A stretch of DNA of 64,000 nucleotides, taken from contig NZ_SSBC01000019.1 in NCBI RefSeq assembly GCF_006475605.1, positions 62,001 to 126,000 on the forward strand. The letters run 5' to 3'. Both the position numbers and the translations under genes were made by a program. Under the pieces are notes generated by a model, which saw only the letters and a list, made by a program, of their open reading frames with translations, made no database searches and had not been told where the DNA came from. This DNA comes from Asticcacaulis tiandongensis. Its GTDB lineage: Bacteria > Pseudomonadota > Alphaproteobacteria > Caulobacterales > Caulobacteraceae. Shown here one piece after another: positions 1 to 64,000 of this stretch. The first letter of the stretch is position 1. Each line of letters begins with the position of its first letter.

Positions 1-333
1 TTTGCCACCACCGCCAGACCGGCCCATTACGGCGCACTGGCCCCGATCATCATGGCCCATGCCGCCAAAGGCGACGCGCTGGCCGTCACTCTGGTTCAGG
101 ACGCCGCACAGGCACTGGGCAAATATATCCGGCGACTGAGCGATCTTGGGGCACCGGATATCTGCCTGATGGGCGGCATGGCCGCACCCCTGACGCCGTG
201 GTTATCGCCCTGGGCGCGCGCCAGCCTGTCACAACCGCTCAATGACGCGGTTGACGGGGCGCTGCAACTGGCGGCGGGTGCCCCCAACGGGCTTGACGCG
301 TCACACATAAAACAGACGGAGGCGATGATATGA
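1..333 (+). CDS. Amino-sugar kinase, BadF/BadG family (C-terminal part)
   Basis: The frame is open from base 1, so the 5' part of the gene lies outside the window; about 110 C-terminal residues are visible. The segment has the C-terminal fold signature of BadF/BadG/BcrA-type sugar kinases, including an LMGGMA glycine motif near residue 57, which in this family lines the nucleotide site. N-acetylglucosamine/glucosamine kinases of this family phosphorylate the amino sugar at C6 in the cytoplasm. The stop overlaps the next start (ATGA), and a SIS-type deaminase follows two genes later, which supports an amino-sugar role. Assignment rests on this context plus a partial match; another sugar kinase of the same fold is possible. 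Confidence 0.7.
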   Translation, partial: FATTARPAHYGALAPIIMAHAAKGDALAVTLVQDAAQALGKYIRRLSDLGAPDICLMGGMAAPLTPWLSPWARASLSQPLNDAVDGALQLAAGAPNGLDASHIKQTEAMI

Positions 334-1085
334 GCCTGTGTCTCGAAGTCGCCGTCGATAGCCCGTCAGGTTTCAAAGCCGCCATCGCCGGTGGCGCGCA
401 TCGCATTGAACTGTGCGCCGCCCTAAGCGTCGGCGGGCTTACCCCCTCCCCCGGCCTGATGCGTCTGGCGGCAGAAACCGCCACACCGGTCAGGGCCATG
501 ATCCGCCCGCGTATCGGCGGCTTTGTCTATACGCCGACCGAATATGATGTCATGCGCCGTGACATTGACGCCGTGCGCGAAGCGGGCCTTGCCGGTATTG
601 TCATCGGGGCCAACCGCCTGACCGGTGAACTTGACGAAGACCTGCTGCGTCGGCTGGCCGATCACGCGCAGGGTCTGGAAATTGCCCTGCACCGCGCCAT
701 TGACCTGACGCCTGATCCTCTGGCGGCACTGGAAACCGCTATCGAACTGCGGTTTAACACCATTCTGACCTCTGGCCGCGCCCCAAAAGCCATCGACGGC
801 CTTGAGACACTGACGGCGCTCAATCGTCAGGCCGCCGACCGTATCGAAATCATGCCCGGCGGCGGCATTAACGCCGATAACGCCCAAAGGCTCGTTGAAA
901 CTACCGGCGTGACATGGCTGCACGCCTCCTGTTCCGAACCCCTGCCCGTCATCGACAAGGCCGATGTCAGTCTGGGTTTCATTACCCCCGACGCCCGCGA
1001 CACCAGCCATACCGCCGTCCTGCGCCTGACGCAGGTGCTCGGCGACCTGTCGCGCTTGTCGAAGCCCGAAGCACACACCATTTAG
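330..1085 (+). CDS. cutC: CutC family TIM-barrel protein
   Basis: The protein has 251 residues, the normal size for CutC. The N-terminal EVAVDS and GAHRIELCAAL segments, the central MIRPR motif and the PGGGIN segment near residue 176 are typical of the family, a single-domain TIM barrel. CutC was named for copper homeostasis in E. coli, but its enzymatic activity is not established. Here it overlaps the upstream sugar-kinase stop by 4 bases and lies 15 bases before a SIS deaminase, so it is translated within an amino-sugar operon. A carbohydrate-related role is therefore plausible but is only inferred from position. Confidence 0.85.
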   Translation: MSLCLEVAVDSPSGFKAAIAGGAHRIELCAALSVGGLTPSPGLMRLAAETATPVRAMIRPRIGGFVYTPTEYDVMRRDIDAVREAGLAGIVIGANRLTGELDEDLLRRLADHAQGLEIALHRAIDLTPDPLAALETAIELRFNTILTSGRAPKAIDGLETLTALNRQAADRIEIMPGGGINADNAQRLVETTGVTWLHASCSEPLPVIDKADVSLGFITPDARDTSHTAVLRLTQVLGDLSRLSKPEAHTI

Positions 1086-1100
1086 GAAAGACAGAATACT

Positions 1101-2153
1101 GTGATTACGGATACGATTGATATGACCGGGACCCTGATGTTCTCCGAGGCCCGCGAAGGCGGCGAAGCGGTCGCGCGTTTCCTTGAACGTAACGCCGACA
1201 CGCTGAAAACCCTTGCGGCACACCTTAAGGCCCACCCGCCACAAGTCGTCATCACCTGTGCACGCGGCTCATCCGATCATGCCTCGACCTATGGCAAATA
1301 TCTCATCGAAACCCTGATCGGAGTACCCGTCGCCTCCGCCGCCCTGTCGGTATCGTCTGTTTTTGCCGCCAAACCACAGGCGGCGAATGCTCTGGTCATC
1401 GCCGTCTCGCAATCAGGCCGCAGCCCCGACCTTCTGACGACCGTCGAAGCCTATAAGGCAGCCGGAGCCTATGTCGTGGCGCTGGTCAATGACGAAACCG
1501 CCCCTCTGGTCGGTTTGGCCGACACCGTGCTCCCCTTAAATGCCGGACCTGAAAAATCGGTCGCCGCCACCAAATCCTATATTGTGTCTCTGGCCGCCTA
1601 TGCCGCCATTGTCGCTGAATGGAGCAACAACCAAAGCCTGAAGGACGGCCTGAAGGCCCTGCCCGCACAACTGAAAACCGCTTTTGATGCTGACTGGAGC
1701 GCCGCCCTGCCGACCTTTGAGGCCGCCACCAACCTGTTCATCATCGGACGCGGCTACAGCTTCGGCGTCGCTCAGGAAGCGGCGCTCAAGCTTAAGGAAA
1801 CCTGCGCCCTGCATGCCGAGGCCTTTTCGTCCGCCGAAGTGCGCCACGGCCCGATGGCCATTGTCCGCGAAGGCTTCCCCATACTGGCATTGGCCACCTC
1901 AGATACGGCGGGTGATGGCGTGCGCGAAGCGGCCACAGAATTTGCCGGTCGCGATGCCGATGTCTGGCTTGCCGATACACAGAACACACCAGCCCTCAAG
2001 GATCGCATCCTGCCCTCCCTTAAGGCTGAACCAATCCTTGAGCCGATCCTGCGCATCCAGAGCTTCTACCGCTTTGCCAATGCCCTGTCTCTGGCGCGTG
2101 GGCTCAATCCCGACGCCCCACCGCACCTCAATAAGGTTACGAAAACCGTCTAA
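1101..2153 (+). CDS. SIS-domain glucosamine-6-phosphate deaminase type
   Basis: This 350-residue protein carries two SIS sugar-isomerase domains, like the isomerase half of GlmS but without the glutaminase domain. Visible sugar-phosphate-binding segments are TCARGSSDHAS (about residue 53), AVSQSGRSPD (about 103) and EKSVAATKSY (about 150). The C-terminal SAEVRHGPMA segment is typical of the GlmS/NagB-II group. Proteins of this type (NagB-II) deaminate glucosamine-6-phosphate to fructose-6-phosphate in GlcNAc and chitin use. The start is GTG. The upstream sugar kinase fits the pathway. It ends in a 4-base overlap with the converging gene. A GlmS-like amidotransferase subunit is less likely. 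Confidence 0.8.
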   Translation: MITDTIDMTGTLMFSEAREGGEAVARFLERNADTLKTLAAHLKAHPPQVVITCARGSSDHASTYGKYLIETLIGVPVASAALSVSSVFAAKPQAANALVIAVSQSGRSPDLLTTVEAYKAAGAYVVALVNDETAPLVGLADTVLPLNAGPEKSVAATKSYIVSLAAYAAIVAEWSNNQSLKDGLKALPAQLKTAFDADWSAALPTFEAATNLFIIGRGYSFGVAQEAALKLKETCALHAEAFSSAEVRHGPMAIVREGFPILALATSDTAGDGVREAATEFAGRDADVWLADTQNTPALKDRILPSLKAEPILEPILRIQSFYRFANALSLARGLNPDAPPHLNKVTKTV

Positions 2154-3241
2154 AACAGATGCTCGCGCCCGATGGATTCCACCGTCGGGCACCCCGACAG
2201 GGCCATGACGATCTCTAACTCCTCCCGCAGGGTGCGCAGGGCGTGGGCCACACCCAATGCCCCTGCCGCCGACAGGGCCTGCACATAGGGACGCCCGACG
2301 AGAACCGCTTTTGCGCCTAAGGCCAGAGCCTTGAAGACATCTGTTCCGCGCCGCACCCCGCCATCAAGCAGCACGGGCACCCGCCCGTCAACCGCCGCCA
2401 CAACCCCCGGCAAGGCCTCGATGCTGGCGGGTAAGGTATCAATCACCCGCCCACCGTGGTTGGACACGATGATCCCCGCCACACCGGCCTGACAGGCGCG
2501 CACGGCATCTTCAGGGGCCAGAATCCCCTTGATAATCACCGGCAGATGCGTCTCCGACAGCACCCAGTCAATATCCGCCCAGGTCGGGGCCACGGCCATC
2601 AACCCGTCAAACACTGCACTTTGTCCCGCCGCCAACGGCGGCAAAGGTGTCGGCTGCTGCGGCAGATTCACCGCCCTCAGAGGTTCCGGCAGATGAAATC
2701 CCGCCCGTTGCTCACGGCTGCGGATACCGCCCATGGCCGCATCGACCGTCACCACCAGCGCCTTATATCCTGCCGCTTCGGCCCGACGGATCAGATCACG
2801 CGACACCGCCCGATCCGATTGCAGATAGAGCTGAAACCATAAGGCGTCATGCACACCTGCCACATCCTCCAGCGGCGTGGTCGACAGCGTCGACACCACC
2901 ATCACCGTATCCGTCACCTTCGCCGCCAGAGCCGTCGCCATTTCACCATCGGCATGAAACAGCTTCTGATAGGCCAGAGGCGCCAGAAGGATCGGATGCG
3001 CACAGGCCTGCCCAAACAGCTCAAAGCGCGTATGACCGCCCCTGACATCCCCCAGCACCCGCCCCTTCAGCCGGATACGCCCAAAGGCCGACATATTCTC
3101 CGAAAGCGTGCCTTCATCGCCCGCCCCCGACACCAGATAATCCCACGCCATCGGCGTCAGGCGCTCACGCGCATAGGGCCCATAGTCGTTCACCGAGACG
3201 ATATCACGCGGAATGGCGGTCAGCACAGGCGACAGACTCAT
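2150..3241 (-). CDS. FMN-dependent alpha-hydroxy acid dehydrogenase/oxidase
   Basis: This protein of about 363 residues belongs to the glycolate oxidase/L-lactate dehydrogenase family, FMN enzymes that oxidise L-2-hydroxy acids to 2-oxo acids. The IIVSNHGGR segment carries the catalytic histidine and substrate arginine, and [18 protein letters not shown] is the phosphate-binding end of the FMN site. I chose the ATG at 3241 because it overlaps the stop of the upstream dioxygenase (ATGA), implying translational coupling; a start 12 bases earlier is possible. Substrate is unknown. It differs from the second family member at 40170-41306. Its C-terminus overlaps the converging deaminase gene by 4 bases. 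Confidence 0.85.
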
Positions 3242-3918
3242 GCCTCGGCCCACTGACGCAGCAGATTATGATAATGGGCCGTCAGACTGACGATCTCCTC
3301 AGCATCGCCCATTCTGGCCCGCAACCGAATGATCGTCATATCCAGCTCAAACAGCATCCGCCTCTGGGCATCGTCTTTCACCAGACTCTGGGTCCACAAA
3401 AACGACGCCAGCCTGACCCCCCGCGTCACCGGCTCAACCCGATGCAAAGACGTGGACGGATACAAGATCGCATCCCCCGCCTTAAGCTTCACTTCGTGCG
3501 CCCCATAGGTATCTTCGACAATCAACTCGCCGCCGTCATAGTCCTCAGGCGCATTGAGAAACACAGTCGTCGAGACATCCGTGCGCCCCATAATCCCTTT
3601 GAACGGGTCATTGTGAATGGCGGTATCGACATGGTTGCCATAGTGCCCGCCGCCTTCGTAGGCATTAAAGCGCGGTGTAATCACCACACGCGGTAAGGCC
3701 GCCGACATGAACAACGGATGCCGCCGCAGGGCCGCCTCGACACGCTCTCCCAATATACGTGCCTGAGGCGCATCTGATGGCAATTGCCGGTTCTGCTTGA
3801 CCGCCCGCGCCTGTTCACCCGCGGTCAAGGCCCCATCGACCCAGTTGGCTTCAGCCAGTCCGGCGCGGATATCAGCCAGTTCCGCAGGTGTCAGAACGTC
3901 GGGAATATGCAGCAGCAT
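3238..3918 (-). CDS. piuC: Fe(II)/2-oxoglutarate-dependent hydroxylase, PiuC/PKHX type
   Basis: The 226-residue length and sequence match the PiuC (PKHX) family of 2-oxoglutarate oxygenases. The iron ligands are visible as H96, D98 (HVDTAIH) and H159 (SLHRVEP), with R169 for the 2-oxoglutarate carboxylate. PiuC genes usually sit beside iron-siderophore receptors and are induced by iron limitation; here a siderophore receptor lies just upstream on the same strand. The stop overlaps the start of the hydroxyacid dehydrogenase. The substrate of PiuC is not known for this family. A weak Fur-like site (3974-3990) and the terminator of the receptor gene precede it. Confidence 0.9.
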
Positions 3919-3929
3919 GAGCTATGCCT

Positions 3930-3965
3930 TAAAAGAAAAAATGGCCCCGACGGAAGGTCGGAGCC
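3930..3965 (-). terminator. Rho-independent terminator of the siderophore receptor gene
   Basis: Arms 3943-3951 and 3957-3965 form a 9-bp stem (one G-U pair on the minus strand) with a 5-base loop. An almost pure T tract follows on the minus strand (3930-3941). It lies 77 bases after the receptor stop, so the receptor and piuC are probably separate transcripts unless there is readthrough. Confidence 0.75.
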
Positions 3966-3973
3966 AGTTGATC

Positions 3974-3990
3974 ATGATAACAAATCGCAA
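3974..3990 (-). promoter_or_regulatory. Weak Fur-like site upstream of piuC
   Basis: On the minus strand the sequence is TTGCGATTTGTTATCAT. It shares the TTGCGA-N5-TATCAT layout with the site before tonB (8431-8447). One arm is poor, and the receptor terminator lies between this site and the piuC start, so the call is tentative. Confidence 0.35.
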
Positions 3991-4041
3991 AAACTTTCAA
4001 GAGGTGCGCCAAGGGTAAAATGACGCACCCCCTGCCCGTTT

Positions 4042-6240
4042 TTAGAAGCGGTAGTTCAGCGTCAAAGCCGCCGAACGTGGCGCACCCGGTTCCAGACGCG
4101 CCCCACCATTGTTCAGTCGGGCAATATAGTCCTCGTCAAACAGATTATAGATATTCAGCTGAAGAGACGCCTTGTCGGTCAGGTTATAGGCACCATAAGC
4201 ATCCACCACCCAGTATTCGGGGATGACCGGCATATTGGTCGTGGCAAAATCCGCCGTCAGTGATGTTTGACGGATTTGCTCACCCATATAGCGGGCACCG
4301 CCACCCAGCTTCAGCTTGTCGGATACCTGATAGGTTGACCAGAACGACCCTGTAACTTCCGGCGACCAGCGGCTGGTGGCACCGACCGTGCCCCCTTCCT
4401 TGTTCTCGTCTTCCATGGTCTGGATACCGGCCGTGATGTTCCACTTGTCGGTAATCTTGCCAACCAGACCAAATTCAAAGCCCTTGATTTCACGATCACC
4501 GTAGTTTTCGTTGACGCCGTCCCCATCGACATCACCTACCACCCAGTTGGTGTGATTGGTTTTATAGTAAGCCCCGCTCAGGCCCAGACGACCTTCAAAG
4601 AAGTCCCATTTTGCCCCGACCTCAAGGTTTTCGGTCTCGGTCGGATCCACATTCGGGTTGTTGATATTGGTCGCGCTGGTGCTCAGGTTGGCGCTGTTAC
4701 CCGGAGGGGTTTGCGTCGTCCCGTAAGACACATAAAGGCTCCCGTTCGGTACAGGCTTATAAACCACACCCGCCTTATAGGCATATATCGACTTGCTGGC
4801 CTTAGCCGAAGACGTCAGCGCGCTTGTCGCATCATAGACCTTATAATCCAGACGATAGCTGTCTGAGCGAACGCCCAGATTGACCAGCCACTTCTCACCG
4901 AATGAAATCGTGTCAAATACATAGGCAGAGGCCACCTTGGTGTGGGTTTCGTTCCAGCCGTTGAAATAGGGCGTGTGCATGGCGTCGCCCGCATTCGGAT
5001 TATACAGGTTAGCCGGAGCCGTGCTCAGACCGGTGCTGCTAAAGGTGCCGGTATTGTGTTTTTCGTCCGAATATTCAAAGCCGAACGTCACATCGTGCGC
5101 CAGAACGCCCGTATTAAAGCGCGTAGTGAAATTAGAAATATTGTTAAAGGATTCCGTCTTCTGGTTCACCCGCTGACGTGAACGTGACAGGGTCCAGGTC
5201 GAAGGATCGGCAGGGTCAGGTGCCGCAACATTCATCACGCCCGTCAGAACACGCTCAAGCGATGTATTCGACCAGCGGCTCAGATTGGTGAAATAGATAC
5301 CGGCGGCGAAATCATGCTCGAACTTGGCCGTGACCGAGCCCTGCTCCTGCTTTTCGAAATCGTTACGGCTGCCGTAGAAGTTTTCCGAGCGTGTAGCGGC
5401 ACCATTACGGATGTCGGCATTGCTGTTATAGAAACCTTCACGGCCGATCGACGAAATACCGCCGTCCGGGGTATTATCAAAGTTCAGATACTGACCCGAC
5501 AGGTGAAAACGGGTGCCGGTTTCAAGGCCGATCCCATAGGCCACAGCGGCCCCATAACCGGCGCGATTGACGTAATCACGACCCGCCGTGTCGATGTCCT
5601 GCGTCATCACGTTAACACGGAGTGCGCTGGTTTCACCAATTGCACGGTTCACATCAACTGATCCGCGTGCACCGCCCTGACTATAGGCGCTGACCGACGC
5701 CGAAGCCGCATCATCAAGCGACGCCTGCTTGGTCGAAACGTTGATATAGCCCGAAGACGAACCCCGGCCCGAATCAGCGCCGCCCGGCCCTTTGACCACT
5801 TCAATCTGCTCAATGTTGAACGTGTCACGAGTCGCGGCACTGCGGTCACGCAGACCATCCACCAGCAGTGACGACGACGTATCAAACCCCCGCATCTGGA
5901 AGGCATCGCCAGAGGTGCTGTTACCATTTTCACCCATTTGCATGGTAATGCCCGGCGTGTTGCGCAGGGCTTCCATCAGGGTCGTCGCCTGTTGTTCCTG
6001 AATCACTTCCTTGCGAATGACCTGAATGGTCTGTGGCGTATTGACCAGCGCTTGCGTCTGCTTGGGCGACGACACGACATCGGCCTTATAGGTGTCTTCG
6101 TCTGCGGTGACCGTCACGCCCTGAAGCACCTTATCCTGTGCGGCGGCAGCCCCCGCCAGCGCCGGAACGGCGGTCGCTGCCATCAGCGCGGCCGTCAGAT
6201 AAGGATGTGAAACATGTTTGCGGTTGCGTATCATATGCAT
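4042..6240 (-). CDS. TonB-dependent siderophore receptor
   Basis: An outer-membrane receptor of about 732 residues for ferric siderophores, driven by TonB. After a signal peptide ending in AAAAQ, the plug domain shows segments of the siderophore-receptor subgroup: TPQTIQVIRKEVI, ALRNTPGITMQMGENG and FQMRGFD, then IEVVKGPGGADSG. The remainder is a beta-barrel, ending in an aromatic residue (LTLNYRF) as expected for outer-membrane insertion. I prefer the ATG at 6240; another ATG at 6276 would extend the signal peptide. Neighbours piuC, tonB and a DUF4198 gene, with a Fur-like site upstream, indicate iron-regulated uptake. The siderophore itself cannot be told from sequence. Confidence 0.9.
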   Translation of the reverse strand: MHMIRNRKHVSHPYLTAALMAATAVPALAGAAAAQDKVLQGVTVTADEDTYKADVVSSPKQTQALVNTPQTIQVIRKEVIQEQQATTLMEALRNTPGITMQMGENGNSTSGDAFQMRGFDTSSSLLVDGLRDRSAATRDTFNIEQIEVVKGPGGADSGRGSSSGYINVSTKQASLDDAASASVSAYSQGGARGSVDVNRAIGETSALRVNVMTQDIDTAGRDYVNRAGYGAAVAYGIGLETGTRFHLSGQYLNFDNTPDGGISSIGREGFYNSNADIRNGAATRSENFYGSRNDFEKQEQGSVTAKFEHDFAAGIYFTNLSRWSNTSLERVLTGVMNVAAPDPADPSTWTLSRSRQRVNQKTESFNNISNFTTRFNTGVLAHDVTFGFEYSDEKHNTGTFSSTGLSTAPANLYNPNAGDAMHTPYFNGWNETHTKVASAYVFDTISFGEKWLVNLGVRSDSYRLDYKVYDATSALTSSAKASKSIYAYKAGVVYKPVPNGSLYVSYGTTQTPPGNSANLSTSATNINNPNVDPTETENLEVGAKWDFFEGRLGLSGAYYKTNHTNWVVGDVDGDGVNENYGDREIKGFEFGLVGKITDKWNITAGIQTMEDENKEGGTVGATSRWSPEVTGSFWSTYQVSDKLKLGGGARYMGEQIRQTSLTADFATTNMPVIPEYWVVDAYGAYNLTDKASLQLNIYNLFDEDYIARLNNGGARLEPGAPRSAALTLNYRF

Positions 6241-6328
6241 GTCTTTTCTGAAAGGGTTCTGTCGATATTCGTCCATCCGACAGCACCTGTGAAAAACCCG
6301 TAATGGGTAAAATTACTCGGGCAATATT

Positions 6329-6344
6329 TTGCGAATAATTGTCA
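6329..6344 (-). promoter_or_regulatory. Fur-like site upstream of the siderophore receptor
   Basis: The plus strand reads TTGCGAATAATTGTCA, close to TTGCGAATGATTTTCAA at 26664-26680 and, in reverse orientation, the tonB site at 8431-8447. It is about 90 bases before the receptor start. The match to known alphaproteobacterial Fur sites is by resemblance only. Confidence 0.5.
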
Positions 6345-6414
6345 GGTGCAATATCTGAGTTCTGTCATATTGCAAGGGCTATGACGCCCAATATATCGTC
6401 GTTCACAATTAATA

Positions 6415-6431
6415 TTGCGAGTGTGTCGCAA
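6415..6431. promoter_or_regulatory. Palindrome TTGCGA-N5-TCGCAA
   Basis: A perfect 6-bp inverted repeat with a 5-base centre lies in the same intergenic region as the receptor's Fur-like site. The TTGCGA half matches the iron-block sites, so it may be a second binding site of the same regulator or an unrelated operator. Confidence 0.4.
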
Positions 6432-6495
6432 ATTCAACACAGGCGACGCGACGGGAATTTTGCTTTTTAAAACAATGGCCGGTAACATAATAAAT

Positions 6496-6533
6496 GGCCG
6501 GACAGACAGGCCCCACAACCCGCATGTCCGGCC
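6496..6533 (-). terminator. Terminator after the tonB-DUF4198 transcript
   Basis: Perfect 9-bp arms GGCCGGACA and TGTCCGGCC (6496-6504, 6525-6533) enclose a 20-base loop and are followed on the minus strand by an AT-rich tract. A second small hairpin (CCTTTCCG/CGGAAAGG) lies directly after the stop codon at about 6540-6560. Confidence 0.6.
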
Positions 6534-6561
6534 CTGACCTTTCCGTTATCCGGAAAGGCGA

Positions 6562-7458
6562 TCAGAAGGGCAGCACCTCGAATGTGCCCGAATAAGACGC
6601 CCTGAGGGGTGGCATTTCACGTCTTTGCGGTGCCGCCGGCGCTGCTGAGGCCGCCGCCGGTTTTGCCTGTGGCCCGTGATCATCATCGTCATCTTCTTCG
6701 GGACGTGGCGGATAGGAGGCATTGAGCCAGTATGGCCCCGCCAGCTTCCAATCCACTGCTACCTCACCATTGGCATCTGCCGTAAGGATTTCGTCCCCCA
6801 GCTCGCCGCGATAACGCACCCCGCCGGGTACGATCTTGACCTTGAGGTTCGGAACAGGCTGCCCATTGAACAACACACGGAACCGCGCGGTTTCACCAAC
6901 CACCAGATCGGTGACCGGCTGTAGCGGATAGATCTCAAGCCCGGCCCCGACGGGCGTAATCTCAGACGGCGCACCGGCCACCACAAAGGTTTCCACGCGG
7001 CCAAAGCTGCGGCTGACCTTAAGCTCTGCGGCATCGGCAGGCACTTCCTTGGTCAGAGCCTCTTCCGTTCCCCGGAAGGTCTTGGTTTCCTCGCCGACCT
7101 TATAGGTCGCGGACACGCCCTGGCTTACCGAAGCAATACGATAGGTGCCCGGAGCCGCCAGCTTGACATCGAAGGTCGAGCGATACCGCGCGGTCGCCAC
7201 ATTCTCCGGTTCGATCACCGCACCATCAGGGCCGGTAACCTTCAGATTGGTCAGACGCATGGCATTGTGATCGGCATAGAACAGGCCGTTCGACGAAGCC
7301 GCATCTACGGACACATAGGCCGGACGCTGCGGATTCGACGATACCGCCACCTGCGTGGTCGACGGCAACAGCCACTGGCTATGGGCCAGAGCCGCAGGCG
7401 CACTGATCAGCAGCGCCAGTGTTGCCGCAGATGACAACAACCCCCTTATCGCATTCAT
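6562..7458 (-). CDS. DUF4198 periplasmic protein
   Basis: A 298-residue exported protein with a signal peptide (cleavage near ALAHSQW) and the DUF4198 architecture, a set of Ig-like beta-domains found in periplasmic proteins linked to metal uptake. It is a close paralogue of the protein at 26784-27650: both start the mature part with H-[SD]-QWL and end with YPPRPEE, an acidic linker, and a FEVLP/LEVLP tail. This copy has an EEDDDDDH run before an Ala/Pro-rich stretch. It lies 20 bases after tonB, probably in one iron-regulated transcript. A role in metal binding or delivery is inferred; no function is proven. Confidence 0.75.
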   Translation of the reverse strand: MNAIRGLLSSAATLALLISAPAALAHSQWLLPSTTQVAVSSNPQRPAYVSVDAASSNGLFYADHNAMRLTNLKVTGPDGAVIEPENVATARYRSTFDVKLAAPGTYRIASVSQGVSATYKVGEETKTFRGTEEALTKEVPADAAELKVSRSFGRVETFVVAGAPSEITPVGAGLEIYPLQPVTDLVVGETARFRVLFNGQPVPNLKVKIVPGGVRYRGELGDEILTADANGEVAVDWKLAGPYWLNASYPPRPEEDDDDDHGPQAKPAAASAAPAAPQRREMPPLRASYSGTFEVLPF

Positions 7459-7478
7459 ATGGTATCTCCTTGTGTATG

Positions 7479-8375
7479 TTAGATATTATTTTCTAAGCGG
7501 TTTTCGGTGCCTTCACCTTCCGGTGGCCCGCCCCGATCCTGAGGTCGGCCCCGATCCTGAGACAGACCATGCCCCCCGCGACGATGGTCACGCGATTTGC
7601 GGAAACCGAAGCTGATCGGCACAATGGCCCATGACTCCACAGGCCTGCCCCCCTGCGTCGCCGGTTTGAATTTCCAGCGCCTGACCGCCTCGGTCGCCGC
7701 CTGATCCAGCCGCATAGAGCCGCTGGTCGTGCGCACCTGCACCTCCCCTACTGAACCGTCGCCGCGCACCTGAAGTCGAAGCACAACCGTGCCCTGTTCA
7801 TGGCGAGCCTTGGCCTGAGGCGGATAGGGCGGAGGCGGATTATTGGTCAGGGCCATGTCGACATCGACCCCGACAAAATCATTTTGCGGCCCAACCGCCG
7901 CGGCTGCAGGCGCGCGGTTCGTCAGGCTGACGGCCACTGGCCCCTGTACCGGTGGCGCAGGCGGGCCTGTATCGGGCTTGATGGGCGGCAAGGGTAAAGG
8001 CGGGACCTGCTGGATGAGCGGTGCCGGTGTCGGACGTGGCTGAATTACGGGCTTGGCCTCAACCGGCGGACGTGGCGGTTGCGGTCTGGGTTCGGGTTCA
8101 GCCATTGCCATCGGGGCCATGCTCACGAGGATAGCTTCCGTCTCCGGCATTTCCGGCGCAGGCATAATATAACGCGTGGTGATCAGATAGGCTGCCAATG
8201 CCCCATGCAAAGCCAGTGATATACCAATGGCAATCGCCGCCCCATTAGTTTTTCGGCTGGTTGTACGGCCCCGGCCCTTACCGTCGACTAACGCAACCGA
8301 CAGAGTCTGACCGGCCAGGGTCTGACAGGTTGAGTTTGCTGAAACCATATCTTCTGAGGAGGTGTGAAAATTCAT
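7479..8375 (-). CDS. tonB: TonB energy-transducing protein
   Basis: A 298-residue TonB. One transmembrane helix (about residues 45-65, following a long cytoplasmic N-terminus) is followed by a Pro-rich periplasmic spacer with PEPRPQPPRPP-type repeats, and a C-terminal TonB domain (about residues 180-260) with the PPYPPQA and RRWKFKPA signatures. TonB couples the proton gradient harvested by ExbBD to outer-membrane receptors; exbBD are not in the window. A highly charged tail of about 35 residues, with two DRG repeats, extends past the usual domain end. It forms a probable operon with the DUF4198 gene and has a Fur-like site upstream. Confidence 0.9.
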   Translation of the reverse strand: MNFHTSSEDMVSANSTCQTLAGQTLSVALVDGKGRGRTTSRKTNGAAIAIGISLALHGALAAYLITTRYIMPAPEMPETEAILVSMAPMAMAEPEPRPQPPRPPVEAKPVIQPRPTPAPLIQQVPPLPLPPIKPDTGPPAPPVQGPVAVSLTNRAPAAAAVGPQNDFVGVDVDMALTNNPPPPYPPQAKARHEQGTVVLRLQVRGDGSVGEVQVRTTSGSMRLDQAATEAVRRWKFKPATQGGRPVESWAIVPISFGFRKSRDHRRGGHGLSQDRGRPQDRGGPPEGEGTENRLENNI

Positions 8376-8430
8376 TGGCCCAGACCTAAAGGGGGGTCAC
8401 CCTGATGATAAGATAGCGGCATTATCACCA

Positions 8431-8447
8431 ATGATATTCATTCGCAA
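8431..8447 (-). promoter_or_regulatory. Fur-like site upstream of tonB
   Basis: The plus strand reads ATGATATTCATTCGCAA; its reverse complement, TTGCGAATGAATATCAT, resembles the sites at 6329 and 26664. It is 56 bases upstream of the tonB start, which is consistent with iron repression of tonB-DUF4198. Confidence 0.55.
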
Positions 8448-8527
8448 CAACTTATCCTCTGCACCCTGGGCCGCGGACATCACATTTCGTATCGCTCATA
8501 GAGGGGGCGTGACCTGTATCATTACTT

Positions 8528-8595
8528 AAAAAGGGCGAAGGGCGGAAAAAGTGGGTGTCAAAAAGGGTAACAAATCGCCGTTTTTGTCCCTTTTT
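8528..8595. repeat. Repeats and long inverted repeat before parA
   Basis: AAAAAGGG occurs at 8528-8535 and 8560-8567, and its inverse CCCTTTTT at 8588-8595. The last two, with inner ACAAA/TTTGT arms, make a long imperfect palindrome. It is well placed for ParA autoregulation or as an incompatibility element, but neither is shown. Confidence 0.5.
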
Positions 8596-8600
8596 CGCCG

Positions 8601-8615
8601 TTAATGCTAAATTAA
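8601..8615. promoter_or_regulatory. CtrA-type box before parA
   Basis: TTAA, seven bases, TTAA: all eight defining positions of the full CtrA site of Caulobacterales, with the correct spacing, 74-88 bases before the parA start. CtrA is the cell-cycle response regulator that controls origin firing and many promoters in this order. The match is seen; binding is inferred. Confidence 0.55.
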
Positions 8616-8688
8616 TCATACTCACCCATTGAACATTTTAGGATGTTGATCTTACAATATTCATTCAATTTGGCGTCGGGTGATTAAA

Positions 8689-9921
8689 ATGAATGCAAAT
8701 CAGTGGTCAGGTGTTCCGTTGACAGGGGCCATTCCCAGTGAGGCTGACCGTATCGGTCGTCTCGCTGAAGCCGGTGAACAGATGGTCGAACGCCTTAGAA
8801 AGACTGCCTTTTTACCCGGTTCTATCAAGCAGCTGAACGTCCGTCTAGGCATTGCCGAGGTCGCCGATCTGCTCGGTTGTTCGACCAATCGTATCCGTAT
8901 GGCCGAGCAGGATGGACGCCTGCCGCCACCGCCGGAAAGCGAATCGGGCCGCCGTTTAGGCTATGATATCCCCGCTCTGCTGAATATGCGTCAGGTGCTT
9001 GGCGCCTCCCCGCGCCGCTCCCCCGAAGATCCGCCCGCCATCATCACCGTTCAGAACTTCAAAGGCGGCGTCGGCAAATCCACCGTCACCACCCATTTGG
9101 CCCATTATCTCGCCGTTCAGGGCTATCGGGTCCTCGTCGTCGATTGCGACAGTCAGGCGACCACCACGACTCTGTTCGGCTTTAATCCGCATTTTGATAT
9201 TCGCCGCGAAGAGACGCTTTACCCCTATCTGTCGATCGAGCCGACGCAGGACGACCTGCGTTACGCCATCAAAAAAACCATCTGGCCCAATGTCGATCTG
9301 ATCCCGTCAAACCTGCAAATGTTTGACGTTGAATATGAACTGGCAGCGGCCGGATCATCGGGTGGCGGCACGCTGGCCTCACGTTTTAGGAAATTAAAAC
9401 AAGGACTTAACGATCTGGCGCAGGATTATGACATCATCCTGCTCGATCCCCCGCCCGCGCTTGGCACCATCTCTCTGACGGTCATGCAGGCCGCCAATGC
9501 CCTTCTGGTGCCGCTGGCTGCCACCACGCCTGACTTCTGTTCGACGGTTCAGTTTCTGTCTATGATGGGGCAGGTCATTGAGCAGCTACAAGAGGCCGGC
9601 ATCAAGGTCGAATATGATTTCTGCCGCCTGATCTGCTCGAAATTTAACGCCAATGACCCGAGCCATTCGATGATTCAGCGCATCATGGAACAGACCTTCG
9701 GCCCTGCCCTTTTGCCTGTACCCATTCTGGAATCCGCTGAGATCAGCCATGCTGCCCTGCGCATGATGACGGTTTATGAACTCGAAAAGCCGATCGGCAC
9801 CCCCAAAACCCATAAACGCTGCCGCTCGAATATCGACGAAGCCATGTCACAGGTTGAGCAACTTATCCGCCAGCGCTGGGGCCGTAACGAAGCTGCCCGT
9901 CTCGACTCGCTCGCTGTCTAG
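8689..9921 (+). CDS. parA: ParA partition ATPase, type Ia
   Basis: About 410 residues. The N-terminal part (to about residue 105) holds a MerR-like helix-turn-helix (VADLLGCSTNRIRMAEQDGRLPP), as in type Ia plasmid ParA and RepA of repABC replicons, which repress their own operon. The deviant Walker A box KGGVGKST is at about 125-132, followed by VVDCDSQAT (Walker A') and a later ILLDPPPALG (Walker B). ParA uses ATP to move ParB-parS complexes over the nucleoid. I chose the ATG at 8689; an in-frame GTG lies at 8680. parB follows 22 bases downstream, then the replication initiator gene, making a compact replicon-maintenance cassette. Confidence 0.93.
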   Translation: MNANQWSGVPLTGAIPSEADRIGRLAEAGEQMVERLRKTAFLPGSIKQLNVRLGIAEVADLLGCSTNRIRMAEQDGRLPPPPESESGRRLGYDIPALLNMRQVLGASPRRSPEDPPAIITVQNFKGGVGKSTVTTHLAHYLAVQGYRVLVVDCDSQATTTTLFGFNPHFDIRREETLYPYLSIEPTQDDLRYAIKKTIWPNVDLIPSNLQMFDVEYELAAAGSSGGGTLASRFRKLKQGLNDLAQDYDIILLDPPPALGTISLTVMQAANALLVPLAATTPDFCSTVQFLSMMGQVIEQLQEAGIKVEYDFCRLICSKFNANDPSHSMIQRIMEQTFGPALLPVPILESAEISHAALRMMTVYELEKPIGTPKTHKRCRSNIDEAMSQVEQLIRQRWGRNEAARLDSLAV

Positions 9922-9943
9922 CTGAACCAAAAGGCCCACTCAC

Positions 9944-10996
9944 ATGTCCAAACGTCAGTCCGACTATCTGTCCTCGCTCCTATCCTCTGATCCGGCCCCC
10001 GCCGAAGCCCCTGCCGCCCCCAGACCCGCCGAAGAGCCCGCGCGCCCTAATCCCAAGTCAACCATGACCCTTCTGGCCCGCGAATCGGCTCTGGCCCGCG
10101 TCGCTACCGGCGAAGTGAAACAGGTTACACAGCTTTTGCTCGATCCGGCCCGCGTCCGAATCTGGCACGGCAACCCACGGCATCAGGAAACCCTCAACGA
10201 AGATAACTGCCGCGATTTGATTGACGCCATCCTGGCCGAAGGCGGTCAGAAAGTGGCGGCTATTGTTCGTCGTGTTAGCGATGATCCGGCGCATGACTAC
10301 GAAGTCATTGCCGGATCACGTCGTCACTGGGCCATTTCATGGTTACGGGCTAACAACTATCCTGACATGATGTTTCTGGCACAGGTCCATGCACTGGATG
10401 ACGAAGCGGCCTTCCGCCTGTCAGATATTGAAAACCGCGCCCGTAAGGATGTCTCGGATTTTGAACGTGCCCGCACCTATCTGCAGGCGCTTGATGAGCA
10501 TTATAACGGCAAGCAGGCACGCATGGCTGAACGCCTGCGACTGTCCAAAGGCTGGCTATCGAAGATGCTTAGCGTGGCGGCGCTGCCGCAATGGGCCGTC
10601 GAAGCCTTTGCCAGTCCCGCTGACATTCAGCTAAAAGCCTGCTATCCGCTGGCGCAAAAAATCCAGGCATTAAGCGAACCTGACGGCACGGCCAGACTGC
10701 GTCAGATGAAAGAAGCCGCCGTAAAATTAAAGCGCCAACAATCTGACGGCACGCCCCTCCCCGCCCCCGAGGTCGTCAAGCGACTGATTAATGCCGGAGA
10801 AACCCAGACCACAGATGATCAGGTCATCAGCTTTGATACCGCCTATGGCCGCACCGCTCTGAGCGTGCTTTCGGCCAACCGTAACGGTGTCTCCATCAGG
10901 CTGCATGCCGGGTCGGGTGCCAGTGAGCCGGAACTACTGGACATGCTCAGGTCAGCACTTCGGGCGCTTGAGTCTCAAGGGAAGGGCCTGACCTAA
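9944..10996 (+). CDS. parB: ParB centromere-binding protein
   Basis: A 350-residue ParB/RepB-type protein. It has an N-terminal ParA-interaction region with low-complexity Ala/Pro, a ParB/Srx CTP-binding domain with an AGSRRHWA motif (the arginine-rich C2-type box, about residue 125), a DIENRARKDVS segment, and a helix-turn-helix (MAERLRLSKGWLSKML, about 185-200) for parS recognition. It loads at parS and spreads along DNA to serve as cargo for ParA. Two identical 16-bp palindromes just downstream are the obvious candidate parS sites. It is the second gene of the parA-parB-initiator cassette. Confidence 0.93.
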   Translation: MSKRQSDYLSSLLSSDPAPAEAPAAPRPAEEPARPNPKSTMTLLARESALARVATGEVKQVTQLLLDPARVRIWHGNPRHQETLNEDNCRDLIDAILAEGGQKVAAIVRRVSDDPAHDYEVIAGSRRHWAISWLRANNYPDMMFLAQVHALDDEAAFRLSDIENRARKDVSDFERARTYLQALDEHYNGKQARMAERLRLSKGWLSKMLSVAALPQWAVEAFASPADIQLKACYPLAQKIQALSEPDGTARLRQMKEAAVKLKRQQSDGTPLPAPEVVKRLINAGETQTTDDQVISFDTAYGRTALSVLSANRNGVSIRLHAGSGASEPELLDMLRSALRALESQGKGLT

Positions 10997-11005
10997 ATAC
11001 ATCGC

Positions 11006-11021
11006 GTTTCCCCGGGGAAAC
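11006..11021. promoter_or_regulatory. Candidate parS, copy 1
   Basis: GTTTCCCCGGGGAAAC, a perfect 16-bp palindrome 10 bases after the parB stop. Its outer GTTTC/GAAAC arms match chromosomal parS, but the CCCGGG centre does not. An identical copy is at 11085-11100. Confidence 0.75.
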
Positions 11022-11034
11022 ATTTGCACAAAGT

Positions 11035-11059
11035 GGATTCGACTCTCCGGGGCGAATCC
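11035..11059. repeat. Inverted repeat with three GANTC sites between the parS copies
   Basis: Arms GGATTCG (11035-11041) and CGAATCC (11053-11059) enclose an 11-base loop. The element contains GATTC, GACTC and GAATC, targets of the CcrM cell-cycle methyltransferase of Caulobacterales. It could be a protein site, an mRNA hairpin before the initiator gene, or both. Confidence 0.5.
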
Positions 11060-11084
11060 TGACAATTAACGACGATAGAGAAAC

Positions 11085-11100
11085 GTTTCCCCGGGGAAAC
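11085..11100. promoter_or_regulatory. Candidate parS, copy 2
   Basis: Second exact copy of the 16-bp palindrome GTTTCCCCGGGGAAAC, 46-61 bases before the chosen initiator start. ParB bound here could also influence initiator expression. Confidence 0.75.
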
Positions 11101-11145
11101 ACATAAGGCGTGATGATCTGCGGATCCCACACTCAGGGCAGGCAC

Positions 11146-12291
11146 ATGGACATACCGGAAAAACCAGAACAAATTGACCTGTTCCTACCCTACATGGCCG
11201 ACCTTAATCTGCGCGATCAGCGCGAGGTTATGGAGCGCCCCTTTTTCAGCCTATCGAAATCAAAGCGCCTGAAGCCCATTGATTACACCTCACCTGACGG
11301 TAAGGTCTGGGTGCATGTATCTTCAAACCCAGACTACGGTATGGCCACCATATGGGACGCGGACATACTTATCTATTGCGCCAGCGTTCTCAATGATATG
11401 AAGCAACGCCGCATCAATGATATCCCCCGCGTCCTTAAGATCATGCCCTATGATCTGTTGCGCTCAATCGGCCGACCTATTTCCGGTCGCTCCTATGAGC
11501 TGCTTGGGGCCGCCCTTGACCGGCTGCAATCGACCACCATCAAAACTAACATTCGCGCCGAGCAACGCCGCGAGGCGACCTTTTCCTGGCTGGATAACTG
11601 GAGCCAGCTTGTTGACGCCAAGACCGAGCGTTCGCGCGGCTTAAGCATTTCGCTTTCCAGCTGGTTCTATGATGGCGTGCTCATGAACGGCGGTGTCCTG
11701 TCAATTGATCGCGCCTATTTTGATATTACCGGCGGTCGGGAGCGATGGCTCTATAAGGTCGCACGCAAACATGCCGGCGGGGCAGGGGAAGACGGCTTTG
11801 CGATCGCCATGCCCACCCTGTTTGAAAAGTCCGGAGCCGAAGGTCAGTATCGTCGCTTTAAATTCGAGATCAGCGCCATTGTGAAACGCAATGACTTGCC
11901 GGGCTATAGCCTTGAGCTGGTTGAAGCCGCCAATTCACGTGAGCCTTTGTTGCTGATGAAGCGTCAGGCTACACAAAAGTCCGCCACACCAAAATTACCG
12001 GTAGCGCCACAGGTAGAACCCAAAGCCACACCGGCCATACCCGCCCCGGCAGCCTCCGATCAGCGCATGACGATCTCCCGATCAAACACCGGTGAGCCAC
12101 GCAACTATGTCACCGAAGAAACCCTGACCTATCTGCGCACCCATTATCGCGGATGGGATTTTCACGCCCTGCATCAGGATTTCCGTAACTGGATCAGCGA
12201 AGATCCTGAACGCTCCCCTGACCGCTATCAGAGTGCCTTTATCGGTTTCGTCAAACGCTATCACGAAAAAAACCGCTTCCAGCTGCGTTAA
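11146..12291 (+). CDS. repA: Replication initiator protein A (RPA family)
   Basis: About 381 residues, matching the RPA family of plasmid/chromid replication initiators of alphaproteobacteria. Characteristic segments are DQREVMERPFFSLSKSKR near the N-terminus and FDITGGRERWLYKVARKHAG in the centre, with winged-helix regions expected to bind origin iterons. A Pro/Ala-rich linker and a C-terminal domain follow. I chose the ATG at 11146 (AGGG seven bases ahead); GTG 11110 and ATG 11113 would add 11-12 residues. parAB lie upstream and the iterons lie 165 bases downstream of the stop, so this gene defines the window as part of an independent replicon. Confidence 0.85.
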   Translation: MDIPEKPEQIDLFLPYMADLNLRDQREVMERPFFSLSKSKRLKPIDYTSPDGKVWVHVSSNPDYGMATIWDADILIYCASVLNDMKQRRINDIPRVLKIMPYDLLRSIGRPISGRSYELLGAALDRLQSTTIKTNIRAEQRREATFSWLDNWSQLVDAKTERSRGLSISLSSWFYDGVLMNGGVLSIDRAYFDITGGRERWLYKVARKHAGGAGEDGFAIAMPTLFEKSGAEGQYRRFKFEISAIVKRNDLPGYSLELVEAANSREPLLLMKRQATQKSATPKLPVAPQVEPKATPAIPAPAASDQRMTISRSNTGEPRNYVTEETLTYLRTHYRGWDFHALHQDFRNWISEDPERSPDRYQSAFIGFVKRYHEKNRFQLR

Positions 12292-12344
12292 GGCCTATGC
12301 GTTTTTCGCAGGCGTTCCCGAAGTGACAACATCACTGCGCTAAT

Positions 12345-12627
12345 GATTCCCGCACTGTTAATAACTTGACTCACATAGAATCAGTTTGAAGCTTTTTCCT
12401 CTGCGGCTTACCCAAATAGATTCAAATTTCAGGCACATTCCCCGGAGCTTCGACACATCAGGAACGATGTTTGATCCATCAGGGACAAACCCTTGTCACA
12501 TCAGGAACTGTCCACTGATCTATCAGGAACAAAAACCTGATCTATCAGGAACAGCCAAAGCTTGTAATCTTCTGATTCAACAGAACAAAACTACGCTCAA
12601 CCGCCGCTTAACTTATCTAAAAGACTC
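12345..12627. other. Replication origin region with GANTC cluster
   Basis: The gene-free stretch after the initiator (12292-12730) holds the iterons and six GANTC sites (12345, 12368, 12378, 12419, 12574, 12623), against roughly one expected in 280 bases by base count alone. An AT-rich flank (12553-12660) could be the melting region. No clear DnaA box was found. Confidence 0.65.
12457..12552 (+). repeat. Five iterons of oriV
   Basis: Five direct copies of ATCAGGAAC (one ATCAGGGAC) start at 12457, 12478, 12500, 12522 and 12544, a period of 21-22 bp or two helical turns. The bases just before the core are also partly conserved (ACAC, TCC, TCAC, TCT, TCT). This arrangement is standard for initiator-binding iterons. 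Confidence 0.85.
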
Positions 12628-12676
12628 TAACCATTCTAACCCGTTTCAGAGGTTTAATGATTGTTTGAAAAAGAAA

Positions 12677-12707
12677 AGGGGCTCCGGTCATACATACCGG
12701 AACCCCT
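12677..12707 (-). terminator. Terminator after the GH43 pair
   Basis: A 12-bp stem (12677-12688 with 12696-12707) with one G-U pair and a 7-base loop, followed on the minus strand by CTTTT-rich sequence. It ends the transcript of the two GH43 genes and separates it from the origin. Confidence 0.75.
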
Positions 12708-12730
12708 GACTGGCTGACTTGCCTGACCCT

Positions 12731-13711
12731 CTAAGGCACAAGGGTCTTAAGGCGTTTATAGCGGTTTCGACTTACCGGAATGATCGTGCCGTGGCTGGCC
12801 CCCTGAGGGATTACAATATCGGCCGTCACGTCACGCCAGGTCACGAAGTCACGTGTGGCTACCGCGCCGAACTGGTTTGTCCGGTATTTGTCAAAGAAGA
12901 CGAGAACCTCCTTGCCGAGATTAATCGCCGTTGGTCCTTCGACCCAGGATTCCGTGATCGGTTCAGACAGAGGTGAAAATGGCCCTGTCGGTGATTTCGC
13001 CTCAACCCATTGCAGGTATTTATGCTCAGGCTTAAGCCGCTCATCCTTGATGAACATATAGAGCTTGCCCTTACGCCTGAGAAAGCTGGCGTCAATCACG
13101 CTGAAACCCGGATCATAGAGCAGGCGCGCATCACTGAAGGTCAGGAAATCCTTTGTCGTCGTATAATAGAGGCGGTGATTGTAATTATCCTCTGACTGCC
13201 CGGCGGTTTCCGGAAAGGCACCGGTAATGGTGCTCGACCAGAAAATCATAAAATGCCCGGCCTTATCGTCATAGATCACCTCAGGCGCCCAGGTGTTACG
13301 TGTCCCTTCAAACGCCTGCATGACCGGTATGGCCCGCTGTTCTGACCAGTTAATCAGATCAGGTGACGAGGCATAACCGATAGTAATGTCTGTCCAGCCG
13401 GTCGTCCAGACCAGATGGTAAAGCTCACGCTGCGGGTCCTTGAGCAGGCACGGGTCACGCATCAGCTTGCCTTGACCGACCTCAGGTACCAACAGAGGCT
13501 TACCGTCACCTATGGCCTCATAGCGCCGTCCGTCGGCGCTTATGGCCAGATGAAGTCCCTGCGCCTGACGGTCCTTGTTCTTGAAATAGCTGAAGACAAA
13601 GTGCCCGTTGCCGGCCGCTTGAGCCGCGGAGCCTGCGCTCAGGCCTGACAGCATCAGCCCCGAAGCCGTCAAGCCGTGCATGAGATCGCGGCGATTAAGG
13701 AGAGATGCCAT
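12731..13711 (-). CDS. GH43-like five-bladed propeller glycosidase, Tat-exported
   Basis: A 326-residue protein whose N-terminus (NRRDLMHG, then a hydrophobic stretch ending AQAAG) looks like a Tat signal. The mature part has the repeated blade motifs of GH43/GH117-type enzymes: LMRDPCLL (candidate base Asp), WAPEVIYDD, VIDASFL (second Asp) and WVEGPTAI (candidate acid Glu). Such enzymes release arabinose, xylose or galactose from plant polysaccharides in the periplasm. The stop of the preceding gene is almost adjacent (1 base), so both GH43 genes form one operon. The substrate cannot be decided; the protein resembles the lipoprotein at 25493-26497. Confidence 0.7.
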   Translation of the reverse strand: MASLLNRRDLMHGLTASGLMLSGLSAGSAAQAAGNGHFVFSYFKNKDRQAQGLHLAISADGRRYEAIGDGKPLLVPEVGQGKLMRDPCLLKDPQRELYHLVWTTGWTDITIGYASSPDLINWSEQRAIPVMQAFEGTRNTWAPEVIYDDKAGHFMIFWSSTITGAFPETAGQSEDNYNHRLYYTTTKDFLTFSDARLLYDPGFSVIDASFLRRKGKLYMFIKDERLKPEHKYLQWVEAKSPTGPFSPLSEPITESWVEGPTAINLGKEVLVFFDKYRTNQFGAVATRDFVTWRDVTADIVIPQGASHGTIIPVSRNRYKRLKTLVP

Positions 13712-13712
13712 A

Positions 13713-14678
13713 TTATTTCCTCACCGAAGCTGCGGGCAGGGGTACCTGATGAATACGTCCGTCAGGCCCGTAAGTCATTTCCTGCAAGGTAATCGATCGG
13801 CGATGCGAACCGCCACCGAGCAGTAATCTGTCGTGATAAAAAAGCCAGGTCCGGCCATCATGTTCCAGAATGGCCTGATGATTGGTTGAGATATTCAGGT
13901 AATCAAGAATAACGCCCTGATAGGTATATGGCCCCTCAGCCTTGTCAGAGGTGGCGTAGACAATCTGTCCCGGCCAGCCGGTTGAAAAGGTAAAATAATA
14001 CTTATTGCCGTGCGTATGGATGAAGGGGGCTTCCCCATAGGTCTTCTTAGGGTCATCCTCAGGAAAACCGTTGATCACAAGGTCTTCAATAGCACCATCA
14101 AGCGTGATCATGTCCGGTTTCAATTTGACGATCTTGGGCACACGGGTGCCAAAGGTCATATAGGCCTGACCATCCGCATCGATAAAGATATGCGGGTCAA
14201 TCGGCTCGTCACCGGCATTGGCATCAAGCGCCTTATCGACCAGCGGTGTACCACGGGCATCGCGGAACGGGCCTTCGGGTTTGTCGGCGACGGCCACACC
14301 GATCTTGTCGCCACCAACGGGGGCATAGAAATAATATTTGCCGTCCCGTTCAATAGCCCCCGGCGCCCAAGCCTTGGCATCAGGTTTCGCCCAGCCGAAT
14401 ACACTAACCGATAGGAAAGCGCCTTCGTCTGTCCATGTTTTCAGGTCGTCCGAAGCATAAAGCCGCCAGCTTGTCGAATCCCAGTAATCACCTGAGTTGG
14501 AGGCGTCATCTGTCGCATAGACATATATCCGGTTATTAAACACATGCGGCGAGGGGTCGGCATTAAAGCGCGGGCTGATGGGGGTTTGCGCCAGTGCCGG
14601 CACGCTGATCAGGCTCGCAAATGCAAGGCCGGAGAGATAGGACGAATATTTCAATACAAACTCCGTTGAAAAAGCCAC
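13713..14678 (-). CDS. GH43 family glycosidase (arabinosidase/xylosidase type)
   Basis: A 321-residue exported enzyme: signal peptide ending ALAQ, then a single five-bladed beta-propeller. The three GH43 acid residues are in recognisable settings: base Asp in RFNADPSPHVF, modulating Asp in EPIDPHIFID, and acid Glu in YGEAPFIH. The WYFYHDRL-like segment near the end is also typical (LFYHDRLLLGGGSHRR). GH43 enzymes invert the anomeric centre and act on arabinan, xylan or related side chains. It is the first gene of a two-gene operon, consistent with pectin/hemicellulose use. Confidence 0.85.
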   Translation of the reverse strand: MAFSTEFVLKYSSYLSGLAFASLISVPALAQTPISPRFNADPSPHVFNNRIYVYATDDASNSGDYWDSTSWRLYASDDLKTWTDEGAFLSVSVFGWAKPDAKAWAPGAIERDGKYYFYAPVGGDKIGVAVADKPEGPFRDARGTPLVDKALDANAGDEPIDPHIFIDADGQAYMTFGTRVPKIVKLKPDMITLDGAIEDLVINGFPEDDPKKTYGEAPFIHTHGNKYYFTFSTGWPGQIVYATSDKAEGPYTYQGVILDYLNISTNHQAILEHDGRTWLFYHDRLLLGGGSHRRSITLQEMTYGPDGRIHQVPLPAASVRK

Positions 14679-14787
14679 AGGGTTTCAGACCCGATCAGGA
14701 CAGGGCTTAAGGGGGCAAAATGACAGCGGTCTTGGGCGGGCCTGATAAAGCCCTGAGAGGCACTGTGCCTGTCACACGCCCCTTAGT

Positions 14788-16740
14788 CTAGGCCAGCAGG
14801 CTTGAAGGGTGGGTTTTGATCTCAGCCAGATAGGTATCGATTTCTATAGCCAGCAAGGGCTTGCTATAGAAATAACCTTGCGCGGTGCGACACCCCAGTT
14901 GCAGAAGCACGCGGGCCTCGGCTTCGGTTTCGACGCCTTCGGTCACACAGCCCAGCCCCATATCCGTGCAAAGGGTCACCAGCGATTTAACGATCTTATA
15001 GCTGGCCGGTTTCTGGTCGATATTGACGATAAAGCTGCGGTCAATCTTGATGCGCGTAAGGGGCAGGGCGTGCATCTGGCTCAAGGAGGCGAAGCCTGTG
15101 CCGAAATCATCAAGGGAAATGCCACAGCCCAGCGCTTTGAGCGTATTAATCGCCTCTGTCACCTCGTTGACATCGTGCATGACGGCGGTTTCGGTTATCT
15201 CAAAATCAAGCCGTTTCGGGTCGAAGTCCGAGGCTTTGACAATGGCGATCAGACGTAAAACCCCTTCGGCGGATGAAAGGTCATGTGCCGATAGATTAAA
15301 CGACAGGCGTAAGCCTTCCGGCCATTGGGTGGCTGTAGCCAGCGCTTTTTTGAGGAGTTGGCGGGTCAGCAGACCAATCATACCGGAACGTTCCGCCACA
15401 GCAATAAACTCAACCGGCGGCACACGCCCAAGAAGGGGGCTTTCCCAACGTGCCAGCGCTTCAAAAGCTATGGGGATACGGGTCTTGATGTGGACAATCG
15501 GCTGGAACACCACACTCAGTTCGTTCTCGAGATCAGCCAGATTCAGGGCCTGCTCGATACGGGCGTCACGGTGGATAGCGGCTTCGTGTATGGTGCTGAA
15601 CAGGACGGCTTGTCCGCGCTGATGGCGCTTGCCGGAATAGAGCGCGTAATCGGCCCGATCAAAAAGTTCCTCGGCGTTTGACGCCATGTGCGGATAGGTG
15701 GCAAAGCCCAGAGAACCGCCGATACGGACGGTGGCCTCAGGCAGGGATACAGGCCTGTGCAACAGGTCGCATACCTGCTGGCCAAAGCGGATCAGATCGT
15801 CTTCGCTGCCATAGTTCTGAAGGATCAGGGCGAATTCATCGCCCCCAAGCCGGGCAATATGCACTCCATCACCTTGCAGGGTCTGAAGGCGGGCGGCGAG
15901 GGCGGTAAGAAGTTTATCGCCGGTGGCGTGTCCATGCAGGTCATTGACCGTCTTGAAGCCGTCCAGATCAATGATACCGACGGCGACATCGCCTTTGGTC
16001 GTGGTCTGGGCAATGGCCTCATGCAGGACGGCAAAAAATTTTCGCCGGTTCGGCAGATCGGTAAGGCTGTCGAGATTGGCCAGATGCAGGTTTTCGTTAC
16101 TTAATGCCTCTGTGTGGGCCTTGGCTTCGATCAGGCGGGTAAAGTCACGGTAATAGATGCTCAGGATCACCAGAAGCACGACGGTAACCAGAGCCACATT
16201 TACAGATATAGCGACGAAGATCGGGTTGGCTGACAAACCGAAGAAAATCACGAACACCAGATTGACAATGCCCGCGACTATAAAGGCTGCCGGTTTCAGG
16301 TGCATCAGGCAGAAGATACAGCCAATAACACTAATGGCCATGTAGAAGGCGAGATGGCCTTGCTGATAGGCGTTGCCGTAGGGATAAAGGGCCAGTGACC
16401 ACAGGGTAAAGGCCGCAGCGATAACCCACGCCAACCGTGTGGTACGTATAAGTGCATGGGCGGCCAGCGCCCCGGTGACTTCTTTTTTCCGCGCCTGCCA
16501 CCAGCTTATGATGCGCAGGCTTGCGGCCAGGGTTGCCACCAGAGGACATACCACAGTCAGAAAAAGCGGGGCGGATCCCATGAAAGAGCTGACCAGTGCC
16601 CATGTGTTCACCAGCAGCGTCAGATACATCAGGGGTATCTGATGCGAAAAGGCCTGATACTGGGCCTTGAGCAAATCAAGGTTGTCAACCGGAACCGAAA
16701 AGAAATTACGAATACGCGCAACGAGAGGTGACTTAAGCAT
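14788..16740 (-). CDS. Membrane GGDEF-EAL protein (c-di-GMP turnover)
   Basis: A 650-residue protein with about six N-terminal transmembrane helices (residues 35-195), a GGDEF domain (LTDLPNRRKF, IDLDGFKTVND, RLGGDEFAL) and an EAL domain (FEALARW, LDDFGTGFASL, EGVETEAEA). Both active-site signatures are intact, so it could make and break cyclic di-GMP. In this order the signal controls the motile-to-stalked transition and surface attachment. The membrane part has no recognised sensor domain. It stands alone between a GH43 operon and the zinc efflux genes, and a second GGDEF-EAL protein is at 19955. Confidence 0.9.
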   Translation of the reverse strand: MLKSPLVARIRNFFSVPVDNLDLLKAQYQAFSHQIPLMYLTLLVNTWALVSSFMGSAPLFLTVVCPLVATLAASLRIISWWQARKKEVTGALAAHALIRTTRLAWVIAAAFTLWSLALYPYGNAYQQGHLAFYMAISVIGCIFCLMHLKPAAFIVAGIVNLVFVIFFGLSANPIFVAISVNVALVTVVLLVILSIYYRDFTRLIEAKAHTEALSNENLHLANLDSLTDLPNRRKFFAVLHEAIAQTTTKGDVAVGIIDLDGFKTVNDLHGHATGDKLLTALAARLQTLQGDGVHIARLGGDEFALILQNYGSEDDLIRFGQQVCDLLHRPVSLPEATVRIGGSLGFATYPHMASNAEELFDRADYALYSGKRHQRGQAVLFSTIHEAAIHRDARIEQALNLADLENELSVVFQPIVHIKTRIPIAFEALARWESPLLGRVPPVEFIAVAERSGMIGLLTRQLLKKALATATQWPEGLRLSFNLSAHDLSSAEGVLRLIAIVKASDFDPKRLDFEITETAVMHDVNEVTEAINTLKALGCGISLDDFGTGFASLSQMHALPLTRIKIDRSFIVNIDQKPASYKIVKSLVTLCTDMGLGCVTEGVETEAEARVLLQLGCRTAQGYFYSKPLLAIEIDTYLAEIKTHPSSLLA

Positions 16741-16932
16741 TCTGCCTGACCTTTGAATGGCTGATGCCCTCGTTCACAGGCATAACCAAGGCTTATCCTG
16801 TCTGCTTACTTACAGACGGGCATTGTTATTTCTATTCTGCATTATCAGGGGTTAATGCCTGATTACATTGGTCTGATAAATAGCACTCAGAACGTAAAAT
16901 CACGATGTGAATGAGGCGCGCGGCTCAGGGTT

Positions 16933-17232
16933 TCAGCCTTGTTCTTCGGCGGTATGGTCAATGATATCGGCCAGCATGTGACGGATATGCGCGTCGGCGG
17001 TTTCATAAAAGACCTGACGTGTCCGGCGTTCGCCCCGCACCAGCCGTGCGGCGCGTAGAAGCCTGAGATTATGGCTGACCAGTGAGGGACTGGCACCGGT
17101 AAGGCGGGCGATGTCTCCGACCGCCACAGGCCGGTTCAGGCAGGCCATCAGAATACGCAGGCGTGTCGGATCACCCAGAAGCTTATAGGTCTCGGCAATG
17201 CGTAAAATCTGGGCGTCGGGCAAGGGCGTCAA
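16933..17232 (-). CDS. ArsR/SmtB zinc-responsive repressor
   Basis: A 99-residue winged-helix repressor. The recognition region is ARLTGASPSLVSHNLRLLRAARLV. The C-terminal helix carries D-x-H and, eleven residues after that His, H-x-x-E (DAHIRHMLADIIDHTAE), the alpha-5 zinc site pattern of SmtB/CzrA. Metal binding releases the operator. It starts at a TTG that overlaps the stop of the cation-efflux gene by 4 bases (TTGA), with AGGGG upstream, so the pair is translationally coupled. The palindrome at 18259-18280 is the likely operator. Zinc, possibly also cobalt or cadmium, is the expected signal. Confidence 0.85.
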   Translation of the reverse strand: MTPLPDAQILRIAETYKLLGDPTRLRILMACLNRPVAVGDIARLTGASPSLVSHNLRLLRAARLVRGERRTRQVFYETADAHIRHMLADIIDHTAEEQG

Positions 17233-18236
17233 TGCTTGTGCCCCTGCGGGCTCAGGGAACAGGCAGGGGCGTCGTCCCAGCTTATCTCAACGGTCGTGTG
17301 GTCGATCTTATAGACCTCGGACAATGTGCGTTTAATAGCCGCTAAAACGCTGGCAGGGGTGTGGTCGGGGGCAATGCGGGCCTCTAGGGTCGCCGCCACC
17401 TTGCCGGAGGTAATCGACCAGACATGGACATGACTGACACTCAGGAGGCCGTTTACCTGCTGCGGCAGGTCGGTTTGCATCTGTTCGATATCGATATGTA
17501 CCGGTGCGCCTTCCATCAGAATATGCAGCGAATTTTTCAGCAGCGCCCAGCCACTGCGCAGGATCAGGGCCGACAGCAGAACGGACAATATCGGGTCTAT
17601 AGGCGTCCATCCGGTGAAATAGATAATCACGGCGGCAGCAATGGCCGCGACGGAGCCCAGCATATCGCCGATAACATGCAGCAGCGCGCCCTTGATATTG
17701 ACGTGCTCCTTATCACCACGGCTCAGGATGTAAAACACCAGTATGTTGACGCCTAAACCCAGAACGGCGACAATGAACATCGGGCCTGAAAGGATGGGTT
17801 GCGGATCGAGAAGCCGTGCCACTGCTTCCCATGTGATCCATACCACTAACCCCAGAAGTGTCAGGGCATTGACGAAACCGGCCAGCACCTCAAAACGCAT
17901 ATAGCCAAAGGTTTTACGCACATTGGACGCCTTGCGACCGAAACGGAACGCGGCCCAGGCCAGTGCCAGCGCGGCGGCATCGGTCAGCATATGTCCCGCG
18001 TCGGCAATCAGCGCCAGAGAGCCGGACAGAAGACCGCCGATCACTTCGGCAATCATAAATCCGAAGGTCAGGACAAAGCCGGTCAGGACGACCCGCTCAT
18101 TGGCCTGACTGACGGCGGGCGCATGGCTGTGGCCCGCATGATCATGTTCATGGTCGTGATCATGGTGCGCGTGCGACTTGTGGCCCTCGAATTTATGGGC
18201 AGCACAGGCTTTGTCTGTGTGGGAATGATCAGGCAT
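17229..18236 (-). CDS. Cation diffusion facilitator (zinc efflux, CzcD/ZitB type)
   Basis: A 335-residue inner-membrane metal/proton antiporter with a His-rich N-terminus (HAHHDHDHEHDHAGHSH) and six transmembrane helices. The zinc site helices show HMLTD (helix 2) and HVIGD (helix 5), the HxxxD pair typical of zinc transporters of this family. The cytoplasmic C-terminal domain (about 250-325) ends in a Cys/His tail. It is the first gene of an operon with an ArsR-type repressor, whose likely operator lies in the leader, so expression should rise with excess zinc. Confidence 0.92.
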   Translation of the reverse strand: MPDHSHTDKACAAHKFEGHKSHAHHDHDHEHDHAGHSHAPAVSQANERVVLTGFVLTFGFMIAEVIGGLLSGSLALIADAGHMLTDAAALALAWAAFRFGRKASNVRKTFGYMRFEVLAGFVNALTLLGLVVWITWEAVARLLDPQPILSGPMFIVAVLGLGVNILVFYILSRGDKEHVNIKGALLHVIGDMLGSVAAIAAAVIIYFTGWTPIDPILSVLLSALILRSGWALLKNSLHILMEGAPVHIDIEQMQTDLPQQVNGLLSVSHVHVWSITSGKVAATLEARIAPDHTPASVLAAIKRTLSEVYKIDHTTVEISWDDAPACSLSPQGHKH

Positions 18237-18258
18237 GGGGCAGGCCGCTCAAAACTAA

Positions 18259-18280
18259 TACATGAACATATATTCATGTA
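18259..18280. promoter_or_regulatory. ArsR/SmtB-type operator
   Basis: Perfect 8-bp arms TACATGAA and TTCATGTA separated by CATATA. Length and the TGAA/TTCA arms match SmtB/CzrA-type operators. It lies 23 bases before the efflux gene start. Confidence 0.75.
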
Positions 18281-18511
18281 ATTCGTCTCTGAACAAGGGC
18301 ATGGTTTTGAAATGCATCAACGGATTTACGAAGGGCTCGCGTATAAGTGACGGAACTTGATTAAATTGGCGCAATAAAAGGCGAATATGATCGATTTTCA
18401 GTCACGTCAGGGCACGGGTCAGAAGTGACCGGATGATCCTTCCTGTTGACGCACCAAAACAAACGCATTCGTAATCTGGAAAATGCGTCTCAAAAAACGA
18501 GAGAGGATAAT

Positions 18512-19726
18512 ATGCGTACCTTATCGGCGATTGCCCTGTGTCTGATGCTGGCCAGCCCTGCGGCGGCAGAAGTCGGCAAACGGTTTCCATCCGAAAAGCA
18601 GATCATTACCGACCGCGTTACCGGCAAACCCCTGACCGTTCTGACTTCGGGCCAGTTTGACGATTCGCGCATCTACCAGACCCATCCGCAATGGGCGCAG
18701 GACGGCGTGCATATCATCTTCCGTTCCGGTGAGCGTTCCGGTGATGGCACGCCGCAGATCTTTGCCGTCAATGAGCTGACCGGCGATATCATTCAGCTGA
18801 CGCACGGCAAGGGGGTCTATACCGGTTCCATCAATGTCGCGCGCCTGAGCCAGCAGGTTTATTATGTGCGCAACGAAGGCGGCAATAAACCCCAGACGGT
18901 GCAGGTCATTGACCTCGCGGCCTTGCTGGCGGACTCGGCCGCGGGCCAGATACGTCGTGAAGGGTATGAAAAAACGGTCGCGACCTTGCCCCAAGGCTTT
19001 ATTATGGCCGGTGGCTTCAGCCTCGATGCCGATGAAAAAACGGCCTATTTCGGCTTTGACCAGATCAAGGCGCCGCCGCGCCCGCAAGGTCAACCTGTGC
19101 CGCAGGTACCGGGCGGGATTCTGGCGATGAATCTTGAAACCGGTGCGACGCACGAAGTGGTGCGTACCGATTTCCGTATGGGCCACGTTCAGGCCAACCC
19201 GTTGAAATCCGGTGAGATCATGTATTGCTGGGAAACCGGCGGCGACGCGCCGCAACGCATGTGGATTGTCAATGCCGATGGCACGGGCAATCGTCCGGTA
19301 TATGAAGAAGGCCCCGATGACTGGGTGACCCATGAGCAATTCGCAGATGCCGACCATGTCGTCTTTAACCTGATGGGGCATACGGAGAAGCTGTCAAAGC
19401 GGGCCACCGGCATATTGGTGATCAATCTGCGCACCGGTATCATCGATAATCTGGGGCAGGTGCCGTTTACGTCCAAAGGGCGCAGCTACTGGCACAATGG
19501 CGTGACCTATGACGGCAAATATGTCGCTGGGGATGATTTTGACGGCAATGTCTTCCTGATCGATCGGGAAACACGTGAACAGCGCTTGCTGACCACGGGG
19601 CACCTGATGCGCCCTGACCATGCACACCCAAGCTTCAGCGCTGACAACAAGCGCGTGTTGATACAGTCGGGCATGTTAACGCAGGGTAAGAAACTGTCGC
19701 TGATTGTTGTACCGGTAGCTCAATAA
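18512..19726 (+). CDS. Oligogalacturonate-lyase-like beta-propeller protein (PL22 type)
   Basis: About 404 residues: a signal peptide (ends PAAAEVG), then WD40/TolB-like propeller blades. The start of the mature protein (ITDRVTGKPLTVLTSGQFDDSRIYQTHPQW) and repeated blades such as FRSGERSGDGTPQIF follow the pattern of oligogalacturonate lyases (PL22), which cut unsaturated galacturonate dimers from pectin. Family PL22 needs Mn and conserved histidines; several candidates (HGK, HVQ, HEQF, HAHPSF) are visible. I chose the ATG at 18512, preceded by GAGAGGA; the longer frame from 18446 would spoil the signal peptide. Confidence in PL22 itself is moderate; a TolB-like binding protein is the alternative. 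Confidence 0.65.
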   Translation: MRTLSAIALCLMLASPAAAEVGKRFPSEKQIITDRVTGKPLTVLTSGQFDDSRIYQTHPQWAQDGVHIIFRSGERSGDGTPQIFAVNELTGDIIQLTHGKGVYTGSINVARLSQQVYYVRNEGGNKPQTVQVIDLAALLADSAAGQIRREGYEKTVATLPQGFIMAGGFSLDADEKTAYFGFDQIKAPPRPQGQPVPQVPGGILAMNLETGATHEVVRTDFRMGHVQANPLKSGEIMYCWETGGDAPQRMWIVNADGTGNRPVYEEGPDDWVTHEQFADADHVVFNLMGHTEKLSKRATGILVINLRTGIIDNLGQVPFTSKGRSYWHNGVTYDGKYVAGDDFDGNVFLIDRETREQRLLTTGHLMRPDHAHPSFSADNKRVLIQSGMLTQGKKLSLIVVPVAQ

Positions 19727-19802
19727 ATCACTGATTTCACGAACAGGCCGCAACCGTTACCAAATGTAACCAGTCTTTGATTGTGCAGGGCAATAAGTGG
19801 TC

Positions 19803-19830
19803 TTGATTTACATCGCACCGCAACATAAAT
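19803..19830 (+). promoter_or_regulatory. Promoter of small RNA copy 1
   Basis: TTGATT (19803-19808) and ATAAAT (19825-19830) are spaced by 16 bases and place a start near 19837, just before the first RNA hairpin. Confidence 0.5.
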
Positions 19831-19836
19831 TGAGGA

Positions 19837-19920
19837 TGTACAGCGTTTAGGCGCTGTTGCCCTTCCTGGGCGTTTCCTCCCTGTAGACTTTAGCCGCGCC
19901 GAGATGCGCGGCTTTTTTTT
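19837..19920 (+). ncRNA. Small RNA with anti-SD motifs, copy 1
   Basis: A compact RNA of about 84 nt with three hairpins: CAGCGT-TTAG-GCGCTG (19841-19856), GCCC-TTCCT-GGGC (19859-19871) and a terminator AGCCGCGC/GCGCGGCT (19892-19913) with eight Ts. The unpaired CGTTTCCTCCCTG between hairpins 2 and 3 is complementary to Shine-Dalgarno sequences. A homologue with the same layout is at 52280-52362 on the other strand, and its first stem differs by changes that keep pairing. The design resembles CU-rich trans-acting RNAs of alphaproteobacteria, but I cannot assign a family. It could alternatively be a 3' UTR of the upstream gene, although a promoter is visible. Confidence 0.8.
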
Positions 19921-19954
19921 GCCCGTGCGCTGGCTTAAGCTTACCGGTCTGAGG

Positions 19955-21970
19955 TCAGGCGCGCAGGCTGTCCAATGGGGTCGGCTTATGGTGGTTTTTC
20001 ATCCACGATGCGAGGTCGGATTCCGGCATGGGCCGCCCGAGATGATAGCCCTGCATGGCCTCACATCCAAGGCCTTGCAGCAGGGTCTGGATCTCTTTGG
20101 TTTCGACACCTTCGCCGACAACCTCAATGCCCAGAGAATGGCCGAGATTGATAATCGCCTGAACCATTACCTGATCGGCTTCGGAATTGGGCAAATTACG
20201 GATAAAGGAGTTGTCGATCTTGATGCGGTCAACGCTAAGCTGACGCAAGGATGACAGCGAAGAATAACCGACACCGAAATCATCGATGGCAATACGGATG
20301 CCGGCATCAGACAGGGTTTTCAGCTTGTCCTGAACCGTACAGATATCCATTGCCGTTTCTTCGGTAACTTCGACCTCAAGGCGTTGAGGGGAAATGTTCA
20401 GGGCCTTCAGCGTATCGAGAATATAGGTATCGACGGGCAGACGCGACATCTCACGCGGAGACACATTCATGGCAACCCAGACATTGCCCGGATGTATAGC
20501 CTCCATACGGCAAATCATCTGGCAGACTTCGGCAATGATAAATTTCAGAAGGGGTTCTGACAGGCCGAGAATGGCGGCGGTTTCCACAATATCTGCGGGT
20601 GGCACCCAGCCATAGCGCGGATGCTTCCAGCGCAGAAGGGCTTCAAAATTACTGAGCCTGCGACCGCCTTCGCACATGATCGGCTGATACCAAAGCTGAA
20701 GTTCGCCGTCATTAAGGGCGCGCGACAAGTCGCGTTCAATATCACGCTTCATGCTGAGGCGGTTATCAAGATCCTCATCGAAGGCATAGTAACGGTTACG
20801 ACCGCCGCTTTTGGCGGCATAAAGCGCCGCATCGGCGCGGATCATCATTTCTGAGAAATCCTCACCCTTGCGCGACTCGAAAATACCAATGCTGATGCCG
20901 ACGCGACCGGCATCAAATCCGGCAAACGGCACCGAAATTTCCGCCACAATGCGATCGGCTATGATAGCCGGAATATTACGCGATTTATCAGACTCGAACA
21001 TGATGGCAAATTCATCGCCGCCCAGGCGCGCGATTGTAAAATCTTTTGACAGGGTGCGTTCCAGACGGCGGGCGACTTCGATCAGCACCTCGTCACCGGC
21101 ACGGTGGCCAAACACGTCATTGACCGATTTGAAGCCATCAAGATCAAGGATCATCAAACACAGGGGCTTGCGCGAGGCTTTTGAACGCGCACTGGTTTTG
21201 AGATCCACCGCATTCATAAAGCCACTGCGGTTAAGAAGGCCGGTCAGCGTATCATGGATAGCGCGATGACGCATTTCCTCGGCCACTTCCGTGGCAGTGA
21301 TGTGGGCGGTGCGCAGCGAGGCCGCAAGCGTCGTCGCCTTGTTCTTGCCGCGACTGCCGTCACGAAACATGGCCTGACTTTGCAACGCTGAACGTGCCAG
21401 CGCAAAGGTGTAGAGTATGGTGGCGGCAGTCAGGAAGTAACGGTCAAAGCTGCCGGAAAAGAGGCTCAGGCTGACCGCCATGGACATCAGCGGCGGGATC
21501 AGAAAGCTGATGGGAATATAGGCATAGGCATTACCGTGAGTCACCGCACCGGCGGTGATACCGCAAATGACCACCAGATAAAAATTCGCCTGTGGGGTGG
21601 TATAGCCGCCACACAGGGCGGGCATCAGCGCCCAGACACAGCCGGAAATGAACGCGGCGATCGTCGCCAGTTGAAAATGGCGGTCAACGCTCAGGCGGCT
21701 AAAGCCGCTGAACAGGCCTTTGGCGTCTGTTGTTGAGCCGGGCAAGGGCGCGCGGCAGATGCCGATCCGCACCAGATTAGCCGTGGTTGCGGCCAGAAAC
21801 CATAAAATGCCCGCCTCAAGTGAGGCGTAGTAGGCCGTCACCGCAGTCACAATCAGGCTGAGGATAAAGTTGATAGGTATAGATATTTGTACGCTGTGCC
21901 TGACAGCGACGAGCTGATCCAGACGGATAAGGTCGTCTAACAGGGGAGGGGCACGCTTAACGGAGTCCAT
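19955..21970 (-). CDS. Membrane GGDEF-EAL protein (c-di-GMP turnover)
   Basis: About 671 residues with an N-terminal membrane region of six or so helices (to about residue 205), a GGDEF domain (TGLLNRSGF, LDLDGFKSVND, RLGGDEFAI) and an EAL domain (NFEALLRW, IDDFGVGYSSL, GEGVETKE). Signature residues of both domains are present. The start used is the ATG at 21970; a GTG 15 bases earlier is possible. The membrane part is unlike that of the protein at 14788-16740, so the two are not recent duplicates and probably sense different things. Small RNA copy 1 ends 35 bases beyond its stop, converging with it. Confidence 0.9.
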   Translation of the reverse strand: MDSVKRAPPLLDDLIRLDQLVAVRHSVQISIPINFILSLIVTAVTAYYASLEAGILWFLAATTANLVRIGICRAPLPGSTTDAKGLFSGFSRLSVDRHFQLATIAAFISGCVWALMPALCGGYTTPQANFYLVVICGITAGAVTHGNAYAYIPISFLIPPLMSMAVSLSLFSGSFDRYFLTAATILYTFALARSALQSQAMFRDGSRGKNKATTLAASLRTAHITATEVAEEMRHRAIHDTLTGLLNRSGFMNAVDLKTSARSKASRKPLCLMILDLDGFKSVNDVFGHRAGDEVLIEVARRLERTLSKDFTIARLGGDEFAIMFESDKSRNIPAIIADRIVAEISVPFAGFDAGRVGISIGIFESRKGEDFSEMMIRADAALYAAKSGGRNRYYAFDEDLDNRLSMKRDIERDLSRALNDGELQLWYQPIMCEGGRRLSNFEALLRWKHPRYGWVPPADIVETAAILGLSEPLLKFIIAEVCQMICRMEAIHPGNVWVAMNVSPREMSRLPVDTYILDTLKALNISPQRLEVEVTEETAMDICTVQDKLKTLSDAGIRIAIDDFGVGYSSLSSLRQLSVDRIKIDNSFIRNLPNSEADQVMVQAIINLGHSLGIEVVGEGVETKEIQTLLQGLGCEAMQGYHLGRPMPESDLASWMKNHHKPTPLDSLRA

Positions 21971-22090
21971 TTTTACTCGCGACACAAATATGATCTGATG
22001 ACCGCGAGTGGTAAGTTAAGAACGTAACTATCCGCTTAAAATCTCAACAAAAACCGTTTTGCACGGGCAGAACAGACCCTGATTATTCAT

Positions 22091-23068
22091 TTACCCCTGC
22101 ATTAGCCCCTGCACACGGGCAAAATTGAGGAACAGCGGACCCCAGTCAAGATCAGGGTTTGTCAGCCCGTAGCCATGACCGCCTTTGGGATAAAGATGGG
22201 TCTCGACCGCGACACCTGCCTGTTTCAGGGCGGCGCGCAGCAGCAGCGCATTTTCCACCGGCACGGTGGCGTCATCTTCACTATGGACGATAAAGGTCGG
22301 GGGCGTTTGAGACGTTACCTGCTGTTCGGTGGAATAAAGTTCCGTTTTTGCCTCGTCGGCATCAGCCCCGATCAGGTTTTCACGGGAACCCTTATGGGTA
22401 ACATCGGGCCGCATGGTCACGACTGGATAGATGGGCGCACTGAGAAACGGTCGGGCGCTTAAGGTATCGGCGTCATCAATGGGGGTATAGACCTTTGCGT
22501 CAAAACGCGTGGCGAGTGAGGCGCAGAGATGGCCACCAGCGCTGAAACCCATGACGCCGACTTTTTCCGCCACGATTCCAAAATCGTCCGCCTTACGGCG
22601 GATCAGGCGCATCGCGCGCTGGGCATCCATCAGCGGCACATCGGAAGCTTTTTCCCAGCCTTCGGCAGGCATACGATAGATCAGGACAAAAGCCGTAATA
22701 CCATTCGTGGCCAGAAACCGTGCAATATTGCGGCCTTCCTTATCAACCGAGGCAATGCGGTAGCCACCCCCAGGAATTACCAGCATGGCCGCGCCATTGG
22801 GTTTCGTCGGACGGTAAACCCCGATACGCGGGCGGGTTACGCCCCATGTCCGACCAAACGGCGGTGTACCTGAGACTTCGGTGGTTTCCTTAAGCGAGGT
22901 ATTGATCAGACCCGAAGCCCCGTTGGGCCATAGATCGATATATTCGGTCGTCTCCATCGGTGACGGCGGTGTCTCAGATGCCTGCGCTTGCGCTGCCCCC
23001 GTGATCGTCAGCACAGATGCGGCCCCTAACAGGCCGGACGACAACAGTTGGCGACGATCAACAGACAT
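22091..23068 (-). CDS. Alpha/beta hydrolase, acetyl-esterase type, exported
   Basis: A 325-residue enzyme with a Tat-like signal (DRRQLLSSG, cleavage after AQA). The serine hydrolase triad is visible: Ser in GFSAGGHL (about residue 175), Asp in HSEDDATVPV (about 267) and His in KGGHGYGL (about 300). The GGGYRIAS oxyanion segment fits the BD-FAE/acetylxylan-esterase-like group, which removes acetyl or feruloyl groups from plant polysaccharides. It fits the surrounding GH43, PL22 and GH2 genes as a periplasmic de-esterifying enzyme. The exact ester is unknown. Confidence 0.75.
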   Translation of the reverse strand: MSVDRRQLLSSGLLGAASVLTITGAAQAQASETPPSPMETTEYIDLWPNGASGLINTSLKETTEVSGTPPFGRTWGVTRPRIGVYRPTKPNGAAMLVIPGGGYRIASVDKEGRNIARFLATNGITAFVLIYRMPAEGWEKASDVPLMDAQRAMRLIRRKADDFGIVAEKVGVMGFSAGGHLCASLATRFDAKVYTPIDDADTLSARPFLSAPIYPVVTMRPDVTHKGSRENLIGADADEAKTELYSTEQQVTSQTPPTFIVHSEDDATVPVENALLLRAALKQAGVAVETHLYPKGGHGYGLTNPDLDWGPLFLNFARVQGLMQG

Positions 23069-23214
23069 TACATTTCCTCATTTTGATTTTGTGACCCAAG
23101 ATTAGGCCCAGATGATGGCTTTCGTCCAGCCCAGCCTGTGAGACAGAGATTGCTTTGGCGCTTAAGCGGTGCATTATGCGGCCATAACAAAGATATATTT
23201 CAGGGAAGATCATA

Positions 23215-25275
23215 ATGGGCGCTTTTGTCCGGAAACACGCAATCTGGGCCGTTTTTGCCCTGATGGCCGCCTTGTCCTTGTCCGTCATTGCCATCAGTCG
23301 CGGTGAAAGCGTCAATGCCTTATGGATCATCGCCGCTGCCGTGTCCGTGCATCTGGTAGCCTATCGCTACTACAGCCGCTATATCGCCGAACATGTCATG
23401 AAACTGAATGCACACCGCGCGACGCCGGCGGTGACGCAGAATGACGGACTTGATTTTGTGTCAACGCCCAAAAGCGTTCTGTTCGGACACCATTTTGCGG
23501 CCATTGCCGGGGCGGGGCCGCTGGTCGGGCCGGTGCTGGCCGCACAGATGGGCTATCTGCCCGGTATTTTATGGATTTTGGCCGGTGTGGTTCTGGCCGG
23601 TGCCGTGCAGGATTTCATGATCCTGTTTATCTCCATGCGACGCGGCGGGCGCTCACTGGGGGAACTGATCCGCAGTGAAATGGGGACTGTGCCGGGGATT
23701 ATTGCCCTGTTCGGGGCCTTTATGATCATGGTCATTATTCTGGCGGTGCTGTCGCTGATTGTTGTCAAGGCGCTGGTCGGCAGCCCGTGGGGCACGTTTA
23801 CGGTGGCTATGACCATACCGATTGCGCTCCTGATGGGTATCTATACGCGGTTTATCCGGCCCGGACGCATTGGCGAGGTGTCAATTATCGGCTTTGTGCT
23901 GTTGATGGCGGCCATTGTGTTCGGGCAGAACGTCGCCTACTCGCCGGTGCTGGCCCCTTTGTTTACGCTGACGGCCGAACAATTGTGCTGGGCGCTGATT
24001 ATCTATGGCGGGGTGGCCTCGGTTCTGCCGGTGTGGCTGTTGCTGGCCCCGCGTGATTATCTGTCAACCTTCCTGAAGATCGGGGCGATCATCGCTCTGG
24101 CCATAGGTATTGTTGTCATGGCTCCGCAAATGCAAATGCCTGCCCTGACGAAGTTTGTCGATGGCACGGGGCCGGTTTGGTCGGGCAGTCTGTTCCCCTT
24201 CCTGTTTATCACCATTGCCTGTGGCGCGGTGTCGGGCTTCCATTCGCTGATTGCCTCAGGCACAACGCCAAAGCTGATTGCCAATGAACTGGATGCGCGT
24301 TTTATTGGCTATGGCGCCATGCTGATGGAATCCTTTGTGGCGGTCATGGCTCTGGTGGCGGCGTCGATCATCGATCCCGGCATCTATTTTACCATGAACA
24401 GTCCCGGTGCCATTGTCGGCCAGACGTCCGAAAGTGCGGCGGCGGCTGTAACGGCTATGGGCTTCCCCATTGAGGCCGCGACCATTGCCCAGACGGCGAA
24501 GGATGTCGGAGAAACGACCATTATCTCACGTGCCGGTGGTGCGCCAACTCTGGCGGTCGGCATGGCCGAGATTTTCTCACATGTCTTCGGCGGCAAGGCG
24601 ATGATGGCCTTCTGGTATCACTTCGCCATCCTGTTTGAGGCCCTGTTCATCCTGACCGCCGTTGATGCCGGTACGCGGGCGGGGCGCTTTATGTTGCAGG
24701 ATCTGATCGGTACGGCGGTGCCGAAATTCCGCGATACCTCGGCCCTGATGCCGTCTCTGGTGGCAACCGGACTATGTGTAGCGGCATGGGGGTATTTCCT
24801 CTATCAGGGGGTGACCGATCCGCTTGGGGGGGTAAACACCCTGTGGCCGCTGTTCGGCATATCCAATCAGATGCTGGCAGCCGTGGCCCTTATTCTGGGC
24901 ACGGTTGTCCTGTTCAAGATGAAGCGTCAGAAATATGCCTGGGTCACGGGGTTGCCTGCGGCCTGGCTTATTGTCTGCACCTTGACAGCGGGTCTTCTCA
25001 AGCTGTTTTCGCCCGATCCGGCGGTGGGCTTTGTGTCCCACGCCAATCGCTTTTCAGCCGCGCTGGCTTCGGGGGAGATTCTGGCACCGGCTAAATCTTT
25101 GGCCGATATGGAAAAGATCATCCGCAATGACTGGATCAATGCCAGCCTGTGTGTGCTCTTTATTGCGGTGGTCGTCAGCATCCTGATTTACGGGATTATG
25201 GCGGCCCTAAAGGCACTGCGTAACCCTGAACCGACCGCTAAAGAAACGGAAGCCGTCATTGTGGCGGCGGAGTAG
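23215..25275 (+). CDS. cstA: CstA/BtsT-family pyruvate or peptide transporter
   Basis: A 686-residue inner-membrane protein with about 16 to 18 transmembrane helices. The GHHFAAIAGAGPLVGPVLAAQMG segment split across residues 86-108 and the GFHSLIASGTTPK motif are hallmarks of the CstA family. Members take up pyruvate (BtsT, CstA) or peptides during carbon limitation. A strong ribosome site (CAGGGAAG) precedes the ATG. The small YbdD/YjiX-type partner follows 4 bases downstream, the usual arrangement. Confidence 0.93.
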   Translation: MGAFVRKHAIWAVFALMAALSLSVIAISRGESVNALWIIAAAVSVHLVAYRYYSRYIAEHVMKLNAHRATPAVTQNDGLDFVSTPKSVLFGHHFAAIAGAGPLVGPVLAAQMGYLPGILWILAGVVLAGAVQDFMILFISMRRGGRSLGELIRSEMGTVPGIIALFGAFMIMVIILAVLSLIVVKALVGSPWGTFTVAMTIPIALLMGIYTRFIRPGRIGEVSIIGFVLLMAAIVFGQNVAYSPVLAPLFTLTAEQLCWALIIYGGVASVLPVWLLLAPRDYLSTFLKIGAIIALAIGIVVMAPQMQMPALTKFVDGTGPVWSGSLFPFLFITIACGAVSGFHSLIASGTTPKLIANELDARFIGYGAMLMESFVAVMALVAASIIDPGIYFTMNSPGAIVGQTSESAAAAVTAMGFPIEAATIAQTAKDVGETTIISRAGGAPTLAVGMAEIFSHVFGGKAMMAFWYHFAILFEALFILTAVDAGTRAGRFMLQDLIGTAVPKFRDTSALMPSLVATGLCVAAWGYFLYQGVTDPLGGVNTLWPLFGISNQMLAAVALILGTVVLFKMKRQKYAWVTGLPAAWLIVCTLTAGLLKLFSPDPAVGFVSHANRFSAALASGEILAPAKSLADMEKIIRNDWINASLCVLFIAVVVSILIYGIMAALKALRNPEPTAKETEAVIVAAE

Positions 25276-25279
25276 GGCC

Positions 25280-25492
25280 ATGCTGAGTTGGAAAGATAAG
25301 CTGTCATCCGTCGGCAAATGTCTATGTGACAGTGCGCGCCTGATGGTCGGGGTGCCGGACTATGAGGCCTATGTTGCCCATATTCGAAAGACGCACCCCG
25401 ACACGGAGCCCATGACCTACGACGCCTTTTTCCGTAACCGCCAGCAGGCGCGCTATGGCGGTGGTGGAAAAGACGGGTTTCGCTGCTGCTGA
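25280..25492 (+). CDS. YbdD/YjiX family small protein, CstA partner
   Basis: A 70-residue protein starting at the ATG 4 bases after cstA. The MVGVPDYEAYVAHIRKTHPD segment and the MTYDAFFRNRQQARYG segment define the YbdD/YjiX family, whose genes nearly always follow cstA/btsT and are needed for transporter function in the cases studied. The C-terminus ends in RCC. The upstream in-frame extension to 25259 lies inside cstA and is not used. Its stop abuts the stop of the converging GH43-like gene. Confidence 0.9.
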   Translation: MLSWKDKLSSVGKCLCDSARLMVGVPDYEAYVAHIRKTHPDTEPMTYDAFFRNRQQARYGGGGKDGFRCC

Positions 25493-26497
25493 CTATTCCG
25501 GCGCTTTAAGCGGTGTTGTCACTGGTGCATTACGATCAATCCTCAGCCAGCCGTCTTTATACACCAGCTCCCCAAGCTGGATGACGGTGCGTTGCCCCCA
25601 ATAGGGATCACTGGCCACTTCCGGGGCGGCGTGCTGATGCACAAAATAATAGATGAAAGCCTTGCCGTCATTGATGAGAATATCAGGGTGCTGGCCTTTG
25701 AAATTATCTGTCGGGTATTGGCCGGGCGCTTCAAGAATCCGGTCGGGTTGAAGCTCCCAGTTTTCGGCATCGGTCGAGCGCAGGACAATCAGCCCCTTCC
25801 ACGCATCGGCGATCAGCCAGTAATAGCCGTTAAATTCAAAGACCTTGGGGCCTTCGGAGCCAATATCCGCTACCGGTTTTTCATGGCGCGTCCAGGTTTT
25901 CAGGTCTTTGCTGTCGGCGGCGAACAGGCGGCTCTGCTGGCGTTCATCCTTGAACCACATCCGGTAGGTGTCCCCAAGCTTATAGACGCCAGCATCGATG
26001 ACCCGCTCCGATCCCAGATCGACCGGTCCCTCGCATGTCCAGTTTTGCAGGTCGGTGCTGCTAAGGTGGACAATCTTGCGCGGCGCATTCCAGTTATTAA
26101 ACACGCCCGGCACCACGGTAATAAACAGGTGGTGCACACCGTTTTCAGTGAAGATTTCCGGTGCCCACAGGGTTTCGCCGGTGCAAGCTGGCGGAATATT
26201 GGCTTCACCCGCATAGGCCCAGTTCAGGCCATCTTCGGAAGTCGCTATGCCAATCTTTGTGCCATGTACCCATGACACATCGCCTTCAGACTCGGGTTTC
26301 AGGTTGGCGCGACGATTGGTGTAAAACATCTTCCAATGCTTTTCGCCGGTGTCATAGACAACCGCCACGTCGGCCGCACCGTCATAGACCGGATCACGGA
26401 ACAGGGGCTTGGGTGCTTCGCTATGAGCCTCCGGCAGAGTCGCGCAAGCCGTCAGGGCCGTCAGTAGAGCGATACCGGAGATAAGGGGTTTGAGCAT
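25493..26497 (-). CDS. GH43-like glycosidase lipoprotein
   Basis: A 334-residue protein with a lipoprotein signal (LLTALTAC; lipidated Cys at about residue 18). The propeller carries LFRDPVYDGAADV (candidate base Asp), WAPEIFTENG, VIDAGVYKLGDTYRMWFKDE (second Asp) and GSEGPKVFEF (candidate acid Glu). The order and the IDA/KDE/EGP triplet match the protein at 12731-13711, so the two belong to the same GH43-like subgroup. The lipid anchor would keep it at the periplasmic or outer surface. Substrate unknown; likely a plant-polysaccharide side chain. Confidence 0.7.
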   Translation of the reverse strand: MLKPLISGIALLTALTACATLPEAHSEAPKPLFRDPVYDGAADVAVVYDTGEKHWKMFYTNRRANLKPESEGDVSWVHGTKIGIATSEDGLNWAYAGEANIPPACTGETLWAPEIFTENGVHHLFITVVPGVFNNWNAPRKIVHLSSTDLQNWTCEGPVDLGSERVIDAGVYKLGDTYRMWFKDERQQSRLFAADSKDLKTWTRHEKPVADIGSEGPKVFEFNGYYWLIADAWKGLIVLRSTDAENWELQPDRILEAPGQYPTDNFKGQHPDILINDGKAFIYYFVHQHAAPEVASDPYWGQRTVIQLGELVYKDGWLRIDRNAPVTTPLKAPE

Positions 26498-26663
26498 TGG
26501 GGCCTCGCTGAATTTTTAAATTGGCAACACCCTAGCTTCCTGATCAGACGTGAGCAAATTAAATCACAATTACTCAGACTTTTCGTGTGTCGCGTCGCCT
26601 GAAGACCCGTCATATCTGTAATATTTGCAGGCACTTTTTGAACCGGCTGCGCGCTTAATGCAC

Positions 26664-26680
26664 TTGCGAATGATTTTCAA
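26664..26680 (+). promoter_or_regulatory. Fur-like site of the second iron operon
   Basis: TTGCGAATGATTTTCAA, close to the sites at 6329 and 8431, lies 104-120 bases before the DUF4198 gene. It suggests that this operon is iron-repressed together with tonB and the siderophore receptor. Confidence 0.55.
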
Positions 26681-26783
26681 AGGTGCTACCGCACAGCTTA
26701 ATAATTGGCCCTAAAGGACGAACGGTTGTCTGAGTATGGCATGGCGGGCTGCATTTTAGCCGTTGTAATCAGGAGACATTGAG

Positions 26784-27650
26784 ATGAAGCTTATCAACCG
26801 ACTGACCGCAGGGGCGGCTTTAACGCTTATTCTTATGGCTCCGGTAGCACAGGCACATGATCAATGGCTGGTGCCATCGGCCACTCAGGTCGTTCTCAGC
26901 GCCAATGCCGAACGTCCGACCTATGTGACCGTGGACGGCGCGATTTCCAACGGCCTGTTCTATCCGGATCACTTCCCGCTTAACCTGTCTAATCTGGTAA
27001 TCACGGCCCCTGACGGTTCGAAGGTTGAGGTAGAAAACGCCCATACCGGCAAGCTGCGTTCGGTGTTTGACCTGAAAGTAGCGCAAGCGGGCACCTATCG
27101 TGTAGCGCTGGTCAACGAAGGTGCTTTCGCCAGCTTCAAACAAAACGGCGAGCAAAAGCGGGTGCGGGGCACTGTCGAAAACATTGCCTCTCAGGTGCCT
27201 GCGGGTGCTGAAGATGTAAGCATCACCCATTCCTTAAGCCGTGTGGAAACCTTTGTTACAGCCGGTGCGCCATCGGAACTTAAGCCGCTGGGTACGGGCA
27301 TCGAGCTTCAGCCGCTGCAACCGGTAACCGATCTGGTGGCCGGTGAGCCGGGCAAGTTCCGTGTGCTGGTCGAAGGTAAGCCTGCTGCCGGTGTATCGGT
27401 AAAGGTCATTGCCGGTGGTGTGCGTTATCGCGGTGAACTGGGTGACAAGGTATATAAGAGTGATGCCAATGGCGAGGTTTCTGTCGATCTGCCGTTCGCA
27501 GGTGCCTATTGGTTTAACGCCTCATACCCGCCGCGCCCCGAAGAAGGGGCCGAAGCCCATCATGATCATGACGATCACGAGGATGAAGCGCCCGGTACGC
27601 CGCAGCGTCGCCTGAGCTATTCCGCTACGCTTGAAGTTCTGCCCTACTAA
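26784..27650 (+). CDS. DUF4198 periplasmic protein, paralogue 2
   Basis: A 288-residue exported protein (signal ends AQAHD) paralogous along its whole length to the product at 6562-7458. Near the C-terminus, after SYPPRPEE, it carries a His/Asp-rich linker (EAHHDHDDHEDE), a likely metal-binding stretch. A clear CAGGAG ribosome site precedes the ATG. It opens a five-gene operon with PepSY, DUF2271, ApbE and flavodoxin-reductase proteins. DUF4198 proteins are known from metal-uptake loci, and a periplasmic iron-handling role is inferred. Confidence 0.8.
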   Translation: MKLINRLTAGAALTLILMAPVAQAHDQWLVPSATQVVLSANAERPTYVTVDGAISNGLFYPDHFPLNLSNLVITAPDGSKVEVENAHTGKLRSVFDLKVAQAGTYRVALVNEGAFASFKQNGEQKRVRGTVENIASQVPAGAEDVSITHSLSRVETFVTAGAPSELKPLGTGIELQPLQPVTDLVAGEPGKFRVLVEGKPAAGVSVKVIAGGVRYRGELGDKVYKSDANGEVSVDLPFAGAYWFNASYPPRPEEGAEAHHDHDDHEDEAPGTPQRRLSYSATLEVLPY

Positions 27651-27664
27651 GAGCGATTGCGTTT

Positions 27665-28285
27665 ATGGCCATTGGTTTCAAGCTCAGTCCGTCCTTCTGG
27701 CGCAATCAGTTGCGCCAGTGGCACTGGATATCGTCGGCGCTCTGTCTGGTGGGCATGATCCTGTTTGCGGTGACAGGGTTTACGCTTAACCATGCCTCGG
27801 CGATTGAGGCAGAGGCGAAGATAACCACTTGGGAAAAAGATCTGAGCGCTGAGACCGTGGCCTTACTGGATCAGGCTGAGGACAAGGCGGTGTTGCCTGC
27901 GGCGCTGGCTAAGGCGATCCGCGCCGATACCGGCATCAATGTCAAACGGGCTGTGGCTGAGGTATCGGAAGAAGAACTTTATCTTTCGATGCCGGGGCCG
28001 GGGCTTGATGAATGGATGGCCATTGAGCGTGAGACGGGTTTCACAACCTACGAACGCAGCCATCGCGGTGTCATTGCGGTGCTGAATGATCTGCATAAGG
28101 GGCGTAACTCAGGCCCGGCATGGTCGTTGTTTATTGATGTGATTGCCATTGCCTCGGTGATTTTCTGTCTCACGGGGCTGGGGCTTTTGTGGATCTACGC
28201 CCGGGGTCGGCGGATCACATGGCCTCTGGTCGGACTTGGGACGATTGTCCCTCTGATACTGTTCTTGTTATTCATCCATGCGTAA
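27665..28285 (+). CDS. PepSY-associated membrane protein
   Basis: A 206-residue inner-membrane protein: helix 1 at about 22-43 (after a WRNQLRQWHWISSALCL segment typical of PepSY_TM proteins), a periplasmic PepSY-like domain, the HRGVIAVLNDLHKGRNSG segment, then two helices (about 150-175 and 183-205). Histidines at H20, H43, H139 and H149 could ligate heme, as suggested for PepSY_TM ferric reductases. It lies 15 bases after the DUF4198 gene and overlaps the longest frame of the next. Probable role: electron transfer across the membrane to periplasmic iron, with the downstream flavoprotein as cytoplasmic donor. This is inference. Confidence 0.75.
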   Translation: MAIGFKLSPSFWRNQLRQWHWISSALCLVGMILFAVTGFTLNHASAIEAEAKITTWEKDLSAETVALLDQAEDKAVLPAALAKAIRADTGINVKRAVAEVSEEELYLSMPGPGLDEWMAIERETGFTTYERSHRGVIAVLNDLHKGRNSGPAWSLFIDVIAIASVIFCLTGLGLLWIYARGRRITWPLVGLGTIVPLILFLLFIHA

Positions 28286-28295
28286 AGGCTCGCAA

Positions 28296-28823
28296 ATGTT
28301 TGCTAAATCAACGGTCTGGACAAGTGTTCTGGGTGTATCTGCCTTAGGGGCGACGGCGGCGTCTGCCGGTACGGTGACGCTTGAGGTCGAGGTGCCGCGT
28401 CTTAATGTGGCTTCCTATCACAAGCCCTATGTTGCGGGCTGGATTGAGGATGCGTCTGGTGCCCATAAGGGCGACCTGTTCGTCTGGTACGATGTGGCCA
28501 TGAAGAACAAGGAAGGCAATAAGTGGCTGAAGGACATGCGCGCCTGGTGGCGTAAGTCTGGCCGCAATCTTGATATGCCGGTTGATGGCCTGTCGAACGC
28601 TACGCGTGCACCGGGTCGCCACACCCTGAAATTTGACAGCAACCATAAGGCCTTCAAAGGTTTGGCTGCTGGTGATTACGTGCTACGCGTCGAAGCTTCA
28701 CGCGAACATGGCGGGGCCGAGGTTGTAAAGGTGCCATTCAAGTGGGACGCCAAGAAGGCCTCTGCCGGTTCGGTCAAGGGGTCTGTGGAACTGGGCGACG
28801 TCAAGTTCAGCTATAAGCCCTGA
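28296..28823 (+). CDS. DUF2271 periplasmic protein
   Basis: About 175 residues with a signal peptide (ends TAASAG). The DUF2271 signature is visible: YVAGWIED, a short loop, LFVWYDV, then KWLKDMRAWWRKSG. I use the ATG at 28296; an ATG at 28278 overlapping the upstream stop adds six residues. DUF2271 genes recur with PepSY, ApbE and DUF4198 genes in predicted extracytosolic flavin/iron redox loci. It contains a DASGAH segment that only partly resembles an ApbE flavinylation motif and lacks the threonine acceptor. Function unknown. Confidence 0.75.
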   Translation: MFAKSTVWTSVLGVSALGATAASAGTVTLEVEVPRLNVASYHKPYVAGWIEDASGAHKGDLFVWYDVAMKNKEGNKWLKDMRAWWRKSGRNLDMPVDGLSNATRAPGRHTLKFDSNHKAFKGLAAGDYVLRVEASREHGGAEVVKVPFKWDAKKASAGSVKGSVELGDVKFSYKP

Positions 28824-28845
28824 TATCCTTGGAACAGGATCGGTC

Positions 28846-29832
28846 ATGTTGAGCGCACACACCGGTGAAAACCGTGTCCTGATCCCCGAACTGCGGCGTG
28901 AGCCAAAGCCGGCGGCAGGCTGTGTGCGCGTGACCTTTTCGGGTCGGGCCTTTGCCACCTCATGGTCGGTAGTGGCCTATGTGACCTCAGAGGCGCAGCA
29001 ATCGCAAATTCAGGCGCAGATTATAGCCTTGCTTGAGCGCATCGATGCCGAGATGAGCCCCTATCGGGCTGATTCCGATCTGACGCGGTTTAATCAAGCC
29101 CCCGCCGGAGCCTATGTGCCCTTGCCGCTGATGTTGTCTCAGGTCATTCGGCAGGGCCTGAATATCGCGCATCTGACCGATGGAGCCTATGATCCGACCC
29201 TACTTGAGGCGGTCGAATTATGGGGCTTTGGCGCGCGGGCAGTGCCCGAAGGCGTGCCGCAGGCCTCAGAGGTGTCGGCGCTGAAAAAACGTCAGGACTG
29301 GCGAAAGATCAACTGGCAGGCACAAGGCCTGATCAAACCCGAAGGGGTCTGTCTTGATCTCTGTGGTATTGCCAAGGGCTATGCGGTGGATGCGGTGACG
29401 CAGATGCTTAAAACCACCTCGGGGGTTGAGGCCGCACTCATTGAAATTGGTGGTGAGCTCAAGGGCTTTGGTGTGCGCGATGACGGTCTGCCGTTCTGGG
29501 TTGAAATAGAACAGGCGCGTGAGAAGACCGTGGTTGCCTTGTGCGATCTGGCCGTGGCGACCTCTGGTGAAACGGTGCGGTCATTCGTGTATGACGGAAT
29601 GGTTTTGTCGCACACGATTGATGCTGAGACGGCGGCCCCGACGGTATCGGGCGTCATATCGGTCAGTGTGTTTGATGCCGTCTGCTGGCGGGCGGATGCG
29701 CTGGCGACGGCGCTTATGGTTATGGGCCCTGACAAGGGTATTGAATTTGCCGCGAAGTATGAAGTGCCCTGTCTGATGCGTTTGCGTGACGGGTCGGAGC
29801 GTTTGAGTCCGGCTCTGGAAATCTGGCTATGA
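28846..29832 (+). CDS. apbE: ApbE FAD:protein FMN transferase
   Basis: A 328-residue ApbE-family enzyme, which attaches FMN from FAD to a threonine or serine of target proteins. Family segments seen: FATSWSVV, a DSDLTRFN segment, the LTDGAYDPTL loop, LDLCGIAKGYAVDAV, EIGGELKGFG and LSHTIDAETAAP. There is no recognisable export signal or lipobox at the N-terminus, whereas many ApbE proteins are periplasmic lipoproteins. Its stop overlaps the next start by 4 bases (ATGA). A target with an obvious [ST]GA[ST] motif is not evident in this operon, so the substrate is an open question. Confidence 0.88.
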   Translation: MLSAHTGENRVLIPELRREPKPAAGCVRVTFSGRAFATSWSVVAYVTSEAQQSQIQAQIIALLERIDAEMSPYRADSDLTRFNQAPAGAYVPLPLMLSQVIRQGLNIAHLTDGAYDPTLLEAVELWGFGARAVPEGVPQASEVSALKKRQDWRKINWQAQGLIKPEGVCLDLCGIAKGYAVDAVTQMLKTTSGVEAALIEIGGELKGFGVRDDGLPFWVEIEQAREKTVVALCDLAVATSGETVRSFVYDGMVLSHTIDAETAAPTVSGVISVSVFDAVCWRADALATALMVMGPDKGIEFAAKYEVPCLMRLRDGSERLSPALEIWL

Positions 29833-31145
29833 TTGAACTTATGAGTGATGATCCGGTGAAGCTGGCCTTTGCCGGTGGGGCGACGGCTGTGTGGGCGCTG
29901 ATGAGTGCCTTCACCCTGCTGGGCGGGCGGGAGAAACAACAGGCCGCTGAAGCTTGTGATGTACTGGTCATTTCCGCTTCCCAGACCGGTCAGGCGGAAG
30001 AGTTGGCTCGGCACAGTGAAAAGGCGCTGAACGCGGGCGGTCAAAAGGTGCGTTATCTGGCGGCGGATAAGATCAGCGTTGATGATTTGCAGACCGCTAA
30101 ACGCATCCTGATGGTGGTTTCGACCACCGGAGTCGGTGATGCGCCGGACGATGGTCGCAGCTTTGAAAGCCGGTTGATCGGCACAAAACTTGATCTTTCG
30201 CGTCAGAACTTTGCTGTGCTGGCGCTGGGTGAACGCAAATATACGGATTTCTGCGCCTTCGGTCACAGGGTCTATGACTGGCTGAAAGCCTGCGGGGCGA
30301 CGGCCCTTAAGCCCTGCCTTGAGGTTGATGATCTTGATCCGGCGTCACTTAAGCTGTGGGCCAACTATCTTAAGGAATGGGGCGGAGAAGCGGTGGCCGA
30401 AGACGACGGCTTTAGTCCGTGGACCTTGCAGTCCCGCACGCGCCTTAATCCGGACAGCTCTGCGGCGGGCCTTTATCAGATTGATCTGGCACCGGAATCG
30501 CTTGGTTGGCAAGCGGGTGATCTGGCGGAAATCCGCACGGCGGATGGACATCGCCGTGACTATTCGATCGCCTCCTTACCCGAAGAAGGCACACTGCGCC
30601 TCTATGTGCGCGAAGTCATCAAGTCTGACGGGGTGCGGGGTATCGGATCCGGGCTTCTGACATTCAGTACGGTCGAGGGTGACACTGTGCCGTTACGGCT
30701 TAAGGCGCACAGGAATTTCCATACGCCTGCCGGAAAAGGGCCGGTGCTGCTGATTGCGGCCGGTTCGGGGCTGGCCGGATTACGCCCGCATCTTGTCGAT
30801 CTGAAACGCAAAGGCCGTTCGTGCTGGCTTGTCTATGGTGAGCGGTATCCGCAAGCCGACGGGGCTTTGGCGCAGGAGATGCGCGATTGGCAGGGGCAGG
30901 GACGGTTGTCGCGTCTTGATCTGGCGTTTTCCCGACCCGAAGACCATCAGGGTGAATATGTGCAGGATGTGCTGCTCAGGCGCGCCGATGAGGTGCAGGC
31001 CTATCTCGCGCAGGATGCCTCTGTGATGGTGTGCGGTGGTCTGGATATGGGGCGTGCCGTAGAGGAAACGCTCAATAAAATTCTGGGGGCGCAATGGCTG
31101 GAAGCGGCCCTTAGTGAAGGCCGCTACCGCAGGGATCTGTATTGA
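29829..31145 (+). CDS. Flavodoxin-ferredoxin reductase fusion (CysJ/CPR-like)
   Basis: A 438-residue diflavin reductase with one N-terminal membrane anchor (about residues 12-30), a flavodoxin FMN domain (VLVISASQTGQAEE, STTGVGDAPDD, LALGERKYTDFCAFG) and a ferredoxin-NADP reductase module (RRDYSIAS for FAD, GPVLLIAAGSGLAG and VMVCGGLDMGRAVEE for NADPH). It resembles CysJ but is shorter, lacks the connecting domain and has no CysI nearby. As the last gene of the PepSY/DUF2271/ApbE operon it probably feeds NADPH electrons into the membrane PepSY protein for ferric reduction. Confidence 0.82.
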   Translation: MIELMSDDPVKLAFAGGATAVWALMSAFTLLGGREKQQAAEACDVLVISASQTGQAEELARHSEKALNAGGQKVRYLAADKISVDDLQTAKRILMVVSTTGVGDAPDDGRSFESRLIGTKLDLSRQNFAVLALGERKYTDFCAFGHRVYDWLKACGATALKPCLEVDDLDPASLKLWANYLKEWGGEAVAEDDGFSPWTLQSRTRLNPDSSAAGLYQIDLAPESLGWQAGDLAEIRTADGHRRDYSIASLPEEGTLRLYVREVIKSDGVRGIGSGLLTFSTVEGDTVPLRLKAHRNFHTPAGKGPVLLIAAGSGLAGLRPHLVDLKRKGRSCWLVYGERYPQADGALAQEMRDWQGQGRLSRLDLAFSRPEDHQGEYVQDVLLRRADEVQAYLAQDASVMVCGGLDMGRAVEETLNKILGAQWLEAALSEGRYRRDLY

Positions 31146-31154
31146 CGCCGTTGA

Positions 31155-31283
31155 TTATTTGCGTGTGGCACCGGGCGTCAGGCTGCCATTACTAAATAAG
31201 GGAGTGGCAACCGCGCCCGGTTTAGGTTTTTCCGCCTTGGGTTTGCGGATTTCCTTGGTACTGCGTTTCTGACCTTTGGCCAT
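31155..31283 (-). CDS. Small basic conserved-type protein
   Basis: A 42-residue reading frame starting MAKGQKRSTKEIRKPK, a start seen in short Lys-rich proteins of many alphaproteobacteria. A good AGAGGAG ribosome site precedes the ATG. The body is strongly basic with a neutral tail. No function is known. It lies 36 bases after another small gene on the same strand. It was recognised from ribosome site, start sequence and composition. Confidence 0.6.
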   Translation of the reverse strand: MAKGQKRSTKEIRKPKAEKPKPGAVATPLFSNGSLTPGATRK

Positions 31284-31319
31284 GACTGGGGTCTCCTCTG
31301 GAGAAATAGGAAGGGGTAT

Positions 31320-31463
31320 CTAGCCCAGCATCTCGGCAACGAGTTGCTGAACTTCCCGTCGTGTGAAGCCTTGGGCAGTCACCTGTCTGTCGCAGGGAAC
31401 CTTGGGGGTATGGAGGGGCCGACTATGGGCCGGACGGCGGTTGGTTTGCGTATAGTTCATCAT
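31320..31463 (-). CDS. Small hypothetical protein
   Basis: A 47-residue frame beginning at the ATG pair at 31463/31460 (the longer frame from 31550 has no ribosome site). ACAGGAT precedes the start. The N-terminal half is rich in Asn, Arg, His and Pro, and the end, GFTRREVQQLVAEMLG, looks like an amphipathic helix. It is followed by the small basic protein gene and may share its transcript. Not recognised. Confidence 0.45.
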   Translation of the reverse strand: MMNYTQTNRRPAHSRPLHTPKVPCDRQVTAQGFTRREVQQLVAEMLG

Positions 31464-31719
31464 AAATCCTGTGCGGCCTGTCGGCCGCGATATAAAAAAC
31501 AGCGATGCTGCGTAAACACAGTCACCTTGCCGCCTGAAGGCGACTATCAAATGCGAATATGGGAAATTCAGGCCGGGGCATCTTCGATAAGCGGGCCGTA
31601 TACGAACGGTTTTAGACTAGATCTAATGCTTTGGCTCTGCCGGATATCGTCCTGACAAGGCCTGTTTACCCGTTGAATGTGGCTTTTGTACGTCTATCGG
31701 CCTTGAGAGTAGCGGAGGC

Positions 31720-31855
31720 AAAAAAGAGGCCTGTCTGGCTATAGACAGGCCTCAGTGCACCGAGGAATCAAGAGGGAACGAAGGGTCACCTCAACAGGAC
31801 GGACAGGGCGAAAACCCATCAGGGAGTGACGAATTTGTCAGGCTGTCCGGTCTGA
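31720..31855 (-). ncRNA. Candidate Fur-repressed small RNA
   Basis: On the minus strand a promoter (TTGACA, 17 bases, CTTTAT; 31889-31861) overlaps a perfect Fur palindrome and leads after about 135 nt into a strong terminator: 10-bp arms 31726-31735 and 31744-31753, 8-base loop, six Ts at 31720-31725. The RNA contains CU-rich unpaired stretches (UUCCCUCUUGAUUCCUC) able to pair with Shine-Dalgarno regions. No convincing open reading frame lies inside; the longest, 26 codons, has no ribosome site. By analogy with RyhB/NrrF/ArrF it would silence iron-using genes when iron is scarce. No family match can be claimed from sequence alone. Confidence 0.72.
31726..31753 (-). terminator. Terminator of the candidate Fur-regulated RNA
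   Basis: Perfect 10-bp stem GAGGCCTGTC/GACAGGCCTC with loop TGGCTATA; on the minus strand six Ts follow. It is 210 bases past the LacI stop, too far to be that gene's obvious terminator. Confidence 0.85.
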
Positions 31856-31860
31856 TGACC

Positions 31861-31889
31861 ATAAAGCACAGGGTATACCGCCATGTCAA
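31861..31889 (-). promoter_or_regulatory. Promoter of the candidate Fur-regulated RNA
   Basis: Minus-strand TTGACA (31884-31889, perfect -35) and CTTTAT (31861-31866) at 17-base spacing. The -35 touches the Fur palindrome, so bound Fur would block polymerase. Confidence 0.6.
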
Positions 31890-31907
31890 TGAGAATTATT
31901 CTCATTT
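31889..31907. promoter_or_regulatory. Perfect Fur box
   Basis: AATGAGAATTATTCTCATT, a 19-bp palindrome with no mismatch, containing the GAGAAT/ATTCTC arms of Fur sites. It is the best Fur site in the window and no protein gene starts within reach on either strand. Confidence 0.85.
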
Positions 31908-31962
31908 AATGATTATTTGCCAGCAGGGACCTAAAGGGCAGTTCCGGTCAATTGGGGCGGTT

Positions 31963-33003
31963 CTATTCGGGAATATTTTCCTTGAATATGGCCTGAACGC
32001 GGATGGGCGTTTGAAGGGCGTTACCATCAGCGTTCAGAAGGTGCAGCAGGCGATCAATAGCTTCACGCGCCTCAACCCGCGGGTTCTGATCAATGACCAC
32101 ATCCATGACGCCCCCCAGCAGGAAGCGCCGCGTGTGCTCGGTCAGTTCATGACCGATAAAGATGATGTCGTCCTTACGGCCGCTTTCTTCGATAGCGCGG
32201 GCAATACCGCGATTACCGGCCCCGATATTATAAATGCCCGAAAGGTCGGGATGCTGGCGCAGTATGGATCTGGCTTCGTTATAGGCGCGTTCGGTGTCGT
32301 CGCGCACTTCGCGCATCTCGACAATGGTCAGGTCGGGATAGTCATCCGTCAGGACGTGGCGAAAGCCCATCTCGCGCTCTTCATGGCCGCGATAGGACAG
32401 CGAACCGGCAAACAGCGCGACCTTGGCCGCGCCCTTGGGCAGAAGACGACCGAGCAGATATCCACTCAGGCGGCCGGCCGCGCGGTTATCAACGCCAATA
32501 TAGCCTTCGTGCGCCACATTGGAGATATCCGACATCAGGGTCACAACCCGGGTGCCTGAGGCAATCAGGCTGCGCAAAGCTTCGCGCACCAAAGGGTGAT
32601 CAAGAGCGACCACGCCGACAGCCGACGAATGACCCTCAAGCTTATGCAGGGCGCGGCTTAAGGCGGCGGGATCGAAGCCTTCGATATGGTGCAGGCGCAC
32701 AATGGTGCCGGGGCGCGCGGCGCTGATGTTTTGCAGGTGCGCGGCGAAGTGACGGATAAAGGTATTGTTACCGGCAGGCAGGACAAAATCGAGCGTCTGG
32801 GGGGCGCGATAGTCCCGCGCCTCGCTGACCGGTTCGAGATAGCCGAGGCGTTGGGCAGCTTCTACAACAAGGTCACGGGTGCGGCTGCGCACGCCCGCGC
32901 GATCATTCAGGACGCGGTCCACCGTTGCCGTTGAAACCCCTGCGGCTTGTGCAACATCGACCAGAGTGACACGTCCAGAGGGCAGATCGGGTTGTACGTT
33001 CAC
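31963..33003 (-). CDS. LacI-family transcriptional regulator
   Basis: About 346 residues. The N-terminal helix-turn-helix and hinge (VTLVDVAQAAGVSTATVDRVLNDRAGV) are followed by a periplasmic-binding-protein-like sensor domain. The STATVDRVL variant is typical of regulators related to sugar-acid or inositol pathways rather than classic STVSRVL repressors. I chose the GTG at 33003 because AGGAA lies seven bases upstream; the ATG at 33057 has no ribosome site. It diverges from the eight-gene operon at 33307-41306, whose inducer it probably senses. Autoregulation through the repeats at 33061-33100 or 33222-33237 is possible. Confidence 0.85.
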   Translation of the reverse strand: MNVQPDLPSGRVTLVDVAQAAGVSTATVDRVLNDRAGVRSRTRDLVVEAAQRLGYLEPVSEARDYRAPQTLDFVLPAGNNTFIRHFAAHLQNISAARPGTIVRLHHIEGFDPAALSRALHKLEGHSSAVGVVALDHPLVREALRSLIASGTRVVTLMSDISNVAHEGYIGVDNRAAGRLSGYLLGRLLPKGAAKVALFAGSLSYRGHEEREMGFRHVLTDDYPDLTIVEMREVRDDTERAYNEARSILRQHPDLSGIYNIGAGNRGIARAIEESGRKDDIIFIGHELTEHTRRFLLGGVMDVVIDQNPRVEAREAIDRLLHLLNADGNALQTPIRVQAIFKENIPE

Positions 33004-33221
33004 GATGAAATTCCTGAGCCTGTTATTCGTTTTAATTGATCTGAGTGTCGCAGCCATAGGTTAAAAATCTTATCCTGTTAGACATCAAAATACATCAAAA
33101 GCGTATGCCCACAAGACGGAAAAGGCTTGAGACACAAAGGCAAGAACTAATCGACCTTATATTTGGGCGACGGCGGCTTACGCCGGTTCCAACGGCTTGA
33201 GATGCGTAATTTGATTTAAAA

Positions 33222-33237
33222 TGATGTATTGACATCA
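33222..33237. promoter_or_regulatory. Inverted repeat overlapping a -35 element
   Basis: TGATGT-ATTG-ACATCA, perfect 6-bp arms; the right half contains TTGACA. It sits in the LacI/operon intergenic region. Nearby direct repeats ACATCAAAA at 33082 and 33092 share the ACATCA half, so both may bind the LacI regulator. Confidence 0.5.
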
Positions 33238-33263
33238 ATCAGAATGATTGTAAAACGGAATAC

Positions 33264-33277
33264 ATAATACATATTAT
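33264..33277. promoter_or_regulatory. ATAATAC-type palindrome, operon promoter
   Basis: ATAATACATATTAT, 13 of 14 positions identical to the perfect palindrome at 48004-48017, 30 bases before the first gene of the catabolic operon. Confidence 0.55.
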
Positions 33278-33306
33278 AAAAACTGGAAACGCCGGAGTAA
33301 AGTGTA

Positions 33307-34485
33307 ATGGTCAATCTGTTCGGACGCCGTCTGTCGCGACGTGAGGTCGCTGAGCATACGGGGTCTTTGTCCCAGTTTGCCGGTGTGCGCCTGATGACGC
33401 TGGGCGACGGTGTTGAACGCGGCAACCGTATGCTTGAGTTTCGTACCGGTACGGGCCTGCGCTTTACCGTCCTGATCGATCGCGCCATGGATATTGCCGA
33501 ATGTGAGCATAATGGCCGCGCTGTTGGCTGGCACTCACCGTCAGGTTTTCGTCATCCGTCTTTGCATGAATATGAAGGTGAGGGCGGGCTTGGCTGGTTC
33601 CGGTCTTTCTCCGGTCTGATGGTCACCTGTGGCCTTGATCATATCCTGTTTATGGATGCTGATCCGGCAGAGCATTATTATTACGGGCCGCGTAAGAGGG
33701 TCGATTCCTCCCTGCATGGGCGCATTGGTACAATCCCCGCAAAGCTGTCAGGTTATGGCGAGCGCTGGGACGGGGATGAGTGTATTCTTTGGGCTGAAGG
33801 GGTGGTGCAGCAATCCACCGTTTTCGGCGAAGACCTGCATCTGATCCGCCGCATTGAGGTGGCGGTCGGTTCCAATGACATCCGCCTTCATGACCGTGTG
33901 GTCAATCACGGCTTTTACCGCACGCCGCATATGTATTGCTACCACATCAATGTCGGCCATCCGGTGCTGGCCGAAGGCTCGGAATATGTCGCGCCGATTA
34001 AGGACGTGGTCTGGGCGTCACATGCCGGTGACGATTACCAGAAGCAAGAGACCGGCTATCGCCACTTGCCCGCACCGAAGCTCAATTTCCACGAACAGGT
34101 CTGGCAGCATGAAATGCAGCCGGATGCCGAAGGCCGCGTGTCTGTGGCACTGGTCAATGAGGCTATCGGGTTTGGCCTTGAGGTGCAGACGCTTAAGTCC
34201 CAGTTTCCGGCCATGTATGAATGGCAGAATTTTCATTCCGGCCATTATGCGCTCGGTATTGAGCCATCAACCAACCATGTGACGGGCAAGCAAACCGCAA
34301 AGGAACGCGGTGAGTTGATCTGGCTCGAGCATGGTGATGAGCGTCAATACGATACGATTTTCCGCGTCCTCCCCGATGCGGCTTCGGTCCGTGATTCCGT
34401 ATCCAGAATACGGGCCGTCGCAACTCAGCCGGAGGCGGCCTATCCCGCCGTCTCCGGTGACTTTTTGCCCATAGGAGGGCGATAG
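33307..34485 (+). CDS. DUF4432 aldose-epimerase-like protein
   Basis: A 392-residue cytoplasmic protein of the DUF4432 group, which has the galactose mutarotase beta-sandwich fold. The LIDRAMDIAECEHNGR, MVTCGLDH and YCYHINVGHPVL segments are characteristic; the two histidine regions are candidates for the epimerase site. Known relatives interconvert anomers of sugars or sugar derivatives, but the substrate of this group is not established. It is the first gene of an operon with 2-base spacing to the SDR gene. Its presence suggests that the starting compound is a free sugar or its lactone form. Confidence 0.75.
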   Translation: MVNLFGRRLSRREVAEHTGSLSQFAGVRLMTLGDGVERGNRMLEFRTGTGLRFTVLIDRAMDIAECEHNGRAVGWHSPSGFRHPSLHEYEGEGGLGWFRSFSGLMVTCGLDHILFMDADPAEHYYYGPRKRVDSSLHGRIGTIPAKLSGYGERWDGDECILWAEGVVQQSTVFGEDLHLIRRIEVAVGSNDIRLHDRVVNHGFYRTPHMYCYHINVGHPVLAEGSEYVAPIKDVVWASHAGDDYQKQETGYRHLPAPKLNFHEQVWQHEMQPDAEGRVSVALVNEAIGFGLEVQTLKSQFPAMYEWQNFHSGHYALGIEPSTNHVTGKQTAKERGELIWLEHGDERQYDTIFRVLPDAASVRDSVSRIRAVATQPEAAYPAVSGDFLPIGGR

Positions 34486-34487
34486 TC

Positions 34488-35231
34488 ATGCAGGGGAAGA
34501 CGGTTCTTTATACGGGTGCAGCCGGTGGTCTGGGATTGCAAACGACGCTGTTGTTACTGGAAAAAGGTGCTACGGTGGTGGCGGTGGACAATAACCCCGC
34601 CAAGATCGCGCAGTTGCAAGCCGAAGCCTCTGCCTATGGCGAGCGGCTGATGGTTTTACAAAGCGATATGGGCGCGCTTGAGGGGTTTCGGGCCGATCTG
34701 AAGGCTGCCCATGCACAAACGGGTGGTTTCGATGTGGTCATCAATAATGCGGCTATTTACCCGTCAAAACCGTTTGAAGACTACAGCATCGAAGAACATC
34801 AGTTCGTTCAGCGGATTAATGTCGATGCTGGTATTGTCGCCGTTCAGGAAGCCCTTGGCGGCATGAAGGCCAAAGGCTTTGGCCGCATTATAAACATCGC
34901 CTCCATTACCTTGTCGGGCTTCTGGCCGAACCTTTACCCCTATGTGGCTTCCAAGGGCGCGCTGATCGGGCTGACGCGGACATGGGCGCGGGAATTCGGC
35001 CCGCACGGCATTACGGTCAATGCCCTGTCACCGGGGGCTTTTCCCACCGATGCCGAGGCGATCAACCCTGATCCCGAAGGCTATAATCGTCACGTGCTGG
35101 CTCAGCAGTCGGTTAAGCGGCGCGGTCATGCCGGCGATATTGCCTATGCCATTTCATTTTTAGCCGCTGAAGAAGCGGGTTTCATCACCGGACAGACGCT
35201 GAATGTAAACGGCGGCTGGATCATGAACTAA
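34488..35231 (+). CDS. Short-chain dehydrogenase/reductase
   Basis: A 247-residue classical SDR. The NAD(P) site TGAAGGLGLQ is at the N-terminus, NNAA at about 86, and the catalytic set appears as S (NIASITLSG) and YVASK (about 161-165). An Asp after the second strand (VAVDNN) suggests NAD over NADP. Within the operon it probably oxidises a sugar to a lactone or a hydroxy-acid to a keto-acid; the exact reaction is unknown. It is spaced 2 bases from the epimerase-like gene and 11 from the CoA-transferase gene. Confidence 0.85.
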   Translation: MQGKTVLYTGAAGGLGLQTTLLLLEKGATVVAVDNNPAKIAQLQAEASAYGERLMVLQSDMGALEGFRADLKAAHAQTGGFDVVINNAAIYPSKPFEDYSIEEHQFVQRINVDAGIVAVQEALGGMKAKGFGRIINIASITLSGFWPNLYPYVASKGALIGLTRTWAREFGPHGITVNALSPGAFPTDAEAINPDPEGYNRHVLAQQSVKRRGHAGDIAYAISFLAAEEAGFITGQTLNVNGGWIMN

Positions 35232-35242
35232 GGTCAGTCCAC

Positions 35243-36430
35243 ATGTCTATTCTGAGCGGTATCCGCGTCCTTGATTGTTCGATTGCCATGGCGGGGCCGT
35301 TTGCGGCGCAGCGCCTGGGTGACCTTGGGGCCGATGTGGTCAAGGTCGAGCCGGTGACCGGCGAATGGCAGCGCCATGCCTCTGCTGGCGGCGCGCGGGG
35401 CAATAAAATCAATGTCTCTTTCCTGTCGCTCAACCGTAACAAGCGGTCGCTGGCGGTTGACCTGAAAGCGCCCGACGGCAAGGCGCTATTGATGGATATG
35501 GTCAAGACCGCCGATGTGTTCTTGCAGAACTACCGCCCCGGTGTGGCGGCGCGGTTGGGGGTCGATTACGAAACCTTAAGCGCCCTCAATCCGCGCCTGA
35601 TCTATGTCTCCATGTCCGGCTACGGTGAGGACGGGCCTTATAAGAATTACCCCGGTCAGGACCTTTTGCTGCAATCCATGTCAGGGGCCATGATGTCGTC
35701 GGGCAGTGCCGATCAACCACCATCTCCGGCCGGTCAGTTTCTGGTCGATTCCGTGGCCGCCTATACGGCGTTTGAAGGCGTTCTGGCGGCTCTGTTCCAT
35801 CGTGAACGCACGGGCGAGGGGCAGAAGGTCGAGGTCAATATGCTCGATGCCATTGCCACCATCCAGATGCAGGAACTGTCGGTCTTTACGGTGGGCAAAA
35901 AGCCCCAGACCCGTTCGGCGGAGCCGCACGCCCACTGCTACATCCGTGCGCCTTACGGGGTGTTTGAAACGACCGATGGCTATGTCACCGTGGCCATGGC
36001 CAATCTGCAAAAGCTGGGGAAGGTCATCGCCGATCCGTTCTTTGACGGGCTGGATGACGAGGTCGATAGCTGGAAGCACCGCGATGAAATCTATGCGCGG
36101 GTCAAAACGGCGTTGAAGACCCGCTCAAGCGCGGACTGGCTAGCGGCTATGCGCGAAGTCGATATCTGGTGCGGGCCGGTCTATGGCTATGAGGAACTGG
36201 TCAATGATCCGCAGGTGGCGCACAATGGCACCTTCGTGGAATATGACCACCCGACTGAAGGCCGTGTGAAAACCCCCGGCTTCCCGATTAAATTCTCGAA
36301 AACCCCATCAAAGATCGAACGCGGTGCGCCTCTGGTTGGCGAACACAGCCGTGAGATTCTGCGCGAGGCCGGTAAGTCGGACGCGGTAATCGAAGCGCTG
36401 ATTACCGCCGGTGTGGTGAAGCAGGATTAG
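35243..36430 (+). CDS. Class III CoA-transferase (CaiB/BaiF family)
   Basis: A 395-residue member of the formyl-CoA:oxalate CoA-transferase family, which moves CoA between carboxylic acids through an aspartyl-CoA thioester. The probable catalytic Asp is in GQFLVDSVAAY (about residue 169), in the family's usual place; MAGPFAAQRLGDLGADVVKVE at the N-terminus is typical. It implies that the pathway activates a carboxylate (for example a sugar acid) to a CoA ester, which fits the enoyl-CoA hydratase two genes downstream. The acid is not identified. Confidence 0.88.
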   Translation: MSILSGIRVLDCSIAMAGPFAAQRLGDLGADVVKVEPVTGEWQRHASAGGARGNKINVSFLSLNRNKRSLAVDLKAPDGKALLMDMVKTADVFLQNYRPGVAARLGVDYETLSALNPRLIYVSMSGYGEDGPYKNYPGQDLLLQSMSGAMMSSGSADQPPSPAGQFLVDSVAAYTAFEGVLAALFHRERTGEGQKVEVNMLDAIATIQMQELSVFTVGKKPQTRSAEPHAHCYIRAPYGVFETTDGYVTVAMANLQKLGKVIADPFFDGLDDEVDSWKHRDEIYARVKTALKTRSSADWLAAMREVDIWCGPVYGYEELVNDPQVAHNGTFVEYDHPTEGRVKTPGFPIKFSKTPSKIERGAPLVGEHSREILREAGKSDAVIEALITAGVVKQD

Positions 36431-36434
36431 TACC

Positions 36435-37538
36435 ATGCACTATCAGGGCCTGACATGGGATCATCCGCGCGGCTTCAATGCGCTTGAGGCGGCTTCGAAA
36501 ACGGTCGAGGGGTTTAGCCTGACATGGGACAAGCATCCGCTGGAAGGCTTTGAGACTCACCCGATAGCCGATCTGTGCGCGCGCTATGATCTGGTGGTGC
36601 TGGATCATCCGCATGTCGGCGAGGCGGTGGCGAATGACTGCCTTGTGCCACTCGAAGACCTGTTCGGGGCCGATGAAATTGCCCGTCTTGAAGCGGACTG
36701 TATTGGCCCGAGCCTGTCGTCTTATCATTATGCCGGAAAACACTGGGCCTTGCCATTGGATGCGGCGACGCAAGTGATGGCTGCGCGTGAAGACCTGAGC
36801 GGTGATCTGCCCGAAACATGGGGTGCGGTGGTAGCCTTGTCAAAGCGTCTGCCGGTCGCCCTGTCGTTGGCGGGGCCACATGCGGCCTTAAGCTTTCAGT
36901 CCATGTGTGTGGCCTTGGGCGAGAAACCGGCGGTAAATCGGGATCGGTTTATCGGACGTGATACCGGCGAAGCGGCCTATGAGCTGATGCGCGAACTGGC
37001 AGAGCGCAGTCCCGTAAGTGTACGTGATAAAAACCCCATCGGCATTCTTCAGCATATGTGCGATCATGAAGATGTGGCCCTGTGTCCCTTGATCTATGGC
37101 TATGTCAACTATGCCGACCAACTGAGGTTCGGCAATGCCCCCAAAGGTGCGGGCGGTATTGGCTCGACGCTTGGGGGGACCGGTATTGGGATTTCGCGCA
37201 AATGCGAGATAACGCTCGAACTTTTGACGCACCTGCGTTGGCTGATGAGTGAGGCCGCGCAGATTGGCTTTATTCCCGCCCATGATGGCCAGCCGTCACT
37301 GAAATCGGCGTGGCGCGATCCGCAGGTCAATGCGCGTTGGGGCCGGTTTTATGAGCGCACCTACGATACCCTTGAGGCTGCATATTTAAGGCCGCGCCAT
37401 AACCATGCCATTGCCTTCCAGACAGCGGCCTCAGCCCGTCTTCGGACGGCGCTTGAAGGTGGAGAAGCTGCCCAGGGCGTAATTGCCGATCTGAATAATC
37501 TTTATACGGACTATCATCCGACCGGAGTCGAGACATGA
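36435..37538 (+). CDS. Solute-binding-protein-like, no signal peptide
   Basis: A 367-residue protein with the fold pattern of extracellular solute-binding proteins of sugar ABC transporters (for example YDLVVLDHPHVGEAV and HWALPLDAATQVMAAREDL), but the N-terminus MHYQGLTWDHPRGFNAL has no signal peptide and no ABC transporter genes are nearby. The Gly-rich GGIGSTLGGTGIGIS segment also matches this group. Both neighbours are cytoplasmic CoA enzymes, and its stop overlaps the hydratase start by 4 bases, so it is made with them. It may be a cytosolic binding or catalytic derivative. Function unknown. Confidence 0.6.
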   Translation: MHYQGLTWDHPRGFNALEAASKTVEGFSLTWDKHPLEGFETHPIADLCARYDLVVLDHPHVGEAVANDCLVPLEDLFGADEIARLEADCIGPSLSSYHYAGKHWALPLDAATQVMAAREDLSGDLPETWGAVVALSKRLPVALSLAGPHAALSFQSMCVALGEKPAVNRDRFIGRDTGEAAYELMRELAERSPVSVRDKNPIGILQHMCDHEDVALCPLIYGYVNYADQLRFGNAPKGAGGIGSTLGGTGIGISRKCEITLELLTHLRWLMSEAAQIGFIPAHDGQPSLKSAWRDPQVNARWGRFYERTYDTLEAAYLRPRHNHAIAFQTAASARLRTALEGGEAAQGVIADLNNLYTDYHPTGVET

Positions 37539-38305
37539 CCGCTGAACTGATTTATGAGGTCGATGGCCATATTGCCATCCTGACGCTCAATCGCCCGCAA
37601 AAGCTCAATTCGGTCACGCCCGACATGGCCAAGGCCATTGAAGCGGCGATTGCTGAGATCAATGCGTCAGACACTATACGCTGTGTGATTGTCACCGGTG
37701 CCGGTGAGCGATCCTTCTGTGCCGGTTCAGATATCAAGACGTTGGATGACTATAAGACGCCGTGGGAATTCCGTAATCGCGGTGACTATTGTGACGCCAT
37801 TCGCCTGTGTCTGAAGCCGACCATTGCCGCAGTTAACGGCTATGCGTTTGGCGGTGGCCTTGAAACCGCCATGTCGTGCGATATTCGTCTGGCCACGCCC
37901 AATGCGCAGTTTGCCGCACCGGAAATCAAACTCGGCTGGATCGGTGGCGGCGGTATGGCGGCGGGCCTTGTCCATTCGTTAGGCGCGTCCAATGCGGCAA
38001 TGATGATCCTGACCGGTGATCCGATTGATGCCCCTAAGGCCCTGCAATGGGGGCTGGTGTCCGAACTCGTTGAAAGTGAAAATCTGATGGCACGCGCCAG
38101 AGAACTGGCAACAACGATTGCCTCACGCGCACCGATTGCGGCGGAAACGGCCAAGCTGAACTTGCGTGCCGCCCATACCATGCCCTATGAAAAGGCCGTG
38201 GAATATGAGCGCGATCTGCAAACCATCTGCTTCGCCACTGAAGACGCATACGAAGGCCGGGCGGCCTTTAAGGAAAAGCGTCAGGCGATTTTCAAACGGC
38301 GGTAA
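37535..38305 (+). CDS. Enoyl-CoA hydratase/isomerase family
   Basis: A 256-residue crotonase-fold protein. The oxyanion segments CAGSDIKTL (about 67) and GYAFGGGLETAMSCD (about 105) and the second acid in APEIKLG (about 127) are present, so both catalytic glutamates of hydratases are kept. It would add or remove water, or cleave, a CoA ester made by the CoA-transferase upstream. It overlaps that operon's solute-binding-like gene by 4 bases and is 3 bases before the dehydrogenase gene. The substrate chain is unknown; sugar-acid-derived CoA is inferred. Confidence 0.88.
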   Translation: MTAELIYEVDGHIAILTLNRPQKLNSVTPDMAKAIEAAIAEINASDTIRCVIVTGAGERSFCAGSDIKTLDDYKTPWEFRNRGDYCDAIRLCLKPTIAAVNGYAFGGGLETAMSCDIRLATPNAQFAAPEIKLGWIGGGGMAAGLVHSLGASNAAMMILTGDPIDAPKALQWGLVSELVESENLMARARELATTIASRAPIAAETAKLNLRAAHTMPYEKAVEYERDLQTICFATEDAYEGRAAFKEKRQAIFKRR

Positions 38306-38308
38306 ATA

Positions 38309-39277
38309 ATGAACAAACCGAAAATTCTTCTGACTCGTGCATGGCCTGAAAAGGCGCTGGCCTATCTTGAGGCGCACTATGATGTGACGCTGAAAGACGG
38401 GGCCAGTCTGTCGAAATCTGTTCTGATCGCCGCCATGCAGGATTATGATGCCCTCTGTCCGACCCTGACCGACAAGCTGGATGCAGACATTCTCAGCACC
38501 CCCAATGCACGCGTCCGGATGATTGCCAATTTCGGGGCCGGTTTTGAGCATATCGACCTTAAGGCGGCAAAGGCGGCGGGGATTGCTGTCTCCAATACGC
38601 CGGGCGCTCTGACCGAAGCGACAGCAGAGATTGCGCTTTTGCTGATGCTGATGACCAGTCGCCGCGCCTCTGAGGCCGAGCGTGGTCTGCGCTCAGGTCA
38701 GTGGGATGGCTGGAAGCCGACACAGTTTCTGGGGCAATCGCTTAAGGGCAAGACTTTGGGGCTGGTGGGTTTTGGCCGTATTGCACAATCGACCGCGCAA
38801 AAGGCAAAAGCCGCGCTTGGGGTTGAGATCGCCTATTACAGCCGTCGTCAGGCCGCAGCGGAAACCGAGGCCGAATTTGGGGCGCGTTATGTGCCTTCGC
38901 TGGAGCAACTGGCAGCAGAGTCTGATGTCCTGTCCCTGCATACGCCGGGCGGGCCGGACACTAAGCACCTGATCAATGCGGCATTGCTTAAGGCGATGAA
39001 GCCCACGGCCATTATCATCAATACGGCGCGGGGTTCTGTGGTCAACGAAGCCGATCTGGCAGCGGCACTGAAAAACGGTGTGATCGCGGCGGCGGGGCTT
39101 GATGTCTATGAGCAGGAGCCGAAGATTCACCTCGATCTGATGGGGCTTGAGAATGCGGTGCTGTTGCCGCATCTGGGGTCGGCAACGATTGAAACGCGCA
39201 CCGATATGGGTTTACGGGCCGCCTATAATCTTGATCGCTTCTTTGCCGGAGAAGACCTGCTTGACCGGATCGCCTGA
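38309..39277 (+). CDS. D-2-hydroxyacid dehydrogenase (hydroxypyruvate/glyoxylate reductase type)
   Basis: A 322-residue NAD(P)-dependent 2-hydroxyacid dehydrogenase. The dinucleotide site is LGLVGFGRIAQ (about 147-157). Catalytic residues are visible as Arg in NTARGSVV, Glu in DVYEQEP and His in LLPHLGSAT. The enzymes reduce hydroxypyruvate or glyoxylate to D-glycerate or glycolate, or work in reverse. The next gene encodes a glycerate kinase, so a hydroxypyruvate to D-glycerate step is likely here. Confidence 0.87.
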   Translation: MNKPKILLTRAWPEKALAYLEAHYDVTLKDGASLSKSVLIAAMQDYDALCPTLTDKLDADILSTPNARVRMIANFGAGFEHIDLKAAKAAGIAVSNTPGALTEATAEIALLLMLMTSRRASEAERGLRSGQWDGWKPTQFLGQSLKGKTLGLVGFGRIAQSTAQKAKAALGVEIAYYSRRQAAAETEAEFGARYVPSLEQLAAESDVLSLHTPGGPDTKHLINAALLKAMKPTAIIINTARGSVVNEADLAAALKNGVIAAAGLDVYEQEPKIHLDLMGLENAVLLPHLGSATIETRTDMGLRAAYNLDRFFAGEDLLDRIA

Positions 39278-40085
39278 GATCGCGGAACCGGCCGTTCTGA
39301 GCTGGCTTGAAGGGGCCGTGCGCCCTTTGTTTGTCGGTGTGTGCGGTTCGCAAGGGTCAGGCAAGTCCACGTTTTGTGAAGCACTGAAAAACAGGCTTGC
39401 GGCACGGGGTCTGAAGGTGGCGGTGCTGTCGCTGGATGATCTTTATCTCAGCCCCGAGGCGCGGGCCATGCTGGCGCATCGGGTACATCCGCTTCTGGTG
39501 ACACGCGGTGTGCCGGGGACACATGATGTCGGTCTGGGACTTGAGGTGTTTCAGGCCCTGAAAGCCCAAAAGCCGGTCAGGCTACCGCGTTTCGATAAGG
39601 CCAATGATACGCCGTTCCTTAGGGCGCAATGGCCGCTGATTGACGGGCCGGTGGATGTGGTTCTGTTTGAGGGCTGGGCCGTCGGGGCGGTTGCGGAAAC
39701 CGAAGCGGCTTTGCAAACACCGGTCAATGATCTTGAGGTCACCGAAGACTCCAAAGGCCTCTGGCGGGCCTATGTCAACACACAGCTTGAAACCGTTTAC
39801 GCGCCGTTATTCGCACAGCTTGACCGGCTGATCCTGCTGGCCGCCCCGTCATTTGAGGTTGTGCAGGGCTGGCGCACGCAGCAGGAGCATGATCTTAAGG
39901 CGAAGCTGGCCTCATCGGGCCGTACGGGCGCGCGTATTATGTCGGATGATCAGATCAACCGCTTCATTCAGCATTATGAGCGTTTGACGCGGCATATATT
40001 GCGCGAAATGCCGACCCGCGCCGATTTGACGCTGAGGCTTGATTCTGAGCGCAAATGTATAGACGTGCGCGAACGAAGGGCCTAA
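39261..40085 (+). CDS. D-glycerate 3-kinase-like P-loop kinase
   Basis: About 274 residues. Walker A GSQGSGKST lies at about residue 33, followed by LSLDDLYLS, FDKANDTP and FEGWAVG segments typical of the D-glycerate 3-kinase/YggC group. I chose the TTG at 39261, which follows GGAGAAG and overlaps the dehydrogenase stop by 17 bases; the open frame reaches back to 39147, deep inside that gene. It would turn D-glycerate into 3-phosphoglycerate and so feed operon products into glycolysis. A pantothenate- or uridine-kinase-like role is less likely. Confidence 0.8.
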   Translation: MTGSPEIAEPAVLSWLEGAVRPLFVGVCGSQGSGKSTFCEALKNRLAARGLKVAVLSLDDLYLSPEARAMLAHRVHPLLVTRGVPGTHDVGLGLEVFQALKAQKPVRLPRFDKANDTPFLRAQWPLIDGPVDVVLFEGWAVGAVAETEAALQTPVNDLEVTEDSKGLWRAYVNTQLETVYAPLFAQLDRLILLAAPSFEVVQGWRTQQEHDLKAKLASSGRTGARIMSDDQINRFIQHYERLTRHILREMPTRADLTLRLDSERKCIDVRERRA

Positions 40086-40099
40086 GAGAACGAAATAAT

Positions 40100-40156
40100 A
40101 TGGGGCCATTTGTGCTCCGCAAACTGGCCATCTCCCCGACGCGCAGGGGAGGGGAA
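40100..40156. repeat. Short intergenic palindromic element
   Basis: The 84-base gap between the kinase and the last gene of the operon contains CTCCCC (40132-40137) facing GGGGAG (40146-40151), embedded in GC-rich sequence with TTGTGCTCCGCAAA upstream. The make-up resembles dispersed palindromic elements of Caulobacterales; copy number cannot be judged here. Confidence 0.35.
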
Positions 40157-40169
40157 AAAGGACTGTGTG

Positions 40170-41306
40170 ATGATCATTTCCGCCTCGACCGATTACCGCG
40201 AAGCCGCTCGCCGCAAACTGCCGCGCTTTCTGTTCGATTATCTCGATGGCGGGGCCTATGCGGAATATACGCTGGGGCGCAATGTATCGGATCTGTCGGA
40301 AATCGCCCTGCGCCAGAGAGTGCTGAAAAACGTGGCTGATCTGTCGCTTGAGACCGAATGGTTTGGCGAAAAGATTGCCATGCCGGTGGGTCTGGGGCCG
40401 GTTGGTCTTGGGGGCATGTATCGCCGCCGGGGTGAGCAACAGGCGGCCCGCGCGGCGAAAAAAGCCAATATCCCTTATATTCTCTCGACCGTCAGTGTCT
40501 GTTCGATCAAGGAAGTGACCGAAGCCACCGGTGCGCCAATCTGGTTCCAGCTCTATGTCCTGAAAGATCGCGGTTTCATGAAGGACGCGCTTGAACGCGC
40601 CATGGCGCTGGGGTCAACCAAGCTGGTGTTTACCGTTGACATGCCGGTGCCGGGGGCGCGTTACCGCGACCTGCATTCGGGCATGAGCGGCAAGGACGGC
40701 CCCTGGCGGCGTATGCTTCAGGCGGTAGGTAAACCGGAATGGGCCGTTGATGTCGGTCTGATGGGCACGCCGCATGATCTGGGGAACGTCTCGACCTATC
40801 TCGGTAAGGCCACAGGTCTTGAAGACTATATCGGCTGGCTGGGGGCCAATTTCGATCCATCTATCTCGTGGAAAGACCTCGAATGGATTCGCGATTTCTG
40901 GCAGGGTGAAATGATCATCAAGGGCATCCTTGATCCTCAAGATGCGAAGGACGCGGTGACCTTTGGCGCGGATGGGATCATTGTCTCCAACCACGGCGGG
41001 CGTCAGCTGGATGGCGTTCTGTCGTCTGCACGCGCCCTGCCCGATATTGCCGACGCGGTGGGCGATGACCTTACTATTCTGGCCGATTCCGGTGTGCGCA
41101 CGGGTCTTGATGTGGTGCGCCTTCTGGCGCTGGGTGCCAAGGGTGTATTGCTCGGTCGAGCCTATATCTATGCGCTGGCCACCGGCGGTGAAGCGGCCGT
41201 GACGCATCTGCTCGGCCTGATCGAAAAAGAAATGCGTGTCGCCATGGCCCTGACCGGCTCAACAAAGATCAGCGATATCACGCGCGACTCGCTGGTGCGC
41301 TCATAA
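40170..41306 (+). CDS. lldD: FMN-dependent L-lactate dehydrogenase family
   Basis: About 378 residues, the usual LldD length. [14 protein letters not shown] at the N-terminus, [18 protein letters not shown] (FMN site), the [12 protein letters not shown] motif with the catalytic His, and [20 protein letters not shown] at the C-terminal phosphate site are all LldD-like. It oxidises L-lactate (or a similar L-2-hydroxyacid) to pyruvate with electrons passed to the respiratory chain. The start used is the ATG at 40170; the frame extends to 40110 without signals. It would use L-lactate from the fucose/rhamnose-type route encoded at 46361-47960. Confidence 0.87.
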
Positions 41307-41316
41307 CCTGAGACGA

Positions 41317-41343
41317 TACCCCCTTTGATAGCCAAAGGGGGTA
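41317..41343 (+). terminator. Terminator of the eight-gene operon
   Basis: An 11-bp perfect stem TACCCCCTTTG/CAAAGGGGGTA with a 5-base loop, followed by TTCTT, 10 bases after the last stop. Confidence 0.8.
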
Positions 41344-41370
41344 TTCTTAACTTGACCACACTTGTCATAC

Positions 41371-41384
41371 GTAATACGTTTTGC
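41371..41384. promoter_or_regulatory. ATAATAC-type palindrome variant before the GH2 gene
   Basis: GTAATACGTTTTGC matches the palindrome at 48004-48017 in 10 of 14 positions, including the whole AATACGT core, and lies 27-40 bases before the GH2 start. Confidence 0.45.
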
Positions 41385-41410
41385 ATTAAATTAACGCAGG
41401 ACGAGGAACG

Positions 41411-43519
41411 ATGCACAAAATAATCGGCGCGATGGCAGCCGGTCTGATGCTGATGGGCGCAACCCAGACCGTTGCCCAAACTCAGACCCTGAGCAATGAC
41501 CGCTATGTCTTTAAATTCAAGGACAGCTGGAAATTCAAACAGGGCGATATTGCCGGTGCCGAGGCGCTGGTGATCGATGACAGGGACTGGACAGAGGTGC
41601 GCCTGCCGCACACCTATAATCTTGACTCGCTGGGTGAGGGCGGTGACCTGAACCGTCATGGTGAGCCATATGGCACCTATTATCGCGGCCCGGCCTGGTA
41701 TCGTTTTAAGATGGATGTCGGACACCCTTCGGGTAAACGCTTCTTCATGCACTTTGGCGGTGTGCCACTGGCGGCGGATGTGTTCATCAACGGTCAGAAG
41801 GTCGGGCGTCATGAAGGCGGCTATGCAGCCTTCCGGCTTGATGTCACCGACTATCTGCGGGCCAGCCCCAATACCTTTGCGGTGCGTGTCGATAATACGA
41901 AATTGCCTCACGTCGCGCCGCTCAATGGCGATTTCAATATCTTTGGCGGCCTGACGCGTGAAGTGAACCTGATCACCGTACCGAATGTGCATATTGACCT
42001 GATGGATTTCGGCGGGCCGGGCGTCTATGTTGACACGCAGTCCATCGGCAAGGGTATGGCCCATGTCCGCGCCCGCGTGCATGTCAAAAACGATGATGCC
42101 GCGCAAAAGAGCGTCGAGGTCGTCACCCGTATCCTGGATGCTGATGGCAAGACCGTGGCCACACAAACCCAGACCCAGACCTTTGCCGCGGGTGCCGGTA
42201 ATGTGGTTGAGTTTAACTATAACCTCAAAAATCCGAAGCTGTGGGAAGGGCGCAAGTCGCCATACCTCTACAAGGTCGTCGCCGAGGTCAACGATCGCGC
42301 CGCCGGTACGCAAGACTCCCTGTCAGTGCCGCTCGGTATCCGCACCGTGTCGGTCGAAAAGAACGGCACTTTCCTGCTCAATGGCAAGCCCTATAAGGTT
42401 TATGGCGCCAATATGCAGTTGCCGACGCGTCCTGAACGCGGCACCATGGTAACGGACGCCGAAATCGATGAGGACATGCAGATTCTCTATGAGATGGGCT
42501 CAACCGGTGTGCGTCTGGCGCACGTTCAGCACCCGCAGCGCGTCTATGAGAAGGCCAATGAGTTAGGTCTGCTGATTTCCACGGAATCGCCACTGGTCGA
42601 TGACATGGACAATTCGGATGCGTTCAGGGAAAACCTTGTGCAGCAGATGACCGAACTGGTGGTGCAAAACTATAACCATCCGTCAGTCGTGGTCTGGGGT
42701 CTGGGTAACGAACTGCGGACCTCAGGCGATAAGGCCAACCAGCTTCTGGCGGCCCTGCAATCGGCGGCCAAGACGCGTGATCCACTGCGCCCTACCGCCT
42801 ATGCTCATTGCTGTCTGTCGGATGATGATCCGATCGCCAAGCATTCGGATACGGTGTCATATAACCGTTATTTCGGCTGGTACTGGGACAAGTTCGAAGA
42901 CATCGGCACCTGGGCGGATGATTTGCATAAGAACCATCCTGACCTGATTATCGGCGTGTCTGAATATGGTGCCGGTGCCAGTGTCCTGCATCAGGAAGAC
43001 CCCGCACAAAAGCCTTATTTCAACGGCTTCTGGCATCCTGAGCAGTACCAGACTGCCTATCACGAAGCTTATTGGCGCATCCTGAGAGACAAGCCCTATC
43101 TGTGGTCGAACTTTATCTGGGTGGCCTATGACTTCCCGTCCTTCAAGCGCAACGAAGGCGATCGTCCGGGCATCAACGATAAGGGTATCATCACCGAAGA
43201 CCGAAAAATCCGCAAAGACGCCTATTACTGGTATCAGGCCAACTGGTCAGAAGAACCGATGCTGCACATCACCTCAAGCCGCGATATCCATAAGCGCAAC
43301 AAATGGCCGAAGGTGAAGGTCTATTCCAATCAGGGCGAAATCAGCCTGAGCCATAACGGCAAGGTGCTTGAGACGAAAAAGGTCGATGACTTTACTGCGA
43401 TCTGGGACATCGAACTGGTGCACGGCGTCAATGAGGTAATCGCCACGACCAAGACGAAGGATGGTCGCACCCTGACCGATAAGGTGGTTTGGAACTACGG
43501 CAACTTCCAGCCGCGATAG
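41411..43519 (+). CDS. GH2 family glycosidase (beta-galactosidase type), exported
   Basis: A 702-residue GH2 enzyme with a signal peptide (ends TVAQT), a sugar-binding jelly-roll domain (YYRGPAWYRFKMDV, FFMHFGGVPLAADVFING, HEGGYAAFRLDV), an Ig-like domain, and a TIM barrel with acid/base Glu in WGLGNELR (about residue 431) and nucleophile Glu in GVSEYGAGA (about 519). GH2 enzymes retain configuration and act on beta-galactosides, glucuronides or mannosides. The length and GH2 pattern fit exo-acting enzymes of pectin side chains. It has its own promoter region and a terminator. Confidence 0.85.
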   Translation: MHKIIGAMAAGLMLMGATQTVAQTQTLSNDRYVFKFKDSWKFKQGDIAGAEALVIDDRDWTEVRLPHTYNLDSLGEGGDLNRHGEPYGTYYRGPAWYRFKMDVGHPSGKRFFMHFGGVPLAADVFINGQKVGRHEGGYAAFRLDVTDYLRASPNTFAVRVDNTKLPHVAPLNGDFNIFGGLTREVNLITVPNVHIDLMDFGGPGVYVDTQSIGKGMAHVRARVHVKNDDAAQKSVEVVTRILDADGKTVATQTQTQTFAAGAGNVVEFNYNLKNPKLWEGRKSPYLYKVVAEVNDRAAGTQDSLSVPLGIRTVSVEKNGTFLLNGKPYKVYGANMQLPTRPERGTMVTDAEIDEDMQILYEMGSTGVRLAHVQHPQRVYEKANELGLLISTESPLVDDMDNSDAFRENLVQQMTELVVQNYNHPSVVVWGLGNELRTSGDKANQLLAALQSAAKTRDPLRPTAYAHCCLSDDDPIAKHSDTVSYNRYFGWYWDKFEDIGTWADDLHKNHPDLIIGVSEYGAGASVLHQEDPAQKPYFNGFWHPEQYQTAYHEAYWRILRDKPYLWSNFIWVAYDFPSFKRNEGDRPGINDKGIITEDRKIRKDAYYWYQANWSEEPMLHITSSRDIHKRNKWPKVKVYSNQGEISLSHNGKVLETKKVDDFTAIWDIELVHGVNEVIATTKTKDGRTLTDKVVWNYGNFQPR

Positions 43520-43542
43520 ACTGACTATCTCTCTGAAATGAA

Positions 43543-43573
43543 AGCCAGCCGGTACATCCGGCTGGCTTTTTTT
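43543..43573 (+). terminator. Terminator of the GH2 gene
   Basis: A 10-bp stem AGCCAGCCGG/CCGGCTGGCT with loop TACAT, then a run of Ts, 24 bases after the stop. Confidence 0.88.
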
Positions 43574-43627
43574 ATTGCTCTGATCCGTGCGGTTGGTTAA
43601 GCTGAAAGTCGTAAAAGAAGGAGCCTT

Positions 43628-43666
43628 ATGCGCAGCGAGACATGGTTATCCCTTGAAGGGAAATAG
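43628..43666 (+). CDS. Possible 12-residue leader ORF before the acetyltransferase
   Basis: AAGGAG, four bases, ATG, then twelve codons (MRSETWLSLEGK) and TAG. The ribosome site is better than any in front of the acetyltransferase. The RNA also holds TCCCTTGAAGGGA, a small hairpin. It might be a regulatory leader peptide or a gene remnant; too short to recognise. Confidence 0.3.
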   Translation: MRSETWLSLEGK

Positions 43667-43669
43667 AAC

Positions 43670-43683
43670 GGGTCATATGACCC
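43670..43683. promoter_or_regulatory. Perfect palindrome GGGTCATATGACCC
   Basis: A 14-bp perfect palindrome between the leader ORF and the acetyltransferase gene. A GTCA-N2-TGAC core is a common operator style, but no regulator can be named. Confidence 0.45.
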
Positions 43684-43728
43684 ATGATTTGTCACGCGCC
43701 TGTGCGCATCTTTCTTATTAGAAAATCA

Positions 43729-44175
43729 ATGAAACAAGATATGACTATCCGCCGTTACAGGGCGGACGATACCTTACGTCTGGGCCAAATATGGTTGGAG
43801 GCATCTTCGCTTTCCCATGCCTTCTTTTCACCCGATATCCTAAAGGTTCAGCATCAGCAGGTTTGCGACCTCTACCTCCCACACTCCGAAACCTGGGTTT
43901 TGGAGACAGAAGGCAAGCTGTTGGGGTTTGTCGGCCTTATAGACCGATTTGTGGGCGGACTTTTTGTCAGTCCCGAGGTGCAAGGTTCCGGCATAGGGCG
44001 TCTTTTGATGATGCATGCGCTGAGGATGAAGGGGAAGCTTGAACTTGACGTTTATAGTCTGAATACCGGAGCTGTTGCTTTTTATAATCGTCTTGAGTTT
44101 CAGGAAACGGGCCGACGTCCGACGGATGATCAGGGGTATCCGTTTGAAGTCATACGAATGAAGCGTTCGGCTTAA
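43729..44175 (+). CDS. GNAT acetyltransferase, YjaB-like
   Basis: About 148 residues from the ATG at 43729 (another ATG is 12 bases on; an upstream ATG at 43684 gives an unlikely N-terminus). The acetyl-CoA loop is seen as VSPEVQGSGIGRLLM (R/Q-x-x-G-x-G/A) at about residues 85-99, followed by LDVYSLNTGAVAFYNRLEFQETGR. It is most like the YjaB/YjdJ GNAT group, of unknown acceptor. Codon use and base composition look less GC-rich than the neighbours, and no good ribosome site is seen, so recent acquisition is possible. Confidence 0.75.
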   Translation: MKQDMTIRRYRADDTLRLGQIWLEASSLSHAFFSPDILKVQHQQVCDLYLPHSETWVLETEGKLLGFVGLIDRFVGGLFVSPEVQGSGIGRLLMMHALRMKGKLELDVYSLNTGAVAFYNRLEFQETGRRPTDDQGYPFEVIRMKRSA

Positions 44176-44180
44176 AAATA

Positions 44181-44204
44181 CCCCGCCAGAGTGATCTGGC
44201 GGGG
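44181..44204 (-). terminator. Terminator between acetyltransferase and beta-helix genes
   Basis: A 10-bp stem CCCCGCCAGA/TCTGGCGGGG with loop GTGA. The minus strand continues TATTTTTAAG, so it mainly serves the beta-helix gene; it may act in both directions. Confidence 0.8.
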
Positions 44205-44210
44205 TGATGT

Positions 44211-46229
44211 TTATTCCGGTTGAACACCGGCGTTTTTGATGACCTTAAGGGCCTCTTCGGGCCAGTCTTTATTGGGGTAGAGTAGGTTGCCCTCGTCAAT
44301 ATTGCCGTTTTCCTTGAGCCAGCGTCCGCCGGTTTTCAGCGAATTGTGCCAGTTACGGGTGGCGTAGTTGTCCGTTGAGATGCGTTCCATATACATCCGG
44401 CCGGCCGTATTGATGTTCAGCCAGACGCCTTGGGTATCGATGACGTTGTTTTCGATGCGGAAATGCTTTGAGCCCTCGTCAAGATAGAGCGCAATCTTGT
44501 CATTGATGCCGGTGACGTAGTTGCCACGGATGACCGAGTTGGGGTTAGCCGAAAGGTTATAGATCGCCCCGCCGTCCATGTACCATTGCTTGGCATTATG
44601 GATGTAGTTGTTCTCGACGGTGGTGTTTTTCAGCGTCGTGGGCGTGGTGAATTTCGGGTTATGCAGATAGCCCTGCTGGTTTTTATCGTAGTTCGGGTTG
44701 CCGCCCGCGTCATTATAGCCCCAGCCCCAGCCGGTCGCGATGGCGTCGTAGGGGATATCTGACACGTCATTATGGCGGATAGTCGCGCCGTCAATATAGG
44801 TCGTCAGGATGGCGACATTGTCCTTATAGTCCTGAGAGACGGTGGTGACGTAGTTGTTTTCAATCAGGATATTTTTATTGATCAGACGGGCATCGTCCGG
44901 GTGGTGCGCAGGGGTGCGCACGCCACCGGCCATAATGGCGCTGCCGGAAATCACAGCGAAACGGTTACGCAGTACACGGATATTCTCGCTCGCCAGACCG
45001 ACACCGCTGAGGTGGGCATTGTCGTCATTACCGATGCCCAAACCAATGGAACCCAGCTGAGAGAAGGTGTTTTTCTCAAAGGTGATGTTCTTTGCCGCTG
45101 AGACCTGCACGGCAGCGGGCATCTGGTTCCACAGAAGGCGCATGCGCTCAAAGTCAGGGCAGCCCCAGCCGCAGGTCGCCCAGGCATCTGCGGGACGCAC
45201 AGGCGAGACTTCGGCCAGGAAGGAACCGCTCTGCTGGTTGGCATAACCGATGCTCGTCGATGGCCCCATCCATGAATTGTACGAGAAGCGCAGGCCCTTG
45301 AAACTCAGGTTTTCGACCGGCTTATCGAGGGTTCCGGAAATGCTGATCAGGGTCTCAAGGCGCGGAATGGTGACGGTGACGTCTTCAACCTTTGAGTCCT
45401 GACGGATACGCAGGTAGAGCTTGCCTTCGTCGGGGCTGATAAACCACTGATAGGGCTTGGTGTGCCAGTGGCTGACCTTACCGATAAATTCCGGCGCATT
45501 CACAAGGAACAGGCGCGATTCTTCGGGGAACAAAGGCTTGGTCAGGGTGTCATAGCCCCAGACATTGTTGTCCCACGCCGGTTGTTGCATGGTCACTACG
45601 TTGCCGTTGATCGACTTGGCGGGGGAATAGCGGTCGGTGAAGATACCGGCAGCTTCGACCTCTAGACGTGAGGGGTATTTCAGGTCAGCGATATAGGCCA
45701 GATCAGGGTTCTTGATCGTAAAACCCGTCGCCGAATATTCGAGATCGGAATGCTTAATTTCAATGAACGGGCGCTCGGCCAGCGTGTCATTGACCCAGAG
45801 TTGACGGGTATCCAGACCCTTGGGGGTGTTGGCGACGTAGATGCGTTCTTTTTCGTCTACCAGCGTAAAGCCGGTCACCGTCAGGCCCCCGGACAGAATG
45901 GGTTTTGCCCCTTCGGCGGCTTGCCAAGTGACGTAATGCCCGTTTTGCCCGCCATCGGCCTGAGTGAAGATCAGCGGCTTTTCAAGGCTGTAGGTGCCAT
46001 CAGCAATAATGACGCTGACGTCGCCGGTCTTGTTTGATTTCCGTACGGCTTCCTGAGCGCGAATAAGCGATTTGAACGGCTTTTGCACGCTGCCATCTGC
46101 CTTGTCATTACCATTCGGGGCCACATAATAGACCGCACCCTGCGCCGCCATTAGCGCCGACGGGGCGCTCATCAGGGCAGAAGCGGCCATCAGGGCCAGC
46201 GTTAAACGGCGTGTAAAGGGTGTTGGCAT
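44211..46229 (-). CDS. Parallel beta-helix glycosidase, GH141-like
   Basis: A 672-residue exported protein (signal ends LMAAQG). The start of the mature part, YYVAPNGNDKADGSVQKPFKS, and repeated right-handed beta-helix coils (NISFEKNTF, NILIENNYV, NTTVENNYIHNA, VIRGNYVTG) match the family to which GH141 fucosidases/xylanases belong. Known GH141 members release L-fucose from rhamnogalacturonan II or cut xylan. An ATAATAC-type site upstream and the neighbouring fucose/rhamnose-pathway genes favour an L-fucose-releasing role. A polysaccharide lyase with the same fold is the main alternative. Confidence 0.65.
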   Translation of the reverse strand: MPTPFTRRLTLALMAASALMSAPSALMAAQGAVYYVAPNGNDKADGSVQKPFKSLIRAQEAVRKSNKTGDVSVIIADGTYSLEKPLIFTQADGGQNGHYVTWQAAEGAKPILSGGLTVTGFTLVDEKERIYVANTPKGLDTRQLWVNDTLAERPFIEIKHSDLEYSATGFTIKNPDLAYIADLKYPSRLEVEAAGIFTDRYSPAKSINGNVVTMQQPAWDNNVWGYDTLTKPLFPEESRLFLVNAPEFIGKVSHWHTKPYQWFISPDEGKLYLRIRQDSKVEDVTVTIPRLETLISISGTLDKPVENLSFKGLRFSYNSWMGPSTSIGYANQQSGSFLAEVSPVRPADAWATCGWGCPDFERMRLLWNQMPAAVQVSAAKNITFEKNTFSQLGSIGLGIGNDDNAHLSGVGLASENIRVLRNRFAVISGSAIMAGGVRTPAHHPDDARLINKNILIENNYVTTVSQDYKDNVAILTTYIDGATIRHNDVSDIPYDAIATGWGWGYNDAGGNPNYDKNQQGYLHNPKFTTPTTLKNTTVENNYIHNAKQWYMDGGAIYNLSANPNSVIRGNYVTGINDKIALYLDEGSKHFRIENNVIDTQGVWLNINTAGRMYMERISTDNYATRNWHNSLKTGGRWLKENGNIDEGNLLYPNKDWPEEALKVIKNAGVQPE

Positions 46230-46256
46230 GGGGCGCTCTCTGTACAGATATATGAT

Positions 46257-46270
46257 GTATTACGTTTGAT
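46257..46270. promoter_or_regulatory. ATAATAC-type palindrome variant before the beta-helix gene
   Basis: GTATTACGTTTGAT shares 10 of 14 positions with the palindrome at 48004-48017, 28-41 bases before the gene start. Confidence 0.45.
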
Positions 46271-46311
46271 AAGAATATAAGAATGAACGCAGAGGGATGT
46301 CAATAAAATAA

Positions 46312-46336
46312 AGGGGCCCCCGATATGGAGGCCCCT
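46312..46336 (-). terminator. Terminator of the SDR-FAH operon
   Basis: A 10-bp stem (one G-U pair on the minus strand), loop ATATC, then TTATTTTATT on the minus strand. It is 25 bases after the hydrolase stop. Confidence 0.8.
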
Positions 46337-46360
46337 GGGAGATTTAAAATCGCAAACGCT

Positions 46361-47203
46361 TTAGGCCGCGCCAACGACCTGACGCTGTTCCCCAAGGCCT
46401 TCGATGCCCAGTTCCATAACGTCACCGACATTGAGATAGACCGGCGGCTTCTGGCCGAGGCCAACGCCCGGAGGTGTGCCGGTCGAGATAACATCGCCCG
46501 GATGCAGGCTGAAGAACTGCGACAGGTAGTGGACAATAAAGGCCGGTTTGAAGATCATGGTGGCGGTTGAGCCATCCTGATAGGTCTTGCCGTTGACCTT
46601 CAGCCACATTTTCAGATTGGCCGGATCAGCCACTTCGTCGCGGGTCACGACATAGGGGCCGATCGGGCCGAAGGTGTCGCAGCCCTTGCCCTTGTCCCAG
46701 GTGCCGCCACGTTCGATCTGGAAGGCACGCTCAGAGACATCATTGATGGTGCAGTAACCGGCAATGTAGCTTTCGGCTTCAGCTTCGGTGACATAGGAAG
46801 CTTTTTTGCCGATGACGATGCCGAGTTCGACTTCCCAGTCCATCTTGGTTGAGCCGCGTGGCTTCAGGACTTCGTCGTTTGGCCCGACAATGCAGGAGGT
46901 AGTTTTCATGAACACGACGGGCTCGTCAGGGATAGGCAGGCCGGATTCTTCGGCATGGTCGGCATAGTTCAGGCCGATGCAGATGAATTTACCGACGCGG
47001 GCGACCGCAGGGCCAAAACGAGAGCCTTCGGGAGCCAGCGGCAGGTTCGAGAGATCAAGCGCCTTAAGTCGTGCCTGACCTTCGTCAGACAGTACGTCAC
47101 CGGCAATATCATCAACAATGTCCGACAGGTCGCGGATCTTGCCCTCAGCATCGATAATGCCGGGTTTTTCCTGCCCTTTAGGGCCAAAACGGAGCAGTTT
47201 CAT
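46361..47203 (-). CDS. FAH-family 2,4-diketo-3-deoxy-L-fuconate/rhamnonate hydrolase type
   Basis: About 280 residues of the fumarylacetoacetate hydrolase family. The metal-binding site is visible as ICIGLNYADHAEE, FMKTTSCIVGPND and MDWEVELGIVIGK. The sequence from MKLLRFGPKGQEKPGIID resembles 2,4-diketo-3-deoxy-L-fuconate hydrolases, which split the diketo acid into pyruvate and L-lactate. I chose the ATG at 47203 with GGGAA upstream; the open frame runs on into the SDR gene. The SDR gene 13 bases upstream would supply the preceding oxidation, giving the last two steps of the non-phosphorylative L-fucose/L-rhamnose route. Other FAH substrates remain possible. Confidence 0.78.
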   Translation of the reverse strand: MKLLRFGPKGQEKPGIIDAEGKIRDLSDIVDDIAGDVLSDEGQARLKALDLSNLPLAPEGSRFGPAVARVGKFICIGLNYADHAEESGLPIPDEPVVFMKTTSCIVGPNDEVLKPRGSTKMDWEVELGIVIGKKASYVTEAEAESYIAGYCTINDVSERAFQIERGGTWDKGKGCDTFGPIGPYVVTRDEVADPANLKMWLKVNGKTYQDGSTATMIFKPAFIVHYLSQFFSLHPGDVISTGTPPGVGLGQKPPVYLNVGDVMELGIEGLGEQRQVVGAA

Positions 47204-47216
47204 ATCTATGTTTCCC

Positions 47217-47960
47217 TTAATTAACCCAGCCGCCGTCGATGACGTTAATGGTGCCGGTGGTGAATCCTGATTCATCTGAGGCCAGATAAAGCGCCAGTGC
47301 CGCCAGTTCATCCGGTTTGCCGAAACGGCCCATGGCCTGACGTGAGGTGAAATCGGCATAGGCCTTATCGAAATCGCCGGTGTCGCGCAGGCGTTGCAGT
47401 AGCGAAGGCGTCTCCACCGTGCCCGGACAGATGGCGTTACAGCGCACGCCCTTGGTAACGAAATCAGCGGCGACTGACTTAGTCATGCCGATAACGGCCG
47501 CCTTGGTGGCGCAATAGGCAAAGCGGTTCGGCACGCCCTTGATGGTGCTGGCGACCGAAGACATATTGATGATCGAGCTGCGGGAGCCTTTGCTTTCGAA
47601 GTTTTCGATCATGTTCGGCAGGAAAGCGCGCATCATGCGGTACATGGCTGTGACGTTAAGATTATTGGAAAACGTCCACGCGTCCTCGTCGCACTCAAGG
47701 ATCGTACCGGCATGCACATATCCGGCGCAGTTATAAAGGATATTTACCTCGGGAAATTCAGCGGCAATGGTCGCGGCGGAATCAGGTTTGGTAACATCCA
47801 GAATGCGCGTCGTCGCGCCCTCAAGCGTCGCCAACGCCTCGGCATTAATGTCGGTGGCAATGACCCGTGCACCTTCGCGCAGGAATGCTTCGGCGGTGGC
47901 GCGGCCAATGCCCTGACCGGCGGCGGTGATCAGGGCGGTTTTACCTTCTAGTCTGCTCAT
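47217..47960 (-). CDS. SDR, 2-keto-3-deoxy-L-fuconate/rhamnonate dehydrogenase type
   Basis: About 247 residues; strongly like the BDH2/2-keto-3-deoxy-L-fuconate dehydrogenase group of SDRs. NAD site TAAGQGIGRA, NCAGYVHAGT, catalytic NMSSVAS and YCATK (about 157-161), and ATDIN indicating NAD. The VRCNAICPGTVETPSL segment is also typical. The start at 47960 follows AGGAA by eight bases. It forms an operon with the FAH-type hydrolase, and the perfect palindrome at 48004-48017 lies in its leader. The upper pathway enzymes (dehydrogenase, lactonase, dehydratase) are not adjacent in this window. Confidence 0.82.
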   Translation of the reverse strand: MSRLEGKTALITAAGQGIGRATAEAFLREGARVIATDINAEALATLEGATTRILDVTKPDSAATIAAEFPEVNILYNCAGYVHAGTILECDEDAWTFSNNLNVTAMYRMMRAFLPNMIENFESKGSRSSIINMSSVASTIKGVPNRFAYCATKAAVIGMTKSVAADFVTKGVRCNAICPGTVETPSLLQRLRDTGDFDKAYADFTSRQAMGRFGKPDELAALALYLASDESGFTTGTINVIDGGWVN

Positions 47961-48003
47961 TATGTGTTTCCTGAACCTTAGACGGGCCTGCACCCGCTTA
48001 AAC

Positions 48004-48017
48004 ATAATACGTATTAT
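48004..48017. promoter_or_regulatory. Perfect palindrome ATAATACGTATTAT
   Basis: A 14-bp perfect palindrome 44-57 bases before the SDR-FAH operon. Variants occur before three other carbohydrate transcripts (33264, 41371, 46257). Its shape would suit a GntR/FadR- or LacI-type regulator; which one is unknown. Confidence 0.65.
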
Positions 48018-48113
48018 ATATTGGGCATAGGCGCGTAAAGGCCGCGAGTCAATGCCCCCTTTTGTAACAGGCCTTAGCATAGTCAGTATGCGGGTAAAAA
48101 CAGTTTGCCATAT

Positions 48114-48149
48114 AAAAAACCTCCCGGCGGTAGCCGCCGGGAGGTTTTG
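48114..48149 (-). terminator. Terminator of the pst operon
   Basis: A 12-bp perfect stem ACCTCCCGGCGG/CCGCCGGGAGGT with a 3-base loop; six Ts on the minus strand (48114-48119). It may also work in the plus direction (TTTTGT). Confidence 0.9.
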
Positions 48150-48195
48150 TCTTCGTATATCAAAATGGCTCTATGGCTTTTTGATATCGGAATAT

Positions 48196-49050
48196 TTAGC
48201 CGAAACGGCCGCCGATATAGTCAGCCGTCTTACCGGCCTTGGGGCGTACAAAAAGCTCTTCGGTTGGACCAAATTCGATCATTTTTCCAAGGAACATGAA
48301 ACCCGTATAGTCTGACAGACGCGCGGCCTGTTGCAGGTTGTGGGTCACGATGACGATAGTGATGTCGCGCTTAAGCTCCTCAAGGGTGTCCTCAAGCTTG
48401 GCCGTCGAGATGGGGTCAAGCGCCGAGGCCGGTTCATCAAGCAGCAGCACTTCGGGTTCCACGGCAATGCCACGGGCCACACACAGACGCTGCTGCTGAC
48501 CGCCGGAAAGCGACAGGCCGGACTTGGTCAGCTTGTCTTTTACTTCGTCCCACAGGGCCGCACGGCGCAGGGCTTTTTCGACGACCTCGTCCATCTCGGC
48601 CTTGGTCTTTTTGTGATAGAGGCGTACACCGAAGGCCACATTGTCATAGATAGACATAGGGAAGGGCGTAGGCTTCTGGAACACCATGCCGACGCGGGCG
48701 CGAAGGGCGGTGACATCAAGCTTCGGGCTTAGGATGTTTTCACCATCAAGCAGAATTTCGCCTTGCGCGCGCTGACCGGGATAGAGGTCATAGATACGGT
48801 TCATGGTGCGCAGAAGCGTTGATTTACCGCAGCCTGACGGGCCGATAAGCGCCGTAATGCCGGATTTCTGAATGGGCATGTTTACGTCGAACAGAGACTG
48901 GTTCGGGCCGTAAAAGAAGTTGAGGTCGCGCACTTCCATAACCAGCGAGTCGGCGGGCGGCGGCACGATAATGCTCTCAAAGCGGGCGTCTGCCTGAACA
49001 TCGGCTGGCGTTTCGGGCTGGGTGTTGGGGGCAACGGAGCTGTCGGACAT
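48196..49050 (-). CDS. pstB: Phosphate ABC transporter ATPase PstB
   Basis: A 284-residue ABC ATPase. Walker [10 protein letters not shown] (about 95-103), signature [14 protein letters not shown] and Walker [13 protein letters not shown] are intact. The sequence matches PstB, which powers high-affinity phosphate import and takes part in signalling to PhoR. An N-terminal extension of about 30 residues precedes the usual start. It is the last gene of pstSCAB, 9 bases after pstA. phoU and phoB, often next to pstB, are absent here. Confidence 0.95.
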
Positions 49051-49059
49051 GGATAAACC

Positions 49060-49911
49060 TTACCTGTGGTCTTTGTCGCGGGCGACCCAGCGCCCCAGAA
49101 TATTGATGGCCAGAACGGTGGCGGTGATCAGAAGCGCACCGGCCCAGGCCAGTTCCTGCCAGATGTCAAACGGCGACATGGCAAACTGATAGATAACAAC
49201 CGGCAGAGAAGCGATGGGCTGGCTCATGTCGGTGCTGAAGAACTGGTTGTTCAGTGAGGTGAACAGGATGGGCGCGGTTTCACCGGAAATACGCGCAAAG
49301 CCCAGAAGCCCGCCGGTCAGGAGGCCGGCACTTGCGGCCTTCCAGATAATCTTGCGCACCGTAACCCATTGTGAGGCCCCAAGCGCCATACCGGCTTCGC
49401 GCAGGGCATTGGGTTGCAGATTAAGAATGTCTTCGGTCGTGCGGGTCACAACCGGTGTCGCCAGTACCCCAAGGGCGACCGCACCGGCCCAGCCGGAGAA
49501 GCCGTGCATCGGGCGTACCATCATCTCATAGATAAACAGACCGATCAAGATTGAGGGCGCGGACAGCAGCACGTCATTCAAAAAGCGCACGGCGTGACCG
49601 TATTTGCTGTCGCCGCCGATTTCCGCTAGCCAGGTACCGGCCAGAACGCCAATAAACACGGCGATCATCATGGCCAGTGTACACATCATGATCGAGCCGA
49701 CAATGGCGTTACGCAGACCGCCGTGGGAATCAGGGCCGGGGGTGTCATGGGTAAAGACCATGGTGTCGATACCGCTGAAGCCTTTGGTAAACAGCGAGAA
49801 CATAATCAGACCCAGCGCAATCAGGGCAATACCTGCGGCAGCGACACAGACGCCGACAAATATCTGGCTGGCCAGTTTACGTCTTTGGGCGCGGGTGAAA
49901 GCGATTTCCAT
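49060..49911 (-). CDS. pstA: Phosphate ABC transporter permease PstA
   Basis: A 283-residue inner-membrane permease with six predicted helices. The EAxxxG cytoplasmic loop for PstB contact is seen in ALREAGMALGASQWVTVRKIIWKAA, and LLSAPSILIGLFIYEMMV is typical of PstA. It pairs with PstC to form the phosphate channel. It lies 16 bases downstream of pstC. Confidence 0.94.
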   Translation of the reverse strand: MEIAFTRAQRRKLASQIFVGVCVAAAGIALIALGLIMFSLFTKGFSGIDTMVFTHDTPGPDSHGGLRNAIVGSIMMCTLAMMIAVFIGVLAGTWLAEIGGDSKYGHAVRFLNDVLLSAPSILIGLFIYEMMVRPMHGFSGWAGAVALGVLATPVVTRTTEDILNLQPNALREAGMALGASQWVTVRKIIWKAASAGLLTGGLLGFARISGETAPILFTSLNNQFFSTDMSQPIASLPVVIYQFAMSPFDIWQELAWAGALLITATVLAINILGRWVARDKDHR

Positions 49912-49927
49912 AATTTCGGTCCCTGCC

Positions 49928-50860
49928 TTAGTAACGCTGTGAGGACAGAAGCGCTCTGGCGATTGCCAGAACCGTGAACGTAATCAGGAACAACACGAGA
50001 CCGAGCGCAATCAGCGAGGCAAGGTGCATTTCCGAGGTCGCTTCGGCAAATTCGTTGGCAATCGTAGAGGCCAGCGTCGAACCGGAAGAAAACAGTGAGT
50101 TCGGGAAGCCGTGCGCGTTACCGATAATGAAGGTGACGGCCATGGTTTCCCCAAGCGCGCGCCCGAAACCGAGCATGACCACCCCGACCATACCTTTTTT
50201 GACATACGGAATAAGCACCGTGCTTACGACCTCAAAAGGGGTGCAACCCAAGCCGAAGGCGGCTTCGCGCACCTGAGGCGGTATGGAGCGGAACAGTTCG
50301 CGGAACACAGCCGCCATATAGGGCAGGATCATGATTGCCAGAATGATCGAGGCCGTAAAGATATTGGCCCCGTTGGGGACACCGGCAAACAGCTTGCCCC
50401 AGAAGGAGTCAGCGGGAATGGAGGTGATGATCGGTAGCTGGATGGTCCTGGCAAACCATGGCGCGAAAACGAACAGGCCCCACATGCCATACACAATCGA
50501 CGGAATACCGGCCAGAAGCTCAATGGCTGTCGAAATTGGCTGGGCGATGATCTTGGGGCAGAACTGCGTCAGGAAGACTGCAATAAAGATAGCAATCGGC
50601 AGGGCAATGGCCAGAGAAAGGACGGCAGTAATCAGGGTGCCGGTAATTGGCCCTGCGGCCCCGAAGACCTCAGTGACCGGATTCCATGTGGTAGAGGTAA
50701 AAAACGAAAAACCGAACTTCGACAGGGCGGGCCAGCCGCCAATAATCAGGGAAATAATCAGGCCCCCGAGCGTAATCAGCAGCATGGTAGCGGCTGAGAA
50801 CGCGACGGCCCGAAAAATCGGGTCGACCAGATCCTTTTTCGGGGCGGCGCTTGAAGCCAT
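49928..50860 (-). CDS. pstC: Phosphate ABC transporter permease PstC
   Basis: A 310-residue inner-membrane permease with about six helices. Family segments include WPALSKFGFSFFTSTTWNP, ELLAGIPSIVYGMWGLFVFAPW and the EAA loop REAAFGLGCTPFEVVSTVLIP. It is the partner of PstA. A 226-base gap with a hairpin (51008-51036) separates it from pstS, as in many pst operons where the binding protein is made in excess. Confidence 0.94.
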   Translation of the reverse strand: MASSAAPKKDLVDPIFRAVAFSAATMLLITLGGLIISLIIGGWPALSKFGFSFFTSTTWNPVTEVFGAAGPITGTLITAVLSLAIALPIAIFIAVFLTQFCPKIIAQPISTAIELLAGIPSIVYGMWGLFVFAPWFARTIQLPIITSIPADSFWGKLFAGVPNGANIFTASIILAIMILPYMAAVFRELFRSIPPQVREAAFGLGCTPFEVVSTVLIPYVKKGMVGVVMLGFGRALGETMAVTFIIGNAHGFPNSLFSSGSTLASTIANEFAEATSEMHLASLIALGLVLFLITFTVLAIARALLSSQRY

Positions 50861-51007
50861 GATCAGTTCATCTCTTTACTTTTGGAGTGGTCGGTAAAAC
50901 CGACCGGTTAACTGCCACACTTAGGCGCGCTCTGTGACGGTTATGTTTAAGCGATGTATAAATCGTAAGATAGCCGGTAAAAATCTGACCGTCAGCATAC
51001 GGAGGAG

Positions 51008-51036
51008 AAAGCGGGCAGGTAACACCGACCCGCTTT
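51008..51036 (-). terminator. Hairpin between pstS and pstC
   Basis: An 8-bp perfect stem AAAGCGGG/CCCGCTTT with a 13-base loop; the minus strand continues CTCCTC, not a T tract. It probably reduces pstCAB expression or protects the pstS mRNA end rather than fully terminating. Confidence 0.5.
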
Positions 51037-51086
51037 TCCGTCCTCTTAGACGCTGTGCCGTTCCGGCAAAAGTCTTTTTTGTAAGC

Positions 51087-52169
51087 CTATTGCGCTTTCG
51101 CCGTATAAATCGGCTGACCGCCTGCGGTAATTGTGGTCGCCCATTGTTCACGGATCAGGTTCTTAACCTCGGCAGGCAGGGGCACATAGTGCAGGCTATT
51201 GGCCGCCGTATCACCATTGTCATAGGCCCAGTCGAAGAAGGCGAGGGTCGCCTTGCCTTTATCGGCATTGGCCTGTTCCTTGTGCATCAGAATAAAGACA
51301 GCGCCGGTGATGGGCCAGCTTTGGGCGCCGGGCTGGTCAAGCAGCAGAAGCTGGTTGCCGGGCGCGTTTTTCCAGTCAGCACCAGACGCTGCGGCTGCGA
51401 AGGTTTCAGCCGAAGGCGTAACAACATTGCCGTCATGGTTTTTCAGATTGGCGTAAGGCGTATTGGTCTTCATGGCGTAGGCGAATTCGACATAGCCGAT
51501 AGCGCCCTGGGTTTGTGCCACAAAAGCCGAGACGCCTTCGTTGCCCTTACCGCCGATACCGGCAGGCCACTGAATGGCGTCAGAACCGCCGATATTCTTG
51601 GCCCAGTCGGCAGATACCTTGGTCAGGTAGCTGGTGAACAGATAGGTGGTACCCGAACCATCTGCACGGTGAACAATAGTGATCGGCAGATTAGGCAGGG
51701 TCACGCCGGGGTTGAGGTCGGCAATCGCCTTATCGTTCCAGTTCTTGATCTTTGCCTGAAAAATGTCGGCCAGAACCTGACCGGTCAGGGTGAACTTACC
51801 CGATTCTACGCCGGGCACGTTGATGATCGGCACCACACCGCCCATGACGATGGGGAACTGATAAAGACCGGCTTCGTCCAGTTCGGCGACCGTCAACGGC
51901 TTATCGGAGGCACCGAAATCAACGGTCTTGGCCTTGATTTGGCGGATGCCTGCACCGGAACCCATGGAATTATAGTTCACATTGGCCGAGGCCGCGCCCT
52001 TGTAGCTTTCGGCCCATTGCGAAGCCAGCGGGTTGAAGAAGCTTGAACCGGCACCATTGATGCCTGCGGTGGACGTTGCGCCCGCCTTGGGCGCTTCACC
52101 GGAACAACCGGCAGCGCCGATAAGAAGAAGGGCGGCGCCGAAAGCGGCGGTAAGGGATTTCAGCATCAA
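51087..52169 (-). CDS. pstS: Phosphate-binding protein PstS
   Basis: A 360-residue periplasmic binding protein with a signal ending in LIGAAGCSG (lipobox LIGAAGC; Cys at about residue 22), so probably a lipoprotein. The phosphate-site segments are NGAGSSFFNPL, NYNSMGSGAGIRQI and DFGASDKPL, with HRADGSGTTYLFTSYL later. It captures phosphate for PstCAB. A Pho box with three direct repeats lies 50-79 bases upstream, so it should be induced by phosphate starvation. Confidence 0.95.
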   Translation of the reverse strand: MMLKSLTAAFGAALLLIGAAGCSGEAPKAGATSTAGINGAGSSFFNPLASQWAESYKGAASANVNYNSMGSGAGIRQIKAKTVDFGASDKPLTVAELDEAGLYQFPIVMGGVVPIINVPGVESGKFTLTGQVLADIFQAKIKNWNDKAIADLNPGVTLPNLPITIVHRADGSGTTYLFTSYLTKVSADWAKNIGGSDAIQWPAGIGGKGNEGVSAFVAQTQGAIGYVEFAYAMKTNTPYANLKNHDGNVVTPSAETFAAAASGADWKNAPGNQLLLLDQPGAQSWPITGAVFILMHKEQANADKGKATLAFFDWAYDNGDTAANSLHYVPLPAEVKNLIREQWATTITAGGQPIYTAKAQ

Positions 52170-52219
52170 CTGTCTCCGGAAACGGGTGCGTCTTGCACCG
52201 TGGGGGTCGCGGGGCGTTT

Positions 52220-52248
52220 ACAACAGTTTTATGACAGTCATGTGACAG
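52220..52248 (-). promoter_or_regulatory. Pho box with three direct repeats
   Basis: On the minus strand CTGTCAC, CTGTCAT and CTGTTGT start every 11 bases (52248, 52237, 52226), the spacing of PhoB half-sites; the last two form an 18-bp box CTGTCATAAAACTGTTGT, close to consensus. Confidence 0.88.
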
Positions 52249-52279
52249 TGACGGAAGCCGGTTTTATCGCCGTGCAGAC

Positions 52280-52362
52280 AAAAAAAAGCCGCGCATTGCG
52301 GCGCGGCTTGAAGTCAACAGGGAGGAAACGCCCAGGAAGGGCGACAACGCCGAAGCGCTGAT
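52280..52362 (-). ncRNA. Small RNA with anti-SD motifs, copy 2
   Basis: Homologue of the RNA at 19837-19920. Read on the minus strand: hairpin CAGCGC-TTCG-GCGTTG (52360-52345), hairpin GCCC-TTCCT-GGGC (52342-52330), unpaired CGTTTCCTCCCTG, then terminator AGCCGCGC/GCGCGGCT type (arms 52301-52308 and 52287-52294) with eight Ts. Compared with copy 1, stem 1 changes a G-C to G-U and a U-G to C-G, keeping pairing, while the loop and CU-rich motifs are identical. The gene sits between the Pho box of pstS and fghA, with its own promoter. Confidence 0.82.
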
Positions 52363-52368
52363 GAGGGA

Positions 52369-52396
52369 TATATAGGGTGCGCTGCGAAAAGTGCAA
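52369..52396 (-). promoter_or_regulatory. Promoter of small RNA copy 2
   Basis: Minus strand TTGCAC (52391-52396) and TATATA (52369-52374) with 16-base spacing, placing the start near 52362, one or two bases before stem 1. Confidence 0.65.
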
Positions 52397-52475
52397 GCGC
52401 GATCATGAGCGAAAGTGATCAAACCGAAGTTACAAAATGTAATTTTACGTATAAAACACTTAAAATGTAATAAAA

Positions 52476-53318
52476 TCAGTTTTTTAGCCTTTGGGTATGA
52501 AAATCCAAATGGTCATCAATAAAGGATGAAATGAAATAATAGCTATGGTCATAGCCTTCCTGACGGCGCAGAGTGATCTTTTGACCGGAGACATTCGCCG
52601 CCTGTTCCAGCAATTCCGGCATGAGTTGCGTTTCAAGGAAACTGTCAGCCAGTCCCTGATCGATCAGAATGTTATCAAACGGTGCACCCTTGCCTTTCGA
52701 CAGACGAATGGCGGCGTCATAGCGCTCCCATGTTGAATGATCGGCCCCAAGATAGGCATTGAATGCCTTTTGGCCCCACGGACAATGGGTGGGCGAGGCA
52801 ATAGGCGCAAAAGCTGACACCGAACGGAACAGGTGCGGATAGTTCATGGCCAGAGTCAGCGCACCATGTCCGCCCATAGAGTGACCGGAAATACCGACGC
52901 GGCTTGTGTCGGCCGGAAAATTATCGGCAATCAGCGGCAGCAATTCTTCGGTGATATAGGATTCCATCTGAAAATGAGGTGCCCATGGGCTTTCGGTGGC
53001 ATTGACATAAAAGCCTGCGCCTTGTCCCAGATCATAGGCTTCGTCATTGGCGACGGTTTCGCCCCGTGGCGAGGTGTCCGGCGCGACCACAATCAGCCCC
53101 AATTCGGCGGCGCGTTTATAGGCACCGGCTTTTTCCGTGAAATTGTTGGCCGTACAGGTCAGGCCAGACAACCACAGAAAGACCGGAAACGGGCCTTCGC
53201 CCTCGGGGACAAAGACGCTCAGGGCCATAGGGGTCTGGGTGGAAGCGGACTCATGTTTGACAAACTGCAAACGGCCTCCGGCTACCTTGTGTTCGGCGGT
53301 GACTTCAAAACCGGACAT
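52476..53318 (-). CDS. fghA: S-formylglutathione hydrolase
   Basis: A 280-residue esterase-D family enzyme of standard length. The triad is visible: Ser in GISGHSMGGHGAL (about 147), Asp in LIDQGLADSFL (about 223) and His in EGYDHSYYF (about 256). WLSGLTCTANNF near residue 50 is diagnostic. It hydrolyses S-formylglutathione to formate and glutathione, the step after AdhC in formaldehyde detoxification; adhC lies 2.2 kb away beyond two unrelated genes. Confidence 0.95.
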   Translation of the reverse strand: MSGFEVTAEHKVAGGRLQFVKHESASTQTPMALSVFVPEGEGPFPVFLWLSGLTCTANNFTEKAGAYKRAAELGLIVVAPDTSPRGETVANDEAYDLGQGAGFYVNATESPWAPHFQMESYITEELLPLIADNFPADTSRVGISGHSMGGHGALTLAMNYPHLFRSVSAFAPIASPTHCPWGQKAFNAYLGADHSTWERYDAAIRLSKGKGAPFDNILIDQGLADSFLETQLMPELLEQAANVSGQKITLRRQEGYDHSYYFISSFIDDHLDFHTQRLKN

Positions 53319-53375
53319 GGTGACATTCTCCTTGGTGGGCTGGGGCTATCTTACGGTATAAGGTATAAGATTGCG

Positions 53376-53424
53376 ATTAGAGCGCATCCCGAAAAGTGTG
53401 AAGCGATTTTCGGTTCAGACACCC
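53376..53424. repeat. Dispersed alphaproteobacterial palindromic element
   Basis: Contains AGAGCGCATCCCGAAAAGTG and, facing it, GATTTTCGG; arms CCGAAAA (53389-53395) and TTTTCGG (53407-53413). The core closely resembles the GAAAAGTGTGAA-type palindromic elements scattered through alphaproteobacterial genomes. It fills the gap between the LytTR and fghA genes. Confidence 0.55.
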
Positions 53425-53473
53425 TGATTAAATGAATTTCTTCGGCCAGAAACGAGGATCAGCACCCAAGGCG

Positions 53474-54343
53474 TCACGACGCTGTCAGGTCTTTGCGATA
53501 ACGACGGCTGCCACGTAATATCGTTCCGGTCGTCAGGGTGATCTCGAAATCACCGGATGGGGCGGTGCGGGTGTCGGTAATAAAGCGACGATTGACCAGC
53601 CTCGATTTGTGAATGCGCACAAAATCAGACGGCAGGCGTTTGTGAAGATCATCCAGACCGGTGCGGATCAGCAGGGGCAGCGCGCGGTCGCAAATATAAA
53701 GTTCAGCATAATTACCGGCCGCCGCCACCCAGATGATATCCGCCGGAAGCAAATGATAGGCCTGACTGCCTGAGCGAAAAGTGAGACGCTCTTGCGCAGA
53801 TACCTGAGATACAGCCAATTTTGGCCTCAGATAGTAATCGCTGATCACGAGCAGGGAGATCAGCAAACCGTAGGTCGGGATATCCTTGGCACCCTCATAA
53901 AGCATTTGCAGCAACGGTCGGCTGTTGGAGAAATCATAGGTGGCACCCATCAAACCATAGATCAGCTTGCGGCTACCTACCATCAGGACCACATGGCTAA
54001 GCCAGAACCCGACCGCCAGAAAGCTGTGCCACATGATAAGGCGGTTCCAGCGCAGATTGCGCTGCTGTAGCCGTCTGTAGGCTACAAAAAGGACGGAGCT
54101 GAGTGCCAGAATAGCGGCGACGCTGGTCAGGCTATGTATGGATGAATGCCATGAACGGGCCGAATCCGGTCGAATAAGGGCATCGAGCGAATCTGACCCA
54201 ACTGACGCCACCAGAGACACTATAATCAGGACAGCGGTGACCGTAATGTAAGGCCACAGGCGCAGTCCATGCGCATCGGCTAACCAGCTTTTTGGCCTGT
54301 CCACCGTTTGTCCCTGAGGCCCCACCGCTTGTGTCATGCGCAT
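53474..54343 (-). CDS. Membrane-anchored LytTR transcription regulator
   Basis: A 289-residue protein with four predicted transmembrane helices (residues 30-50, 73-90, 105-125, 155-170) and a C-terminal LytTR DNA-binding domain (about 188-287), recognised from IIWVAAAGNYAELY, RTGLDDLHKRLPSDFVRIHKSRLVN and GSRRYRKDL. It has no receiver domain; such proteins can work with a membrane partner that holds them inactive. It diverges from an FtsX-type permease gene with only 62 bases between the starts, so that gene is the obvious partner and target. Confidence 0.85.
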   Translation of the reverse strand: MRMTQAVGPQGQTVDRPKSWLADAHGLRLWPYITVTAVLIIVSLVASVGSDSLDALIRPDSARSWHSSIHSLTSVAAILALSSVLFVAYRRLQQRNLRWNRLIMWHSFLAVGFWLSHVVLMVGSRKLIYGLMGATYDFSNSRPLLQMLYEGAKDIPTYGLLISLLVISDYYLRPKLAVSQVSAQERLTFRSGSQAYHLLPADIIWVAAAGNYAELYICDRALPLLIRTGLDDLHKRLPSDFVRIHKSRLVNRRFITDTRTAPSGDFEITLTTGTILRGSRRYRKDLTAS

Positions 54344-54405
54344 TTATCGGCGAGTGCGGATTTGTAAACTGGCGGTCTGTTTCCTGTCATTGCCGTGCTT
54401 TGTTT

Positions 54406-55545
54406 ATGTCTCTTGCGCTTAGTAGTCTTATTCACGATTGGCGTCGTTATGTCACCGCCGTTATCGCTCTGGCTGTATCAGGTTTGCTGGTCTTGTCCAT
54501 GGTAGGCATGTTCGTCGGTATGGGTAAATCCAATACCGCGACGGTTGACCGGTCTCCGGCGGATATCATGATACTGTCACCCAGATCCGAGAGCCTGTAC
54601 AACAATAGCTTCAGTCAGCCGCGTCGTCTGATTGCTCAGATCTATGGTCACCCTGACGTTCTTGAGGTGCAGTCTTTCGATACAGGGTGGGCCGCATGGG
54701 CCAATTTCCCGAATGAGGCGCAACCGGCGCGTAATGAGGGGGTGGTCGTGTCCATAGTCGATCCTGTGCCGGGCTCCGTCACGGTGCCTGTCGATTTCAG
54801 TGAGGCGGCCAGAGCGGCCTTGCGGGTGCCCTACACGGTACTGATCGATGAGACGGCCCGTGCGCGTCTGGGGGCAGGGGCCGATGATGACGTTAAGATC
54901 AATGGCAAGCGCGTCAGGGTAGGGGCGACCATCAGCGGCTATCCGGCCCTGTTTAACACCACCATCTATATGTCGCGCCGGACCGCATCGCTTTTGGGAA
55001 TATACAGAGAGTCAGGACGGGTCGGGGCCATTATGGCGCGGGTGCGCACGCCTGAGAACGCCGAACGGATAGCCGCCGAACTGAACCTGATGGGGCAGGG
55101 GCAATATAAGGCATGGACACGAGCCGAACTATCAAAACGCAGTCAGATCGCCCTGCTCAAAGAAGGCGGCATAGCCATCATGATCGGTTTTTCGGTCGTT
55201 GTGTCGATGTTTATTGGCGTGGTCATCACCTGGCAGACCCTGCAAGGCGCCATAGCCGCCAGCGTCAAGGAGTTTTCTACCTTTCGTGCCATGGGGGTGC
55301 CGATGTTCCGCTTACGCTGCGTTGTGATGGAGCTCAGTCTGTGGGTCGGAGCCACAGGCATTCTGACGGCGGCTGCATTGACACTTCTGATCCGCCAGAT
55401 TGCCAGCCTGATACATGTGCCTATGGCGTTCCCGCCTTATGTGACCGTTCCTGTGGCCATAGGGCTTATGGTGACGGCCATTGTATCGGGTTTTTTCTCA
55501 TTGGGGGTTTTGGAAAAGGCCCAGCCCGCCGATCTTTTAAGATAG
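54406..55545 (+). CDS. FtsX/DevC-type ABC permease, orphan
   Basis: About 379 residues. A first helix (about 16-37), a large periplasmic domain, then three C-terminal helices (about 260-285, 310-335, 348-368) form the FtsX/MacB permease layout; FRAMGVPMFRL is the usual coupling segment. The best match is the DevC subgroup, whose systems need a DevA ATPase and a DevB adaptor; neither is next to it. The start is the ATG at 54406; the longer frame reaches back into the LytTR gene. It may use an ATPase encoded elsewhere or act with the divergent LytTR membrane protein. Confidence 0.8.
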   Translation: MSLALSSLIHDWRRYVTAVIALAVSGLLVLSMVGMFVGMGKSNTATVDRSPADIMILSPRSESLYNNSFSQPRRLIAQIYGHPDVLEVQSFDTGWAAWANFPNEAQPARNEGVVVSIVDPVPGSVTVPVDFSEAARAALRVPYTVLIDETARARLGAGADDDVKINGKRVRVGATISGYPALFNTTIYMSRRTASLLGIYRESGRVGAIMARVRTPENAERIAAELNLMGQGQYKAWTRAELSKRSQIALLKEGGIAIMIGFSVVVSMFIGVVITWQTLQGAIAASVKEFSTFRAMGVPMFRLRCVVMELSLWVGATGILTAAALTLLIRQIASLIHVPMAFPPYVTVPVAIGLMVTAIVSGFFSLGVLEKAQPADLLR

Positions 55546-55562
55546 GCGGGCCTGAACCTTCA

Positions 55563-56672
<1,110 letters not shown>

Positions 56673-56916
56673 CAGGGTGCTTCCGGCAATTCAACTACAG
56701 ATGAGAAGGGTTATGGCGTTCAGGGTGCCTATTGTAAATCCTATAACATTCAAAATCTTATGACATTGATGTGTTGGCTGAAGTAAAGCGCCAATAAAAT
56801 GGTGCAACGCAATATAAAGTGGTTGTGAAACGAACCTATATTAAATCATATTGCCTAAATTAGAATATCTGTCAGGCTATGTCTAAGATAACATAAAATA
56901 AACTGAGGAAATAGCT

Positions 56917-57090
56917 ATGAAGGACACCCTGATTTCGTTGGGGCTTATTAGCCTCATGATCACGCTATTCATCATTACAGTTTTGTCTTCGGGACACGGC
57001 ACAATCAGCCTGAATGAAGCTGTGCCGATTATCGCCGCGCTTTTGATGATTGCCGCCATTATCAGCAGCCACAAAGCCAACAAGCACTAA
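56917..57090 (+). CDS. Small two-helix membrane protein
   Basis: A 57-residue frame with a good ribosome site (TGAGGAAATAGCT before ATG). Two hydrophobic helices, ISLGLISLMITLFIITVL (about 6-23) and AVPIIAALLMIAAIIS (about 35-50), are joined by a polar loop, and the tail is basic (SSHKANKH). It stands alone between adhC and a TonB-dependent receptor gene. Not recognised; its antisense frame is a shadow. Confidence 0.6.
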   Translation: MKDTLISLGLISLMITLFIITVLSSGHGTISLNEAVPIIAALLMIAAIISSHKANKH

Positions 57091-57114
57091 AGGCAGCGCC
57101 TCCCGTTTCAGAAA

Positions 57115-57205
57115 TAAAAAGACCGCCTGCCAGTAACGGCAGGCGGCTTAAGTTGTGCCGGTTCGCACTTAAGGGGGAGGAGGAGAGGAACCGACAATCA
57201 GAAAA
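57115..57205 (-). ncRNA. CU-rich 3' RNA of the TonB-dependent receptor gene
   Basis: Downstream of a first terminator-like hairpin (57211-57241), the minus strand shows CGGTTC/GAACCG arms (57193-57188 and 57164-57159) presenting a loop with CTCTCCTCCTCCCCC, then a second strong terminator (57123-57146). An alternative hairpin (CTTAAG arms at 57147-57173) excludes the first. The layout, with an anti-SD loop plus terminator behind an mRNA, resembles processed CU-rich sRNAs of alphaproteobacteria. No separate promoter is evident. Confidence 0.5.
57123..57146 (-). terminator. Second terminator downstream of the receptor gene
   Basis: A 9-bp perfect stem CCGCCTGCC/GGCAGGCGG with a 6-base loop; TCTTTTTATT follows on the minus strand. 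It also faces the small membrane protein gene. Confidence 0.85.
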
Positions 57206-57210
57206 AGAAA

Positions 57211-57241
57211 GGGCGGCAAGAGAAGAAACCCCTGACCGCCC
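57211..57241 (-). terminator. First terminator downstream of the receptor gene
   Basis: A 6-bp stem GGGCGG/CCGCCC with a 19-base loop, then TTTCTTTTTC on the minus strand, 24 bases after the stop. It is weaker than the second one, so readthrough is likely. Confidence 0.6.
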
Positions 57242-57264
57242 CCTGAATTCCGGATTAACGGAAT

Positions 57265-60200
57265 TTAGTTCTTGATGGTGAAACCAACGAAGAAGCGGCG
57301 ACCGGAGTATCCTTCGTTGATCAGACGAACGTCGCCGGCGCTCAGGGCCTCGGTCTCTTCCGTCAGGTTCTTGCCTTCGGCGAACAGCGACAGATTCGGG
57401 GCGAAGGACGGACGATAGGTGACCTTGGTGTCCAGATAACCGGTGGCATCGGCGAATACCGGCTGACCGGACGTATCCGAAGCGCTCACCAGATACTCAG
57501 AGCGGTAGTTATAGGCCAGACGCGCGTTGATCGGGCCTTTGTCGTACCATAGGGTCAGGTTGTAGCTGTCCTGCGACAGGCCCGGATAGGGCAGGGGCGA
57601 CCCGTCAAGCGCGCTGAACAGTTCGACATTGTCCGCTTTCTGGTAAGTGTAGTTGGCATCCACACCAAAGCCCGACCAGATACCCGGCAGGAAGGTGAAG
57701 GCAGTTTTCGCCGTCAGTTCCACACCCGAAATCTGAGCGCCTTCGCCGTTGATATAGGAGTTATAGTAGTAGCGCGTGCCATCACCGAACACGTCCTGAA
57801 GGCCCAGAGCCACGCGATCGCTGATGTAGAAGCTGGTGATATCCTTGAAGAAGAAGCCGCTGCTCAGCTGGGTGTCGCGGTTCGGATACCATTCGATGCT
57901 CAGGTCGTACTGATCGGCGCGGTAAGGCTTCAGGCCCGGATTGCCGGCGTTACAGCTATCGGGTTCATCGGCAGCACCATCATTGGTGAAGTCGATGGTG
58001 CAGTCGATATTCGGTTGCAGGAAGCCCAACTTCGGACGCGCCATCAGCTTGGCCCAGCCCGCACGAACATTGAGTTCGCTCGGGACGATCCAGGCGTTGA
58101 TGTTGAAGCTTGGCAGATAGACGGTGTAGTCGTCCTTCATAGTCGTGAAGGTATTGCTGACGATGGCCGTCGTTCTGCCTGCATCCGTATCGTTCGGGTC
58201 ATTCCACTGTGTCTCACGACGGATATGTTGACCGGAGGCCGTAACTTCAGTGGTCACGCGACGCAGGCCGAAGTTACCCGACACATCGTAGTTCCATGCC
58301 GGGAAGGCATAGTTGATGCGGATATACTGGGCGTCGGTTTTTTCCTGAATGTTGTAGGGGATTTGCTTGTAGGTATTGCCGTCACTGCCGACCGATTCAA
58401 ACAGGCTGTCCAGATTGAAGCGGGAGGTGTCCAGATGCTGGGCAACTCCGTTGAAGGTCGGATAGAGCCAGTCGCTGGCGATCTGACCGCCGCCGAAGTA
58501 GAAGGTGGTCGGCAGAGGCTTAAGGGACTCATTGAACACGCTGTTGGCAAAGGCGCGTGACCAGTTTTCGGTCGAGTTCCAGTGGTCGGTATTGTAGGGC
58601 TGACCGTAGGTCGGGACCGTTTGATCAACAAGCTGACCATCGACTATGATGGCGGTCGAGTTGATCGAGTTGGCATAAACAACCGTGTTGTCATTTGGCG
58701 ATGACAGATTGCTGCCCGGATCGACAATATAACCACCGTAGCCATAGCCGGAGCTAATAGTATCGGTGAAGCGAGCACCAAACTGGATACTATCGATAAA
58801 GTTCCAGTTGGTGTTGTGGGTGAAGTCGATCTTGTATTGATCTTCGCTATTAGCCGATTGAGACGGGCGATACTGGATTTGGAACTGACGAGCTGCACCG
58901 ATATCGGCCGGACTATAGCCATCGGCGAAAGTGAAGGTCGGCGCATTGCCGTCACCAAGGGCTACGACCATGCCCGGCGTGTCGAAGCTGACGCTGACAT
59001 TGTTAGTCTGGCTCAGGGTTTCGGTCTCGGCATTGGCACCGGTAAAGGCGATCTTCCAGCGGTCGCCATTATAGTTGAAGCCGTAAGAGATATATTCCGA
59101 CGTGGCCTTGTAGTTGAAGTCACGCGAGGAAATGCTGAAGGCGCTGTTGCCGCCGCGACCGGAGGTTCCCAGACAATCACCAGCGGTCCATGACACCACA
59201 TTGTGGTTGTCATCGACGACGACACCGGGAACGTTGACGGCAGTGCCATCACGACGGGTTGGTACGCCATTGACCACAATCAACTGATCATTGACAACGC
59301 GGGCACAGTTGTCGCCGGAATGGTTCAGACGGTCGAGGTTGGTGAAGCTGGTGCCGTAGTTGATGTCGTTCAGTTGCTGGTTGCGGCGGTTGTACTGATA
59401 GCTGGCCCAGACATCCATCTTGTCATTGATGCGGTACTGCGCCGTCAGTTCTGCTGAGGAGCGGTCGTCCTCACGTGTCCAGACGCGATAGCGTTGGTTG
59501 CGGCCATTATAGTCGAACCACTGGCTCAGGCATTGGTTGACGAAGGTGGTGGTCGCCAGGTCTTGCTCATCCGGTGATGTGGCCGCCCAGCAGTCCTCTT
59601 TGTTCTCGATGCTGGCAATCGCGTTGTTCATTTCCGCGCTGTAACCGGCATTGTAATATTCAACCGTTTTATCAGCAGAGCCGTCAAAGTCGGCCTGACG
59701 CGCCCAGGAGTGGTTATCGACATAGTCGCCGCGGGTGTTGACCTTATCAGAGGTCAGGTTGGCCATCAGGCCGAGACGTCCGTCAAGAAGCTGTGTCGCA
59801 CCGAAAATGCTGGCGCGTGGGGTCCAGCCATCGAGCGTGTCGAGATTTTGCCATGAACCGGTGATCGAATAGGTGGGCTTGCGGAAATCAAGCGGGCGAC
59901 GGGTCTGAACGCTGACCGTGCCGCCGACGCCGCCTTCGGTCATGTCAGCGGTAAAGCCCTTGAACACGTCGATCGACTTGACCAGTTCCGACGGCAGTTC
60001 GCGGAAGTCCTGACCCCGGCCGCCGCCGCCATAGACGTTGATGTTACCGGCGGTGGACATCAGGCTGACGCCATTGATTTCAACGCGGTTCAGGTCGGGC
60101 TCGACGCCACGTATAGACACCTGAGTACCTTCGCCCATGTCGCGTGCCAGCTGAACGCCGGTGATGCGGCCCAGCGCTTCACCTACGTTTTTGTCAGGGA

Positions 60201-60444
60201 ACTGGCCGATATCTTCTGCGACGATGGAGTCGGCGATCGTGGCGTTACGCTTCTTGCGCTGCATGGCAGATTGCAGTGAGGCGCGGGTGCCGACAACGGT
60301 GACTTCGGTCACATCGCCAGCGTCGTCACTAGCAGGGGCAGCGTCCTGCGCAAAGGCGGGCACGGAAGCCGCCATAACGCCTACGGCAACAATGGCGGTT
60401 GAGCGGCGCAGATAATGCCGAAGGGTCGAGGTCGAAGGTTTCAT
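57265..60444 (-). CDS. TonB-dependent receptor, Xanthomonas/Caulobacter type
   Basis: A receptor of about 1059 residues, long for the family. Signal peptide ends in AFAQD. The plug domain has TVVGTRASLQSAMQRKK, DIGQFPDKNVGEALGRITGVQ and VSIRGVEPDLNRVEINGV, which define the Xanthomonas/Caulobacter class used for import of plant-derived oligosaccharides. A barrel of many strands follows. The start at 60444 has GGAG ahead; the longer frame from 60474 is not needed. It is followed downstream by two terminators and a CU-rich RNA, and preceded by an unusually long AT-rich leader. The neighbouring GH2 glucuronidase-type gene suggests that the substrate is a glucuronate-bearing oligosaccharide, which is inference. 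Confidence 0.9.
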   Translation of the reverse strand: MKPSTSTLRHYLRRSTAIVAVGVMAASVPAFAQDAAPASDDAGDVTEVTVVGTRASLQSAMQRKKRNATIADSIVAEDIGQFPDKNVGEALGRITGVQLARDMGEGTQVSIRGVEPDLNRVEINGVSLMSTAGNINVYGGGGRGQDFRELPSELVKSIDVFKGFTADMTEGGVGGTVSVQTRRPLDFRKPTYSITGSWQNLDTLDGWTPRASIFGATQLLDGRLGLMANLTSDKVNTRGDYVDNHSWARQADFDGSADKTVEYYNAGYSAEMNNAIASIENKEDCWAATSPDEQDLATTTFVNQCLSQWFDYNGRNQRYRVWTREDDRSSAELTAQYRINDKMDVWASYQYNRRNQQLNDINYGTSFTNLDRLNHSGDNCARVVNDQLIVVNGVPTRRDGTAVNVPGVVVDDNHNVVSWTAGDCLGTSGRGGNSAFSISSRDFNYKATSEYISYGFNYNGDRWKIAFTGANAETETLSQTNNVSVSFDTPGMVVALGDGNAPTFTFADGYSPADIGAARQFQIQYRPSQSANSEDQYKIDFTHNTNWNFIDSIQFGARFTDTISSGYGYGGYIVDPGSNLSSPNDNTVVYANSINSTAIIVDGQLVDQTVPTYGQPYNTDHWNSTENWSRAFANSVFNESLKPLPTTFYFGGGQIASDWLYPTFNGVAQHLDTSRFNLDSLFESVGSDGNTYKQIPYNIQEKTDAQYIRINYAFPAWNYDVSGNFGLRRVTTEVTASGQHIRRETQWNDPNDTDAGRTTAIVSNTFTTMKDDYTVYLPSFNINAWIVPSELNVRAGWAKLMARPKLGFLQPNIDCTIDFTNDGAADEPDSCNAGNPGLKPYRADQYDLSIEWYPNRDTQLSSGFFFKDITSFYISDRVALGLQDVFGDGTRYYYNSYINGEGAQISGVELTAKTAFTFLPGIWSGFGVDANYTYQKADNVELFSALDGSPLPYPGLSQDSYNLTLWYDKGPINARLAYNYRSEYLVSASDTSGQPVFADATGYLDTKVTYRPSFAPNLSLFAEGKNLTEETEALSAGDVRLINEGYSGRRFFVGFTIKN

Positions 60445-61015
60445 TTTTACGCTCCTGAAGACTTGAAACCGCACGTCCCCCCAACGGACGGCCCAGCCGC
60501 TTTGGGTCTTGTCTTCAAAGATCGCGTGGAAACAGACGGTGACAAAGAAACGAAAGCTTCAATCTGTCCTGTCGGTGCGCTGTGCGAGGCACGGGCGCTG
60601 TTCCCTGTGTGCGACCTGAGCTGATCAGACCTTTATGCGGCTTGCTGGAAGTCGTCATTTACGATCATGAACGATCAGTCAATATCAATTTTCGACATAA
60701 CAATAATATTTGATGATATTGAAAAATGTGTGACAATTTGGAACCATATATCGCCATATTCATGAGAAATTTCGACTTTAAATGGACAAAAATAGGTCAA
60801 ATTACAAATAACTGCGATATTAGTAATGCGGTAATATGATGAATGACACTTAAATTATTTATAATTTTATATTATAATGAAATTATATCACTTATAAAAA
60901 TCCTATACTTATAAATACATAAGTTATTTTCAATAAATACTATATTTTATTGATGAAAAGAACCGCCTTGTTGATTGATAATGACTATTTTCAAAATCAC
61001 TAGAATAACGGGCAC
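60445..61015. other. AT-rich intergenic region upstream of the receptor
   Basis: About 570 bases without a convincing gene. From 60650 to 61010 the sequence is strikingly AT-rich compared with its surroundings. It contains the inverted repeat ACTTAT-N6-ATAAGT (60907-60924). It probably holds the receptor promoter and regulator sites, and might bind a nucleoid protein. Confidence 0.6.
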
Positions 61016-61049
61016 AAAAAACCCCGCTGGATTTACCAGCGGGGTTTTT
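61016..61049 (-). terminator. Terminator of the GH2 glucuronidase-type gene
   Basis: A 9-bp perfect stem CCCCGCTGG/CCAGCGGGG with loop ATTTA; six or more Ts follow on the minus strand. Confidence 0.9.
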
Positions 61050-61067
61050 CGGTTAAAGCGTCTGAGG

Positions 61068-62942
61068 CTATTTGGGCGTTTCCGCCGCCTTGGCCTTATA
61101 ATAATTAGCCATGACGTCAAAAGCCAGTTTGCGGACGCCGGTTTCGGACACAAGGCCCTTACGGTTCCAGCCGTTCTGTATCACCGGATGCTCACGGCGC
61201 AGGGACTGGAAATCCTTAAGGATCCAGGGAGACATGCCACGCAGTTGAGGGATATTGTCAACCATTTTCAGGGTCTGGCGATAATATTCCGCCTGAAAAT
61301 CCTCGGTATATTTGCCACGAATGCCATCGCCTTCGCGCAGCCCAGCCAGTGCATCGGCACCGAATTCGGATAGCACTACGGGCTTGCCTGCGGGAACTTC
61401 CCAGCGCAATGAGGGCAGTTCTTCGAGTGTATTGCTGCCGTACCAGCCGGCATAGGTATTGACGGCCATGACATCGAGTTTATCGACCAGTGGGTCATTG
61501 ATAAAGATGGTGGTCTGGCCGTTTTCCGTGCGGCCTTCGACCAGAAGGGCGGCGCTGATCAGACGGCTCGGGTCAATGTCACGCACCGTATCGGCCAGAG
61601 CACTGTGGAAGGCATTGCGGCTGTCGGTTACGGGGGTTTCATTGCCAACGCTCCACATGATGACCGAGGCACGGTTGCGGTCGCGATAGATCATTTCAGC
61701 CAGCATGGTGCGTGCCTTAAGGAGCACATTGGGGTTTTCCCAGTCCACCGTCCAGTAAACCGGAATTTCGCTCCAGACCAGAAGTCCCAGTTCGTCGGCC
61801 ATACGCACCGTGACATCTGAGTGCGGATAATGCGACAGGCGGACATAATTGCCGTTCATGCCGTATTTGATTTCGCTCAACAGCGCCCGTGACGCCTGTT
61901 CGGTCATGTTGCGTGCCGGATTAGGCCCGAACTCTTCTTCGTGCAGAGATACGCCGCGCAGGAAAATCGACTTGCCATTCAGAAGAATACGGTCACCGTC
62001 AACTTCGATCGTGCGTAAACCCACGCGGTCGTCAAGCCTGTCTGATGAGGTTGCAAAGCTGACGTCATAAAGGGTGGGAGTTTCCGGCGACCACTTCTTC
62101 AGATTGCGCGGGGCTTTGGCGTCAAAACGCGCATAGCCATTGGCATCAGTCGTCGCCGACAGTTTTACTGCCAGACCGGATACGGTTACGTTGACAGTCT
62201 GACCGGCGGCTTGGGGACCATCAAGTTTGGCGGTCCCTTTCAGGCGACCATCAGTGGTCAGCTCAATAACCGCGTCGTCAATATAGGTTTGCGGTGTGTA
62301 AATCAGGCGTACCGGACGGATGATGCCGCCATATATGTCCCAGTCGGTAATGCCGGTCGGAATGGTTTGCGGGCCATGTTCGGAATCGACCCCTACCGTC
62401 AGACGGTTTTCACCGGCGCGCAGCTTGTCGGTGACTTCAAAACTGAAAGGCGTATAGCCGCCCTCATGTTCACCGATCTTCTCACCATTGAGATAGACAT
62501 GGGCATGATAGTTGACTGCCTCAAAACGCAGAAAAGCGCGCCCGCCCTTAAGATCCTTTGGGGTGAACTTACGCTGGAACCAGATCAGACCATCATAGTA
62601 GCGCAGTTCCGGTTCGGCCGCATTCCACGCACCGGGAATGGTCATGCGCGGACCGCGGTCCATGTCGAATTCAAAAAAATCGACACCGCCCTTGGCCTCT
62701 ACCGCTGCGACATCAATATCGCGGTAGCGCTGCATGCGTGACTTTGCCACCCAGCCATTAATATCGGTCAGGCCGGTGCGGTAAAGGTCTTTGGAATAGG
62801 TCCACTGACCCGACAATTCATCATGTGAGCGGTCAATGGCGCCCGTCAACAGATGTTGCGGACGTAAGGTCTCTGCGGCCAGCGAGGGCGTGGCCATTAT
62901 CAGGCCGAGCGCCATCGCTACCAGGGTGCGAAAGGGCTTCAT
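61068..62942 (-). CDS. GH2 family beta-glucuronidase-like enzyme, exported
   Basis: A 624-residue GH2 enzyme with a signal peptide (ends SLAAET). The sugar-binding domain (YYDGLIWFQRKF, HAHVYLNGEKIGEHEGGY), Ig-like domain and TIM barrel are in the usual order. Acid/base Glu is in MWSVGNETP (about residue 440) and nucleophile Glu in LSEFGADAL (about 525). Size and the NYVRLSHYPHS segment fit beta-glucuronidases; galactosidase activity is not excluded. A fused N-terminal stretch of about 70 residues before the first domain is longer than usual. It is transcribed toward the TonB receptor gene, separated from it by a terminator and an AT-rich region. Confidence 0.82.
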   Translation of the reverse strand: MKPFRTLVAMALGLIMATPSLAAETLRPQHLLTGAIDRSHDELSGQWTYSKDLYRTGLTDINGWVAKSRMQRYRDIDVAAVEAKGGVDFFEFDMDRGPRMTIPGAWNAAEPELRYYDGLIWFQRKFTPKDLKGGRAFLRFEAVNYHAHVYLNGEKIGEHEGGYTPFSFEVTDKLRAGENRLTVGVDSEHGPQTIPTGITDWDIYGGIIRPVRLIYTPQTYIDDAVIELTTDGRLKGTAKLDGPQAAGQTVNVTVSGLAVKLSATTDANGYARFDAKAPRNLKKWSPETPTLYDVSFATSSDRLDDRVGLRTIEVDGDRILLNGKSIFLRGVSLHEEEFGPNPARNMTEQASRALLSEIKYGMNGNYVRLSHYPHSDVTVRMADELGLLVWSEIPVYWTVDWENPNVLLKARTMLAEMIYRDRNRASVIMWSVGNETPVTDSRNAFHSALADTVRDIDPSRLISAALLVEGRTENGQTTIFINDPLVDKLDVMAVNTYAGWYGSNTLEELPSLRWEVPAGKPVVLSEFGADALAGLREGDGIRGKYTEDFQAEYYRQTLKMVDNIPQLRGMSPWILKDFQSLRREHPVIQNGWNRKGLVSETGVRKLAFDVMANYYKAKAAETPK

Positions 62943-63057
62943 AGGACAGTTTCCATTATGTCTGGTCAGTTGTCAGATAACTTAACCTTAGTAACGTCAA
63001 ACCCTGAAAGTCGCAACCTGTAAATCAATATCAATCAATATTGAGCATAATTGGTGC

Positions 63058-64000
63058 CTAGACGACCTTTGAGTAACGCTCTCTGGCACCCGCCTGCGCA
63101 TAGGCATCAAACGTACAGGCCACTGTGCGGATCAGCATGGGATAGGGGGAATGAAACTGAATCCTACGTCCTTCAACCGTGACCATACCGGCCTCCACAT
63201 AGGGTCTAAGCGCGGTAATATCATCATCAAGATAGTCTTCGGCATAGTCATATTGGCTGAGCAGGGCAGGGATATCGGCTTTGAAATAGCACATCAGGTC
63301 GCTGATGACCGCCTTGCGCAGCTTATCGTCGCCGCCATAGACCCAACCATTACGGGATGCCAATTGGCCTTTGGCAAGCGTATTCTGATAGGTGGTGGCC
63401 TGAGGAATGTTCTGGACGATGCCCTCATCCAGTTCGCTGATCGAGGACGCCCCCAGCGCGATCAGGCGGTCATTGGGCATGTCGGTATAGCCCATGAAAT
63501 TGCGCCGCAAGGTGCCGCCTTTGAGCGCACGGCTTAGGCCGTCGTCGGGTTTGGCAAAATGATCAATACCTATGGCATCATAGCCCTGAGCGATAAGGGT
63601 CTCTGTAATGAGCCGCGCGAAACCGGCCTTGTCATCAATCGAAGGCAGGGTGGCTTCGTCAATCAGGGTCTGGTGCTTTTTGAACCACGGCACATGGGCG
63701 TAGGAAAAGACACTGACCCGCGACGCCCTCAGGCTTTGGACCTCTTTCAGGGTTTTTTCAATGCTGCTGGCGGTTTGCAACGGCAGGCCGTAGATCAGGT
63801 CGATCCCCAGAGCCTCAAGGCCATAGCTGCGCAACAGATCAACCGAAGCCCGGATAAGCTCAATCGGCTGGACGCGGTTGATCGCGCGCTGCACCTCAAT
63901 CTGGGTGTCCTGCACCCCCAGACTGATGCGGTTGAACCCAAGGGCCGCATAGGCTGAGGCTTTCGCGGCGGTGACGCGGCGTGGATCAAGTTCGATAGAG
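63058..64000 (-). CDS. hemN: Oxygen-independent coproporphyrinogen III oxidase (3' part)
   Basis: The frame stays open to the right window edge; about 313 C-terminal residues are visible. SIELDPRRV, GFNRISLGVQD, INRVQP and IDLIYGLPLQT are the HemN core segments after the radical-SAM cluster, whose CxxxCxxC lies beyond the window. The C-terminal part (HFAKPDDGLSRAL, RNFMGYTD) confirms true HemN rather than the HemW relative. It makes protoporphyrinogen IX without oxygen in heme synthesis. No FNR-type site can be judged because the promoter is outside. Confidence 0.92.
   Translation of the reverse strand, partial: SIELDPRRVTAAKASAYAALGFNRISLGVQDTQIEVQRAINRVQPIELIRASVDLLRSYGLEALGIDLIYGLPLQTASSIEKTLKEVQSLRASRVSVFSYAHVPWFKKHQTLIDEATLPSIDDKAGFARLITETLIAQGYDAIGIDHFAKPDDGLSRALKGGTLRRNFMGYTDMPNDRLIALGASSISELDEGIVQNIPQATTYQNTLAKGQLASRNGWVYGGDDKLRKAVISDLMCYFKADIPALLSQYDYAEDYLDDDITALRPYVEAGMVTVEGRRIQFHSPYPMLIRTVACTFDAYAQAGARERYSKVV

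Follow-up and report, generated by a model that had tools for sequence, protein, structure and literature searches.

Sibling small RNAs (sRNAs) pose the question of why several near-identical regulators are kept. The 64,000-nucleotide stretch of Asticcacaulis tiandongensis DNA analysed here, which we call the window, raises it with two related RNAs, copy 1 on the forward and copy 2 on the reverse strand. A preliminary description, made from the letters alone, had presented them as a small RNA family under different promoters that may answer different signals. Our analysis places both RNAs in an established family and gives them one common promoter layout, which suggests a different answer.

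Membership in the alpha-r8 family

Both RNAs are present where they had been described, at 19837-19920 (+) and 52280-52362 (-). When the whole window is run through cmscan with 4227 Rfam families, exactly two matches reach the gathering thresholds, both to the covariance model RF00519 (suhB/MmgR, alpha-r8), which is the match kept within its clan. Copy 1 scores 65.7 bits (19852-19927, +) and copy 2 62.9 bits (52349-52271, -), where membership requires at least 41 bits. The two are paralogous members of the alpha-r8 family of MmgR and SisA-D, that is, new members of a known family. The preliminary description was right to see a small RNA family and had not recognised it as an established one.

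The genome holds three RF00519 copies. The third (locus L085; 68.2 bits) adjoins the FGase gene (N-formylglutamate amidohydrolase family), the site at which most species keep a single alpha-r8 copy (PMC12559287). This site is occupied by the third copy only, and copies 1 and 2 lie elsewhere. A tyrosine-type phage integrase gene (L085, 5538-6752) and phage-like genes lie near the third copy, and a related integrase (82%) lies near the corresponding FGase-linked copy of another genome (G013, locus L091). A search for plasmid copies gave no match.

The family occurs in 56 of the 61 genomes searched, our own included, and all 24 genus relatives are among the 56. Sampled more broadly, in 142 genomes spread over the class, it gives a match in 81, and in 65 of these a match exceeds the threshold. 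When the exact core is required together with the genus-type flank, all 17 stretches found in named genomes belong to Asticcacaulis. The comparisons below use 77 genus copies, which are the fetched matches of at least 41 bits among those listed (L079, which has no exact core, is left out), and an alignment of 63 rows comprising the distinct Asticcacaulis copies, from which 10 non-genus and 14 identical sRNA rows were removed.

Alpha-r8 sRNAs are also seen in phage sequence. Among 20 IMG/VR loci found by the exact core (L169-L188), 17 pass the RF00519 threshold, as do two of three annotated phage records (L189, L190, L191); some short contigs that carry tRNAs may represent flanking host DNA. 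In Bradyrhizobium phage ppBeUSDA76-1 the match (62.8 bits) lies directly before HNH endonuclease and terminase genes, and at the equivalent place of ppBdUSDA122-1 there is a match below the threshold. By script, a PhaR-type box accompanies 2 of 25 core sites of the phage loci, some of these core sites not being sRNAs. The open-licence literature yielded no description of Asticcacaulis alpha-r8 RNAs or of phage-borne ones.

Structure of the two RNAs

The elements of the two RNAs are as follows.

19837-19920 (+): alpha-r8 sRNA copy 1, from the RF00519 match and the fold; its start is placed from the -10 and its end is the T-run
19840-19857 (+): stem 1 of copy 1 (19840-19846 with 19851-19857), from covariation; outside the Rfam model
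19859-19871 (+): stem 2 of copy 1, GCCC/GGGC with loop UUCCU, from the Rfam match, alignment and fold
19872-19884 (+): single-stranded CGUUUCCUCCCUG of copy 1, including the seed UUUCCUCCCU (19874-19883), from core search and fold
19892-19920 (+): Rho-independent terminator of copy 1, made up of the stem 19892-19913 and the T-run after it, from fold and covariation
52280-52362 (-): alpha-r8 sRNA copy 2, from the RF00519 match and the fold
52345-52360 (-): stem 1 of copy 2 (52360-52355 with 52350-52345), from alignment, fold and covariation
52318-52327 (-): seed UUUCCUCCCU of copy 2, from core search
52286-52309 (-): terminator stem of copy 2, from terminator scan and fold

RNAfold bears out the three hairpins, the loop UUCCU, the unpaired CU-rich core and the GC-rich terminator, followed by a T-run, that had been described for both copies. 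The core is unpaired in both centroid structures; in the minimum free energy structure of copy 1, folded from 19833, four of its bases pair with the 5' end of the RNA. Fold z-scores are -2.5 for copy 1 (2 of 200 shuffles fold as well) and -4.0 for copy 2 (0 of 200). Both copies thereby show the two marks of alpha-r8, a weak hairpin followed by single-stranded UUUCCUCCCU, and a Rho-independent terminator. The exposed motif is fit for Shine-Dalgarno pairing, as had been suggested: the seed is unpaired in both copies, and seed pairing is known from Caulobacter SisA.

Two pair differences in stem 1 had been taken as compensatory. They are real and keep pairing (alignment A1: columns 12-25, G-C versus G-U; columns 15-22, U-G versus C-G), but each touches one side only, so that within this pair of copies they are compatible rather than compensatory; a third difference, at columns 9-28 (A-U in copy 1, U.U in copy 2), had been missed. 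The differences between the two copies alone are thus weak evidence for structural selection. The genus alignment is what bears out the selection on structure that had been claimed. Across its 63 distinct rows, two-sided changes occur at 7 of 7 pairs of stem 1, 0 of 4 of stem 2 and 6 of 8 of the terminator, and since all stem-1 pairs change on both sides, we conclude that the structure is selected. Paired cells amount to 96.3%, compared with 88.5% in shuffles and 28-52% when the partner is slid by 1-3 columns, and the covariation score of 0.308 (0.151 in shuffles) is reached by 0 of 500 shuffles, which ignore relatedness. Stem 2 and the seed are nearly invariant across the genus copies. The RF00519 model begins just 5' of stem 2, hence stem 1 lies outside it.

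Among known systems, Sinorhizobium meliloti (S. meliloti) MmgR shares with the window RNAs the covariance model, the seed, stem 2, the terminator and a PhaR-type promoter box, but MmgR is the only alpha-r8 RNA of its genome (PMC12559287), and A. tiandongensis has three. Caulobacter crescentus SisA-D, which are sponged by CrfA, likewise comprise several copies with the seed UUUCCUCCCU, one of them by FGase. AbcR/alpha-r15 RNAs also combine three stem-loops with CU-rich anti-Shine-Dalgarno motifs and show partial RF00519 homology (PMC7143759), but they measure 114-120 nt and carry two such motifs. Membership in that group was rejected for the window RNAs, which are ~83 nt long with one motif and for which RF00519 is the clan match kept.

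A common promoter layout

Upstream of both copies we find the same arrangement: a -35 of the form TTGNNN and a -10 enclose a spacer (17 nt in copy 1, 16 nt in copy 2) that holds a YGCRNYGCR box, and TGTAAC stands 48-49 bp before this box.

19765-19770 (+): TGTAAC of the upstream element TGTAAC-N6-TGA of copy 1, 49 bp before the box, from genus copies
19803-19831 (+): predicted promoter of copy 1, with -35 TTGATT (19803-19808) and -10 TAAATT (19826-19831), from the 77-copy consensus
19814-19822 (+): PhaR-type box CGCACCGCA in the copy 1 spacer, from the motif of PMC12542648
52429-52434 (-): the corresponding TGTAAC of copy 2, 48 bp upstream of its box, from genus copies
52369-52396 (-): predicted promoter of copy 2, with -35 TTGCAC (52396-52391) and -10 TATATA (52374-52369), from the 77-copy consensus
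52378-52386 (-): PhaR-type box CGCAGCGCA in the copy 2 spacer, a YGCRNYGCR match

A sigma-70 consensus scan does not call the copy 1 promoter, and near copy 2 it calls a different place (52471-52442). All three copies of the genome have the box, as CGCACCGCA, CGCAGCGCA and, in the third copy, TGCGCTGCA. YGCRNYGCR stands in the promoter spacer of 66 of the 77 genus copies versus 1.1% of 20,000 random window stretches, a sharing that is partly inherited because the copies are homologous, so that only the contrast with variable neighbours argues for selection. In shuffles of a 78-copy set, which includes one non-genus row, L015, the box appears in a mean of 0.3 copies. The motif is short and matches the window at 24 places; shuffles give more. 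At least two box copies are found in 24 of 25 genomes, and in 14 of the 25 every fetched copy has the box. A first logo was anchored on the box and was therefore circular for it; the alignment was repeated without anchoring, and the 77 upstream regions then show TTGTAACnnTAnnTGA, a variable linker, CTTGnnnTTTTnTGCAnCGCAnnnTATATT and stem 1, with a mean of 1.1 bits over the box.

The upstream TGTAAC accompanies the box: 58 of the 66 copies that have the box carry it as well, and none of the 11 boxless ones does. It stands 47-48 bp before the box in 47 occurrences, that is, in at most 47 of the 58 copies. The exact hexamer is found in copies 1 and 2, and TGTTAC at the aligned place in the third copy. 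A reading of this element as a palindrome was dropped, as a further check did not bear it out. Other upstream sequences occur in the genus. In the inspected members of a boxless group (L009, L050, L053, L057, L067) we see TGACAGCGCTGTCA, an operator-like palindrome, and a diverged subgroup (L066, L080-L084) combines a UUCGG-like stem-2 loop with the promoter CTTGAAT...AATTGTAT and no box.

YGCRNYGCR is the core of the motif WNWD2NYGCRNYGCRNH2WNW of S. meliloti PhaR, a PHB-binding regulator that represses mmgR; in EMSA PhaR shifts the mmgR promoter, and changes to the palindrome abolish the shift (PMC12542648). For Bradyrhizobium the PhaR box is given as NGCN3GC[GA]N3 (PMC10888616). Our genome has a phaR gene (105.8 bits), an hfq gene and one phasin gene, whose upstream region holds TTGTGCAGTGCACAA. 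Of 28 copies in the wider class, taken from 26 of 28 fetched loci, 21 have the box in the same broad slot; together with S. meliloti mmgR, this suggests that the alpha-r8 family has probably long been under PhaR control. Judged by these sites, Asticcacaulis is special in keeping a PhaR-type box on most siblings: of other multi-copy genomes, G030 has the box in the slot in one of four fetched copies and G034 in one of three, which agrees with the report that sisA-D have unrelated promoters. We found no report in the literature of an operator shared by alpha-r8 siblings. The proposal of different promoters answering different signals is not supported by this layout, and because the copies share a PhaR-type promoter site, the two window copies probably answer one common signal.

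Proposed regulation and its alternatives

We propose, and consider it probable, that the alpha-r8 siblings are repressed by PhaR, released when PHB accumulates, and block ribosome sites through UUUCCUCCCU. Each sRNA would be transcribed from its own promoter and end at its own terminator. PhaR bound to YGCRNYGCR in the spacer would repress transcription, as its S. meliloti counterpart does at mmgR; accumulating PHB granules would draw PhaR away and release the siblings together. A second regulator may act at TGTAAC-N6-TGA. By analogy with their relatives, the RNAs would bind Hfq and act in trans, and the single-stranded UUUCCUCCCU would pair with G/A-rich ribosome sites, lowering translation and so trimming nutrient uptake or storage functions.

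The relatives provide the precedents. Caulobacter SisA pairs on Hfq through an identical 10-mer with mRNA 5' regions, represses TonB-dependent receptors among others, and is sponged by CrfA (PMC12559287). MmgR of S. meliloti keeps PHB in check and reduces phasins (PMC9049629, PMC7143759), and mmgR is also under NtrC control (PMC7143759). In our genome GGGAGGA-N3..9-ATG occurs 30 times versus 17 for the reversed pattern, many of these being repeat-like stretches that no long ORF follows. Two genes with a good site are candidate target leads, one of the aquaporin-type MIP kind (L196) and one for a sugar transporter (L216). For TonB receptors, a comparison of 30 of 48 Plug matches (those given loci) with 44 window ORFs, under a crude choice of start maximised in both sets, gives a one-sided p of 0.06, or 0.035 without two receptors in the control set. 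Pairing of the phasin 5' region with the sRNA does not exceed chance, since 125 of 500 shuffles do equally well. These target tests are weak, and we infer the step from seed to target from the relatives. The exact 11-base seed complement occurs once in the genome outside the sRNAs, within a repeat-like stretch, so that a search by exact complement finds no CrfA-like sponge. Repeat-like stretches of the form CCCCG...CAGGGGAGGATG (in our own genome, G000, at L150 and many of L192-L221) match the seed complement and, if transcribed, might soak up the sRNAs.

The same sRNAs could instead be controlled one by one, as in Caulobacter, the box then being left over from a promoter they once had in common. 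The sisA-D genes are reported to show distinct expression, unrelated promoters and no shared upstream motif, and within our data the 11 of 77 genus copies with other promoters and the mostly boxless copies of G030 and G034 point the same way. Against this, the Asticcacaulis siblings have one common layout: box, -35 and -10 are kept in all three own copies and in 66 of 77 genus copies while the neighbouring linker columns vary, and we regard independent control as unlikely.

Two further readings carry far less weight. Both window copies lie ~110 bp after a same-strand gene, so that the sequences might be mere 3'-UTR ends or terminators of upstream genes. The preliminary description had named terminators without conserved upstream hairpins as what would overturn its claim; stem 1 upstream covaries at all 7 pairs, and the sRNA has a conserved promoter of its own. 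By crude ORF calling, the upstream gene of the 77 genus copies is on the opposite strand in 27, on the same strand in 49 and absent in one. Nor are flanking genes kept with the sRNA: a search by flanking proteins found no other sRNA locus with a matching neighbour pair, and the core is absent at all 4 loci of copy 1's upstream gene in other genomes and, for the esterase gene that precedes copy 2, at all 11 fetched loci. We consider this reading very improbable. Copy 2 also lies just upstream of a PstS-like gene that is preceded by two CTGTCAY repeats (CTGTCAC/CTGTCAT, 52221-52248, -), which we take to be PHO-box-like and which could tie this copy to the phosphate response. Both repeats, however, come only after the sRNA terminator (52286), and the core is found in none of the 24 other PstS-like loci, of 26, with upstream sequence visible; in the two further loci the upstream side falls outside the sequence, and one of them (L109) has a core complement ~1 kb beyond the gene. 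With the site not shared and the repeats past the terminator, a shared phosphate role is rejected, and a phosphate response of copy 2 is very unlikely.

Returning to common PhaR control, we lean, by a modest margin of confidence, towards a broader reading for the genus. In Asticcacaulis a cassette of ~160 bp (TGTAAC element, PhaR-operated promoter, sRNA and terminator) would have multiplied into lineage-specific sites. Each genome would thereby carry 2-4 anti-Shine-Dalgarno sRNAs under a single PHB sensor, and the dose of the whole sibling set would be set by the state of its storage granules. Since alpha-r8 is already in Rfam and partly characterised, the surprise is limited. The question of why several near-identical regulators are kept may nonetheless have different answers in the two genera: Caulobacter points to separate signals, whereas the operator-like site common to most Asticcacaulis siblings points to dose control by carbon storage.
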